Shown: piece after piece, positions 1-64,000 of the stretch | Position numbering within the stretch: position 1 is the stretch's first letter | How the letters are laid out: every line of letters begins with the position of its first letter | Source: Isoetes taiwanensis | Taxonomy: Eukaryota > Streptophyta > Lycopodiopsida > Isoetales > Isoetaceae | Assembly (NCBI GenBank): GCA_021234155.1 | Contig: JAJEKV010000028.1 | Coordinates: 15,065,928 to 15,129,927 of the forward strand | Length of the DNA: 64,000 bases | Direction: 5' to 3' | Made by a program: the position numbers and the translations under genes | The notes under the pieces: generated by a model | What the model was told of the DNA's origin: nothing | Seen by the model: the letters and a program-made list of their open reading frames with translations, nothing else | Databases searched by the model: none

Positions 1-3000
1 ATCATGCTCTCTGCCTATTTCATGCGATGCAGTAATGGCAAGAATTATGGATCTGATGTGGCCTCTGCCACAGGAAAGTACTGTTGGTAAACTGCCCATC
101 AATTGTTTGTATGTGCACGTGCTATCCTTTTGTGCCCTTGGTTGGCCAATTGTTTCTAATTGCCTACATTCTTAACCCATCCCTGTAAGTGTTTCTGGCT
201 GCCTATTTAGTGCATTTAAAGATGGGCTACTTCTGGGTTACTGCTGTTGTGCATGAAGATCATTTTATGATACCTTTATCAATTTTTTCTTTAGTAATAT
301 CTAATTGCTTTTTCTGAGCTATTAGAGTTGATTTCTTTGTCTAATTTTCTTTGCAACATCTAATTGCTTTCTCACTGTTGCTTGATTGGTTTTCCATCTA
401 TTAACGAGAGCATTCATTTTCCAACATATGATGTCATATGGATTTGCTTGCAGCTTTATTCAAAGAAGTACATATTGCATATGTTTACAATTCAAAGAAT
501 GTATAGTACCGTAAGAAGGAACAATCATTTTTGCAACAAAGCGGCATGCTGCAAATGGTGTAACCACATGAAGAAGATGTCCATATTTTTCTCTTCTTGG
601 CTTCTGTTGCTTCTCAGTTTTTGACTCCATGTCTACACTATTTGATTTCAAACGTGTTAACTTGCATCTTCTTGCATGTCCAATGATCTTTTTACAAGTA
701 CTAGCCATAGTTATATGTATAGTCAATCTACAATTATTTGCTTCCACCTTTGCTCTAAAAGTTGCTTTTCTTATGTTTTACATGCTTGGGTCTGATAAAA
801 TAATGTAGAAACAAGGTGCTTTACGTGTTGAGCATGGCAAAAATCAAGTATGGCAAAAAATAAGTGTGGCCCATATTCTGCTTCAGAATGCCTCACTCAT
901 TGCATTGTACAATTCCCAATTTCCACATGTGTTTCCTATTTAGTTCAGATCTATGTATACTCAATTTGCAGTTATTTGATCATGTAAAGCAGTTCGAAGA
1001 TATATCTATTTGCTGGGACCATTGCAAAAAATACGTGTGGCCCATATTCTGGTTGAGCCCATACATTGTCAAGCAAGTACAATGCCTCACTCATGCATTA
1101 TGTGTTTTAATTTTCAACATCTATTTCCATATTTAGTTAAGATCACAAGAGCTACTTCAGGTGCTGAGCATGGCAAAAATCAGGTTTGGCAAAAAACAAG
1201 TGTGTCAACGCATTACGAGGAGAAAGATTTAGATGTTGAACTTCTCTTCATGTGTACTGTACATTATTTAGGATTTTTCATTGAAGCGCAAAATTCGTTC
1301 ATCAATTATTTCAAATACAACTCTTGCAACATGTATATCCTTTCAAACCTCTATATGTACTCCTTATCATTCAGTATCGATGTTACAACTTTTTGACATT
1401 GTCCACCTTCACAACTTTTAGCAGATGTTATGTACACTTAATATTGCATACTTACATGATAGACGGCGCAGCTGAAATAGGTTTTAAGACATTTGACCCT
1501 ATATAAAATATGTGAGAATCTTCTAAACTAAAAATGTGAATACCATTTTTGGGGGCGTTTTGGGCTATAAAATATAGAGAAGAATAAGCGGCGCAAGCAT
1601 GGATGTGCATGTCCACCATTGCTATATATATAAGTTTGGCTGTACCCTTGAATATGACCAACCAAGCATAATTTACATATCTAATAGACTCACCATTGGT
1701 CCTTTCCAATTCCTTGATAGATAGAACATCGTTCTTTATTATTCCCTGAGATTGTCAGCGTGGCGAAGGAGGGTTTAATGAAGTCGAGGAACTTCAGTAG
1801 CGGTTTGTGAATTGATTGGGGTACGTAATCCCCTGCTTGGAAACGATAACCTCCATGAAAGGGTGCGTAACTTTCTTTAATAGCTTGCCTAATAGAAGAA
1901 TTTAATGTAGTTCACATTACGAAACGTGACCAGCATGAGAACTGGCAGGGATTCCTAAAGTGGAATTGCTATGGCACGGGAACTCTGAGGAGATGCTATA
2001 TTAATAATGAAGCGTGAAGTGACGCCTGACCTTGGTGAATGTAGTGCTCCACATTATATATGTCTAAGAGAGGTTCATTTTTGTATCATAAGTTACGCTT
2101 GGTCGTTATCGGAGAGAAAATGTGAGTTTCTTAGATTCTGAGTTCGGGAGAGTCTGGGGGCAACCTTATTCTTCATTAGCCCTAACTATAATATTAAATT
2201 GGCGGGATGATCATACAAAAGCCGCAGGCATCTAAATGCCCAGGACTTTGAACTATGCGAAAAATAGATGGCCTTAATAATCTTGCATTAGCATCATGCC
2301 ATGGCGGTGTCCCTACCCAATACTGACATACCATATAGAATTTGCCAAATTACGCCTGCAAAACAAAACGAAAACACTCTCCAAGATCCCGAGGAACAAT
2401 GCAAAATTTTGATGTTGTCGTTCCTTTTTCGTTCAGCCTATCGACTCTGCATATCTTTGAAAGTTTTGCACATGCATGTTCATATTCTTAACATTTTAAC
2501 TACAATGGCGCCAGACTACAAGCGTTTTTGAGTCGGAAAATCTTTGCTCTGCACAGGTGACGTTTCCAGTTCCATACCTCTAACTTGTTTCATAGATTGG
2601 TGGCAAATGCACAACATGAATCCTCTAAATGAGAAAAGAATTTCAAGTCGTCTTCCTTGTAGCATAAAATTATACGCGATATTCTTATCTTAAAGACATG
2701 CTATAGCGCAGGCGAGCTACCGAACGATTGTTTAAATTGTCTATGCATTACTGCTGCTTAGAGCCGAAATAGCAGGTAGATGATAGACTTAGGCTACCAT
2801 CTGAATCTCTGAGTACAAAAATCCGAGCCAAAAAGAGCATTAGAAAGCTCAAACTTTGGCGATATTGGCCATGGATAGAAATCAATGAGATTATTCACAA
2901 AGAAAGCCAAGTTTCATACACTGTTTTCACACGATTTCGTTACGAAACATACATATTATTCCTTTAGAGGTTTTGATTAGGGGCGAAACGATAGCGGGGT

Positions 3001-5801
3001 CTTGGCCGGAAACTTATCCGGAATCAAAATTGATGTATTGAAATAAAGCGACTTGAAATAATGAGTCGGATAAAGCGCGAGCTTTTACACAGTGCTTTGA
3101 AGTGCGAGACTGACCAGACCAGCAGAATTCGGATTTTTAAAACCTTCCGGGTTCAGGGCCTCCATTTGGGATTTTTGAGGTCGCGGATGCTCTGCTCAAG
3201 ACTTCTGTAAAAAAGGTTCTTTCTTTATTACGTCGCAGGCTTCATTTGTTTTCTTTTCCTTTATTGGCCGGAAATGGCGACCCGGACTCACGATCGCTTC
3301 AACTGCCCAGAATCGCTTCTTCTTTACCCTCTCCACAAATTTCTTAAAGCGCGTTGGCGTGAGGCGTCGTATTGCTGCTTTTGTATCTACCCTCAACCAC
3401 AACTCGGCGGCCACGAGAGGGGCGGCAACTTAAGCGGCTATGGCGAAATCCTGAAGTGGATGAGTTTAGGGGAGCAGGGGTGCGTAGTGAGTAGAGCTAG
3501 AGGTAGAGTTGATTCAGGTGCTTTCCGGCGGGCGGACTGGATGAAGTCGGGCCAGTCAAAAGTATTATTCCTCGCCGATTATTTTCTAAGCGAGGTTCAT
3601 AACCTCGGCCCTCCAGTTTACCATCGGCGAGACGCCGGACGCTGGGACGCCCGGAAGCTGGAGAGTTTTACGCTTATGGGAAAGCACTAAAGGCTTCGAC
3701 GTTAACTGGGCGGGGTGGTGGGGTTGGGCGTAGGCGTGGGATGAAGTAATACTTAGAACGATGCTGCGTCCACGATGCTCGCCCCGTGCCATGTAGCCTT
3801 CTTTCGCTCGAATCTTAAAGTAAAAATTGATCACCGGACGGAGCTTCTCACGGTACTCACGCTTCTCTTTTGCTCATTTACCTTCATTCAGGAGGTTTGC
3901 CATGCATTAGGAAGTGTTTACACGCATTTAGAGTGTTTGCATTCGCCCAAGCTTTTACTTGCATCGAATGTCTCCTAAGTCTTTTCCGTTGAGATGTGGA
4001 TTTCAAGGGGACGTTTTGCGAAGATAAACAGACTCCGGCCTTCAGCACGTCGCCTATTCCATCGAGGAATGTCCCCTAATGAACATTCTTATCTGGAAAG
4101 GGCTTTAGTTTACAGTACCCGGATGCAAAAACAAATTGAAATCGGTCTTTGGACTTACCATGGAGGCTTGTTTTTCTGGATAAAAAGAACAGATAAAAGA
4201 GCTTACGTTGGGCGAGGTTCACGGCTATCCGAGGTCTTTCGGCGACGGCGGCAAATATTTAGGAATCAGAATTGCGGTAGAAAAATTCAAGAAAGGAACA
4301 AAAAACATAATGAAAAATTACTAAGCTGCATTATATATGTTTTACGATAATGCGTTTGTATGAATTCGTACGCCGAGTCGATGGTGGCCGAAGTATATTT
4401 TGTGCGCATCTACTTCATATCAGCGTGCATTTCACCCGTATGGGGGCGATGCTGGCACGCTTCATTCCCAATACGCGGCAAATCAACACAAAACATGCCG
4501 ATCCACGTCACACCCATTCCTCGCCTTCACACCTTCAGCACCAAGTTTCGTGTCGTGCGGGTCCGCCACATTCTTTATTCTAGCAAAGGCAGTAAAAACA
4601 CCTTTCAGGTGTACTAAAGAAGCGTAGCGAAACACCCTCGCTGGATTCCAGCATTTCAAAATCCGTTTGCAGGTAGCTACCCTGCATCCCGGACCTACCC
4701 ATTTCATTGATTCAGGTCCGATGGGACCAACTTCTTAATCTTTTCCCATTTTGGTCACTTAGTGCATCATTCCTCACGAGGTAATTTAATGCGAGTTAAT
4801 TGAGTGGGGTATTTATAGCAAAAATATACATTGATATATCCTTTATATATGGACATGAAATGGCTATCTCATTCAAATTTATTAAGGGATGAAGCACCCT
4901 GGATAGACGTCCGAGGAATTAGGTACGCTGCACATGTTATGTTGCAACAATTTCTTATCATCATTTCCCGACATAGGTAGTTCAAATTTTATTTAGTTTT
5001 CAATTCTTATCATCATTTTAACGCCCGTGCCGGTTCAATTCTTATTTGGTTTTTAATCTAGTCCGAACAGTTTCATTGTACACACACAGGTATTTCCTTA
5101 CACATTTGGATGACAATAAATAATGGTGTTTCATCTCTTGAATCATGTCTAGTACCATCCACACTTAAGAACATTATTCCATTGCCAAATCTAATTTTTC
5201 CTTCTCAGGGGCATAGGGCAATCACAATAGTTATAAAATATACTTTCAGATGCTGTTGGATGTGCCGGTTGATAGCCGAGATCAGGCCTCAGTGGTATAG
5301 AGAGCGTCAACCGAAAGCACTGGTTTGGCAGCCACATGGAGTTACGTGAGGAATCGTCAAGCTTTGGCTATGAAACAAATACCAAAAGGCCACTTGCGAA
5401 GATGAATGCCAGAGCAGATGTACGACCGAAGGCGTTAAATAGAGCTTTGTGGCTTTGTAAGCAAGCAGCAAAAGGTAACCTCAAAGGGACACTTTTTGGT
5501 CCTCCTGCACCCGAGATGTTTCCATGTCAGCCTACATACAAAGCTGTACCCCAGACATATTCCATACCCCTCTCCATGCCTGGGATATGCCCTTCCAGCA
5601 GCCCTTGAGAATCTTAGGTATTAATGTGCAACAGATGCGACAGATAAAATATGAGTGAACTCTCAAAGAGAAGATCCCAATATTATACCATGGACACCAA
5701 AGCCATGTGGGACATTCATTTTATCAGTGGCTGACACTATTTGACCCTACAAAACCATGTGGGACACACAGCACTATAGAATAAATTTTTGTAGCACAGT
5801 A
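1..5801. other. Non-coding part of copy A, no gene seen
   Basis: AT-rich sequence with short open frames that do not match their counterparts in copy B, so I treat them as chance. Between about 840 and 1,200 a phrase containing 'tggcaaaaa', 'gtggcccatattctg' and 'atgcctcactcat' recurs about 150-170 bases apart, an old internal duplication also present in copy B. The region around 3,190-4,620 is somewhat richer in GC and matches 22,080-23,580. The place matching the Helitron tail of copy B (about 4,613-4,640) has lost its hairpin. Confidence 0.5.
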
Positions 5802-8236
5802 TCATCTTGGACCGAGGAACAAAGGAAATGACATCGCTCTTGTAGCTCTTGGCCTTTGCTTCTAACAATTTAGCTTTGGTTGTAGATCTAATAATTCCCA
5901 TGGACTCTTCCACAGTAGTTGAACAGAAACCCTTGAACTTCATTTGGGGGTTTCAGCCTTCCCCTTCAAGCATCTCGGCAGCGTGGGACATGGCGGAGCC
6001 CTCTGACTGAGGATCTTGTTGAACCACACAAGGGCTGGAAGTACTTATGCCTTTGCTCCGGGTTTTGCCTTAGGCTTCACTTGTCACGGGCGTGAGAAAA
6101 AGTACCAAACTTACATGGTAACAGTGGCAATTTAGTGAGACTCGATCCAATGATTAAGTTTAAGGCCATAAAGGCTATAGGCATCAGGTGTTTCACTAAT
6201 AGCTCCAATTGTGGACAAATGCAGTGTATTTAAAAGCCCCTTAATTCCTCTCCTTTACAGTCGTCCTGCTCGAAACTTTGGTCCTTGTATCAGTGGGTTT
6301 GGAAAGAGACCAAAATCACCCACTTTAGGAGTAGAAATTTTCATCTAGTAGAATGTTTTGTGGCTTCATATCCAAATGGATAATTCTTTCATTGCACTCT
6401 TCATGCAAATAAGCCAATCCTTTTGCTGCCCTATTGCAATATCTAAGCCTAGTCTTTAGCTGGGGACGATTAGGAGGGGTTGAGCCATTGTCCAACAGAT
6501 CCATTAGCCATGTATTCCATAAACTAGGGGCTCTTTAAGACCTGTGAACAGACGGAATCCCTATTAACTGAACAAGGTTTGTGTGATGAACCCTACTTAA
6601 GATTGACATCTCTGCATAAAACTCCCTTACTACTCTGCCTTCCTTCCAGTTTCTTCACTGCAATGAGCCATTTTGCTAGGAACTCCTTTGTAGACAGAGA
6701 CTGAGCCTGGCCCATTTTAGAAAATCCATTTTGTCATTTCTGCTAGGTCTTTGTAAGTGGCTAGCTTGAGAGTTTATTTCTGACGAGAAGGCATAGAGTA
6801 CCATCGGATTCTTCTGAGTAGTGGAATCATCAGCCTTGGCTCCGTAACAAATGATACAAATTATTTGCTGCTGTTATAATTCCCAATCAGCAAATCCTAC
6901 ACAAACTCCGATGATGATTACGGCACGTTTTATTCCTGAAGATGAATCTGTACAAATCTTGAAGAATGCCACATGGCTGGTGTTTTCAGATACAAGGCTC
7001 TCAACTAGGCTAGCCTGAAGCACTGTTTGTGTGAGTCCCCGATAGAAGCCAACCCTGACAGGTTGTATTTGCAAACAAAGGAATTTTTACATTTAATAAG
7101 CACTGAGATTTTGATAAGAGAGTGATTATTTGGTAAATAATCCTCCCTGTATCAATGTAACCCAGTGAATGAAGCGCTCTTACAATTATCTGTGTATCCT
7201 TTTTGGTTTAGTTTGGCAAGCATCGGGATGCAGAACTGGCACGAGCTTCAAGGCCAATTATAACTGGGACAACTTCACGTTTATTTTTACACAGCAGCCC
7301 ATACTTGTAAGACCACACCGTAAAGCAAATCCACATTTTAGAGATAGCTTGTTTGGAGAGTACCCATTTGCTAGCACTGATCTGACCATCGTTTTCTGGT
7401 ATGCGAAGCGGAATTCCGAAAATTCGTTTTGAACTTTAACTGTAAAATACTCTCTCCACTGCAAGGTCTGATATTAGGCTGAGTTGCTGGTACTAAACTT
7501 GAAACTCCACTACCTTACTCCATCCAGATCTCAGCTGAAGGGAACAAGATCGCTCTGATGATCACAACAAAGGTCCAAAGCTGGGGATTTCAAGGTATCA
7601 TTCCACATTGTCCATTCTTGAGAAATCAAACTGGACCTCAGGCAGGGCTAATCCAGCAATTTCCAAAACTAAGCTATATTACCACTGGAAAGATGCATAC
7701 CATATTTAAGCGCCCGGCTAAACCAAGACATCAGTAGAGATATCAAAGGGTCATCCATGTTTTGTTGCCACTTCATTTCCTGCCTTAGTATTGACAAGAA
7801 CAACAATATTACTACCACGATCATAACCTGCACAAATTTGCTCCTGTTTACAGTATTTGTTTGCACACAGTTTCACTTTGAATCTTTAAGAATCATATTA
7901 TTTCCATTTGCTGATTTCAGGTCTGCACCATAGCTCACTGACTGGTTTTAGGTTTTGCTCCCAAATAACCTCTACAGAATTAGGTCTCCTTCTGGCAGGA
8001 TCCTGTGGCCAACTGAGAGAGAGTATAGTGTGTTCCATCCTTGGTCACAAAGAAGAGGCCATGCTGCACATCCTTGCTTGGTGTTATTGCAAGGCAATGC
8101 CAGTGGATCAGCCCTCAATCCGTTATCTAGGTTTAACAAAGGAGACTAGGTAAACAGTGCAGGAATCAATTAGATTATTGATGCGACAGAGCTGCAAAGG
8201 AAAAGCAGCGAGTAGAGATAACAGAGTTTCTGCCAT
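5802..8236 (-). pseudogene. Decayed G-type lectin receptor-like kinase, copy A
   Basis: Full-length counterpart of the intact kinase gene at 24,747-27,185. The start codon context near 8,234-8,236, the C-terminal coding end near 5,802 and many internal stretches align. The frame is broken repeatedly: recognisable fragments lie in separate frames at 5,802-5,943 (C-terminal tail, ending SDVISFVP), 6,874-7,074 (apple-domain end and start of the membrane segment), 7,258-7,464 (lectin/EGF region) and 7,669-7,866 (lectin domain). Kinase motifs between 6,000 and 6,800 survive only in pieces. It cannot encode a receptor. Nearly the whole length remains, so decay was by small indels rather than large deletion. 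Confidence 0.85.
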
Positions 8237-10439
8237 AGGAGGGCTCAGGGGGAGGCCAGTACATAAAGAGGAAGGAAAGAGACGTGGAGAGAGAAAATGC
8301 GCCATAGTCAGACCTTAACTGGATTACGTTAAAACAGGCAAGAGTACGGTGGCGTCAGTAGGCGCCGGTTCAGAACTTATATGTCGGAGAGAAAAGAACT
8401 AGGTGGGACCTAATATTTAGAAAAAAAGCAATATAGAAACATTCCATATTATTTGCCCCAATTGTTAACCTTTTGCCTCTTGTAGCCGTAGGAGGGGCAG
8501 GATAGAGTACGGTGGCGCCCTTTGACCTGCACAGAAGTCGGGGAGGCGCGACAGTTGCAGGTCATAAGTGCTCACTGACGATGTTCTCAACGTCAACAAA
8601 GATAAACCCGGATTCTACCAGTAAGGCCATTTGTCATTCTTGATCATAATGGCTCAAGATGCTAAAGACGCTCACCTACTTTGTTGTAGTATTTACAGTT
8701 TTATGAACACATATATTTTGGATATTTTTTAATGATAATTTAAAATGTATTTGCTTACTAGCTCTCGTGGAATAGGAATTGAACATTTTCTTATGTCAAG
8801 TGGGATGTTATCCAATGAGCCTTGCAGAGGCATTGGGAGGTTTTGGCTATATGTCAAGCTACTAATGCCCTGGTGGTGAAAAGGTTGGTCATGTGAATTG
8901 GACATTCTTTTACTTTCCTTCGATGGGGGTGAACTATTATTTAGGATCAACTGGTTTGGTGGAGGAGCTAAATTTCGTGAATGAATGAATCTATGCCTAA
9001 TAGGTTGACCTGGACACGGTTTGGGTTTCCATTTTGGTTTTGGGTTTTACATTTGTTTCCAGGGGAGGGACCACTCTGGCATATCTGAATTTCATTTACC
9101 TTTGTGTGTCCTCCGTGAGAGACATTCAACATACATGTCAATCCATGGCCTTTAGCAAAATGATAAGGATGCTTACGCCGTATTACAAAATGTCAATGAA
9201 TCATTCTAGGTGAGCTTCATCCATCGCAGTAAATATCGGACGATATGGACAGCCAATACCAGTCCTTGAAGCCAAAAAATTCCTTCAGGAGGAATCCCAC
9301 GAAAAGGCATAAATTATGGTATTTTTACGTATAACATGTAATTTTTTTGGTATAAGATCTCAAAGACATACATGGCTTCCTTGAGATGTCGAAATTTCCT
9401 TATTACCGGATACGACATAGCAAAGTAGCAGCTTTCGTTTTGGGTTCAAGCTTTGGCCCTAATTAAACATAATTCTAGTAGCTTCCCAAATGGCGTTTTC
9501 TTCGTTTTGTTTTCTAGTTAGAAATTATGTTGGTTGGTTAGTTTGCACTTTCACCTTTCAAGGGTTCCTCTTAAGACAGTCTGATTTAGTAGGGCGGGGT
9601 GGTATGTTGAAAGGCTTGGGGGCTTGGATCGTGTGTAATGGAAAAAAAATTTTACATTGAGAGGTTTAGTGAGACCTAATTTTACTCTCTTCGAAGAAAT
9701 TCTGGCACTTAAGTTTTTTACTACCTTTCGATTACTCGATTATGGTTTGAATAATGGGCTTGAATCGGGATGGATTTGGAATGGGAATTTGATGGGTTTC
9801 GTCAAGCCTTTAGAGTAATACGTTGGAGCCTCTTTACGTTCATATTCGTCCTCTTCAACAATATGTTTCTCATCATTTTCATGCATTCCCCAGTGTAGAT
9901 CAGCTCTTTCAATTCGAGGCAGGGGCACTGACGGAAATTTATTAAACAATGCTCTGCATTAGGTCTAAATGGATCTGCAGACTCCTAGGGAGGGGCTTCA
10001 GTTAATAAGCTATCAGTATGCATCATATTCCTCTATCTACCTTGATCTGGTAAAAGTGATAAGATGGTAGAGGAAGTAGCAGAGACATCTTTCATTTGCG
10101 GTAAATAATACGCCTTAAATTTTACTCTGTTGATCCGGTTGGATCGATCTTGTCCGTTATGACTGGGTACCAACACAACTGCTATCCCGCCTTACCAAGT
10201 TATGAAATGATGGATCAGTCAATTTTGATATTAATGATCCCGGATGGCCCCAACTCTAAATGATGTGTTAAGAGCTGATGCGCCCTGGCCTGGTGTGCTT
10301 GGTAGGGCATCCGAAATTGTTTGATAGCCCTCTTTTGTTACCATTGGCGTTATCTACTATATTTGAATTTCAAAGAGTTCTTTGCAAGACATATTTAAGT
10401 TTTACTGTTTTAAAATTTGGATGATAGATATATAGAGTT
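8237..10439. other. Intergenic part of copy A with decayed hairpins
   Basis: Matches 27,186-29,590 of copy B. The two long hairpins of copy B (27,436-27,562 and 29,367-29,486) have recognisable but unpaired counterparts here, near 8,480-8,610 and 10,260-10,360. The duplicated short units at 28,330-28,440 in copy B are single here (about 9,320-9,380). I see no gene. Confidence 0.5.
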
Positions 10440-11190
10440 ACTGCGCCCGACTCTTTACTTGAGCCATTCTAAGCTTTCTAGCAGAAGTTTAATGGGAAAC
10501 TGGTTGGGTTTCAAAGAATCTTTGGAGGTCAGGATTAGAAGTAGAGGAAACTTATTTCCTCGGCCGGTTTTGGCTCTTCCTCAATCCAGAATGAAGGAAA
10601 TACCAAAGCGAGGAAATAGAAGTATATATTTATGTTTGGAGCTCTGGATGGACTCTTTGACAAAGCAGTTGTGAAGCCCTAAAGATATAGGTGATTATTC
10701 TTGTGGTGGGAACATTGATGAAGCTCAGATCCCTTTCGCCATGATAATCAACCAACTATAAAATGAAATATCGGGGCTTTAATCTTGGAGGAATGGGATG
10801 CTCTACTTGAAGGCTCGATATAGCTAGATTATAGAAAGGGATGTACTCTAAAGCATATGGGGTGCATATGATGGTGCCAAGCATGAAGAATATTACTATT
10901 GGTGGTATGGGAATATGAGGATGAAGTACTTGTCAGACACTGTGTCGGAATGGGGGCGTGTAACATTTTAACAAATCGAGAGAGGCAGTATGATCCTAAG
11001 TACCATGCATGGTAGGGAGCTCCATAAAATGTAGAAGCTTTTGCGATTGCGTTTGCGGAAATAGCGGTACTCTAAAACATCACCTATAAAGATTGATGTT
11101 TCCATCGAGAATAGAATGGTGCATTTTCATTTTAGTTCTCTGTTTTCCTATTTTACTTTGGTTTGGTTGGGTTTCGTTAAAATCGCTTCA
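10440..11190 (+). pseudogene. 3-ketoacyl-CoA synthase relic, copy A
   Basis: Counterpart of the synthase relic at 29,596-30,330. The phrase around the active-site cysteine is still readable (NLGGMGCS, about 10,780-10,805), as are bits of the VVS.ENI and FRMGGAA regions. Frame is lost many times and no stretch exceeds about 85 codons. The 3' half of a normal synthase, with the catalytic histidine and asparagine, is missing here as in copy B, so the truncation predates the duplication. Confidence 0.7.
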
Positions 11191-12682
11191 TAGATTGCCC
11201 TATTATTTCCTTGTCCTTGCATAACCATTTTGATCGCGGAAGTCTTGAATAAGCCAGGGGAACCCGATCAATAGCGGGATCTTTTCATTTGCGGTGGGAA
11301 ACATTACGCCATGTTGGAATATTTTTGAGAGTTCTTCTACGAGAAGGAGGTTAACCTCCCCTCGAGTGGAGTTACAAAAATAACCCTCGAGGCCGTTCCT
11401 ACAGCGAAAGGTGCTCACATCGGAAAATCCTCCATTGAGGAGCGGAATTACTTTCGAGAGCAATGGGTTATTTTGCAATGGGAATTCTTGAACAAAGAAA
11501 GAAGAGGGCATATTCTAATGGAGGAATTGTGTTAGAAATAGGGGTGGCTGCATCAGTTATTTAAAAAGGGGATAAAGGTCAAAGAATTATTTACAAATGG
11601 ATTGGGGTATTATTTTAGAAGAAAAGAGGGACTATTTCAAAAGGGAATTTGCGAATGGATTGGAGTATTTTTCAAAGAGGGGATTGGTTAAAAGAGGGAA
11701 TTTAAATGGATTGGGAAATTTTTAAATAAAGAGAGTTGAGTTAAAGGAAATTGAAAAAAAAGCGGGGAGTTACTATTGTAATAAATACTAGAGTGATATT
11801 TTTCAAACGAGGATAATGTCAAGAAGGGTGTTTAGTAGATTTATATGGTTGTATATTATTTTAGAAATATTAAGCTCGAGTCAGTTTGCATTTTATTATG
11901 AATGAGAGGCTATTTACTATTCTGAGACAGGATTATCTCGATAATGGCCTCCTCTCTTAGCCTCTATAAAATTCACGATGGTCACGAGAAGAAATGCGTT
12001 ACTGCTTTCCGCTCGATAGCTAAATAGCCTACTGCCGAAGCATTACATTGAAATTGCGAGCGAGACAATTCACGCTGGCTGGGATATATATGGCACAATC
12101 CTTATTTCATGAAATGTAATATGTATTAGATTTGGGACGGGAACTAACAGGAACTAGAGCCAAAATTGCTAAGAACAAAATAGTGTGTGCACTTAAAGAA
12201 TTGTGTTGACATTATATATGGCGTTTGAATTTTAAGAATTCGAGGTATCCATGGTGTTGTGGATATATAGTGATTCCCCTGATTGATTAGAAGTGACTAT
12301 CATTTCTCATATGTTTTAAACTCATTTACGCTCGTTTACGCTTTCGTGGATATAGAATTAAATTGAAATTTCATCGTATACTATAATGAGAAACTGATGG
12401 ATCTGTGTCAAAGGTGTAAGAGCACGTTCTTTCCTCCCCATTATTTTTCTACTTTGAACAAGCCCCTCTTGATGCAATCATCTGATCGCGAGTGTCGGCT
12501 ATATAAGCGGTAGCAAAACTCAAGATGTGCAGCTATGGTTTCCTATCTTGCTTGACTTGGGAATGGAGCATCGGCATTTACCTTTGATATAAGCATTTAC
12601 ATGCAGTATTGCCTCCAAATGCAATGCGTCTCAATGCGTTAGTCTCCGATGCCTTCTCCTATCTGGCATTTACCTTTGATGC
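11191..12682. other. 3' flank of copy A with degraded foldback arm
   Basis: At 11,345-11,395 lies the arm motif GGAGGTTAACCTCCC followed by AAATAACCCTCGAGGCC, the same as at 30,532-30,580 in copy B. Beyond it, to about 11,830, runs an AT-rich stretch with repeated 'ggattgg..tatttt' units, matching 30,760-31,050. No gene is supported. Confidence 0.5.
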
Positions 12683-15600
12683 CTAAAGCTTGGCGTAGTA
12701 GATGCTCTAGAGTAGCCTCTCTAGCACACTCATAGATTCTACTGTGGTACAAGAACCACACCGGTTGTGGGTGAAGGGGCCACCGCCAAGAATATATCGC
12801 ATGTCCCGACCGAAACCATCCTCCGTGTGTGTAAAGGCCTACCAGGATCATTGCATTTAGGCTCAGTCGGTCACCACCAGTAAGTGAAGAGGCTTAATTT
12901 CCACACTGTGAAGTGGTGTATTAATTTCTCCAAAGGGTTCACCAACACTGCAAAGGGGCCCTAGTCACCTTTGAGTCAAGATAGATCTCTCTGGAGGAGT
13001 ATTCCCTCCTCGCCTCCCCATCTGAATCGGGAGGATGAAAACTCAGACAGCCCTTTCCGCTATGCAGGACCCCGCTGGCTGGGCCAGGTCCCGGACACTT
13101 TCACTTACTCGCAAAGGTGCACAGTGAGGGGGCTATATATAACCTTTATGCCATGTTCATATGCCCAATCATTGCCAGCACCTGGCTCCCCAATGAATTC
13201 GGAGACCCAAGCCACACCATCCCTTTGAGTCCCAGCCTTGGGTAGAACTCCCCATATGTATTGTGCTCACTCATGGCAGTATGCATGGACCAAATCTTCG
13301 AGGTGGGATATGTGCTTTTGCGTTATATAATCGACATGTATGCTTACGCTTCCCGGCGGAAATTAGGGTAGGCCCCCGAGAGAGACGGTAAAATGACCCT
13401 TTCACTCTTCCCAATCGGAACCAACACGCTGTTAAGCTGTGGAGGGCCCCAGATCGGCGATGGAGCTGGTATGGGGAGGAATCCTCGCTTGTATACGCGA
13501 GAGCGCCAGATACTGGTGTTAGGGACGCCACACATTGCCACAACAGTAAGCCAAAGGAGCCGAGCATCACCCATAGTAACTACTTCTTCAACAGACGGCC
13601 TGAATACACGCCAGTTAAATCCAGCGCAATCCATAAACCGCGTTTCACCTCGCCGCGTCAATTCCCCGTCGTCCGTTTAAAGAGACGACGGCCCCCAAAA
13701 CCACCCCAGACAGAGTGATGGGAAGCCGACCAAAGGTTCTAATGGAGCACTGATGGCCCCAATCAGGAGCTCACCGCACTGGTTCCGCATGGCATAAAGC
13801 GCCTACTGGGTCATTACCCGCGTTTAATAGGATTTCTCAGCAGAGCGGCAGGAAGGGAACTCCACCCTAGATACTCTCAGAGGTGGGCGCAGACGCCCAC
13901 AAAGGCCGCCCCCCATATGTGAGTGCAGGAGGCATAAAGTACTTTACGAGGATATGAAACCACCCCGGGTCTTGGTCGATTCACGCTACATGTCTCAGAG
14001 GCCCGACAGAATGTGCCTGTGCATCCTGTGTGAGACCGTATAGCTTCTGGTGTGGCCAGCTGAAATAACATCGGGCCCTGCGATAGGGATGAGCCTCGGC
14101 GGATGACTCAAAAGTAAAAGTCAGTATGCCATCCCCCCATGCCTGCTAGTTAGGCTCTAATCGACAATGTAGAGGCCAAAAGGTTACAGGAGAAGTAACT
14201 ACGGACCTCGGGATACTACCGCGTGAAATGCCGGCCCTGTGAGCAAGTACTGCGACAAATGGAGCCCCAAATTGATGCGCCCAGCCTTACGCAAATTTCC
14301 CCTGGGAACTATATCAAAAGCCTTCACGGTCCAGCCAGCAAAGAATATGTCCCGCCATGATTCCCGGCCGCTCTTCAATCAAGGTTCCCAGCGGTAAAGA
14401 TATGGTCAATCGCGGCTGGTTCAAAGCCCGCTCGTGAGGCCTTACATTCCGCCGTCAGCCTGGGGCCGGGTCAGAACGCCGCCGAGAATGCCGCATCAGC
14501 TTGGCAGCAATTTGCTTGACCATGATCGCCCACCGGGCCTGGACAAAGGTGGGTTGGTCACGCCCGCCTTGTGAATGGGGAACAACCCCGCCAGGTCCAT
14601 TGTCTGGGGAGACCTTCCCTCGCAATGCTCAAGGAATGGTGGTAGTGAGGACTCTAAGACAAGCGGGCCGCCCATTTGAGTAACTCGGCCCGGTATACCA
14701 CCAGGTCACCAGCCTTCCCATTAGCTACCAAGCAGCCCTCCTCAACATCCTCCTCCCACTTATGAAACTGGGCCGGGGCCATCCTGGTGGGGGTATGGGC
14801 GTACGCGGCTCCTCAAAGGGTCATAGAGTCAGCTGCGAAGTATCGTCTTCGCATCATCGTGTGATGTCCCCAGAGGGCCGGCTGGCCTTCAAGCACTTCA
14901 GCCAAAAGGTTCGAGAGGATGAGTGTCCAAAGAAGTCAACATCTCCTCGATGCTCGCAAGGTACCGCCGCTTTTGTCTCCTCTTTCCGGGATGGGCGCAG
15001 ATCGGTGGTGGCTCGCAAGCAAAATTTGATCCGCACGGATTTGAGCTGCCGCTGGCGCTTACCCGCGATCAAACTATCTAAGCTACGGAATGTTGCCGAC
15101 CCCGAGCCGCGCACGCTTGGCCCGCTAAAGCACCCTCGCCCTCACAGATCCCGTAATGGGTCACCGGCCCGCCCGCCGCCTGGTAGTGTGAGGTCCGCAA
15201 TTACCGGGAGGGCGCCCACATATCTGCCAGAAGTCCTTCAGTCAGTTTGGCAATCTAGGTCTCAAATCGGTGACGAGGGCCGTATTAGTGGCTCCACGGC
15301 CACAACCAAGTCCAAATAGCGGAGGTGATCCGAGTTTTATCTCTATCCCCATCAACACCGCGCTCCACACTAAACGACCACGAGATGCATATCTTGGCGC
15401 AACTACGCAGCACACATAGTCCACCATTACCAGACCCTCCCCCTTGATTGTCCCGTCTCGCGATGTGCACTTATGGTAACTCCGCCATCAGGATGTGCTA
15501 TCAAGAAATTATCAAGTCAAAAAGACTACATAGCAGAGCAATTGTTCCGCCAAAGAAAGTGACCTGGCCGCTATCCGGACCCTCGCGGGCCGTTGCTTCA

Positions 15601-17732
15601 TGCAAAGGAATGGCGACATCACAAATGAGGGGCTCAAGTCGCGATGGCTGCTCGGCTCCCCGTCTCGTGTATCGAAGTTCAAGACGCACCACCTACCCAA
15701 CCGCCAGGCCGGCCAGATGTCATCATATAGATCGCATAAGGGTCCATCCTATCCGGGACGGGGTGGTCATGGGCGAAGGTGCTCTTCATGAGGGAAATAA
15801 CAGCGCCGGAAAAGAGGGTTGCCACCGGTATTATGCACACAACCCACAAGTACCCCGCCAGTTCGTCAGTTTTCGAGGGTAAATCAATGTGCCAAGGTTG
15901 TCCTGGTAGTAGCAAGCCACTCCACCATGACCCTCATTCCGGGTGCATGTGTATTGAAGACCGAGAAATGTTGGTAACCCAGATCGTAGCCTGGGCTCAA
16001 AGATGCCCCCATGTTCCATGAGAAAGATGAGATCCATATCTACCGCCACTGAAAGTTCGACCGGCCCCTTCGCTAAGGGAAGCCCCGACAACTCCATGAG
16101 ACCACCTTAGAGGCACACCCTATTTGTCGGGCCAGGGATGGTACGCGCACCGAAGCCTGGGAGGACTCCGGAAGAGGTCGAACGAGAAGTAGATGAGCGG
16201 AGGCGAGATGTGGTCGAGGAAGGCATGGGTCGGGAGGGAGCAGTATAGGGAGCGGTATAGGCAAATGAGAGAAGTGTATGTGCCGCGTACCGCGGGTTAG
16301 TTAAGTGGGTTTCACAGCAAAGAGGTCAGTTTTGCCAAAAGCATCCCGCTAACCGGAAGCCCTCGACAGCAAGCTCCCGCCTGCGGCTCTGCCAGACGCG
16401 TGAGGTCCTTTACCACGCAGGATGTCCTCGTGATTCCGCCCGCCACAAGATGGCATCACGCACTGCATCCCGGAATCGCGGAATATGACAATGGAGGTCA
16501 CGGCTCGGGCACAGCCCCATGACGGCCGCTGGGGTAATGTGAATCGCTCTGAATGCTGGTCCGATTGAGAATGTGTATTCGATGTTGTGGGCGACTCCCC
16601 ACGCATGCCTCGAATCTACCGGGGATAGGCTCTCCGGGCCAAGGCCTGAGTTCTCAAGGCTACCAAGGGGTCAAAGGTGGGCGAGGGCCGTCCTTCCGGC
16701 CGGGGGTGGTGGTGGCCGGGATGGCGGAGGGCCGGGAGGCGGCGCAGCGGCGGGCCTCGGCCGCCAGCCGGGTGGGAGGCCGTGGGCGGGGTAGCTGGCC
16801 TGAGCCGCTGCTCTCGGCCTTGTAGCCTGAGCACAGCCTCTCGTGGCCTCGGCCGCTACTGGGCTATCTCCTCGCCTCGTGACCGGCCATAGCTCGACTA
16901 TGAACTCCTACAGTGGCGACCCCGGCCTGCCTATGATGGCTGCCCCGGAGCCTCGTGCCCGAAAGAAGGCTTATGAGCGTTCGGCCCCAGCACGCGCATC
17001 GAGGGCCGCTTGCCGTTCGGATCTTACTCAAAGATTCCCGGAAAGTCGTATTCCGCTCCCGCAAGAGCACCAAGGCCTCGCGGCCATGGCGGTGGTGGTC
17101 GGCTTCCACCTTCCCCGACCGGCTTTAGACATCGCGACTATCAGTTCTCCTCGCATGTTTTCCGCAGGTCATGGTGTCCGTGAGGATGAACACAGTCTAG
17201 CAAAGCCCGCATGTCGGCCGACTCTTCCCCGCTCCGCCTGCGTCGCCGGTGTGCTGTGCCAAGGCTATCTTCCACATGCGCCGCGGGTCTCCGTGACCGC
17301 GGATGCGGTTCTTCTCAACCACCATTTGCCTTTTGAGCACATGGGATCAGGAACTCCATCTCCACCGGCCATGCCGGGGCCAAAGCCCACCGTTAGCCTC
17401 CATCACGAAACTTTGTTAGCCTCCCACTCCGGCTTTGACATGGTTCCACCTTCTCTGGCGTGAGTTCCTATGCGTGGTCCGAAAGTAATCAATTTCTTCC
17501 GGCGGGCTGGGCTCTTCGGCCCAGGGCCTTAGCCTAGCCCGAGCCTCCCTTCTTCATGAGGATGACTCTCCCCGCCCATGATGGGACGACCGCTTTGTGC
17601 GGGCGGCCCTCGCCTTGTTTCCCAGTAGCTGGCCCAGCAGTGTGGCCATGACTTTCAAAGTTTGAGGGGTCTCTGGCTGCGGAAAGGGTGCTTAGAATCC
17701 AATTTGGGGACTCAAAAACGCACGTAGCACCT
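12683..17732. other. GC-rich spacer between the two copies
   Basis: This block is clearly richer in G and C than the flanking AT-rich copies and has no counterpart in either. The many short open frames on both strands are typical of GC-rich DNA and I do not accept them as genes. Minus-strand pieces between about 16,140 and 14,850 read as a decayed LINE (separate entry). A LINE several kb long in antisense could fill much of the block, but only the endonuclease part is recognisable. Confidence 0.45.
15600..16140 (-). pseudogene. LINE endonuclease relic (antisense)
   Basis: Reading the minus strand from 16,140 downwards gives KVVSWSCRGF, then, after a one-base shift, VDMDLIFLMEH, then GGVACYYQDNLGTLI, then YLWVVCIIPVATLFSGA in a further frame. 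These follow the order of an APE-type endonuclease of non-LTR retrotransposons: SWNCRGL motif, glutamate motif 'FLMET', GGVA, and the strand leading to the GDFN motif. The next piece (about 15,690) reads VLNFDTRDGE, a possible GDFN remnant. Frameshifts occur every 100-250 bases. Family assignment rests on motif order only; the reverse transcriptase part was not found with confidence. Confidence 0.5.
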
Positions 17733-18668
17733 TTTGGAGTGTGGCCACAAAAACCCTAGCACACAGCCCAGAAAAAGTGCAGATTTGAGCACTGAAACAA
17801 AGACAAGCATGCAGCTAATATACACCGTTGAAAGCTCCTCTGAACCAGCGCTTTCCAACAAGCCCAATCACATGAAAATCTGGACAATCGATGTGAGATA
17901 CAAATTCAAGTGTCTACCGATTGCCACGAAAACCCTAGCACAGCCCGGAAAAAGTGCCAATTTGAGCACAGAAACAAAGCCAGGCATGCAGATACTATAA
18001 TTCGTTGGAAAGATCTCTGAACCAGCTTTCCAACAAGCCCAAGCACATGAAAATCGACAATCGGATGTGAGAGATATGACCGATCAAAATTCTGCACAAG
18101 ACGACCAATCGAATACTTACTAAAACATAACGCAATCCTCCCTATTGGTGTCGGACTTCATCAACAACACCATCAAAACCAGGGTATGAATTAGTAAAAC
18201 ATTCGCAACCTTCAATAAGAGTACAACACACACTTTCAACACCGCAAGGGCCAAGGCCAACAACAGATCACGCGAGGGCTATACATCTCAAAGAAGGAAG
18301 AAGAAGGGCTGCCACAAAACCCTAGCACACAGCCCAGAAAAAACAGCAGATTTGAGCACTGAAACGAAGACAAGCATGCAGGTATCATACACCTTTGGAA
18401 AGCTCTCTGAACCAGCTTTCCAACAAGCCCAAGTACATGAAAATCTGACACCGGATGTGAGAGATACAAATCACGTCAAGTGTCTACCGTTTGCCACGAA
18501 AACCCTAGCACACAGCCCGGAAAAGTGCCAATTTGAGCACGTAAAAACAAAGCCAAGCATGCAGGTTACCATACACCGTTGAAAGATCTCTGAACCAGCT
18601 TTCCAACAAGCCCCAAGCACATGAAAATCTGACACCGATGTGAGAGATATGACCGATCAAAATTCTGC
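17733..18668 (+). repeat. Satellite-like array, ~180-bp units in two ~570-bp blocks
   Basis: Four related units begin with 'gccacaaaaaccctagcac' or a close variant near 17,742, 17,923, 18,310 and 18,492, so spacing within a pair is about 181 bases. Each contains 'agcccggaaaaagtgcc', 'tttgagcac', 'aagcatgcag' and 'gaaccagctttccaacaag'. The second and fourth units both end in 'gagagatatgaccgatcaaa' (about 18,068 and 18,640), giving a higher-order period of about 570 bases. Short open frames here are by-products of the repeat. Confidence 0.75.
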
Positions 18669-21600
18669 CGAGGTGATGATTCTCCCGCTGCCTTGGGGAA
18701 CCGTTTGAAAAACACCAAGAGAACAGACTGAGAGTCTACAGCGCAATCAAGATGTCGGGGATAGTCATTCCTTCCATGTATTTTATTACAAATAAAAAGT
18801 ATTCCGGGTTGTTTCATGCTCTTTCACCATGCTCTATGCCCGTTTTGGCGCGATGCAAAGAATGGCAAGAATTATGGATCCGATGTGGCCTCCCGCCACG
18901 TGAGTATTGTTGGTAAACGCCTATCAATTGTTTGTATGTGCACGTATCCTTTTTGTGCCCCCTTGGTTGGCCAATTGTTTCTAATTGCCTACATTCTTAA
19001 CCCATCCCTCGTAAGTGTTTCCGGCTGCCTATTTAGTGCATTTAAAGATGGGCTACGGTTAATTGCAGTATGAAGATCATTTTATGATACCTTTATCAAT
19101 TTTTTTTTTTAGTAATATCTAATTGCTTTTTCCAGCTATTAGAGTTGATTTCTTTGTCTAATTTTCTTTGCAACATCTAATTGCTTTCTCAATCGCTGTT
19201 TGATTGGTTTTCCATCTATTAACGAGAGCATTCATTTTCCAACATATGATGTCATATGGATTTGCTTGCAGCTTTATTCAAAGAAGTACATATTGCATAT
19301 GTTTACAATTCAAAGAATGTATAGTAAATCGTAAGAAGGAACAATCATTTTTGCAAATAAAGCCGCATGTCTTGCGGTGTAAATCATGAAAGAAGATGTC
19401 CATATTTTTCTTTCTTGGCTTCTCAGTTTCGCTTTTGACTCCATGCCACACTATTTGATTTCAAACGTGTTAACTTGCATCTTCTTGCATGTCCAATGAT
19501 CTTTTTACAAGTACTAAATTTAGTTATATGTATAGTCAATCTACAATTATTTGCTTCCACCTTTGCTCTAAAAAGTTGCTTTTCTTATGTTTTACATGCT
19601 TGGGTCTCATAAAATAATGTAGAAACAAGGTGCTTTTACGCGTTGAGCATGGCAAAATCAAGTATGGCAAAAAATAAGTGTGGCCTATATTCCTCGGCCG
19701 TAATGCCTCACTCATTGCATTGTACAATTCCCCAATTTCCACATGTGTTTCCTATTTAGTTCAGATCTATGTATACTACTTGGCGCTTATTTGATCATGT
19801 AAAGCTCCAAGATATATCTATTTGCCGGGACCATTGCAAAAATACTGCAGGGCCCATATTCTCGGTTGAGCCCATACATTGTCAAGCAAGTACAATGCCT
19901 CACCTATCAGATTGTATTATTTCCAATTTCAAATTCGTTCCATATTTAGTTAAGATCACAAGAGCTACTGTGTGCCGAGCATGGCAAAAATCGTGTTTGG
20001 CAAAAACAAGTGTGTCAACGACACGAGGAGAAAGATTTAGATGTTGAACTTCTTCATGTGTGTAATGTACATTATTTAGATTTTTTTCATTAAGGCGCAA
20101 AAATCGTTCATCAATTATTTTCAAATACAACTCTTGCAACATGTATATCCTTTCAAACCTCTATATGTACTTGTTTTACTCATTCAGTATCGATTTTAAA
20201 CTTTTGACATTGTCCACCTTCACAACTTTTGAATGTGTATGTGCACTTAATATTACGCTCATCTACTTACATAGGTTTACAAGACATTTTTTAAACTAAA
20301 AATATGAATAGGTTTCAAAGACATTTTGACCTATAAAATATGAGAATATTCTAAACTAAAAATGTGAATAGGTTTTGAAGACATTTTGACCTATAAAATA
20401 TGAGAGAAAAATAAACGGCATAAGCATGGATGTGCATGTCCACCATTACTGCATATATATGGATTGGCCAATATGTATGAATATGACCAACCAAAGCATA
20501 TTCCCCATATCTAATAGACTCACCATTGATCTTTCCAATTCACAATGAATAGAACATCGTTCTTTATTGTTACAAGAAATTTATCGCGGCGGCTGGCAAA
20601 GGAGGGTTTGTATTAAGTCGAAAGGAACTCAAGTATGGACCTGTGAAATTGAATTAATTGTGTCTAACTTGGAGAACATTAACCTCCATATTGAAAGGAA
20701 TGCAACTAACAACTAATAGCTTGCTAATAGAAGAAGAAAATTTAATGTGGTTCACATTGCAAACTGTGACCAACAGGAGAACAACAGGATTCTCGTGGAA
20801 TACTATAAACCTTGGGAACTACAGAGATACTATATTAATGAAACGTGAGGCAGCGCACGACAGCGGATGTAGTGCTCCACATTATATCTATATCTAAGAG
20901 AGGTTCATTTTTTGTATCATAAGTTCTGCCTTTGGTCGTTATCAGAGAGAAAATGTGAGTTTCTTAGATTCTAGCAGTTCGGGAGAGTACAGGGCAACCT
21001 TATTCTTCATTAGCCTAACTATATTGAATTGACAGGATGATACGCACAAAAAGCACCGGCATCTAAATACTTGGGACTTTGAACATACTGAAAAAATAGA
21101 TGTGTAATAATCTTGCACTGTTAGCATGCTGCCATGGCAGAAGGCATCCTACACCCAATACCCAAAGATACCATATAGGTTTAAGTTCCGCAAAAACAAA
21201 AACAAAGAAACACTCTCAAGATCGTAACAATGCAAAATTTTTGATGTTGTCGCCTCCTTTTTTCATTCTAGCCTATCTAATGACTGTGATATGTTTAAAA
21301 GTTTTGCCCCGCATGTGTTCATTTCAACATTTTATACAATAGCCATGCCTCATTCTAACTTGTTTCGTGAGATCAAGAAAATGCTGCTCCGCTACATTGT
21401 GACTTGTTTTCGATTCCACGCCACACTCTAACTTGTTTCATAGATTAGTGTAAAATACACAACATGAATCTCTAAATGAAAAGAATTTCAAGCACGTCTT
21501 CATATGTTGTAAATTATGCCCAAGAAATATTCTTATCTTAGACATACTATAATGCATGCATAGGCAAAAGCTATCAAACAATTATTTCAGGTTTATGCAT

Positions 21601-23569
21601 GCACCGCTTAGAGCCAAAAATATAGAATAGATGATGAACTTGACCATGAACTTCTATGATTGAAGAGAAATATGCAAAAATCGAAAAGAAAAAGGAGAAC
21701 AAAACTACGTAATCTAGTACAAAAAATCCAAAGAAAAAGAGCATTGAAAAGCTCAAACTTTGACAATATTGTATACGGAAAAATCAACCGAATTATTCAA
21801 AGAAAGCCAAGTTTCATACTGTTTCTGCACTTCGCTTGCTATACATATTCCCTTTGAAAGGTTTGCAGATTCAGGCAAATCGCCAAATTTTAGATGTAGT
21901 AAGGCGCTTTCAAACTGGCTTACAATGTATGATAGAAATAAAGCCTTTAGTAATGAGTCCGTATGGCTTGCACGAAGCTTACCGGTGTTTAGCTGCCCTC
22001 GGGCTAAACCACCTTTAGGAGTCTGGATTTAAAACCTTCCGTGTTCAAGACCTCTAGGAAAATGGATTTTGAGATCGCAGATGCTTCCGCTCCAAAGACT
22101 TTGTAAAAAGGTTCTTTTCCCATTCTCATAGGCTTCATTTGTTTTCTTTTTCCTTTATTGACCTGAATGGCAGCCAGACTCACGATGTCGCTTTCCTTTC
22201 ACCGACGACCGCTTTTCTTTGCTACAAATCAAGGCCAGTTCTCAAGGCCGCTCATGGTCATTATGGCTAGATCCCGGGCTCAACCACAAACTGACCTCAA
22301 AGACGAGAGGAGCAACAACAACGCTATGGCAAAAATCCTACCGTGGCGGATAGTTTTGGGGAGGCAACACAAATGAAGTAGAGCTAGAGGCCGAATCAAA
22401 TTTAAATTGGCAAGCTTTCCCATGGATCTACCGGACCGGATGAGAGTCGCCCGTGTCCAAAAGTATTCCTCATTATTTTCTAAACGAGGTTCTTAACCTC
22501 CCACCCTGCTTTTAAAATGGGAACATCTGGACAAACAGACCGACCTCTTCGTGAAGCACGAGGTTTTCTCGCCCATGGGAAAGCACCCTAAGGCTAGAAC
22601 AAGATATGGAGCCGATGATCTGGATTTGGGCACATGGGCAATGGGATAAAGTAAAAAATACTTAGAAGACATTCTCAATCGCTGGCCCACAAGATCGCCG
22701 CGCCATGTGCAATCGTTCAAACAAAGAATGTTAGTAAAAAAAATTGATCACGACTGAAGCTTCTACGTTCGCCTTCATCAACTTCATTTACCTTCATTCC
22801 TGAGTTTACCATGCATTCCGAAGTGTTTACTGCGCATTCAAGTGTTTACCCGCATTCTTAAGCTTTTTACTTGCATCGTATCAAAACGTCCCTAAGTCTT
22901 TTCCATCGTTAGAATGTTCCGCTTAGGGACATTTAGATGTCAATAGGGGCTCAAGGCTCAAGGCTGGCGTCTGCTTTCCATCTCGTGAATGTCCCCCAAA
23001 CCATATTCTTGTATACCTGGAAAAAGGGCTTTAGTTTAGTACCAGAATGCAAAAAACAAAGTACACGCGGAAATGCGATCTTGGACTTGCAACAGAGCTT
23101 GTTTTCTACAGATAAAAAAGGAACAGATAAGAGCTTGGTCGCGACAGGTTACAACATCGGAGGTCTTTAAGAAAAACGTGGCAACAAAATATTGAGATAA
23201 ATTGCGGCGTAGAAAAATTCAAGAGGAACAAAAACAATGAAAAATTACTAACTGCATTATATATGTTTCGATAATCATCGATTTATGTATGTGGTCAATG
23301 CCTCAATCAAATGATGGAGTATGCTAGAAGTGTCTTTGTCACACATCTATCTACTTCATATCATGATGCATTTCACCATGTAGCTAGAGGCGTCTTCTTT
23401 GGCATTTCTATTACATAACAAATCAACACAAAACATGCAAATCCCCGTCACACCCACATCCACACTCATATCCACACCTTCCTTTTCAAGTTCATGTCAA
23501 ATGCAAAGATCACCACATTCTTTATTCTAGCAAACAATAAAAAACACTACCCTTTCAAATTGTACTAAA
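18669..23569. other. Non-coding 5' part of copy B
   Basis: Anonymous AT-rich sequence matching 1-4,610. Open frames are short and not shared with copy A, so none is called. The tail at 23,570-23,597 shows that a Helitron ends here, so part of this stretch is probably the body of a non-autonomous Helitron. No Rep/helicase coding sequence was recognised, and I could not place its 5' TC end. Confidence 0.45.
20291..20410 (+). repeat. 60-bp tandem duplication
   Basis: Two consecutive 60-base units, each with 'taaactaaaaat.tgaatagg' and 'gacattttgacctataaaat'. A partial third unit lies just upstream. Copy A has a single degraded unit near 1,480-1,560, so the expansion is specific to copy B. Confidence 0.8.
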
Positions 23570-23597
23570 GCCCGGCAACGCCGGGCACCATAACTAG
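23570..23597 (+). mobile_element. Helitron 3' terminus
   Basis: A perfect 7-bp stem (GCCCGGC / GCCGGGC with an AAC loop) is followed seven bases later by CTAG and then T. A short GC hairpin just before a terminal CTRR, inserted next to a T, is the hallmark of Helitron 3' ends. The element lies to the left, on the + strand. Its 5' end was not found. The same place in copy A (about 4,613-4,640) has lost the stem. Confidence 0.65.
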
Positions 23598-24746
23598 TTA
23601 ACATTAAAAATCACATTACCAATAGCTACCCTCTATCCAAGACCTACCCATTTCATTGATTCCAGTCAATACAGACCAACCTGCTAATCTTTTCCCTTTG
23701 AATCTATAGTACATCATTCCTCTGGTAATTGTGCGAGTTAGTGAGTGGGTGCTATAGCAAAAATGTCTATTAAATATATCTTATATGGACATGAAATGGC
23801 TATTCATTTTGTAACTAATTTATTAAGGGATGAGCACCTGAATGGGCAATCAAAGAATTGGCTGCTACTTTTATCATTTGACATAAATGTCAATTAAAAT
23901 TTTTTATTTAGTTTTCAATTCTTATCATCATTTAACATAAATGCCAATTCAAAATTCTTATTTAGTTTTTAATCTACGGAATCATTAATTTTAAAATTTG
24001 TACACTGGTATTTCATACATTTGGATGACAATAAATAATGGTGTTTCATCTCTTAAATCATGTCTAGGTACCATCCACATAAGAACATTATTCCATTGCC
24101 AAATCTAATTTTTTCTATGCCTCTCCACGAGGGCATAGGGCAATCGCAATAGTTATAAAATATACTGCTAGATGCTGTTGGATGTGCCAATTTGATAGCC
24201 GAGATCGGAGGGCCCTCAGTGGTATGAGGCGTCAGCAAAGCCTTTGGTTTGGCGACACATGGAGTTGCGTGAGGAATCGTCAAGCTTTGGCTATGAAACA
24301 ATCTCAAAAAGGCCACTTGCGAAGATGAATGCCAGAGCGTAGATGTGCGACCCAACGAGAAGGCGTTGAAATAGAGCTTTACCCAAATAAAGAAGCTTTA
24401 TCAAGCAAGCAGCAAAAGTCTTCTCAAAGGTTTTCTGCACAATCCTCCCTGCACCCAGAATGTTCATGTCAGCCTACATCACAAAAGCTGTGCCCCAGAC
24501 ATATTCCATACCCCTCTCCATGCCTAGGATATGCCCTTCCAGCAGCCCTTGAGAATCTTAGTATTAATGTGCAACAGATACGTGGAATAAAAATACTCCA
24601 AATGAACTCTCAAAGAGAAGAAGATCCCAATATTATACCATGGACACCAAAGCCATGTGGGACATTCCATTTATCGATGGCACAACATGTTATTTACAAA
24701 CCATGTGGGACACACAGCACTATAGAATAAATTTTGTAGCACAGTA
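23598..24746. other. Intergenic, downstream of the receptor kinase
   Basis: AT-rich sequence matching 4,640-5,800 of copy A. It includes the presumed 3' untranslated region of the minus-strand kinase. The phrase 'ccatgtgggacac/att' occurs twice about 50 bases apart near 24,653-24,715. The plus-strand open frame here is not kept in copy A, so I do not call it. Confidence 0.5.
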
Positions 24747-27185
24747 TCATCTTGGACCGAGAGGAACAAAGGAAATGACATCGCTCTTGTAGCTCTTGGC
24801 CTTTGCTTCTAACAATTGCTTTGGTTGTAGATCTAATAATTCCATGGACTCTTCCACAGTAGTTGAACGAAACCCTTCAAACTTCATTTGAGGAGTTTCA
24901 ACCTTCCCTTCAAGCATCTCAACAACGTGGGACATGGCAGGCCTCGACTGAGGATCTTGTTGAACACACAAGGCAGATACTTCCATAACCATCTTTACTT
25001 GCTCAAGTTTCACCCCTTCGCCAACTACACACTTATCCATGACGTGAGAAAAATCCTCGCTTTGGCTACATTCCCATAATGCTCGTGCTGAAATTTCATC
25101 AGGCCTAGATCCAATGATTAGTTCTAGTAAAACCACTCCAAAGCTATAAACATCAGTCTTCTCACTAATAGCTCCTTCTGTGAACCAATCTGGTGCTAAA
25201 TAGCCCCTTGTTCCTCGCACAGTCGTCATAACAAAACTTTGGTCCTTGTCAGTGAGTTTGGAAAGACCAAAATCACCCACTTTAGGGTAGAAATTTTCAT
25301 CTAGTAGAATGTTTTGTGGCTTCATATCCAAATGGATAATTCTTTCATTGCACTCTTCATGCAAATAAGCCAATCCTTTTGCTGCCCCTATTGCAATATC
25401 TAACCTAGTCTTCCAACTGAGTTGATTAGGAGGATTGAGCCATTTGTCAACAGATCCATTAGCCATGTATTCATAAACTAGGGCTCTTTTAGACCTGTTT
25501 GAACAGAATCCTATTAACTGAACAAGGTTTGTGTGATGAACCCTACTTAAGATTGACATCTCTGCATAAAACTCCTTACTACTCTGCCCACTTCCTTCCA
25601 GTTTCTTCACTGCAACAAATGAGCCATTTGCTAGAACTCCTTTGTAGACAGAACCAAAACCTCCCCTTCCAAGCATTACAGAAAATCCATTTGTCATTTC
25701 TGCTAAGTCTTTGTAAGTGAAGCGCTTGAGGGTTGTTTCTGACAGAAAAGCACTTAGAGTACCATCTGATTCTTCTGAGTAGTCGTCATCAGCACGAGAT
25801 CTTCGCCAACAAATGATACAAATTGTTGCTGCTGTTATAATTCCCAATCCAGCAAATCCTACACAAACTCCGATGATGATTGCAGCTTTGGTGCTTATTC
25901 CTGAAGATGAATCTGTACAAATCTTGAAGAATGCCACATAGCTGGTATTTTCAGATACAAGGCTCTCAACTAGGCTAACCTGAAAGCACTGTTTTGTGTG
26001 AGTCCGATAAAACCCAGCCTGACAGGTTGTATTTTGCAAACAAAGATTTTTACATTGCTCAACACTGGACACATTTTGATAAGAAGAGTGATTATTTGGT
26101 AAATAATCTATCCCCTGTAATGTAGCAGTGAATGAAGCGCTCTTACAATTATCTGTGTATCCTTTTGATTTCAGTTTGCAACCAGCATCAGGATCTGAAC
26201 TAACTGAAGCTTCAAAATAAGTATAACTGGGACAACTACACGTGTTATTTTTACACAGCCCATATGAACCACACCCCGTAAGCAAATCACATTTTTGAGA
26301 TAGCTGTTTGGAAATTACCCATTTGCTAGCACTGATCTGACCATCGTTTTTCAATGTCACAAAAGCAGAATTCGAAAATTCGTTTGAACTTTTTAACTGT
26401 AAAATACTCTCCACCACAAGGTCTGAAGTATTGGTACAATTGCTGGTACTAAACTTCAGAAACTCACTTACCTTACTCACATCAGATCTCAGCTGAAGAA
26501 CAAGATCGCTCTGATCACAACAAAAGGTCAGAAAAACTGAGGATTTCAAGGTATCATTCCATGTCCATTCTTGAGAAATCAAACTGGACTTATAAACGAG
26601 GGCTAATCTGCTCTGTTCCAAAACTAAGCTATAATTACCACTGGAAAGATGCATACCATATTTAAGCACTTGGCTACAAACCAAGGTATCAGTAGGGCTA
26701 TCAAAGGTCATCCATATTTTGTTGCCACTATTTCCTGTAGTATTGACAAGAACAATATTACCACGATCACTAACCTGCACAAATTTAACACCTCTGTTTG
26801 CAGTATTTGTTTGCCACACAGTTTCGCCTGAATCTTTAAGAATCATATTTCCATTTATGAATTCAAGGTCTGCACCATAGCTCACTGACCTGGTTTGATT
26901 TGCTTCCCAAATAACCTCTGCAGAATATGAGTCTCCTTCTGTGGGATCATAAGCAATAACTGAGAGAGTATAGTGTGTTCCATCCTTGGTCACAAAGAAG
27001 AGGCCATGCTGCACATCCTTGGTGTTATTGCCGACAATGCCAGTGGATCGGCCACTCAATCCGTTGTCTAGGTTTAACAAGGAACCAGTGTTGGAAACAT
27101 TCCTGAGATCGAATTGGGTGTATTGATGCGACAGAGCTGCAAAGGAAAGAAAAAGCAGCGAGTAGAATAACAGAGTTTCTGCCAT
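24747..27185 (-). CDS. G-type lectin S-receptor-like Ser/Thr kinase (SD2-5-like)
   Basis: Intronless 812-codon gene and the only clearly intact host gene in the window. Order of parts: signal peptide (residues 1-20), bulb-type lectin region (about 25-160), further lectin-like/S-domain region to about 295, EGF-like cysteine cluster (299-319, CDLLTGCGSYGLC), PAN/apple-type segment (about 347-422), one membrane helix (434-459), and kinase domain (about 500-760). Kinase motifs are GRGGFGSV (506-513), lysine 527 in [12 protein letters not shown] (618-625) and DFG (638-640). The catalytic loop is HLD, so this is a non-RD kinase, as in SD2-5 relatives. Several NxT/NxS sites lie outside the membrane. 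Such receptors sit in the plasma membrane and signal from extracellular ligands; this ligand is unknown. The ATG follows a CT-rich leader. The duplicate at 5,802-8,236 is dead. Confidence 0.92.
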   Translation of the reverse strand: MAETLLFYSLLFLSFAALSHQYTQFDLRNVSNTGSLLNLDNGLSGRSTGIVGNNTKDVQHGLFFVTKDGTHYTLSVIAYDPTEGDSYSAEVIWEANQTRSVSYGADLEFINGNMILKDSGETVWQTNTANRGVKFVQVSDRGNIVLVNTTGNSGNKIWMTFDSPTDTLVCSQVLKYGMHLSSGNYSLVLEQSRLALVYKSSLISQEWTWNDTLKSSVFLTFCCDQSDLVLQLRSDVSKVSEFLKFSTSNCTNTSDLVVESILQLKSSNEFSNSAFVTLKNDGQISASKWVISKQLSQKCDLLTGCGSYGLCKNNTCSCPSYTYFEASVSSDPDAGCKLKSKGYTDNCKSASFTATLQGIDYLPNNHSSYQNVSSVEQCKNLCLQNTTCQAGFYRTHTKQCFQVSLVESLVSENTSYVAFFKICTDSSSGISTKAAIIIGVCVGFAGLGIITAATICIICWRRSRADDDYSEESDGTLSAFLSETTLKRFTYKDLAEMTNGFSVMLGRGGFGSVYKGVLANGSFVAVKKLEGSGQSSKEFYAEMSILSRVHHTNLVQLIGFCSNRSKRALVYEYMANGSVDKWLNPPNQLSWKTRLDIAIGAAKGLAYLHEECNERIIHLDMKPQNILLDENFYPKVGDFGLSKLTDKDQSFVMTTVRGTRGYLAPDWFTEGAISEKTDVYSFGVVLLELIIGSRPDEISARALWECSQSEDFSHVMDKCVVGEGVKLEQVKMVMEVSALCVQQDPQSRPAMSHVVEMLEGKVETPQMKFEGFRSTTVEESMELLDLQPKQLLEAKAKSYKSDVISFVPLGPR

Positions 27186-27300
27186 AGGAGGAGCTCAGGG
27201 GAGGCCAGTACATAAAGAGAGGAAGGAAAAGAGACGTGGAGAGAGAAAATGCCGCCATAGTCAGACCTTAACTGGGTCACGTTAAAACAAACGAAGTGCA
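27186..27300 (-). promoter_or_regulatory. CT-rich leader with overlapping upstream ATG
   Basis: The minus-strand leader just upstream of the kinase ATG is a pyrimidine-rich tract typical of plant 5' untranslated regions. An ATG at 27,258 opens a 77-codon frame that runs past the kinase start in another frame (ends 27,025). If transcription starts upstream of it, this overlapping upstream frame would lower kinase translation. I saw no clear TATA box. Confidence 0.3.
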
Positions 27301-27435
27301 GTGGCGTCTAGTAGGCGCCAGTTCGAACTTACATATGTCGGAGAAAGAACTAGGTGGGTTCCTAATGTTGAAAAAAACATTATTATGAAACATTCCATAT
27401 TTGCCCAATTATTAACCTTTGCCTCATGTAATAAT

Positions 27436-27562
27436 GGAGAACGGAATGGGGGAAGCCATTCTTGCTGCCCCAATGACCTGCAGAATCAGGGAGCATTGTT
27501 GAGGCGCGACCTGATTTTGCAGGTCATGGGGCAGCAAGAATGGCTGACCCATTCTGTTCTCC
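27436..27562. repeat. 127-nt foldback hairpin
   Basis: Two arms of about 53 bases (27,436-27,490 and 27,510-27,562) pair with few mismatches around a loop of about 20 bases. The left arm contains 'gccattcttgctgcccca' and the right arm its complement. The position in copy A (about 8,480-8,610) no longer pairs. It could be a MITE or a miRNA-type precursor; I recognise no known miRNA in it. Confidence 0.7.
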
Positions 27563-29366
27563 AACGTCAAGCAAAGATAAACCGGATTCTACCAGTAAGG
27601 CCATTTGTCATTCTTGATCATAATGGCTCAAGATATTTCAAGAACGCTCACCTACTTTGTTTGACGTATTCATTTGAGAGTTTTATGAACACATATATTT
27701 TGGATATTTTTTAATGATAATTTAAAATGTATTTGCTTACTAGCTCATCAGTGAATAAAATTGTTGCAATGCAAGCTTATGTCAATGGGGATGTTATCAA
27801 TGGCTTGAAGGCAATGAGAGATTTGCAACTATGTCACCCTCTACTAATGCCTAGTGGTAGAAGTTGATGTTAGCAATTGATGAACCATGTATGCTTTTAC
27901 TTTCTTCAAATGAGGGTGAACTATTATTTGGGATCTTCGTTTGGTGGAAGGGAAGCTAAATTTGTCGTAGAATGACAAATAGATCTCTCATTATGCTAAT
28001 AGATTGTTCCTAGTTGCAACTGTCCTTTTTTTTTCCCCTTGGTTTGTTTGGTTTTTTCCTTTGGTTTTGGGTTTTGTTGTTTGGGGGGAGGGGACCTTCC
28101 TCTGGCATAATGCAATTTCCATTTGCCTTTGTCCTCCACGTAGAGACATTCAACACGTGTCAATCACGTGGCCTTTGGCAAAATGATAAGGATGCTTGCT
28201 CGTATTGGACAAGAAAATGTCAACCAAAATCACCATTCCTAGGGTGAGCTTTAAAAAGCCATCGCGGTAAATGTCGGACGTGGACATGTTATAGCCAGTC
28301 TTAAATAGCAAAAAATTCGCTAAGTCCACGAAAAACGCCGTGTAATTTTTTTTTGGCGTGGCTATAACATGTAATTTTTTTTTTTGGCGTGGCTATAAGA
28401 TGTCAAAGACACATGGCTATAAGATGTCAAAGACACAAACGTACCACGGATACGACCGTGTATAACATGACGGCGCAAAGTATAGGCCTACGTTTGGTTC
28501 AACTTTGTGGCCTAATTAAACAATTCCTAGTAGCTTCCCAAATGACGTTTTCTTGCGGCGTTTTTGTTTTTTTTTTCTAGTTGAAATTGTGTTGGCCGTT
28601 GGATAGATTTTTCCTGCTCAAGGGTTCCTCTTGGACGATCCGATTTGTCTGAGCCAGAATTGGGTATGTTCGAAAAGCTTGGGGGCTTGGATGCGTGTGG
28701 AAAAAAAGAGCTGTTGAGGTTTAGGCAGACCTAATTTATATTTTGAAAGGAAATTCTGGCACTTAAGTTTTTTCTGCTCAGTTATACAGTGTAAGTTTGA
28801 ATCATGGGCTTGAATCAGGATGGTTGAATCAGGAATTTGAATCAGGGTTTCAATCACATGCTTCAGCAATACACGTTTGGAGCTCTTTCTGTTCATATTC
28901 GTCCTCTTCAACAATATGTTTCTCATCTCATTTTTTGCCTCAATCTGCAATTCTTCAGTGTGAATACGCTCTTTCCCGTTACAGACGCAGGAATTTTTAG
29001 ACGCAGGAGATTTGTTAAACAATGTAATTGCATTGGGTCTAAGTGGATGCGGGCTCACAAACGGAGGGGCTCAGCAGATTAATAAGCTACATCAATGTGC
29101 ATCATATTCCTCTATCTCTGCTTGATCTCAGCCGAAATGAAATAGATGATAGAGGAAGTAGCAGGATCTTTTTCATTTGCAGTGAAATATTCTGCCTTCA
29201 AGTTTATAGTGATCCAACGGTTCAGATCAATCTTGATCAGTGTGTTACTGGAGCTATAACACACTGCTACTCCATAACACCCTAGGATGTTATGAAATGG
29301 ACGGATCCAGGTCAATTTTGATAATGATCGGATGGCCCAAAACTCTCGGGGCAGTGTGTTAAGGGC
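27563..29366. other. Intergenic, copy B
   Basis: AT-rich, matching 8,610-10,260. Short expansions lie at 28,330-28,440: 'ggcgtggctataa' with a T-run occurs twice, and 'ggctataagatgtcaaagac' occurs twice. Open frames of up to 146 codons on either strand are not preserved in copy A and have no recognisable domain. No gene is called. Confidence 0.45.
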
Positions 29367-29486
29367 GATAACGCCCTGGCCCTCGGGTGTTACTTCAAAA
29401 AAAATTTTCGGGCCATCAAAATGGCGGCCATTTTGATGGCCCTCAAATTTTTTTTTTCAGTAACACCCTCGGCCCAGGGCGTTATC
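29367..29486. repeat. 120-nt near-perfect palindrome (foldback MITE)
   Basis: Arms start 'gataacgccctggccc' and end with the complement 'gggccagggcgttatc' (one small imbalance). They pair through a central 'ccatcaaaatgg cgg ccattttgatgg' segment near 29,413-29,440. Length and symmetry fit a foldback MITE. The copy A counterpart (about 10,275-10,360) keeps the outer ends but has lost internal pairing. Confidence 0.75.
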
Positions 29487-29595
29487 TACTCCATGTTGGA
29501 GCAATTTTCAAGAGTTCTTTCTGCAAGAAGGTATATTAAGTTTTGCCTGTTTTAAGCTGGATGATAGATATAGAGTTACTCGCCAGCTCTTTATG

Positions 29596-30330
29596 AGCCA
29601 TTCTAAGCTTTCTAGCAAGTTTAATGAAACTAGTTTGGAGTTTCAAAAGAAAGTGCTGGAGAGGTCTGGATTAGGCGAGGAAACTTATTTTCCTCCGGCG
29701 GTTTTAGCTCTTCCTCCTAATCCAAGAATGAAGGAAGCCAAAGCAGAAGCAGAAATGGTTATGTTTGGAGCTCTGGATGGACTCTTTGACAAAACAGGTG
29801 TGAAGCCTAAAGATATAGGTATTCTTGTGGTGAACTGCAGTTTGTTAATCCAACTCCGTCCCTTTCTGCCATGATAATCAACCACTATAAAATGAGGGGA
29901 AATATCAGGAGCTTTAATCTTGGAGGAATGGGATGCTCTGCAGGGCTCATTGCGCTAGATTTAGCAAAGGATGTGCTCTAAGCGCATGGAAATTCATATG
30001 CAATAGTTGTAAGCATAGAGAATATTACTCTAAATTGGTATGCAGGGAATGACAGATCAATGCTTTTGTCGAATTGCCTATTCAGAATGGGAGGAGCAGC
30101 TGTGCTTTTGTTTAACAAATCCAGAGACAGGCGCAGATCTAAATACCAACTATTGCATGTGGTGAGAACCCATAAAGGGGCCGATGACAGAAGCTTTGGT
30201 TGCGTTTTGGAAATAGCAGGCGATGCTCTAAAAACAAACATCACACCTATGGGTCCAATTGTTCTTCCTCTATCAGAGCAAATCCATTTGCCTTGCTTTC
30301 ATTTTGGTTCTCTGTTTTCTATTTTGCCTG
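29596..30330 (+). pseudogene. 3-ketoacyl-CoA synthase (elongase) relic, copy B
   Basis: Translates in pieces to a KCS/FAE1-type condensing enzyme, which makes very-long-chain fatty acids for waxes and other lipids at the endoplasmic reticulum. Visible: [44 protein letters not shown] with the active-site cysteine (about 29,927-29,956), [33 protein letters not shown] and AGDALKTNI. Damage: a frameshift just after VVNCS (about 29,843), an in-frame TAA at about 29,979, a deletion between the CVLE and AGDALKTN parts, and loss of the C-terminal half with the catalytic His and Asn. The N-terminal membrane part is also absent. It is non-functional as read. Confidence 0.88.
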
Positions 30331-30528
30331 CTTTCGTTTGGTTCACGGAATTTCTGATTAAATCCACTGCTTCATAGATTGCCCTATTATTTCCCTTGTC
30401 CTTATAACCATTTTGATACCGTGCTGAATAACGCCAAGGAACCAATCAATAGCAGGATCTTTTTCATTTGCAGTGAAACATTCTGCCATGTTGGAGCATT
30501 TTTCAAGAGTTCTTTCTGCAAGAAGAGG

Positions 30529-31060
30529 AGGTTAACCTCCCCCTCAAGTGGGTTACAAAAAATAACCCTCGAGGCCGTTCACAACGAAAAAGGTGCTCAC
30601 ATCCCCAGAAAATCCTCCATTGAGGAACCGGGGTACTCGAGAGCAATGGGTTATTTTTTTTGCAATGGGGAATTCTTGAACAAAAGGGGGGGGCGGCATA
30701 TTCTAATGGAGGAATTAGTAGAAATAGGGGAGTGCAAATGCACATCGGGTTATTTTAAAAAAGGGGGATAAGGTCAAAAGGGTATTTGCAAATGGATTGG
30801 GGTATTTTGAAGAAAAGGGGACTGTTTCAAAAAGGGAATTTGCGAATGGATTGGAGTATTTTCAAGAAAGGGGGATTGGTTCAAAAGGGAATTTGCGAAT
30901 AGATTGGGAAATTTTTAAATAAAAGAGGATTGAGTTAAAGGAAAATTACGAAAAAAAAGACAGAGGATTGCAATAAATACTAGAGTATTTTCAAACAAAG
31001 GGATAATGTCAAGAAAAAGGGTATTTTCAATGAAAAGTAAATTTATGGTTGTATATTAGC
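30529..31060 (+). mobile_element. Left arm of foldback-type DNA element
   Basis: At 30,532 stands the palindrome GGAGGTTAACCTCC, followed by CCCTCAAGTGGGTTAC and AAATAACCCTCGAGGCC. About 450 bases of AT-rich sequence follow, with repeated 'ggattgg', 'gggtattt' and 'aaaaggg' units. The same arm lies inverted at 42,645-42,700, and both arms lie back to back in the MITE at 44,114-44,236. I read this as the left end of a transposon whose interior later took up the LINE and the Copia. No transposase was seen. Confidence 0.5.
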
Positions 31061-31463
31061 TAAATATTCGCTCAAGTCAGTTTGCATTTTCGTATGGACA
31101 GAGGCTATTTTGCCTAATTACAGACCCAGATTATCTCTGATAATGGCCTCCTCTCTTGGCCTCTATAAAATTGCGATGATTCTGAAGAAATCGTTGCCTG
31201 CTTCCGCTCCAGTAAGCTAAATAGCCTCTGCCCCGAAGCATTACATTAGAGAATGTGCCAGGGCAGGCAATTTCGCCTGGCTCGGACCTTGGCTCGCTCT
31301 AACGGGCTCGCCAAATGTAATATGTGTTAGATTTGAGATAGAACTATTTAGACTAGGCAAAAATTATGAAACAACAGCATAAGTGTGTGCATAAAAGTTG
31401 TGTTGACATTATATGACGTTTGAATTTTACTAAGAAATTCAAAGGAAAATCCATGGCGTTCAG

Positions 31464-31562
31464 ATATGGCGGTCGGTAGGGCGGCTATCATTTCTCATGT
31501 CATTTCTGCTCATTTCTGCTCGTTTCTGCTCGTGGATATGGCGGTCGGTAGGGTGGCTATCA
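31464..31562 (+). repeat. Short direct repeats
   Basis: The phrase 'gatatggcggtcggtagg' occurs at about 31,464 and 31,534. Between them 'catttctgct' or 'cgtttctgct' is repeated three times. Copy A has only a degraded version. Confidence 0.6.
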
Positions 31563-31679
31563 TGGCCTTCGCCATATAGCCAGAAGCTGTTGGATCTGTA
31601 TTCAAGGTATCGCTTGCATTCTTCCTCTATTTTTCTTGAACAACCCCTCTTGTTTAATCATGCAATGCAGGAGTCGGCT

Positions 31680-32428
31680 ATGGCGGCCGCAAAGGCGCTC
31701 AAGATGTGCAGCTATGGTTTCCTATCTTGCTTCAGCTTGGGAATGGAGCATCTGGCATTTACCTTTGATATAAGCATTTACATCTGTGCCTCCAATCTGT
31801 GCGTCTCCAATCTGTGCGTCTCCAATCTCTGCCTTCTCCTATCTCCGCATTTACCTTTGATATAAGCATTAAGAAGAAGCAATTGTACATGAGAGTGGAG
31901 AATATTTCGTATATCATACAAAGCTCTGTTTTTTACAAAGATAGAAAAGAGCTTCTAAAAGGTCAGCCTTATGCTATTTACATCGATGTGTTGCTTGCTT
32001 TTGTTTCTGATGTCCAGTTCTTTGGCAGAAACTTCCCATCTTTTGCTTTGGCAAGGTACAGATCACTATTTTATTTCTTTGCGCACTCGTATTTCTATCA
32101 GGTCGATTTTTCCTGTTTGTGGAGCACACATTTCTTTTGGATTTTAAAAAAGGTAGATGGTGCTATTTTCTGGTGTGTTTGCTAGAAGATAATGTCATTT
32201 TAAATGCCAACAGCTTTGCATGGAGTGATAACTTCTGCATGGGGTGATTCCTGGAATCTTGCAAAATGGCCTAATGTTTCTCGGCAAGCAATTTCGTCTT
32301 CAAATCCAAATCAAGGTTTTTTCTTCTCCATTCCTTGCTGGTACAATAGAAGAATGCCTCCTGTTCAGCTGCCTCCAGCAATGGATCATCTACCAAAAGT
32401 GAAGGTGCATAAGCAATTTTGTGAATAA
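31680..32428 (+). other. Possible exons of an unrecognised gene
   Basis: An ATG at 31,679 (MAAAKALKMCSYGF) lies at the end of copy B. Beyond the duplication an open frame (about 31,862-32,060) reads GQPYAIYIDVLLAFVSDVQF and ends at a possible GT donor ('gcaag|gtacag', about 32,056). A second open stretch, 32,204-32,428, ends exactly where the LINE tail begins and is rich in Pro/Trp/Asn. I recognise no domain. They could be remnants of a host gene cut by the LINE, or chance frames inside the foldback element. Confidence 0.25.
31786..31845 (+). repeat. 15-bp minisatellite
   Basis: About three to four units of 'ctccaatctgtgcgt' and close variants. The matching site of copy A (about 12,610-12,655) is degraded. 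The 15-bp unit keeps frame, so it inflates the chance open frame across it. Confidence 0.65.
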
Positions 32429-32498
32429 TAATAATAATAATAATAATTTATTCAAGCCATTTCGGACCCTCAGGCCCATATGGCAAACAAATGTACAA

Positions 32499-32681
32499 TC
32501 AATCAAAGTCCATACTGCTTTCTAATGTTTCAACATGATTAAACAACTCAATAATATCCGCACGCTCCTTCCAAACCTCTCTTAGGTATGAACTAAGAGT
32601 ATGTGGAGGAGAGTGTATCAATTCAGATAAAGTAGTGCCAAAAATTCCATATTTCAATCTAATATGATCATATGCAGGACA
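32499..32681 (-). pseudogene. LINE ORF2, C-terminal 60 codons (separated)
   Basis: Continues the ORF2 frame that stops at the Copia boundary (38,128). The minus strand reads CPAYDHIRLKYGIFGTTL and ends at TGA (32,499-32,501). The first cysteine here is the last ligand of the CX2C...HX4C knuckle whose other ligands (CPSC and H) are on the far side of the Copia. Removing the Copia and one target-site copy leaves the frame uninterrupted, which shows the LINE was there first and probably intact at the time. Confidence 0.88.
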
Positions 32682-32687
32682 TTCTAG

Positions 32688-33311
32688 TGAAGGGTTTCAG
32701 CATATAAGTCATGTAAATGGGAGAGCTTTGACATGTGATATTACATTCTAATCTATGAGAAGCAGTGGCAGTGGATTAGAATGTGCATACTGACCTATGA
32801 GAAGCAGTGGCAGTAGGTCAAAGTCAAAGGTGGCGGGTCAAAGTCAAAGGTGGCGGGCAGGTACTACCCGGGTGTTGCTAGGCTCGCTAGAAATCGTCAC
32901 CTACCCCCTGCCCGCCACTTAGGGTTTTGAGTTGACCAGTCAAAGTCAAAGTCAACTAGGGCCGAAATTTAAGGTCAGCAAGTCTATCTACTCCGGATTT
33001 TTAGGCAAGTTGTAGAACTTTCTATATAAAGGGGATGCACAAATTGTCAAGTGGATGTACCCAGATTGGAAAGTAAATATATATATAAATGCTGGAGTGA
33101 TGCACAAATGGGCGTACTTGCAGGGGTGTTACAAGAGAGGAGGAGATTATGGGCGCTATGTTATTGATTTGTATGATGATTATTGACTTGTACATGATCA
33201 AGTGAAAATTAGTGACCACTTTTTGGCTTTTCACTAAGATCATAAAGTTGTAAATCTTGCTAGACATCAATCTTATCAGTTCCTTGAGTATATTATCTTC
33301 AAATCTTATCA
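32688..33311 (+). repeat. Copia 5' LTR
   Basis: 624 bp, starting TGAAGGGTTTCA and ending CTTATCA. It contains a duplicated 'ggtcaaagtcaaaggtggc' (about 32,815-32,855) and a third 'agtcaaagtcaaagtcaact' tract (about 32,937-32,957). On the opposite strand these are several TTGAC cores, the W-box recognised by WRKY factors. Most differences from the 3' LTR cluster in the 'gagaagcagtggcagtgg' stretch (about 32,757-32,815). Confidence 0.92.
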
Positions 33312-33312
33312 T

Positions 33313-33324
33313 TGGTATCAGAGC
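33313..33324 (+). other. Primer binding site
   Basis: TGGTATCAGAGC directly after the 5' LTR is complementary to the 3' end of initiator methionine tRNA, the usual primer of plant Copia elements. Confidence 0.9.
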
Positions 33325-33330
33325 CACAAC

Positions 33331-34200
33331 ATGTCTAGTAGATTTGCTGCAAGTTTGCTGAACACAATAGATGTGTATAAAGGTGGACCAGGGTTCCAGG
33401 TATGGAAGGATGCCATCAAATATGTGTTAGAGGTTGAAGACCTCTGGAGTCTGGTAGATCCAGATGGGATTGTGAGTGCTCAAACAGGATTTTGAGCAGG
33501 TCGAAGTCTGCAGAGTCCGCGGTGACCGATACAGAGAAGTCTAAAGCAGCTGATGCTGCAGGTGGAGTTAGTGGCTCAACAGGAGGGAAGTCTCTGCAAG
33601 CTAAGGCCAAAGAAGCGCAAGGGATCATCTCATGCAAGGTAAGTCCCTCTATACGTCTTAAGCTTAGATCTCTTGGACCTAGAGACATGTGGAAGTTTCT
33701 CAATGAAACATTATGAGGAAAAAAAACTCCTCTCGATAGACCTACTTGAAAATGAATTAAGAGGTTTAAAATTAAGTGAGGATGAAGATGTGGGAGAGTT
33801 TTTAAACAAGTTTGATAACTTAATAGTAGATTTGCATGGGGTCGAGTTGAAATCTCGTGAGAAGTCAGTCCTACAGATATCAAGAGCCATAGGTGACAAT
33901 GAGACTCGGCCTTATTCATAAGGAATTCATGCAAGTCTAGGGAAGAAGTCAAACTACCTTAAGAACTGAATGGGAACAAAAGAAGATCTTAAGGCAAAAT
34001 CAAGATACTCCTGAAGTTTTGATTGTAAAGAGAAAGGAAAAGATTGTGTGCTATAACTGTCATGAGTCAGGACACTATAAGAATGAGTGCCCTAAGCTTA
34101 AGAAAGAGTTTAATTGCTATACATGTGGAGGAAGAGGTCACGCTGCATCAAAATGCCCAACACCAAAGAGTTTTGGAAAAGCTAGAGGAAGAGGAGAATC
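33331..34200 (+). pseudogene. Copia gag (frameshifted)
   Basis: Starts at ATG 33,331 (MSSRFAASLLNTIDVYKGG) just after the primer site. The frame breaks near 33,480, is open again in other frames, and resumes as YEEKKLLSIDLLENELRGLK with a coiled, charged gag segment (33,708-33,920). It ends with two zinc knuckles, CYNCHESGHYKNEC (about 34,049-34,090) and CYTCGGRGHAASKC (about 34,115-34,156), followed by an RG-rich stretch. This is the capsid/nucleocapsid protein that packages element RNA. At least two frameshifts and one stop disable it as read. Confidence 0.88.
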
Positions 34201-37200
34201 TAGCAGGGGCAGATCAGCAAGAGGAAGAGGTCGAGGCTATGAGAAAGCATATGTTGCTCAAGAACAGGAGATCAATGAAAAAGGGGTTACTGAGGAAATA
34301 GACGAGGATGAGGTAAATATTGAATTTGCTATTGTGCATGAAAGTGTTGGCACTAATGAATCTGATCATTTGATAGTTGATAGTGGAGCTGAAAGATCAG
34401 TAGTCCAATCTACTGAGCTTTTGAAGAATATATCAACTACGAGCTCCAGAAAAATACAAGTTGGAAATGGAGCTCTTCAAGAAGTAAAAGGAAGGGGTTT
34501 GCTGCAGTTAGAAGATCTTGAAGGCAATATTGTGAATATAGAAGATGTTTTGTGTGTCCCAGCCATAATCAGAAATTTAATTTACATTAGTCACTTTGTG
34601 ATTTGGGATATAGAGTTGTGTTTGAAGGAGACAAATGTAATGTATTTCTCAACAATGAATTGAAGTTTTTGCTAAAAGAGTTGGCAATCTATTTGAGATG
34701 GATAGTGTTGTGCATCATAGCATAAATACAATTCAAGAAGAGAGTGTAGATCTATGGCATAAAAGATTGGCACACACAAATTGCAAAAATTTGAAATGGT
34801 TGCTTAAGCAAGGTTACATAAATTATCATGACAGCAAGTCAAATGAGTTTATTTGTGAAGGATGTGCTTTGGGCAAACTAAACAGGCTGCCATTTGCTAA
34901 AAGTAAAACAAGGGCTCAAAGAAATTCTCGAAGTTAGTGCATACCGATTTATGTGGTCCCTTAAATGTGCAAAGCGTAACCAATAAAAGATACTTTATAA
35001 CGCTCACGATGACTATAGCGAAGGTCATGTAGAACATATTGTTTGACAAGAAAATCTCAAGCATTGAGTGTGTTCAAACAATATGTGGCTGAAATGGAAA
35101 GAGAGACCAATCTCAAACTCAAATGTATTAGATCGGATAGAGGAGGTGAATATCTTGCAAAGCAATTTAAACAATTACGTCTTTGCTTTCGTGGAATTAA
35201 GAGACGCTTAACCCGCAGATACTCACCTCAAAGAAAACGGAGTTTCGAGAAAGAAAGAACAGGACATTAATGGATGCAAATGAGCCATGATAAAAGGAAG
35301 TGGTCTGCCCAACAAGCTTTGGGAAGAGGCGTTACAAACTCGCCAGTTAATACAAAACATGCCGCCTACATCAAGTTTAAAGGGGAAACATCCTGCATGC
35401 TATATGGAATCCGATAAAAATATAAACTATGAGAAGCTAAAAGCATTTGGATGTTTAGTTTATGCACATGTTCCCTACCGAATTGAGAAAAGAAATTAGA
35501 CAACAAGGCTGAAGTTGGATTTCTTGTAGGCTATGATGAGCATTCTAAAGGATATAGAATATATGTCCCGTAATCAAAGACTGTATTAGTCACAGAGATG
35601 TCTTATTTAATGAGCACATACTTTATAAAGATAGATACAAAAAGGGAACCAAAATTGTCACAACAAGACCAGAGATGCCTATGTTTGATTTAGATGATGC
35701 AGATGATTATGAAGAAGAAAAGCAGGACTTGAGTACAGCTGAAATGGAGACTCCAGAAGTGGCGCGCATGAAGGTCGAGTCAATTGGTCATCATATGAAA
35801 AAAAAAAAAAAGAAAAACTCGAGGCAGAAAAATTAGTAGAAGAAGCTAAACTAGAGGAGGGAAAATTATATGGCGAGATGAGTCGGGAAAAGTAGGAGAC
35901 ACGCTACATTTGAGCCGAGAAGATTATGGCTATTTTAGAAGATGAAATCATTCCACAAAACTTTGAAGATGCTCTACAAAGTCAGGACAAAGATAAGTGG
36001 ATAGCTGCCATGAATGATGAACTCAAATCCTTTGAAGAAACTAAAACTTATGACCTTGTCAAGGCTGATAGCAAACAGAATGTAATTGGAAGCAAGTGGT
36101 TGTACAAAGTAAAAGTAAATCCTGATGGCAGCAAGAAATTTAAGGCAAGACTGGTTGCTCAAGGTTACACACAGAAAAAGGGAAGAGATTATGATGAAAC
36201 CTATTCTCCTATAGTCAAGCTCACGAGCATTAGAGTTTTGCTTGCTATGGCAAATGCATTAAATTTAGAGCTGCATCACATGGATGTGAAAACAGCATTC
36301 TTAAATGCCACACTTGAGGAGGAGGCTTATATGAAGCAAGCTCCAGGATATTCACATGGCAAGGATATGGTCCGAAACTCAATAGGGCGCCTATGGGCTG
36401 AAACAAATACCAAGAGAATGGTACTTATGTATAAATGGTTTCTTACAAGAACAGGGGCTTTGAAAAGTTACATAATGATGGAAATCTCTATAGATTTGAA
36501 GAAGATGAAGAATATTGCATGATAGCCTTATATGTGGATGATTGTATCATGATTGCAAATTCTTTTGAAAATCCTCAACAGGTGCAAAAGCATTTTAAAG
36601 TCAAGGTTTCAAATGTCGATCCGGGTGAACTGAAAAGTTTCTTGGAATTGAGGTTATCGGGGATAGGAAGCGAAATGGATAAAATTGCATCAAAGAACAC
36701 ATATAGAAAATATGCTCAAAAGGTTCAAGCTGGTTGAGGCAAAGCCATCCAAAATTCCAATGACAACAGGGCATAGGCATGGATGTTCACAACGCCTCAA
36801 ATGATGAAGAAAATAAAATGGAAAATGTACCATATAGAGCATTGATTGGGTGCCTACTCTTTTTGGCAAATAGCACACGACCTGACATTGCCTATGCTGT
36901 AAAACATCTTGAGCGTATGAATCATGATGCTACAAAAGAACATTGGGAGGCAAACCAAGCGAAGTTCTCAAATATCTAAAGGGGACACACAACTCATGGT
37001 ATATGTTTTGATTCGAAAACCTAACTATGACTTGTTATAGTGATGCAGATTGGGGAGGAGATCTCGCATACAAGGAAATCTACTGGCTATGCTATATATT
37101 TAGGAGGAGGTGTCATAACCCGGAGGTGCAAGAAACAAGCAAATGGTGGTAATGAGTTCACTGAAGCGAGAATATCTTTGATCATCCTTAGCTGCCGAGA

Positions 37201-37485
37201 ATTAGTTTGGTTAAGAAGATTGTTGGATGAGTTAGGATGTATGCAAAAAGATCCTACGTAAATATGGACCGACAAATGAGTTGCATTGCAATTGTAAAAA
37301 ATCCAAATTCCATGACGTAACCAAGCACATTGAACTAAGTATGCACTTCATACGAGATTTAGCAGAGAAGAATCTCATACAAATGAGATATGTGGAAACC
37401 AATAGTCAAGTAGCGTATGTGTTTACAAAAAGCATTGTCGAGGTAAAATTTGTAAAATTCAGAGAGCAATTAAATGTAGCGTAAC
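34201..37485 (+). pseudogene. Copia pol: protease, integrase, RT, RNase H (frameshifted)
   Basis: Protease active site DSGAE at about 34,379. The GAG pre-integrase zinc region LWHKRLAHTNCKNLKWL...CEGCALGK is at about 34,752-34,885. Integrase core fragments include LKCIRSDRGGEY (about 35,120-35,155). Reverse transcriptase runs from about 35,926 (NVIGSKWLYKVKVNPDGS, KARLVAQGYTQKKGRDY, MDVKTAFLNATLEEE), with YVDD at 36,531-36,542. RNase H region includes RALIGCLLFLANSTRPDIAY (about 36,835) and a last piece ending 37,484. The protein is split into about ten open segments by indels, including a poly-A tract near 35,800. It is not autonomous as read. Confidence 0.9.
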
Positions 37486-37494
37486 TTATAAGTC

Positions 37495-37504
37495 AAAGGA
37501 GGAG
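37495..37504 (+). other. Polypurine tract
   Basis: AAAGGAGGAG immediately before the 3' LTR, where plus-strand DNA synthesis is primed. Confidence 0.85.
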
Positions 37505-38127
37505 TGAAGGGTTTCAAAGATATAAGTCATGTAAAATGGGAGAGCTTTGACATGTGATATTACATTCTAATCTATGAGAAGCAAAGGGCGCGGGATTAGA
37601 ATGTGCATACTAATCTATGAGAAGCAAAGTGGGGTGAGGGTCAAAGTCAAAGGTGGCGGGTCAAAGTCAAAGGTGGCGGGCGGTACTACCCGGGTGTTGC
37701 TAGGCTCGCTAGAAATCGTCACCTACCCCCGCCACTTAGGGTTTTGAGTTGACCACCAAAGTCAAAGTCAACTAGGGCCGAAATTTAAGGTCAGCAAGTC
37801 TATCTACTCCGGAGTTTTAGGCAAGTTGTAGAACTTTCTATATAAAGGGGATGCACAAATTGTCAAGTGGATGTACCCAGATTGGAAAGTAAATATATAT
37901 ATAAATGCTGGAGTGATGCACAAATGGGCGTACTTGCAGGGGTGTTACAAGAGAGGAGGAGATTATGGGCGCTATGTTATTGATTTGTATGATGATTATT
38001 GACTTGTACATGATCAAGTGAAAATTAGTGACCACTTTTTGGCTTTTCACTAAGATCATAAAGTTGTAAATCTTGCTAGACATCAATCTTATCAGTTTCT
38101 TGAGTATATTATCTTCAAATCTTATCA
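37505..38127 (+). repeat. Copia 3' LTR
   Basis: 623 bp, TGAAGGG...CTTATCA, near-identical to the 5' LTR with the same repeated 'gtcaaagtcaa' W-box-like tracts (about 37,638-37,680 and 37,755-37,772). It ends at the TTCTAG target copy, inside LINE ORF2. Confidence 0.92.
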
Positions 38128-41100
38128 TTCTAGAAACGCATGTACCTCAGATTCGATCTTTGGATCCATACAGCTTGGGCAAAATCTTTCTTCCCTAGGC
38201 GTCCCATACCATCTTCCTGTTTCAATATGAAGCTGATGTGAAGATGTTCTAAGTTGGGAGATTAACCTCCGATTTCTCTTGTCAATATTAGCCATCAAGT
38301 ATTGAGGTTCTTTATATTCTACCATAGAATTTATCGTGCTCTGGTAAAAGCTCTTTTTTACCTCATTATCATTACCATCCATGGTCCACAAATGCTGCAA
38401 GAATTTTTCTGACACGGCGGCTCTTATTTCAGGCAATTTCAAAGTCATAGGCCAGTGACTCCCCCCTAGGCCCCAGCGACTTGCCCATTTATCTACCTGA
38501 CGAAACCACCCTTTCTCAGATGACTGCTGCATTGCCTGAAAAGGGAGTCGCCATTCTGGCAGAATGCGAACTCTATTAACATAAGCAATGGTGCGACATA
38601 AAGCTTCAGCTTCAAGTGGCAACATACCAACTTCAGCCAGCATTATACAATAGGGGGTTTGGGATTTAATCCCTAGTTCCTCTGCAATGAAGCGCTTCTG
38701 AACAAGCTCAACCTGTTTCCATCCTTGCTGTGATAGTCCAGGTGCCCATGCTGGGCAGCCATAAAGCACAACCGGCCTTACCAAAACCCCGTAAAGCAAT
38801 TTTCGGAGTTTCCAATCCCAGAAATTATTTACTCGGCATGTATGCAGCATTGCATAAAGAGATCTAAGGCCACCAGATGCCCTTTTACATGCTGCAGAAC
38901 TCCATCTATAGTTGCTAGTTATCTCAATACCTAGATATTTATATTCACTTACTTGTTCCAATATCTTTCCACCAATTGTGAAGGAGGTCTTATCTCGAGT
39001 ACCAAAGATCATCACCTTTGATTTAGACAGGTTCACTGTTAATTGTTTCTCCTTGCAAAATTCATCCAAGACATCAAGATGTTGCTGTAGCCCCTCAACA
39101 CTCTTAGAAATAAGCACAATGTCATCAGCGAATAAAAGCAATTGTATCAGATATGCACCCACCTTAGCACCAATCCCTCCCATTCTGGCTAGCCAGCTTT
39201 CGAGTTCGTCAATAAAGAGACCGAAGAGGGTTGGCGAACAGGGGCATCCCTGTTTCACCCCAATGGTACTAGCAACCAGTTTCGAGCAAGGCAAAGAAAG
39301 TTCTATGAGTACCTCCTTATACAATACAGCTATGGCATGACGTAAGTCGGCAGGGACCTGCAGCCATTCTAATCTCGCAGCCAAAGCAGATCTATCCACT
39401 GTGTCAAATGCTTTTGCTAGGTCTATAAAAGCCAAGAATCTCTTATTTCTAGCCCCCTTAGCTCCCTCTGTCATAACTCTTAATGTTACCAAATGATCAA
39501 CTGTTGAGTGCCCAGATCTAAATCCTGCTTGCCCGTAAGCCCGTACATCTTCTTCATCTGCCCATTCTGTTATTTTGTGCTCAAGAAGTGCTGCAAAAAG
39601 CTTGGCAAAAGTGTTACTAACAAGAATCGTACGATAGTTACGTACATTATTCTTGTCTCCGTTCTTATGGATTGGAATCACTTTACTTTTGCACCATTCA
39701 AGAGGGAGTTTACCTTCTAATAATGCAGAATTGAACAATATAGTGAGATACTTACATATGTCCTCGCCACCCCATTTCATGAGTTCACAAGTAAGCCCAG
39801 AAGCATCTGGAGATTTTCCATTCGCCATTTTTCGAAGAGTTTCCTTGACATCTGTCTCATCAAATAATTCTCGAGCACTCTGGACGTCTGTTTCCATTTG
39901 TGTGCATGTAGGCGCTGTGTACAATTCAGTGAGATACCCAATTAAATCTGATTCAGAGATATCCCCAATATCATTTTTTGTTTTTGTGAATGACCAAAAC
40001 TTTCTTAGATTTATAACTCTTTCATTCAGCATCTCCCTATTATGTTCCTGTATCCACTGCCTCTTTTTAGCTCTAACAATTCTTTTATATTGTTTTCTTG
40101 CTGCTGCCCTGTCCGTAGCTTTCTTAAATACCATTTTAGCATCAACGCAATCAGCATCAAACCATTTCTTAGGCACAAAAGTAAGCTTTCTCTGTTTGGT
40201 CATGCCAAACGTGTCTATGGCAGTTTGCTTAAGCAGATTTCTCATCATGTTACTGGCACTCTCTAAGTCATTTGGCCACGAAACCACCTTGAGGGCAGTT
40301 GTGATAGCTGTTTCATACTTGTTAGCCATGCGATAATCCAGTTTAATGCGCGGTGGAGGCTTATGAAATGGCTTACTGCTTGTCTTTTGTGAATCAATCC
40401 ATAAAGCAATTGGAGCATGATCCGAGTCTGGAGAATGCTTCAAGATTTCCAAATCTCTTATCTCCTTTATATTTTCTGGACAGCCAATAACCAGATCCAC
40501 AGTGCTAGATCCATTGGGTTGGAAGCAAGTTAGAGAATTTGACTTGGAAAAGGATTGGATCCCGTTGTAGACTATGAAGTTAAATGCTTCACATAAAGAG
40601 AGGACGTGGTTTCCCATCCTATTTTCAGAAAAATCATTGGTCACTCTGCCATAAGCGGTATCTTCCGTAAGCCAAAGCATATCTCCTTCTCCAGATAGAA
40701 CCGTTGCTTGCCTATCCCCAATTCTACCATTAAAGTCCCCAGCCAGGTAAACAGTCCCCTTTGTTTTGAAATAAGCAATATCAGAGGCCAATCTAGCAAA
40801 TGGGTCGTTCATATCCAGATCTGGGTGGTCATAAATTTTGGATGGATATGGTTCTAGAGGAGCAAAGTAAACAATGCAGACGAAGATATTCTCACGTCCC
40901 TTGATAGAAAGCCACATGTACTGGTTACAAGAACATTTCTTTGCTATGGCTACTGTCATGCATTTATCCTGCTTGATAAAGCATCCAATCCCGCCCCAAC
41001 CTCTTTGGCTTGTCCCGATTGGATTCCAGATAGAATCAGCCAGTAAGTAACCTGGTATGTCAATGAGGCGTTTAGCCTCGTGTTCCCAGGTCTCAATCAA

Positions 41101-41202
41101 CATAATTACATCAAACTCATTAAAAAGTTCCAAACTGCTCAATATCTTTGACTCTGTTACACCATGTATATTCCATATCAGCAGCCCGAGGGTCCCAAAT
41201 TC
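38128..41202 (-). pseudogene. LINE ORF2: APE endonuclease and reverse transcriptase
   Basis: Open for over 1,000 codons, then cut by the Copia. Residues are counted from TTG 41,142. The endonuclease is complete: LLIWNIHGV lies before residue 1, IETW at 16-19, AGDFNGRIGD at 134-143, SDH at 240-242. Reverse transcriptase (about 475-790) shows FIDLAKAFDTVDR (572-584), GVKQGCPCSPTLFGLF (628-643) and the catalytic FADD (671-674). The end carries CPSC and H of a CCHC knuckle completed beyond the Copia. The frame is continuous upstream to the ORF1 stop TAG at 41,203-41,205, and the first in-frame ATG after that TAG lies inside the endonuclease. The protein nicks target DNA and primes cDNA there. Confidence 0.92.
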
Positions 41203-41934
41203 CTATGGTTTGTTACGAATGACAACACGGTTGCCAACAATATAAGCATTCTTACCTTCATCCTTAAGCTTTCGGACTTCTTCAAGAAGCAATTTGCGTT
41301 CTTGCTGCTGTTGGATGGTAAGGTCATCATTCAACCACACTCGTTCTCCTTTCAAGTGTCCTCTATGCTGCATTACTCTGTTTCGTGCTTCCAGGCTTAT
41401 GAATTTGAGCAAAACAGGTCTATGTTTCCCTTCATTGCGACGGCCAATCCTCCTACAATGGTGTACTCCTGGATTATTTAAATGCATAGTATCTGTGAAG
41501 AACGATTCAATTACCTCTGATATATTTTCATTGTCTTTTTCTGGAAGTCCAGCAACCACGATGTTCATAGCTCTGGCAGTTCTCTCCTCATGTTCTACCA
41601 ATCGCTCTTGCCCTTGGGCAAAAAGGATTGATACTCTATTCTCTATTTTCTCAGAGATTTGAGTAATTATCTGTTCAGGTGGAGCAGGAACAGAATTTTC
41701 TTCTTCAGATACCTCAGCCTGATTTATCTCACTGACCAATTCTCTTAGCTCATTCATGTTATGCTTCATATCTTTGATTTCTGCTCTGGTCTCAATTAGT
41801 TCGGTCTTGACTTCTTTTAATTCCTGGCGTACAGATTGCAGTTCTGATTGAATGCTCTTGACCAAAGACAAGAGTTCAGCATCATCTGGGCCTTCGTCTT
41901 TTGACGGAGACCCCCCTGGGCGTCGCTTTCCCAT
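41203..41934 (-). CDS. LINE ORF1: coiled-coil, RRM-like RNA-binding protein
   Basis: 243 codons, ATG at 41,934, stop TAG. Residues 17-70 form a heptad-rich charged coiled coil (ELQSVRQELKEVKTELIETR). Residues 119-185 read ARAMNIVVAGLPEKD to LLKFISLEARNRVM, the strand-helix pattern of the RRM in 'type II' LINE ORF1 proteins. Residues 190-243 form a basic C-terminal domain ending YIVGNRVVIRNKP. It should trimerise and coat the element RNA. Familiar plant L1 ORF1 proteins carry a CCHC knuckle, which is absent here. The frame is intact and runs straight on into ORF2 after the TAG. Confidence 0.88.
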   Translation of the reverse strand: MGKRRPGGSPSKDEGPDDAELLSLVKSIQSELQSVRQELKEVKTELIETRAEIKDMKHNMNELRELVSEINQAEVSEEENSVPAPPEQIITQISEKIENRVSILFAQGQERLVEHEERTARAMNIVVAGLPEKDNENISEVIESFFTDTMHLNNPGVHHCRRIGRRNEGKHRPVLLKFISLEARNRVMQHRGHLKGERVWLNDDLTIQQQQERKLLLEEVRKLKDEGKNAYIVGNRVVIRNKP

Positions 41935-42049
41935 AGATGGCAGTTGGAGTCTAGTGTGAATTCGAATCTCTGGCCGTGTTCAACAGACAGACCTAATTGT
42001 GATTTGCTTGTGGAGGAAGTCATTTGAGTTTCCCGAGGGCTTCTTCATT

Positions 42050-42640
42050 TGAGTGTATCTAAGCAGGCACTCAGTTGGAATATAGGTATTCTTTGCTGTA
42101 GTATACATGACCTTTATGTTAATTTAAGGTAACTCAAAATTCTGTATTGTAATTCCATATTCTGAAATAATGAGAAATCTTATCTATTTCCTACTGATCA
42201 ATTGTGATCAATTTGTCATTTATCAACTTGTTTGAAATGAGTATTATCTTACAAATAATAATAGAGTATTCTTTTATGAATGATGATAAACTGGTATTAT
42301 ATGAAATAAGGTATTATCTTACAAATGATTACGGGGTATGTTATTTCAGGGTATTAGCTTAAAAATGATAACAGGGTATTATTTAAAATAGGGTATTATT
42401 TGAAAGAGAGTATTATATTACAAATGATAACGGGGGATGATTTTACATCTTTTGAAAGGGGGATTGCGACACCAATATAACGGGGTATTATCTTACAAAT
42501 AAGGAAAAGGGGGATTGTGGCCAAATACCCCAATTCCAAAAAACCATTTTATCCCCTGTTGTTCGATAGAAAAGGGGGATCTTATAGGCATTTTTTTGGA
42601 GTATTTTTTGGGGGTATTGAAGCACCTTTTTCATAGTGGT
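42050..42640 (+). repeat. GGGTATT-rich subterminal stretch
   Basis: AT-rich sequence with repeated 'gggtattat', 'ttacaaatgataac' and 'aaagggggat' units. It resembles, in the opposite sense, the stretch at 30,620-31,050 and leads into the right arm of the foldback element. No gene. Confidence 0.55.
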
Positions 42641-42644
42641 TAGG

Positions 42645-42700
42645 CCGAGAGGGTTATTTTCGTAACCCACGTGAGGGGGAGGTTGACCTCCCTTAAACCA
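42645..42700 (-). mobile_element. Right arm of foldback-type DNA element
   Basis: The reverse complement reads GGAGGTCAACCTCCCCCTCA, then CGTGGGTTACG, then AAAATAACCCTC, near-identical to the left arm at 30,532-30,580. Together the arms enclose LINE plus Copia. Without these the element would be only about 2.5 kb. The sequence just beyond ('taaaccatagggc') matches the outer end of the MITE at 44,114. Confidence 0.5.
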
Positions 42701-42789
42701 TAGGGCGAGAAGTTTGCAAAAAAAAGAAAGGGAAAGGAAAAATCGAATGGGCAGAGTTTTCTTTAAGCATTTTTCTTCAGCATAGGGTT

Positions 42790-43075
42790 CCGATGGCGCA
42801 GGTTCCGGTGGCGATGGTGCAGGTTCTAGTGGCAGAGACTCGCGCGGCGCAATGACAAGCTTTTTTGGCGCCGCAAGAAGCTTCTTATGGCGCCTCTGCT
42901 CCAAGGAAAATTTGGCAATAGGTAAGAATGCTATGGCTTTTGGTTCCGGCGGCGATGGCGCATGTTCCAGTAGAGCAGGCTCTTGTGGCGCTGCAAGAAG
43001 CTTCTGTGGCGACTCTGCTGCAAGGAACAATCTCCAATATGTAAGAATGGTGTTAGCCTTTGGTTCTTGCATGCT
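42790..43075 (+). repeat. 120-bp tandem duplication (GC-rich)
   Basis: 'gcaagaagcttct' recurs at 42,873 and 42,993, and 'gtaagaatg' and 'tttggttc' recur at the same 120-base spacing. A 'ggcgatggcgcaggttc'-type triplet-rich lead-in precedes. A multiple-of-three period explains the repeat-bearing open frames on both strands here (such as GAARSFLWRLCSKENL on +). I do not regard them as genes. Confidence 0.75.
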
Positions 43076-44113
43076 TTTTTTAATTTGAGCCAGTTCTTTC
43101 ATAGAGGTAAAGCGTCTTTTGTGCAGCTTTTGGTCATAGATATAAATCTGCAGCTGTATGCTAGATTACAATGATAATCTTATTCATTTTTTTCTTGTTT
43201 TGTAATATCGATTGCAGCTTGCTCTTGTATAGGGGTAAAAGAACTGAAAGAGAATAAGCTAATGTGGAAAATCTAGATAATATGAAATAGGCTGAAGATC
43301 TGCAGGCTTCATGCTAGGTAGAGCGTTATTTATTATTTTCTGTATTGGTAGTGTATTTATGGAGAGTTTCTCATGTTTTTACATGTTTTTCATTATATAG
43401 TGTGGCTTCTCAAACACCACTCTTTGATCTTGGTATTTCAAGCCAAAGCTAATTAAAGGAGCCAAAGAACATGCCTTCTGGTGAGGATGGCGAGGTAAGC
43501 ATGTATGCAGATTAGAATGGTGATGATACAAATTATAAAAAAGGTGACATATGCCATTTTTATGTCATTTGCAGTTTTGTACATACAAGGAACATCATGT
43601 TCTTTACAACATATGGTACTGCTGCAGTAGTACATGCTGAAAACACTCTTTTGGATATGCAGGCATGCTAATGGATAGTAGTATATGCTGAAAACACTTC
43701 ACTTTATAGGAACAAAAGGGCATTTCCAGAACTGGATCCAAACAGCAGATGGTGAATCATGAGCAGCTGTTGAGCTTCAGTTTGAAGTTGCATTCATTGT
43801 TACTAAATTGATTTCAAGGTCATTGTTTGAAAAACTGTTATATTGCTTAAAAATCAGCAAATGCTCTGATTACACCAATTGACTGCCAAATCATGTTAAA
43901 ATGGCAGCAAATGTCTGATTGCCAGACTGTTAATATGGCATCAAATGTCTGTGCATCGTTTGAACTATTTTTGTCTTGTTTTCTAAACTAAACATAATAC
44001 GAAAAAAAAAGAATATTCTAAAGATTATCATGGAAAAAAAGAATATTCTGTGGGTTAACCTCAACTAGATCTAACGGTCGCCAACGGTTAGATCGTTGTA
44101 AACTTCAAGCCCT
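43076..44113. other. No gene seen
   Basis: AT-rich non-coding sequence. A pair of 'atgctgaaaacact' phrases (43,634 and 43,687) and 'aatatggca.caaatgtctg' repeats (43,900-43,950) are short local duplications. 'aaagaatattct' occurs twice near 44,010-44,050. Confidence 0.4.
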
Positions 44114-44236
44114 ATGGTTGAAGAGGAGGTTAACCTCCTCCTTGAGGGGGCTATGCAAAATAACCCTCGAGGCCGCAGGACGAGAGGGTTATTTTGCATG
44201 ACCCCGAGAGGAGGAGATTGACCTCCCTTAACCACA
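44114..44236. mobile_element. Foldback MITE (same family as 30.5 and 42.7 kb arms)
   Basis: Both arms lie here about 20 bases apart. The left arm runs atggttgaagaggagg then TTAACCTCC, and after 'gggggctatgcaaaa' reads TAACCCTCGAGGCC. The right arm is its complement: GAGAGGGTTATTTTGCATG, then GGAGGAGATTGACCTCCC, then 'ttaaccacat'. The left arm itself contains the perfect 18-bp palindrome GAGGAGGTTAACCTCCTC. It has no coding capacity and is a non-autonomous relative of the element bracketing the LINE. Confidence 0.7.
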
Positions 44237-46974
44237 TGCCCGAGCAGATGTCACTATTCTTCAGCTGGAGGTAAGGAAGGCCACATTTTAATCCGTTTTA
44301 AAACAACTCCAACAAAGATCTCTGTTTCGGCTTCATTTGCACCTGTTATCTGCGCCGGATTTTACATGATTTCTACTTATTTGCGCCGGATTTTGCATGA
44401 TTTCTACTTCCTAACTATCGTTTGAGATGCCCCAAAAGCTCTGAGTACATATTTTCTGCATATGGGCTTCTTGTCTGAAGTAAAAATAAGTAAGAACAGG
44501 TGCAAAAACATGGCAAATGATTTATAGGCAAAAATCATTCTTAAGAAGAAACAAGAAAAGGCATGGCAACCAACCGAAGTTGAAGCCCCAAATCAGAGAT
44601 GCAGATGAGCTTCTTTCTGTCGGCCCAAACCAGCTATGGCGCCTGGTGCAGGCAGATGAACCGGCGTTGAAGCCAAAAATAGACGCAGACGAATCCAAAC
44701 AGATGCAATCAGCAAAACTAAAGCCAAAAAATAGGTGCAGATGAATCGGAGCATAGATGAAGTGCAGATGATTCCATCGAGTGCAAATAAATTGCCAAAA
44801 CAGAGTGCCATAGCAAAATGCAGACGAATCCCCAAAACAGAGCCATCGCAAAAAGCATCTTCGGTGATTATGGCATATTCGAGAGATTATCATTAATAAT
44901 CACTAGAATATTCTTTGAAGTAGAATATTCGGGAAGTTATGCATTATAACCATGCTAAGATCCGACGGCGGGCGACGGTTGGATTGAGATAATCTCCAAG
45001 GGCATGTGGTTAAGGTATATTAAACAAGTGTTTCAACTTCATGCCAGATCTGGTCAGTTCAGAAATTCAGCATTATAGAAAGCAACAAACACATGAATCT
45101 CTGTACTATAGCCTTATGAATAATTATATAGATAAATTATAGTAAATAGGATGAAAAATGGATTGGATAAGAAGACATGGCCGCAGCTGTGCCACTATGG
45201 TGTGCATTGCCTCAGCAGCCAAGGCCATCCCTCTTCGCCACACGATTTCGTTCAAACAACGTCTCTCTGCAAACAAATTCTAAACTCGGGGATGATAAAG
45301 AAATGTCTTTGGTCGATAGACTGCTGGATTATATCGAAGATATTTCCTCCTGAAATGGAGTACATGTTCATCCTAACGTGCACAAGTTCACCGAGCCACA
45401 AAACAAGTGAAACATTGCAACAAGATGCTGCGCATGAGGGGTTGCCCTCGGGTGGCACAAAAGTGTGTTTTCATGGTTTCTGTTTCGTTGTTTCGTGTTG
45501 GATCTTTTTTGTGTGAAGACAGGGTGTCATTTTTATAGGCCGGCGCTTTTGTAAGTCCATTTATAGAACTGAGGAAGGAAAATAACATTTCAAACTAATT
45601 TACATAAATGATATTGTACAAAGAATAACTCTATGATTTACGATTACTTGAGATATCGAACGGGCACAGTGAACAAAGTGTTGCACTATGATTTAAGATA
45701 CGTAAAAGCAAGTTAAGACACATTTAGACGCTCAGTTTTTATGCGACATTCTTGCATTTCACCTTACATTCTTGAATTATACCTAAAATTGACAACCCTA
45801 TTGGCTCTTTGGTTGGTACTGTTAGCATATGTCAGATTATCTCCTGTAAATTTATCAAACAAACCCGGCACAAAGTGAACAAGCAAAATTGCAAGACACG
45901 ATGAAAAGCACTAAATGCAAGCCCTCTGCAATGGTTAACATAACAAACAATCAATACTTCCAACACAAATGCTATACATTGCATTATTTATGCAAGGGAT
46001 AATATCCGTTCAGTACAAATAAGTTTCTCCCCATTACGTATTGTTAAGTAAGACAACATACTAGGGATGTTTAAGAAATAAAAAATTGAATAAGCCTGTC
46101 TGAGTTTCTTATGCCTTTTCTCATTACAAAAACAAGGTGGGTTTGCAAAGGTTTTTATGAATAGGTGGGTTTTGAGGATGCCATTGACCAGTTCATTAAA
46201 CCAATTCAATAAAATCTTGAACAGGTTGGAATGTTGGACATGCTTTAGTAATGGTCCCGCCTCTATAGCTAAGTTTAAAGATAAATCCTAGTTCTCTCGA
46301 AAGAAGAACCAGCAGACTTTCGCAAAATCTAATGTAGAGCAGAGGAAAATAGAATCAACTACTTCCGACAGATTCAAATCATTGAAGCAAGTCTGCTGCC
46401 CGAATGTTGCAACAGAAACTAGGATCTGGTCACGAACAACAAGGGGCAGGCCCCCCAAATGAGAAAAAAAATGGGATCCACAATAAGTCTCTGGCATCAA
46501 AGCTCAGTTGTCGGCTAACGAATGAAATGAGTTGAGTATCTCTTGTGTTAGGCTCTGTTGGGTTAATCCCTCAAACTGTGCAGCCGACTCCTTAGATCCA
46601 AAACACATGCCAAAGCTTTCAGTCTCAGATACACGGCTAGGCCTGCCTTGTTTCATAGCCAAAATCTGCAATCATCAAGGGGGAGGAAAAGAGCAAATAA
46701 ACCCAAAGCAAATGGACGGATCAAGAGATGCAAGATTAGGAACAAAACAGTAGAGCCCACTTCTTTTTTTCGCCGAATCAGAGGATAGGAAAAGGGAAGA
46801 TGTTCTGCGGAAGAAAGGAGATGGGTTGTGGGTATTATCATGGGGTAGCCATTAGCTAAGGATAAGGACTTGGGAGCTTTTTTTTTTTGGGGGGGGGGGT
46901 ATGCCTAAGAGCTTCCGGCAGGGGAAAAGAAGAGCTTACGTAAGAGTTATGGAGTGCATCACACCTAGCTCTGT
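44237..46974. other. No recognised gene; local repeats
   Basis: 'tttgcgccggattttgcatgatttctactt'-like phrases are duplicated in tandem at 44,345-44,410. From 44,590 to 44,860 units around 'gcagatgaatcc' and 'caaaacagagccat' recur irregularly. Near 46,870 there is a T-run followed by a G-run. The frame at 45,151-45,516 (+) and its antisense frames have no recognisable domain and no support from context. Confidence 0.35.
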
Positions 46975-47150
46975 CGGTTAGCCGGTTTCAAAGCGGGCAC
47001 CCATCAATAGGGGCAACCGATAGTTTACAGCCTACAGCGAGTTTGGAGCAGTTTCTGGCATATTCGGGGCATATAGTAGCATATACCAAGAATATGCCGA
47101 AAACCCACATAAGCAATGGATTGCCCCTCTAGGGGCAACCAAAAAACATC
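46975..47150 (+). repeat. Repeat related to the 300-bp tandem unit
   Basis: Contains 'gagtttggagcagttt', 'catatt', 'aagaatatgc', 'aacccac' and a terminal 'ttgcccctctaggggcaacc', in the same order as in the units at 49,130-49,570. It looks like another copy of the end of one dispersed element marked by the palindrome TTGCCCC(T)AGGGGCAA. Confidence 0.5.
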
Positions 47151-48956
47151 AATTCCCGTACCTATCTATAGGTCCTGCCCATGCAAACAACCATTGGACC
47201 AATTTATAATGTCTTTGCATCTTGTACTTCCAATACATGCTAGCATTTTGATATTGTGGAAATAGTCTATTGTAATTTTTTGCAAAAATCGTATTCTTAT
47301 TGGTTACAATGGTCTATGGAGGAACTAAAACTAACTTTCTTATTTTGCTAGTATTGCATATCTCTATTGGGCTGCAACTACGACCATTGTAGACCCTTAT
47401 ATACGGAAATAAAATTTGCATTGTGCAATGAGTTTATAAAAGGCTTAAATGAATTTCCTGTTGATGGAAAAACTTGTCAGCTTGACAACATTCAAGGGGT
47501 TCGACACTAAAGGCTTACATGTTTTTGCATGGCACAAGATGACAATCTTGAAGATGGTATCGTAAGGGCACAGGGATTTTCTCTCAAAATTTTTGGGTAC
47601 CAATAATCTGGCCACAACTAGTTATATATTCATCTAGAAAGACAACCCAATTAGCTTTCTTGTATATGCCATTCAACTCTCAGTGTCTTCCATTCTTTAG
47701 TTCCATCCATTACCTTTTCAAGTGCATTTTGTATTCGGCGTAGAAGATGAGATCCATCTGATGAGTTTGCATCACATTGGATAAAAGAAAATCTCCATCA
47801 GGAAGAAACAACAGTATATGGATCATGACTGACAAATATAAAAATCAAACTGTTCCCATTCATGATGACATCCAAAACAACCCTCACCAAAACTAGAAAG
47901 GCGACCTGCTGCAGAGTCATGTTCGGTAAGGTTTCAAGTATTAAAATTACATTACAGACCTGTTATTCAACAACCAACGAGCAAGCACATTATATATTAA
48001 AAGGCAAGCATCTAGTAGCTATTAGCTTTGACTATTTTTAAAGGCATATTCTACTGCTTATTGCATGTGCCGCCCTATGAAGCATGTCCTTCCTTTACAG
48101 GATTTTCCATGAGCCTTTCTAATTCCTACAGTTCAAAAGATAAACATTCTGAAAGGACTAAACTTTATTTCTCGTTTTAAATCCATGAACTGCACAAATG
48201 ATACTCCAATGCTTTTGAGCCACCAGGTAACTCTCCATTATGCTGCTTCATTCTGCAACTAAGTTAAAAATGTATAACTCTTCAATACTCGTGTCCAAGC
48301 AGACAAATATGTATTGAACATGCTCATAAGCTCAGAAAGAAAAACTACAACTTGGCCACATGCAAAATGTCGCATATATGGAAACATATTACTAGAGGAG
48401 GCTTAAATAATATAGCGGATAACATCATATTCGATATAATTCGTAGCCATTCTATGGCTTTAAAGCATATAACAGTTCATACATCTTGTAAATAGACTCA
48501 AGATCCAATAAAATCAAATTAACAATTATCTTAATCAATTTTCTCAAGGATCTGCGAAGAACCTGATGTATGAAACCTTCATATATCTAGATTAGGCAGA
48601 CGTCGGTGCCTATAATGGCATCGCATTAGTGCTCAACTCATTTCAAAATTTTCTATTCATCATCTTTTTGCTGTGTGTTGAAGCTCACACATTCGAGCTT
48701 CTTAGATAAACCCTGCATTTGAACTTCATGGCTTGCATTAGACATGCCATTAAGTAACTTGCATCTGTTGTTTAAGGGATACATGCTTACCTTAGCATAT
48801 GAAAGATTCAGGGAAATGTCAGGAGGCATCAGGGGCCGGATTCCAAGCAGGCTTCACACCGAATTTGGAGAAGCTGTTTAACCAAAAAATACTGGAAAGA
48901 TTTGAGCCTTGTGGTTTAGGCATTACGATTTTTATCCAGGCGATTCATTGGCCATT
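47151..48956. other. No gene seen
   Basis: AT-rich sequence without a long open frame, recognisable domain, hairpin or tandem repeat that I could find on either strand. Confidence 0.4.
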
Positions 48957-49556
48957 CAATCTGCCATTTTTTCATAGCAATGCCTTGAAAAATCAATAAC
49001 GCTCAGCCATGGCTAATAATAGAAGATCCAGCTAGTCCGACTGCCATATCCTATATCTTAGTCCAGCAAAGGGATGCGCTGCCATATCATGGACCGACTA
49101 CCGGCTAACAGTGTAAGAAGAGCCTTGCACAATAACGAGGGTGACCGCCAGTTTAAGGGCGGTAGCAGGTTTGGAGCAGTTTTCCGAATATACTAGGAAG
49201 ATACCAGTATATCCTTATTATATGCTAAGAACCCACCTCAGCGAGTGTTTGCCCTTCAACCTGCCATTTTTTCATAGCAAGGCCTTGAAAAACCAATAAC
49301 ACTCAGCCATGGCTAATAACAGAAGATGCAGTTGGTTGGCTGCCATATCCTATATCCTGGTCCAGCAAAGGGATGCGCTGCCATATCCTGGACCGGCTAC
49401 CGGCTAACAGTGTAAGAAGAGCCTTGCCCAATAACGAGGGTGACCGCCAGTTTAAGGGCAGTAGCAGGTTTGGAGCAGTTTTTCGAATATACTAGGAAGA
49501 TACTAGCATATCCTTGGTATATGCTAAGAACCCACCTCAGCGAGGGTTTGCCCCCT
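48957..49556 (+). repeat. 300-bp tandem duplication
   Basis: Two consecutive units with exact 300-base spacing: 'ctgccattttttcatagcaa' is at 48,961 and again at 49,261, 'ccggctaacagtgtaagaag' at about 49,101 and 49,401, and 'gaacccacctcagcgag' at about 49,230 and 49,528. The units differ at a few percent of positions. The second ends in 'tttgccccctaggggcaacc'. Nothing coding. Confidence 0.85.
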
Positions 49557-49939
49557 AGGGGCAACCCAAAAAACAATTTATGGAAAAGCCTGTTTTTCCA
49601 TAGATAGCAAAACAAGTGAAACATTGCAAAAAAAACAGTTTATGGAGAAGCCTCTTTTTCCATAGATAGCACGTGACAAGTGCATAACTAGGGCTATTAT
49701 TGGAAAGTTTTAATCAAGAATACTTCATTGTCAGCAGCTTTTTATGTTCTTCACATCATGGTTTGTATTTTCTATATTTTATGAAATAAATCATTGGGAC
49801 TCGAGGTCTAATTTGATGTCTCTCTTCATAACCTAGTGGCTTAATAAGTCTTCTTGATAGGTCATACTACCCTAGGTATAAAAAACGTACTACCTTAGAT
49901 GATCTCACTACAAGAGAATGATGGCTAAACGTCACAACA

Positions 49940-50156
49940 TTAGTCAGAGAGCCTTCGTAAAACAGACAAGTGTCCAAACCTTATTCCTGACGAATGAAGT
50001 GACGAGTTTTATCTGACGAATATTAGTCAGAAGATTAGTCAGAGTAAAAGTCATGTTATTAGTCATATGTTTAGTCACTCAATTAGTCACCAGTTTAGTC
50101 AGATGACTAGTCAATGTAATAGATAGAATTTTAGTCAGTTACTTAGTCAATTTGCA
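49940..50156 (+). repeat. CACTA 5' subterminal TTAGTCA array
   Basis: Ten or so copies of TTAGTCA or one-base variants (ctagtca, aaagtca), spaced about 10-20 bases apart. In En/Spm elements such short subterminal repeats are binding sites for an element-encoded protein and are needed for excision. No TNPA-like DNA-binding protein was recognised, so what binds here is open. Confidence 0.85.
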
Positions 50157-50172
50157 CCCTAGTGGCTCCGCA

Positions 50173-51604
50173 ATGAGCACCTCTGAGCACCCTAGCAACT
50201 CCGCTATGAGCACCTCCGAGCATCCCAGTGGCTCCACTTCGTCAACCAATCAATCTTCGATGCCGTCTATTGATGAGCTACGAGCATTAAGGTTTTGATC
50301 TCTCTAACTCTTTCTTTCTCATTTTGGTTTGGGCAAACATTTGATCACTTGGGTATTTATCGTTTGCCTATAGAAATGAAACTTCTTCATCTTCCACATC
50401 AAGAAAAAGACAAGCAACAAAAACTTGGCTTCGAGATGATCCATTGGAGCGACTTGCTAGGCAGTACGACAACTGTTGGTGCAAGCAATGTAAAGGCACT
50501 AGCAGAAGAATGTATACCACGAGACGAGATCACAAAATGAAGTACGGTTTGATGCCAAATGCTCCAACTCCGTCCGACCTTGAGTTAAATGCACGACAAG
50601 AAGCAGATGAGGTAACAGTGTGTATTAAGCATTTCTATTATTTATTCCATATATTATTCTAATCCTCTTTTAATATATACAACTTGTCATAGTATTTGGA
50701 CATGCTTCACAAAAAATCGAAACTTGTTTGAGACATCGATAGCCCCGTGTCGCCTAGATCATCGGGTTCGCTACCTTGGTATTCTAGAAGTTCTAGTTCT
50801 AGTTCAAAAGAGACTCGTGAAGTTGAGAGAGGTCGCATACGAGGGCAAGTACACAATTGGCTACAAAAATTAAGAACCATTTCAAGAAAAGCTCGCATAG
50901 CCTTGTTCATGCATGTGAAACAAAAAATGACATGGCTGAACAACTTCCCTCTCATCTTAGAGCCTCTATTGTTCCATTTGTTCGATCATCCCTAGGTTGT
51001 TGGGAAGGGGAATTGCCTCCAATGTTGAAAGAATTTATATATTGGGGCCATAAGTACATGATTGCACCTTCTTTAGAAATACCAGAAGCTGGAAGGGGTT
51101 TGTACATAATGGAGCACGTGAAGGTCCCATCTGGACACTCAACTGTGTTGATGGTGTTTGGCGGACCAAAGTATCCCTGGGGTTTATGGCATAAACTTGC
51201 TTCTTTTATGCCTAGTATGTCTACTTATGCCATGGCATTGAATGCGGCATCTTTGAGCGAAAGCGAGAGATCGTGGAGAACATACCCCACGCAAAGGCGC
51301 CGCGATATACATTGATGGCCGGCCAAGTGTTCATGGAAATATTGCAGCACTTATAAATAGCTCTCGTGGTCGTCCCGAATTAACAAATGCAGAATTTGAA
51401 GAGACTACAGAATATGATTCGTGTTACATGAATGGGTATGTTGGACCGTATGTGAGAGTTTGTGCCATACGCAACCTCCGTCCTGGAGAGGAATTGTTTG
51501 TCAACTATCCTTTCAAAAGAGAGACCCCAAGGCGAGTAGAACGTAAGAAGCGTGGTGAACCAATTGTTGTGCCCTACGGAAGGAAGCGTTGCCTAGATTT
51601 ATAG
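50173..51604 (+). pseudogene. SET-domain gene inside the CACTA (frame-disrupted)
   Basis: Exon 1 is 50,173-50,291 (MSTSEHPSNSA duplicated in tandem). Intron GT-AG. Exon 2 is 50,374-50,611, in phase, with a Cys cluster NCWCKQCK. Intron. Exon 3 begins at 50,693. It meets an in-frame TGA at 50,729-50,731, runs on in the same frame through a Ser-rich stretch (SPRSSGSLPWYSRSSSSSS), then changes frame near 50,850. SET features follow: IPEAGRGLYIMEHVKVPSG (about 51,075-51,135), then after another shift near 51,300 YIDGRPSVHGNIAALINSS (51,304-51,360) and RPGEELFVNY (about 51,480-51,510). These match the GxG start, the N-H/S-S pseudoknot motif and the GEE-x-Y motif of protein lysine methyltransferases. 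Pre-SET and post-SET cysteines are not seen. The substrate, if any, is unknown. Confidence 0.75.
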
Positions 51605-52012
51605 TCATGTAGCATTGCCATTTATACAAACGTTTATGATTTTAATGATGTTAATCATGTAGTGATATTGCTTAATGGTTGTGCCTAGATTTATAATCAT
51701 GTAGCATTGACATCTAAACAAAATGATGAATATTTTTCTTTTTTATGGTGTATATGGACTTTGAAGATGTTAATCATGTAGTGATATTGCTTAATGGTTG
51801 TGCCTAGATTTATAATCATATAGTGATTTATAAAGTGATATATAGTGATTTTTCTTCATATAGCATGTTTATAGCATGATTTTTCTGCATATAGCATGTT
51901 TATAATCTTATTTCCAATGCATGTTCCTTCTATATTTTTCTTTTTCTTTTTTATCATCACATGTACAAACTCCCACAAACAAATAAGTTTGGCTTGTGAA
52001 TTTGCAAAATCA
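51605..52012 (+). repeat. Spacer with 120-bp tandem duplication
   Basis: 'gttaatcatgtagtgatatt' is at about 51,649 and 51,769 (period about 120), each followed by 'gcctagatttataatcat'. The same 'cctagattta' also ends the SET coding sequence, so the duplication seems to have started from the end of that gene. It separates the SET gene from the transposase. Confidence 0.7.
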
Positions 52013-54129
52013 GCGATGATGGGAATGAAAACTCATGTGCTCAAAGTGGCTTTCATGCTGAGAGTGGTTTGATGGAAGCTATACAAAATTACTTCCCAAC
52101 CAATAACTCTAATGGTGATGATGACGGTGAGAGACCTATCACACTTTTAGAGACAGAGACCAGCAAACCACTATACCCAAATGCAAAGATATCGCGTCTC
52201 GCTGCATGCATACTCATCCTCAACCTACAACACAAATTAAACTGGAGTAATAATAGTGTAGATGATCTTCTAAGGTGAGTAATTTGGTTTGAGTTGCAAG
52301 TTTTCATTCGTCATTTTTTTTTCTCACTTGATATTTCTTTTTTTTTTATTCTAACAGTTTGCTAGCTGACTATATACTTCCAAGTGATCATTGTCTTCCA
52401 AAATCAAGGAGGGGCATTAAACAACTTTTGCAAGAACTAGGTTTGCAATACAAATGCATTCATGCATGTGTAAATGATTGTATACTTTTTCGCAATGAAT
52501 ACAGTGAGATGAATGTATGTCCCAAGTGCAATGAGCCACGATATGATGAAAAAGCAAAGTCTAAAGTGCCAAAGAAAGTCTTGCGACATATGCCAATCAT
52601 TCCACGTCTTCAAGTTATGTTTAAATGTCCTTCTCTAGCCCAATTCATGGACTTTCATGCAAAACATCGAAGCAATGATGGTGTCTTGAGATATCCAACC
52701 GATGGTGAGGCATTAAAACATATAGAAGACAAATGGAAGCATTTTAAGGATGAGCCTAGGAACGTTCGTTTGGCTTTGGGCATGGATGGTGTTAGTCCAT
52801 TTAGCACATTGTCGTCTACTTATAGTGTTTGGCCCATTGTTGTTATAAACTACAATATACCACCTTGGATGGCAACTAAAGCAGGCCATTTAATGCTCAC
52901 ACTGATAGTTCCAGGTAAATATCTCTACATAGCATTGCAACTTGTCTTTATATAGGTTACGATTTTTTGGATTTATATTTGAATAATATATATATTTAGG
53001 CAAATACCAAGTGAAGGATATGAATGTGTACTTGGAACCTCTTGTGGAGGAACTTGACACTTTATGGAGAGGAATACGTATGTATGATATTTCGAGACAA
53101 CCACACAATTTCATGTTTCATGGTATATTATGTTTCACTATTCATGACTATCCCGGACTTGGTGTTGCGTCAGGTATAATGTTGTCATCCATATTCTTAT
53201 TTTAGATTATTTTCTACTATATTATAGATTTGAATTACTTTGCAGGACTGCAAACTAGTGGAAAATGTGGATGTCCATCATGTGGCCAAGAATTGACATC
53301 TTATAGATCAAAGCACCTATCGAAGATGATATACACAAACCACAAAAAATATTTACCATTGGATCATGAGTTTCGTCGTGGTGATACATCTGATGTGCCT
53401 AGAAGAAGAACTCCACATGATTGGTTGCAAACATGGAATGATCATGACCTAAACAGTTCTGCACCTCCACCTGGCATGAAGAGACTATCCATCTTATACA
53501 AGTTGGAATACTGGTCTGAATTGAAGATTGCACATCTATTGGATCCCATGCATATTTTTAAGAATGTAAGCCATTCACTTTGGCGACATCTTACAGGAGA
53601 TTGGGAGACTCTTAATGCTAGAAATGATTTAAAGGATAACAACATCAAAACAGAATTGTGGCCTATCATAGAAGAAGGCAAAGCTCCTCGCTTTCGTCGA
53701 GGTCCTTGGGTATTGAAAAGGGATGAACTCAAACAAGTGAAAAACTCTATTAAAACTCTTCGCACTCCAACTGGTCATGGCTCCTCCCTAAGAAGGGCAT
53801 TCACAAAAGATGGAGATCTCACCGGCTTAAAGTCGCATGATTGGCACAACTTTCTACAGGTATTTATACTATAGGATAAACAATATTGACAACTTGTATG
53901 GACGACTAATTAATTGTTTTTTTGTCTCGTTACAGTATATTCTCCCATGTGCCTTGGAGAATTGCCTCACGCCTTCTATCCGGAAGGTCATCTATAGACT
54001 CGCTAGCTTTTCTAGGTGGGTGTCTTCTAAAGAGATTGTAGTCATGATATTCCCACTATGGAAATAGAGATTGCAGAGATATTATGCCGCTTAGAACACT
54101 TATTTCCAACTAGCTTTTTTGATCTTCAG
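52013..54129 (+). CDS. CACTA transposase, TNP2 family (5' and central part)
   Basis: Exons with GT-AG borders: about 52,013-52,274, 52,358-52,914, 53,000-53,173, 53,246-53,859 and 53,936-54,129. Joined, they give a TNP2-type transposase: KPLYPNAKISRLAACILIL, a zinc-type CPKCNEPRY, LALGMDGVSPF, FHGILCFTIHDYPGLGVASG, CGCPSCGQEL, IAHLLDPMHIFKNVSHSLW and LKSHDWHNFLQYILPCALEN. These are the order and spacing of Transposase_21 (DDE-type) followed by DUF4218. The frame is open through four introns, with a shift near 54,040. The enzyme would cut at the CACTA ends. The first exon start is uncertain. Confidence 0.87.
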
Positions 54130-54191
54130 GTACGTAGCTAGTTGAATAAGTTACACATTGGCAATTACACGTTATTAAGTGTGATCATCAG

Positions 54192-55634
54192 GTACACTTG
54201 TTGGTGCATTTGCCACAAGAGATTTTGCTCGTGGGTCCAAACCCCTCTAGATGGATGTTCTTTTGGAGAGATATATGAAGGTATTAAAAGGCTTTGTGCT
54301 TGAGGATGGCTAGGCCCGAGGGATGTATGGCGTAAGGACACCTTGTTCAGAGACATTATTTTTCTTAACAGATGCCACAACATCAATAGATCCAAATGCA
54401 CCAAAGATTTGGAAGAAGGAGGCTCCCCGATTGGTTAGAAGGTGAAGTTTTACAAGGTCGGGGTAAGCAAATAAGGTTAAGTGACGAGATGTTTGAAGGC
54501 ATCAACAAATTCAGTATTGAACAATGCGATGGTCTCACCGTGGGTGGAACTCTATAAAGTTGAGAAGGCACAAAGAGATAATGATAGAAAAACATATGCT
54601 GCAAGGAATCGTCGAGGACGTCATAGGAGAGTACAATATCCTCCAGAACTAAGGCCCCTCCCTGATAATCCCCCCTCTTGGTGGCTATCTGAAAAGCTTT
54701 GGGAGGCTGAAGGCAATGGAGAAAAAATACAAGAAGATGATCTCAACATTGCACTTGGGTGTAATAGATCAGTACGTCTGAATTTGTTATTGTTATTGTT
54801 ATTGTTATTGCATTCATAATATGTGACACTTGAGTTTTTATTCAATTTGCAGGCTAGGTTCCATAATTCAATGTGGGCTTATGGTCAACATTTTCGAATT
54901 GATAGCATTGACAAAGCTCGCGTCACTTGTGATTCTGGAATAATTGCCTCATTTGACCAAAAAAGTCGAGCAAGCGCTAGAGATGATAATCTTGTTGATG
55001 GAGAGCTTGAATATGTCGGAGTTATTACTGATATTATTGATGTGGATTTTCGTTCATTTCGACAGACCATCCTAAAAGCGAAATGGTTCAAGCCTCTATA
55101 CCGCGGAAGAAATCAAACAAAGGCGCCACATCCATCCGGGTTTTTTTTGAAGTTGATTCCACGATGTATTAGTAGATGTAAGTGAGCCGCTTGTGTATCC
55201 ACAACAAGTTCAAAGAAGTATTTTTCCATGTCAACCCTCAAAACAAAGACATGGTGGATTGTAATCCCTACAACCAACCAACATCACGTAGACACGTTCC
55301 AAATGTAACCCTTGAGGAAGAAGAGGAGGAACACGAGGAAGATTTAGAGCATGGCCAAGAATTGGAATTTGTGGAATGTGAGGAAGATATAGAGCATGAG
55401 CAAGAATTGGAATTTTTGGAGACACAAAATCTAGAAGATTATGAAGCTCAAGGGCAAACCACCAATGAAGAATTGAGATCACCAATGCACTCCCCAATGG
55501 CAGAAGATTATATTGAAGAGGAGGAAGACGTTGACCTTCAAATGCCAAATATACGACGAAGGCTGCTTTTACAACTAGACGATGATGAATGGAATGATAT
55601 ACAAGATGATATCTTGGATGAGGATTTCATATGA
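54192..55634 (+). pseudogene. CACTA transposase, C-terminal part (DUF4218 end, DUF4216, acidic tail)
   Basis: Continues the transposase. VHLLVHLPQEILLVGPNPS and, after a shift near 54,270, ERYMKVLKGFV match the end of DUF4218. The exon at about 54,481-54,770 has YPPELRPLPDNPPSWW. After an intron with a (TTATTG)n microsatellite, the exon from 54,853 gives DUF4216 (FHNSMWAYGQHFRID...GELEYVGVITDIIDVDF, WFKPLYRG). A strongly acidic tail rich in EEEEEHEEDLEHGQELEF-type repeats ends at TGA 55,632-55,634, with a probable shift near 55,180. Several frameshifts near 54,200-54,480 and 55,180 mean it is not translatable as read. Confidence 0.75.
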
Positions 55635-55949
55635 CAAAAGACTAGAGATCATATTTCACACTGTTGTGTTCTATATGTATCACAATTAACTTTTTTTTTT
55701 TTTAAGTATGTATTTCATATAGTGCTCGAATTATTTTTATTCCTAATCGTTTTCATGTTTAAAGTTACATTGATAGGAGAAAAAAAAGCAAAGTTCCTTA
55801 CAATGGAGTTGTTGAACATGTTTTCAGACTAGAAAACACACTTGGGATAAGTGTTCATGATATTGGATAAAGTAGACATGATATTGGACAATTGATATCA
55901 TATATGACGAGTATACAATGTTAATCACCTTATAAGTCAATCAATTACT
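55635..55949. other. 3' untranslated/spacer region of the CACTA
   Basis: AT-rich sequence after the transposase stop, with a T-run at about 55,691-55,704. No open frame of note. It leads into the 3' subterminal repeats. Confidence 0.5.
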
Positions 55950-56290
55950 CATAATCTTAGTAACAATATTAGTCACCTTTTTAGTCACTTTTTTAGTTTG
56001 ACTATTAGTCTGTAGCTATAGTCAAATGTATAGTCAGATATTTAGTCAACCAATTAGTCAAACTATTAGTCATGCATTATAGTCAAACTTATAGTCAGAC
56101 ATATCGTCAGAAAGTAACAGTCAGCATATTAGTCAGTGTAATGGTCATGACAATAAACAATGGTTTAGTCATTGTTATAGTCAAAATATTCGTCAGGTAA
56201 AACGTCAATATGCATTTAGTCATAGATTTAGTCAGTTTATTAGTCAGTATTAAACGTCAGTTTTTTTCGTCATATGATTAGTCACTATAA
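55950..56290 (+). repeat. CACTA 3' subterminal TTAGTCA array
   Basis: More than fifteen copies of TTAGTCA or variants (atagtca, aacgtca), in the same orientation as at the 5' end, up to about 80 bases from the terminus. Confidence 0.87.
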
Positions 56291-56369
56291 ACGGCACATA
56301 GACATTTCACAGATAGTTTTTGAGCCTCTGACGAATTATCTGACTAAAAGTAGTCATTCTCTTGTAGTG

Positions 56370-57225
56370 TCTGAGCTCCCTTTATGTGTTAAGTGCAACT
56401 AGAGTCAAATTTTCCCTAGAGCCATTACTACTGATGGAGTGTCGTTAGAATTGTTTTCGTTATTTTTGCAATTTCGTTATTTTTGCTAGATCCACATGCA
56501 CGCTCTTAGATTGGATACCCCATAGTCTACTCGTGCAATGCCGTCTCATATTTTAGAAACATCAAGTATCACATTTTAAGAACTTTGGCACCATTCCAAA
56601 GTTACACAAATTTCCCCTGCATGAGTGAGTTGACGGAGAGAAATGTTCGCGGCGGCCTTGACTGCCGCGATAAATTTCTAGTATTAATAAAACATCAAAT
56701 GATACAAATGAAGAGCAATTAAGCAAAGAACAAACCTTCCATAAGGCATCTTCTTTCCTTCTTTATAGGCAATTTTAAGTCGTATTCTTCATGAATCCTG
56801 GCCATTTCCTCTGGCTTTCATTAAGATTCGGTTATATTCTGAAGTAAGAAACATATTGACTTTAAACTGGGTACTTAGTAGGTACTATCTCCACACTTTT
56901 AGGGCTCATAATATTGCAAATAACTTCTATTATGCCCAAGATGTCATGAAAAAATCCGAAGTTCACATTTATTGACGCCCAAAACGGAAACAATCTCAAA
57001 CCCAAACTTCATAGATGATCTCCCTCAATTCTATCATTTTAATATCTCTTACACCACCTTCAAGAAGGCACGCAACAATGATGGTGAAAGAAGCCATAAA
57101 CAGTAAACGATTAACCTCCGGTCTGAGAGAAGTTGTCTTATCTCCATTAGATCACAATTGTAAGTCTAAGGTAAACTTAAGAGTTGTTTGACGTATTAGA
57201 TGAGATGAAACACGTGACATCGAAT
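56370..57225. other. Intergenic; short GC-rich foldback
   Basis: At 56,649-56,690 'gcggcggcc ttgac tgccgc' folds back and is followed by the complement of AGAAATTTATCGCGGC, a phrase also found at 20,575-20,590. Otherwise AT-rich with nothing recognised. Confidence 0.4.
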
Positions 57226-57685
57226 CGTGCTTTATTACAATCACCCCATTGTCACAGCGCGCAGGGTTGGGGCTCCGAGGCCAGACCGACCCCGCCAGGA
57301 CAGGCAGTATGTCCTTCAGCATGGACGTCATCCAAAACACACCCAATTTTCAGTTCAGGAGGATCTCTCTCCGCTTCAGCTGACCAGACGACGCCAGGAG
57401 TTGTGTAAGGTGCGAGAGGCCAGGCTACAGCAAAAGTGGGTAGTGTACCGGGGAGGCACAGCTATTATCCGAGACCAGTGTCCTCAGAACCCATGGTTTG
57501 GTTACCTTTAGCTCATATGCATTTGCTTGGACGCTTATTATTATTTTTGTTGTGTTTTGTTATGTTCATATTCGTTTTCTTTCGTCACTGTATCGGGCTT
57601 ATGCCCGCTTTTTGTATTGGGTCCCATAACCCGATTGGGTTTTCGCGGACGTTAAAATTTCATCTATCTATCTATTATAGCCGTG
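57226..57685 (+). mobile_element. Non-LTR retrotransposon fragment with (ATCT)n tail
   Basis: An open frame (57,227-57,511) ends LTRRRQELCKVREARLQQKW then VVYRGGTAIIRD, which resembles the last part of a LINE ORF1 ('...ARLFVDG' type). A hairpin CGGGC/GCCCG follows at about 57,595-57,608, then a stretch with 'attgggtcccataaccc', and finally 'catctatctatctat' at 57,660-57,675. The layout suits the 3' end of a LINE or a derived short element. The family is uncertain. Confidence 0.4.
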
Positions 57686-58260
57686 GAACTTTGCATCACA
57701 ACCATCCAAATGTTGTGCCCTAGGTATATTCCAACCATGGGTCGAAATTGAGGGGGGAAGTGGAGGGTCATAATGGCTTGACATATTTAAAAAATTGCAC
57801 TTGCATGCCATTCTAAATTCATCCAGGAAATCAAACATGTGCCGCTGGCTCCTTACAATAATGATACATATTGCTGGTAGAAGAATAAAAATTAGAAATC
57901 AATTTTATTAGAGACTCCAAATCCAAAAATCTAACTCTGTAACAACACGTATTCTAAATAATACCTAGTTGGTCTTGTAAATGCCATTGCCGTGCTTACA
58001 GAAGTGCCCTTGCAGCAAGAGATCTTCCCTAGTGTACGACGGGTGAAAATAGCTTTACCCCAATTTTGGTGATTCCGTCGCGGTGACTACTCTCCCGCAA
58101 AATCAATAACCCTCCTGCCCCGTTTCCGTATCCCTACCCCGTTATCTGTACGTACCCCATTATCTGTACCTGACAGGCTCCATTTTACACCTTCCGGCAG
58201 AATCACATCTGCAAAATACCGCTAGACGGAATCACCACCCTTTTATTCTACACGATGTTA
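57686..58260. other. No gene seen
   Basis: Mixed-composition non-coding sequence. 'ccccgttatctgtac' occurs twice near 58,137-58,168. The stretch leads into the minisatellite. Confidence 0.4.
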
Positions 58261-58261
58261 T

Positions 58262-58448
58262 CACATGGAATTGATCCGTCGGGGTGGAATCACCATATAC
58301 TGTAATATTCTCCGCCCTGGAATCACTGCGTATGATAATATTCTCCCCCGTGGAATCACCATGTAAATATTCTCCCCGGGAATCACCGCGATAATATTCT
58401 CCCTCGTGGAATCACCGCGTACTATTCCTCGGGAAGGAATCACCTGGA
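58262..58448 (+). repeat. Minisatellite, ~35-bp 'ggaatcacc...atattctcc' units
   Basis: Six or so degenerate units, each with 'ggaatcacc' followed by 'gta.taatattctccc'. Unit length varies from about 30 to 38 bases. The core on the other strand is GGTGATTCC. The site lies just before the L1 insertion. Confidence 0.75.
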
Positions 58449-58498
58449 GATCTTTGAATCTGTAATAACTGCAGGCAGGGAGGAAAAAATGGCAATGC

Positions 58499-61413
58499 AG
58501 AAATGTTGTTGCAGTGTATTGTTGCTTTGGAGCAGGTTAAAGTGCATGAGGCGCGTGTGAAGGCAGCCCTTACCTGGTTGAAGGAGGGGGATACAAGTTC
58601 GTCGGTGTTCTTCAGAGCAGCTAGGCAGCGGCGATATGCAGCATCTATGGCGTCCCTTGCTTTGCCTGATGGCCGGACTTTGGAGGATCCCGCTGAGTTG
58701 CAGAGGTATGTGCATGCTCATTTCTCAGGGTTTTTTGCGCAGCGCACTCTTCCCTATGAGCAGGAGATGCAGGAGCTTGTTTTGGGGGCTGTTAAGCCAT
58801 CTATTTTGCCTCACCAACGTGAGAGCTTGGAGCGGAGCTCTCCGTAGAGGATTTAGCGGAGGCATGTATGTGCATGGCCAAGGATAAATGTCCCGGGCTG
58901 GATGGCATCCCCGTGGAGTTCTTTTCAGACTTATTGGGAGTGGGCTGGTGAGTCTCGTGGTACTGTGTATCTTGAGTTGCTGCAGTCTTCTCACATGGAT
59001 AGGATCTTGAATACCGCATGCATTTCCTTGATTCCTAAGGTTAAGCAGCCTTCTACTATTAATGATTGGAGGCCTATATCCTTGTTGTCCTCTGTGTACA
59101 AGATTATTGGCGAAAAGCCCCGGCCGAAGTTGAAGCCGGTGTTGACTTCTTCCATTAGTAAGGTGCGACTGGGTTTGTTCCCCGGAGGAACATTTTGACT
59201 AATGTTGCCGCAGCCTTATGAGGGCCTTTATTGGGCCAGAGAACAGTCAAGGCATTGCCTATCTTAAGCTTGACTTTGCCAAAGCTTATGATAGTGTCCG
59301 CTGGGAGTTCTTGTCCGCCATGATGTTAGCGCTGGTCGGGTCCACGCTTTACGTGAGAGACAAATGAAAGCTGCATAGGTCAAAGACGGGTTACTTGGTG
59401 TGCCGTGGTGAACCGTCCGCCTTTTTCTCCTTAGGCGAGGGTAAGGCCGTGGGTGCCCTTTGGCACCATTTTTGTTTACGATTGTGGCGGAGGCACCGCC
59501 TCGCTTGTTTTTGGCTGCAGTGGAGGAGGGGGTGGTGGATGGGCTTTGGATGCGGGATGGTAGTCGCCAGATTATTAACCGATTCAGCCGATGACACTTT
59601 TCTCTTCTTGGTGGCGTAAGAGAGGAATTTCGCGGAATGTGAAGGGTTTGCTGGATACTTTCTCCTTGGCCTCGTGCATTCTTCTGAATTGGGGCAAATG
59701 CTCCGCATTATGGGCCCATTGACTCCGCCCCCCTTGTTTGGCTCTATTCCCTTGGAAGGTGCTTCCGTGTAATGTGTGTACTAAGTCAAGGTATTCCCTT
59801 TGGAGGGGATGTTTCCATGGGGAGGGTGTGGGATGAGATTTTGCGGGGGGTTGCGAAACACCTCAATTGGTGGAAGGGTAGCAAGTTGTCCATGGCGGGT
59901 AGGATCACTATTGCCAAGTCAAGATTTTGTAGCACTCATGTGTATACAAAGATTCATGCGATGTTAGCTCCCGAGGGTAAGATACGTGCTTTGGATAAGA
60001 TTGTTCAAATTTTGTGTGGGGCGGGATGATGAAGGGCGGTTGTTAAAGTGGCTTGGTGGAAGTGTCTCCTACGGGAGGATGGGGGGGCTTGGCCATTCGG
60101 ATTTGGCACTCGCATAGTAAGGTGTTGGTCTCTAAGTTTATTTGGAGCATTCTCAGGGATGGAGCATCTTCTCCCGGTGCGGCACTATTGTGGCAATCTC
60201 TTCGCCATTGTGTGGCATTTGGAAAGTCGCCTTGCGTGCATATAGAGTTGCCCCGGGCAATCGCTGTATGGTCTCCGGCCTTTCCCACATGCATCCCCTT
60301 TTCTCACGGGGTGTTATGGGCTTGGAATCACGTCGTATGGTGCTCTTCCAAATAGATTATGCCTCAATTTATCACCACTCTTCTCCTTTCTTGTGGGTTC
60401 CTCTACCCCCAAGCGTATTTGCCCTTGGTCCACATGCATGCTCTGGACCTTGCGGATTGGAGGCGAAGCTGTCAGTGCTCACCTTGGAGGATTGGTATTG
60501 GGATGGTCGGCTAGCTTCGTGGGAGTTCTTTTCGAGCTCGCTTTTGCTGAAGGGACGCTGGACCGGGCTATCCGGGAACAAGTGGCGGGAGTATTCCGCT
60601 ACACATACCTATAGTCCCTCGGGTGATGTGGTGGTGCAGGTTTGGAAGGTTCATCCGGATGTTGTATCTTCTTGTTTTGTGCGGTCTTGTTACCGGGTGT
60701 TGGCTATTCATGACACTCGCCCTCTTCGGGCAAGTGGTCTCGCAGCTTCCTGTTCTCGATGGCGCTTCGGTTTGGGCGTGGACATGGAGCTCACTTCCCC
60801 ACCGAAGGTTCGGGTGCTTCGTGGCGGTGGTGCACCCGGCCATCGTCGGGGTGAATGTCCTTGTGAGTCGGGTTTAGGCCAGGTGTGAGCCCTCTTTGCC
60901 CTTGTTGTGGCCTTCATCGTGAGACCGCGGGAGCATTGTCCGGTTTTATGCCCTCACTTGCAGGTTGCCCGGGATTGGGTCGGGGCTCGCTTCGTGAGAT
61001 TGAATAGCCAACAATTGCTGCTTCATGTATATCCCGTGCTTGGCCGCCAGACGCAAAAGAAGCCTTGCATCCGTGGCGTGGCTTGGTTGGTGTGGTTGAT
61101 TTGGAAGCGGCGGTTTGTGGATCTTTCGGGGGATTCAAAGACTGCGGCCTCTCTCGATTCCTCGACTTCGGTACAAGCTATTTCAAAGCTTTTTGGTGTT
61201 CCCGGGATTAGTAGAGCGGAAGTTTTCCATTTGGCGGGACTTCTTGGGTGTGGTAGATGGTGATGGCCAGTTTGTACAGCAGTAGAGTTGCAGTTGTTGT
61301 GGAGTGTCGAGGTATCACTGTCTCTTTGGGGCAGTTCTCCTTCCTCCTCACTTGCTTTGTAACATTATCATTCTTTTAATATATTGCTGACACAGTTCTT
61401 CAAAAAAAAAAAA
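58499..61413 (+). mobile_element. 5'-truncated L1 LINE with target duplications
   Basis: The insertion ends in a poly(A) run (61,402-61,413). The 15-base sequence AAAAAATGGCAATGC occurs just before it (58,484-58,498) and at its end (61,408-61,422, overlapping the poly(A)). This is the target duplication of an L1-style insertion. Only the ORF2 part from before the RT onwards is present. Confidence 0.9.
58503..61263 (+). pseudogene. L1 ORF2 relic (RT and zinc-binding end)
   Basis: Pieces in order: ARVKAALTWLKEGDTSSSVFF (about 58,548), CPGLDGIPVEFF (about 58,888), LIPKVKQPSTINDWRPISLL (about 59,030-59,090), YLKLDFAKAYDSVRWEFL (about 59,262-59,315), FADDTFLFLV by shifting frame (about 59,590-59,620), HLNWWKGSKLSMAGRITIAK (about 59,860-59,920), and a zf-RVT-like end with VWKVHPD (about 60,640), KVRVLRW-type and LCPCCGLHRETAGAL (about 60,895-60,940). 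KLDFAKAYDSVRWEFL marks plant L1. There are at least eight frame breaks. The composition is GC-richer than the flanks. Confidence 0.88.
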
Positions 61414-62981
61414 TGGCAATGCCCGATTCCATAAAAAATGGTTGAGGATGGTTTAAGCGATACCTACGTTGCTTGAAGATCATAAAGGAAATTAATTAAA
61501 CCAATGTTGCAAAAAAACAAGCTAGGCTACTCCATTTTGTATGTGCATGTCCATTGTTATGCTCTGCACTGCCCAGAACATTTCTGGTTGGGGATTTGAA
61601 CACCTTACCAATATCGGCAATGCCATGGGCTGCTTCAAAGCAAGAACAAGAAATAAGAAACATGCCCATTTGAAAGCAAGAACAAAAAGCAAGCATGACA
61701 CATGACAATGAATGCAGATTTTAATAGACCTGCATTACAGCATGCACATAGAATTAGAGCCATATAGATATATGAGGAATCTTACATGGCTAAACTACCT
61801 TAAACTGATTGTGACTGCTTGTCTACTTGGCATTTTATCTCGTCACAAACCAAACCAAACTCTCTGCTTGTAGGCATCTGACTGCATTCTTTAGTTTTAG
61901 TCCAGAAGAGTGCATTCATTTGGACACAAAGAAACCCCATTGATGCCATGCCCCAAAATTGTAGATTAACTTGCCACATTTCCTAACCTAGTTCTAAATG
62001 GCAATGGGTTATGTCTCATCTTGCTCTATAGCAAAAGCCTGAAACGTTCTTTAATATGATGTTGCAGCTAAAACACCTGTAGATATCCAATAGCCACTTG
62101 ATTTGATATTTTCTAGTTATATATCTGAAAAGAATAAAATGACTATTATTATTTTAGTTAGAATATTTAGAAGGCTGAGCGATCCTGACTTGGATATTGA
62201 GATAGTTGGCATGCCCTTGCACTGCAAATAGTCATATAAATTTCTGATTAAGAGAAGAGTTTTTTATTAGAATCATAATATTATGCAGCAGAAGAATACA
62301 ATGTTATCTATCTTCTTAACCCTTATATCTATACGAAACCCATCAATTTGAAACCCTAAGAGAACATTTTTAATGCATGTGGTTTACAAAGCGACTAAAA
62401 TTTTGTTTTCCTTGCCAAATAATTCCATCCATTATGCCCAACATCGAACTCCATGTTTTCACATATAAAATTTAATATCTACTAAATTGCAGACCATTAT
62501 TAGATTATGTGTCGTTATCTTATAAGAATCTTCTTGGGACGTTTAGAATATATGGAAACAGACCAAGTCTGCACAAATGGATAAATTATAAAGGTCTTGT
62601 ACGACGTCATTTGTAATGCTGTTGTGTGGGAAATATTCCTGAGCCTGTGATCTAAACGTGAACCTAAAAACTTTGTCTGATTACATTCACGTTTTTAATG
62701 TTGCCAAAATTCTTAAAAAAAATATTTACCATCATAGGAGCTTCCTGCTATAGCGTCATGCATAATCCTTCTTCTTGCTATCTTTTGCAAAGAATAATTA
62801 TATAGTTCCAAGCCAAATATAGACATTGGGGATTCTGGAAGCAACGATTGGTACTCCTCCAACATATTAGCACCAAGAAATCAGCACAAAACACTTCTAG
62901 ATCTATAGATACAATTGAAACTAATAGTTATAGTTATGCCACAACAAAAATTTAAAACCTTAGAATCCACTCTTGCCATGC
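61414..62981. other. No gene seen
   Basis: AT-rich non-coding sequence. No open frame above about 70 codons, no recognisable domain, tandem repeat or strong hairpin was found. Confidence 0.45.
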
Positions 62982-63000
62982 AACAATAATCCATGACATT

Positions 63001-63775
63001 TTTTTTTTTTTGGAAGGACGAAAGACAAAAAGTTTATTAATCAGATAAAAAGTACAAAATTTACATGTCTCATCTAACTATGTACGCACAAAAAGATGCC
63101 ACAGGAGCACGAGCCTGGAGCACAATGTACTTACTCTAGAATAGGAGACTAACGATAAGAATCAATTCGAAGATACTGAATTCAGATGCGTTCCATCATT
63201 TCTGATTCAAGGGAGAAACACTCGTAGGTTGTCAGTATCTTTTCTAGGCCACCGTAATAACACCACGTGCAGATGAATAAATGTCCTGAAAGATGTGGTG
63301 TCTGCGACGCTCCCATATCCACCACAGGAGCCAATCAGAATCAAGATGGAATGCCCTCTGTTTAGCTGGGGGCCATGCGTTAGGACAGGACACCAAGAGG
63401 ATGCATTGGCAGTCCAATATATTGTTAGACAAACCTTGTAGCCAGGACCATGCTGGTTGAACCTCTGGACAATCAAAGAGACAGTGCTCAAGAGTCTCAA
63501 TGCCTGACGGGCAGAGCGGGTATACTGCAGATATACGAGGATCATAGCGATGTCAGAAGTTATTAACACGCAGGCACCTATGGATAACCTGCCACTATAG
63601 TACAGAGACTTTAGGGTGGAGCAACCTATTCCAAAGCCATCGCCATATATGACACAAAATGGGTTGTGGAACTTGTAGGTGCCACCCATATGGCAAATGG
63701 AGGGGTTGTGGTGCTAAAAGAAGGCGATATACTGATTTGACAAAGTGCTTGCCTTTGTGAATATTTTCATAACCT
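63001..63775 (-). mobile_element. Short 5'-truncated L1 tail (antisense)
   Basis: A T-run at 63,001-63,012 is the poly(A) of a minus-strand insertion. The 19-base target AACAATAATCCAYGACATT flanks it at 62,982-63,000 and 63,776-63,794, with one mismatch. The minus-strand frames give SVYRLLL, then WNRLLHPKVSVL, then CPSGIETLEHCLFDCPE and AWSWLQGLSNNI, the zf-RVT end of a plant L1 ORF2. The frame shifts between pieces. About 775 bases remain of an element that would be several kb long. Confidence 0.88.
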
Positions 63776-63794
63776 AACAATAATCCACGACATT

Positions 63795-64000
63795 GTGATA
63801 CTGAATGTAGAAATTCCAAGAAAATGGTAGATGGGTTTCATTTTTTTGTAGAAGGTGCCTTTATATTGCTAGGCATCACTATCGCCTTGTAAGTTTTATC
63901 ATAAGCTTAACAAACGGGTTTATTTTCTACCCAGAATAAAAATTACGGCATTGACATTTGCCTGCCACCGAATCTTTGCTCCAACGAATTTTAATAAATG
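63795..64000. other. No gene seen
   Basis: AT-rich sequence to the window edge without recognisable features. Confidence 0.4.

Follow-up and report, generated by a model that had tools for sequence, protein, structure and literature searches.

The CACTA element that we analyzed in Isoetes taiwanensis raises the question of whether the SET-domain gene between its ends is a host gene captured once, or a working part of an element lineage that brings its own chromatin modifier. For the most part, plant transposons are regarded as being targeted by the host through histone and DNA methylation. A preliminary description of the locus had left both interpretations standing; the own-SET CACTA lineage is supported here by the recurrence of the gene and by the SET fold, while the one-off captured host gene is not. 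Our best explanation, to which we assign a probability of about one half, is that SET is an extra terminal exon in the transposase gene, from which alternative splicing would provide the element with its own chromatin enzyme. The window, as referred to below, is the whole stretch of 64,000 nucleotides that was analyzed.

The CACTA element and its exons

Positions 49906-56369 of the window are confirmed as a CACTA element, present as a damaged copy. The CACTA ends and TCT target copies that had been described can be read directly: a perfect 16-bp terminal inverted repeat, CACTACAAGAGAATGA, lies at 49906-49921 (+ strand) with its exact reverse complement at 56354-56369 (- strand), and the TCT target-site duplications lie at 49903-49905 on the left and 56370-56372 on the right. 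The first 15 bases of CACTACAAGAGAATGA are also present at both ends of the full-length copies C58, C1030, C963 and C1056. TTAGTCA repeats mark a 5' terminal and subterminal block (49906-50153, + strand), delimited by repeat count and by alignment with C1030, to which it is 100% identical across 248 bp, and a 3' subterminal region (55856-56369, + strand), delimited by repeat count. This motif occurs nine times in the first 300 bp of the element and not at all in the middle; the last 514 bp contain 12 copies, one of them on the - strand and the other 11 on the + strand. About 5.96 kb that C1030 and C58 possess is absent from the window element after its first 248 bp, which makes it a deletion derivative; alignment with C1030 places the internal deletion junction at 50153-50154, with element positions 308/309 corresponding to C1030 positions 314/6275.

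All of the exons lie on the + strand. Exon 1 (50206-50291), predicted by eye from the sequence and alignment, runs from a start codon to a donor in phase 2; in the alignment, this start codon is also found in C1056, C963 and C908b and is absent from C1093b, C1019 and C907b. A zinc-finger-like exon 2 is predicted at 50374-50611, with a GAG/GT donor in phase 0, followed at 50693-51604 by the predicted exon 3, the SET exon, with a phase 0 acceptor and a stop of its own. The frame of the SET exon is broken in the window copy, being divided between two offset ORFs (50827-51315 and 51257-51604), with further breaks upstream. The TNP2 transposase gene, consisting of several exons, spans 52000-55634, with approximate outer limits derived from ORFs, Pfam and alignment. 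Its earlier assignment as TNP2 holds, as PF02992 (Transposase_21/tnp2) matches three consecutive ORFs with E-values of 2.9e-29, 2.2e-13 and 1.2e-08, in three pieces at 52677-52922, 53011-53184 and 53230-53388 (span 52677-53388). Among the ORFs scanned, Pfam matched no Harbinger family and named no family of a TnpA-like second DNA-binding protein; TnpA-like proteins are said, in the accessible text of PMC2613891, to be very diverse.

Exon 2 appears to be related to the Transposase-associated domain (TAD, PF13963), at a level below the Pfam cut-off. The window exon gave no Pfam match at E up to 1, and in related families every PF13963 match that precedes SET falls below the curated cut-off. With hhalign, window exon 2 scored 93.5% against the intermediate families and the intermediate families 31% against the canonical set, while window exon 2 compared directly with the canonical TAD set scored 2%.

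Recurrence of the SET exon and selection on it

All recurrence counts refer to one genome, that of Isoetes taiwanensis, and should be considered as lower bounds. Other members of the family carry SET, as do diverged subfamilies and four further families, which answers a check proposed in the preliminary description. Matches of the SET stretch in the genome show 82-100% DNA identity (best 40 of 174 rough candidates), and at least 22 of the SET places in this selection are followed on the same strand by TNP2, at a distance of 1.6-5.4 kb. For the 10 most diverged SET places, TNP2 was absent from the matches listed; four were fetched, and TNP2 was found behind SET in all four. Both ends were found in only one of four diverged elements, C908b, a complete element of 12,519 bp with exact CACTA ends, a GAA/GAA duplication and repeat arrays rich in GCATCAG. 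In C907b a 5' end is present, and C1093b has a candidate for the 3' end. The four other families are only 35-53% identical in their SET proteins. The order TAD-like exon, SET, TNP2 is seen in C1034, C1027 and C222, and C1048 has the TAD and SET exons, with no TNP2 found in the stretch examined; none of these four families showed matching CACTA ends within the stretches examined.

Genome-wide, at least 40 of the 150 SET places listed have TNP2 at most 6 kb downstream (0.04 expected), 37 of these 40 pairs are spaced 1.2-1.8 kb apart and the reverse order occurs in none listed. Similarly, at least 38 of 145 TAD places listed have SET within 3 kb downstream. The spacing between TAD and TNP2 is 0.81-1.04 kb in 19 of the 43 pairs listed, all 19 being without a listed SET. 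Where a SET is listed (12 pairs), the distance is 1.94-2.18 kb in 11 cases and 3.7 kb in one. In the SET-less CACTA elements of this genome, the zinc-finger-like exon is about 1.2 kb nearer to TNP2. The existence of SET-less sisters (C942 and C1031x) indicates that SET is dispensable in some lineages. Within the window family, 18 TNP2 matches have no listed SET. Upstream inspection of four of these revealed a 74-residue SET remnant in C1036, internal deletions that cross SET in C1040 and C1039, and no SET match within the 3 kb upstream stretch of C1110.

The dN/dS check across copies, likewise proposed earlier, was based on 11 of 40 SET copies, 10 of which have an uninterrupted frame of at least 286 residues (stop to stop through the three motifs, with ELFVNY or ELFVDY), the other being C47 (252 residues). 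SET is under purifying selection in these 11 copies with intact frames, with dN/dS of 0.10-0.27 in 55 of 55 pairs (dS 0.06-0.78), and it should be noted that choosing intact copies introduces a slight bias against disabling changes. For whole loci, leaving aside the broken window copy (W) and C963, dN/dS is 0.16-0.24 for SET and 0.12-0.25 for the TNP2 core, and the constraint on SET is similar to that on the transposase. In pairs that include the broken W or C963, dN/dS rises to as much as 0.67 (SET), 0.39 (TNP2 core) and 0.73 (a later TNP2 exon). The range for the TAD exon is 0.18-0.64. Values of dS for C908b, C1093b and C907b are alike in SET (0.50-0.71) and TNP2 (0.46-0.66). Compared with SET, dS of TNP2 is clearly higher when C1019 is one of the pair and somewhat lower in the pairs C1056-C908b and C1056-C1093b.

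These data bear directly on the reading of SET as a host gene fragment that was captured by one CACTA family and is carried as a passenger. CACTA elements do capture genes, and the broken SET frame of the window copy is what one would expect of such cargo. Indeed, copies of the window family contain a true passenger, a receptor-kinase fragment that is present in C58, C1030 and C1056; C963, however, lacks this fragment and still carries SET. As SET is shared at the same place by diverged elements, including families at the low protein identity given above, and is under purifying selection with dN/dS resembling that of the transposase, we reject a one-off passenger and consider this reading largely refuted and highly improbable. 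Recent capture of SET is rejected on the gene position shared across families together with dN/dS. In a small tree, two host SET stretches fall outside the transposon SETs, a sample too small to place the origin of SET.

Fold and motifs of the SET domain

The SET motifs named in the preliminary description (GxG-start, GNIAALINSS and GEELFVNY) are present in the window translations. A profile search, suggested there as a check for the SET fold, gave a PF00856 match above the curated cut-off: ORF 51257-51601 matches with an E-value of 4.4e-06 and 27.5 bits (cut-off 22.4), its residues 15-84 (51299-51508, + strand) covering profile positions 47-104 of 105. PF00856 is also matched at E 0.01 or better by 17 of 20 translated SET sequences, each taken from a different copy, and this, along with the DNA identity of the genome copies, argues against a chance match.

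For a relative of the window SET protein, L087 (not the window copy), a structural model was obtained with a pTM of 0.68, and all 50 matches listed in a fold search with this model are SET enzymes or SET-containing complexes, the best one having a Z of 10.7 over 120 residues at 2.2 Å. Judging from this model, a SET fold is present in the relative. For L010, a copy from the window family, an AlphaFold model built on a shallow alignment of 20 near copies had a mean pLDDT of 35 and no usable fold. No SET chain was matched in PDB sequence searches, no relative of the transposon SET was found in the viral and bacterial/archaeal contigs scanned with sequence set A3, and none in phage records searched with one SET protein.

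In SET-domain protein methyltransferases, the NH of the NHSC motif is canonical and the C-terminal Tyr that follows G-x-E-L is catalytic. In all 22 SET sequences of set A3, the His of NHSC is replaced by Ser (NS), such that catalysis is uncertain. The Gly of the first motif, HGN and the N of INSS are invariant in this set and G-x-E-L-x3-Tyr is almost so, with the Tyr also following G-x-E-L in 9/9 sequences of set A2. The Ser substitution would suit a pseudo-enzyme that attaches to DNA, chromatin or SAM but does not methylate and serves as a TnpA-like architectural protein, much as plant SUVH2 and SUVH9 are SET proteins that bind without methylating. A further point in favor of this reading is that a different conserved second protein was not observed: the 7 kb that precede the TAD exon of C908b have no DNA match to the window family. 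The invariance or near-invariance of the remaining motifs, however, speaks for an enzyme, as does the presence of active H3K4 enzymes among the closest folds to the L087 model. The fold matches also include PRDM9, which is catalytically active and likewise deviates from NHSC. We consider a pseudo-enzyme rather unlikely.

The fold matches of L087 tie between activating (MLL, SET1 and SET7/9) and repressive (EZH2) enzymes. This tie leaves room for a repressive or self-limiting role, in which SET would mark the chromatin of the element or methylate the transposase, capping copy number or steering insertion. Selection within elements is, however, more readily understood if copies benefit from the SET that they contain, and TnpA, the known second CACTA protein, activates, according to the accessible part of PMC10398659. 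A self-limiting role is, in our view, unlikely.

Splice phases, proposed mechanism and known systems

The predicted phases, which are read from the sequence and not proven, are 0 for the exon 2 donor, the SET acceptor and the TNP2 acceptor, and the place of the SET stop is conserved. With these phases, the zinc-finger-like exon could join either SET or TNP2. In the SET-less C942, C1031x and C1039can, TAD is likewise predicted to join TNP2 in phase 0. In C222, no consistent phase could be established between exon 2 and SET, and the C907b copy is without the exon 2 donor. The phase of a second possible acceptor of TNP2, 5 bases further downstream, is 2, which would suit exon 1 and not exon 2. 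An in-frame ATG in the first TNP2 exon, common to the window family and subfamilies and absent there in C1034, suggests that TNP2 could start separately. A single TAD-SET-TNP2 protein was set aside, as the stop of the SET exon is conserved and no conserved GT donor just precedes it.

In the explanation that we favor, the SET exon, placed between the zinc-finger-like, TAD-related exon and the TNP2 exons, would be part of one gene, whose pre-mRNA would yield two proteins with a common N-terminus, namely TAD-TNP2, the transposase, and TAD-SET, which would end at the SET stop. The common TAD would bring both proteins to the DNA of the element, probably to the subterminal repeat arrays, where TAD-SET would act on the chromatin of its own element, with histones or, with lower probability, some other protein as the substrate of methylation. 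The likeliest net effect would be continued expression and mobility of the element in the face of host silencing, as TnpA achieves for En/Spm. A wider proposal, which we offer tentatively and with some doubt, is that a large old CACTA clade swapped the TnpA-type helper for a SET methyltransferase spliced from the transposase gene, such that a zinc-finger-guided cutter would be paired with a histone-marking anti-silencer, both aimed at the element's own ends.

As described in the accessible text of PMC2613891, En/Spm produces tnpA and tnpD by alternative splicing and has, like the window group, CACTA ends, a 3-bp duplication, TNP2, subterminal repeat arrays and a one-strand layout that permits two products. 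The accessible part of PMC10398659 states that TnpA activates Spm, with DNA methylation being lost. Unlike in En/Spm, the predicted second product of the window group has a SET domain, and no TnpA-like protein was recognized in the part common to the window-group lineages. Phytophthora HarbingerS and MuDR are also DNA transposons with a SET methyltransferase gene (PMC12730594, accessible text), but belong to other transposase superfamilies and oomycete hosts, whereas here the SET exon lies within a CACTA transposase gene. By analogy, Arabidopsis VANDAL elements encode a factor, VANC, that counters silencing in a sequence-specific manner; these are another type of element, and no SET enzyme is mentioned for VANC in the accessible part of PMC10398659. 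In SETMAR/Metnase, SET is similarly joined to a part that derives from a transposase and targets transposon ends, but PMC8327481, in the portion consulted, describes it as a human protein of transposase origin, not carried by an element. Among titles and the starts of abstracts, with Repbase Reports and most subscription journals lying outside the search, no report of SET in CACTA elements was found, nor was one found in the accessible parts of PMC12730594, PMC8616336, PMC1633745, PMC2874221, PMC12077169, PMC3720673, PMC4158355 and PMC13317346.

As selection keeps the SET exon intact, these CACTA elements may bring their own chromatin-marking enzyme. With transposase-like selection on the exon, histone marking driven by an element can be put to a direct test, as one many-copy element family unites the enzyme with its presumed guide domain and the presumed target repeats. 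Natural controls are found in the same genome, where the SET-bearing C1048 and the SET-less C942 have nearly the same zinc-finger exon. Finally, annotation should allow for the possibility that a SET match in a plant genome belongs to a transposon; one such transposon SET protein has 1624 rough candidate matches in this genome.

The element and its recurrence in the genome

Perfect CACTA inverted repeats of 16 bp, flanked by a TCT target duplication, bound the element at window positions 49906-56369, and three consecutive ORFs match the TNP2 family in Pfam, in agreement with the ends and transposase of the preliminary description. The SET domain described there was recovered as well, as ORF 51257-51604 matches the SET family above the Pfam cut-off. 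Copies of TTAGTCA cluster at the two ends, nine within the first 300 bp and 12, counting both strands, within the last 514 bp; the middle has none. This is the subterminal repeat layout of CACTA elements. When the full-length copies C58 (12,341 bp), C1030 (12,406 bp), C1056 (11,769 bp) and C963 (11,615 bp) are taken as reference, about 5.96 kb is missing from the window copy behind its initial 248 bp; its SET exon is divided among offset frames, and this copy is itself probably non-autonomous. The SET stop is followed by a 74-bp direct repeat (51632-51704 and 51750-51823, 92% identity), which C1030 and C1056 share. Directly upstream of the element, a unit of about 300 bp is tandemly duplicated (48948-49553; one block of 214 bp at 94% identity and one of 89 bp at 89%, spacing 299-300).

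The genome was searched with the element's 5' end, SET stretch, TNP2 stretch and 3' end, and the best 40 of 312, 174, 414 and 135 first-look candidates, respectively, were scored. Among the matches listed, at least 22 of the 40 best SET places had TNP2 downstream on the same strand, at least 16 had the 5' end upstream within 25 kb and at least 10 had both. For the 10 most diverged places (82-84% DNA identity), neither TNP2 nor the 5' end was among the matches listed; on inspection of four of these, TNP2 lay behind SET in all four, and one, C908b, has exact element ends with a GAA duplication. The suggestion that a lineage of elements carries the SET gene was borne out: many copies have it, and in 10 of 40 a frame of 286 or more residues, open from stop to stop, spans the three SET motifs.

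SET genes have been published in other DNA transposons, namely HarbingerS and MuDR of Phytophthora (PMC12730594). For CACTA elements, we found no report in the accessible text of the literature, including several papers that mention CACTA, SET domain and transposon together, and a 2026 review of gene capture by plant transposons (PMC13317346) does not contain "histone", "SET domain" or "methyltransferase".

A kinase fragment is a true captured passenger of full-length copies (C1056 ORF L007:2977-3804, PF00069, E 1.2e-15), with similar ORFs in C58 and C1030 and, by eye, LRR-like stretches upstream; C963 lacks this DNA. Close to its 5' end, C963 also has a minus-strand ORF of 186 residues (L005:841-1398) for which Pfam gave no hit at E up to 1; C1056 has a similar ORF.

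Selection on SET and TNP2

Constraint on SET held across copies: dN/dS was 0.10-0.27 in all 55 pairs of 11 copies (224-225 codons), with dS spanning 0.06-0.78. When the two broken copies, the window copy and C963, were left out, whole-locus dN/dS was 0.16-0.24 for SET and 0.12-0.25 for the TNP2 core, both being higher when these copies were included. SET and TNP2 dS are about equal between the diverged copies C908b, C1093b and C907b, and less alike in pairs involving C1019 and C1056. On a plain reading, SET is a long companion of TNP2, conserved about as strictly.

Other families and the position of the SET exon

Genome profile searches gave at least 145 places for the Transposase-associated domain (TAD, PF13963) and at least 147 for SET (PF00856). 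In at least 20 pairs (0.02 expected), TAD was followed on its own strand by SET at a distance of 707-854 bp, and the reverse order was absent among the matches listed. The TAD matches of the 20 pairs are all below the Pfam cut-off; the 24 TAD matches above it have no SET partner among the matches listed. Four loci, two from the 20 pairs and two from elsewhere among the SET places, represent the families C1034, C1027, C222 and C1048 (53%, 38%, 38% and 35% SET protein identity to C1056). The first three have the order TAD-like exon, SET exon, TNP2; C1048 has TAD and SET, and no TNP2 match was found in its 9.8 kb. A genome search with the C1048 SET protein (best 150 of 1624 first-look candidates scored, at least 151 matches) was set beside one with PF02992 (best 150 of 2311 candidates scored). 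TNP2 followed within 6 kb at no fewer than 40 of the 150 listed SET places, 37 of these at 1.2-1.8 kb, and, among the matches listed, stood in reverse order at none of the 150.

In both SET and TNP2 trees, the window family and C1034 stand apart from C222 and C1027 (local supports at least 0.945); C1048 falls with the latter two in the SET tree. SET-less elements C942 and C1031x group with C1027 in the TNP2 tree (support 0.975), which suggests that they lost SET. A single SET acquisition would do if canonical elements are the outgroup, a root that we assume. In C942 (L073) and C1031x (L074), which are SET-less sisters of the C1048 family, TNP2 directly follows a TAD exon with 88% protein identity over 43 residues to that of C1048 (L072), so that the comparison offers a natural SET-minus control.

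At least 43 TAD-TNP2 pairs were present among the matches listed. Nineteen are spaced 0.81-1.04 kb, none with SET among those matches; 12 have SET, 11 of them at 1.94-2.18 kb and one at 3.7 kb. The other 12, at 1.48-5.99 kb, have no SET among the matches listed, and in the seven at 2.12-2.22 kb SET may merely fall outside the best 150 scored. The SET exon, then, sits between TAD and TNP2, and carries its own stop at a conserved position. Predicted TAD donors and TNP2 acceptors are phase 0 in the SET-less canonical element C1039can and in C942 and C1031x, as are TAD donors and SET acceptors in the window family, C1034, C1027 and C1048 (C222 was not made consistent) and TNP2 acceptors in the SET-bearing window family and C1034. 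As judged from sequence, the simplest reading would be one gene with alternative 3' exons, and two details of the TNP2 5' exon leave room for a different splice pattern or a separate TNP2 start.

Fold and proposed role of the SET protein

For a relative, L087, an AlphaFold model was built from an alignment of 22 sequences from several families (pTM 0.68; pLDDT block means 64-95 across residues 81-270). It resembles SET enzymes: with Foldseek, 180 matches in the PDB reached E ≤0.001, the best 50 being, by title, all SET enzymes or complexes containing one, with MLL1 on top (2.7e-06). VIA-align likewise placed the MLL1 SET best (Z 10.7, 120 residues, 2.2 Å, 27% identity), with SET1/COMPASS, SET7/9 and PRC2 chains tied within 1 Z unit, so the fold cannot tell the substrate. 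AG..L, HGN, INSS and G.EL...Y are invariant in 9 of 9 SET sequences. In the second motif, Ser replaces the His of NHSC in 22 of 22, so activity may be weakened or lost; a pseudo-enzyme with a non-catalytic role, which this replacement favors, is a live though less likely alternative.

We give a probability of about one half to SET being an extra terminal exon of the transposase gene, which would yield TAD-TNP2 and TAD-SET products, the latter acting on the element's own chromatin. More tentatively, this CACTA clade may have swapped a TnpA-type helper for a SET enzyme paired with the transposase by a shared TAD-like zinc-finger exon. Two points lower our confidence in both: every TAD match next to SET falls below the Pfam cut-off, and the TNP2 5' exon permits other readings. 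In En/Spm, TnpA and TnpD are described as arising from a single transcript, TnpA binding the subterminal repeats (PMC2613891), and Spm is activated by TnpA with DNA demethylation (PMC10398659). By analogy, a TAD-SET protein would be recruited to the subterminal repeat arrays and would then alter histones there. We prefer, with moderate confidence, an anti-silencing effect; an enzyme repressive toward the element is likewise a live alternative.

The subterminal motif varies from one subfamily to another, the C908b ends (L044, L045) being rich in CATCAGA/GCATCAG and carrying TAGTCAG, as against TTAGTCA in the window family. This difference would permit testing whether motif and zinc-finger exon changed together.
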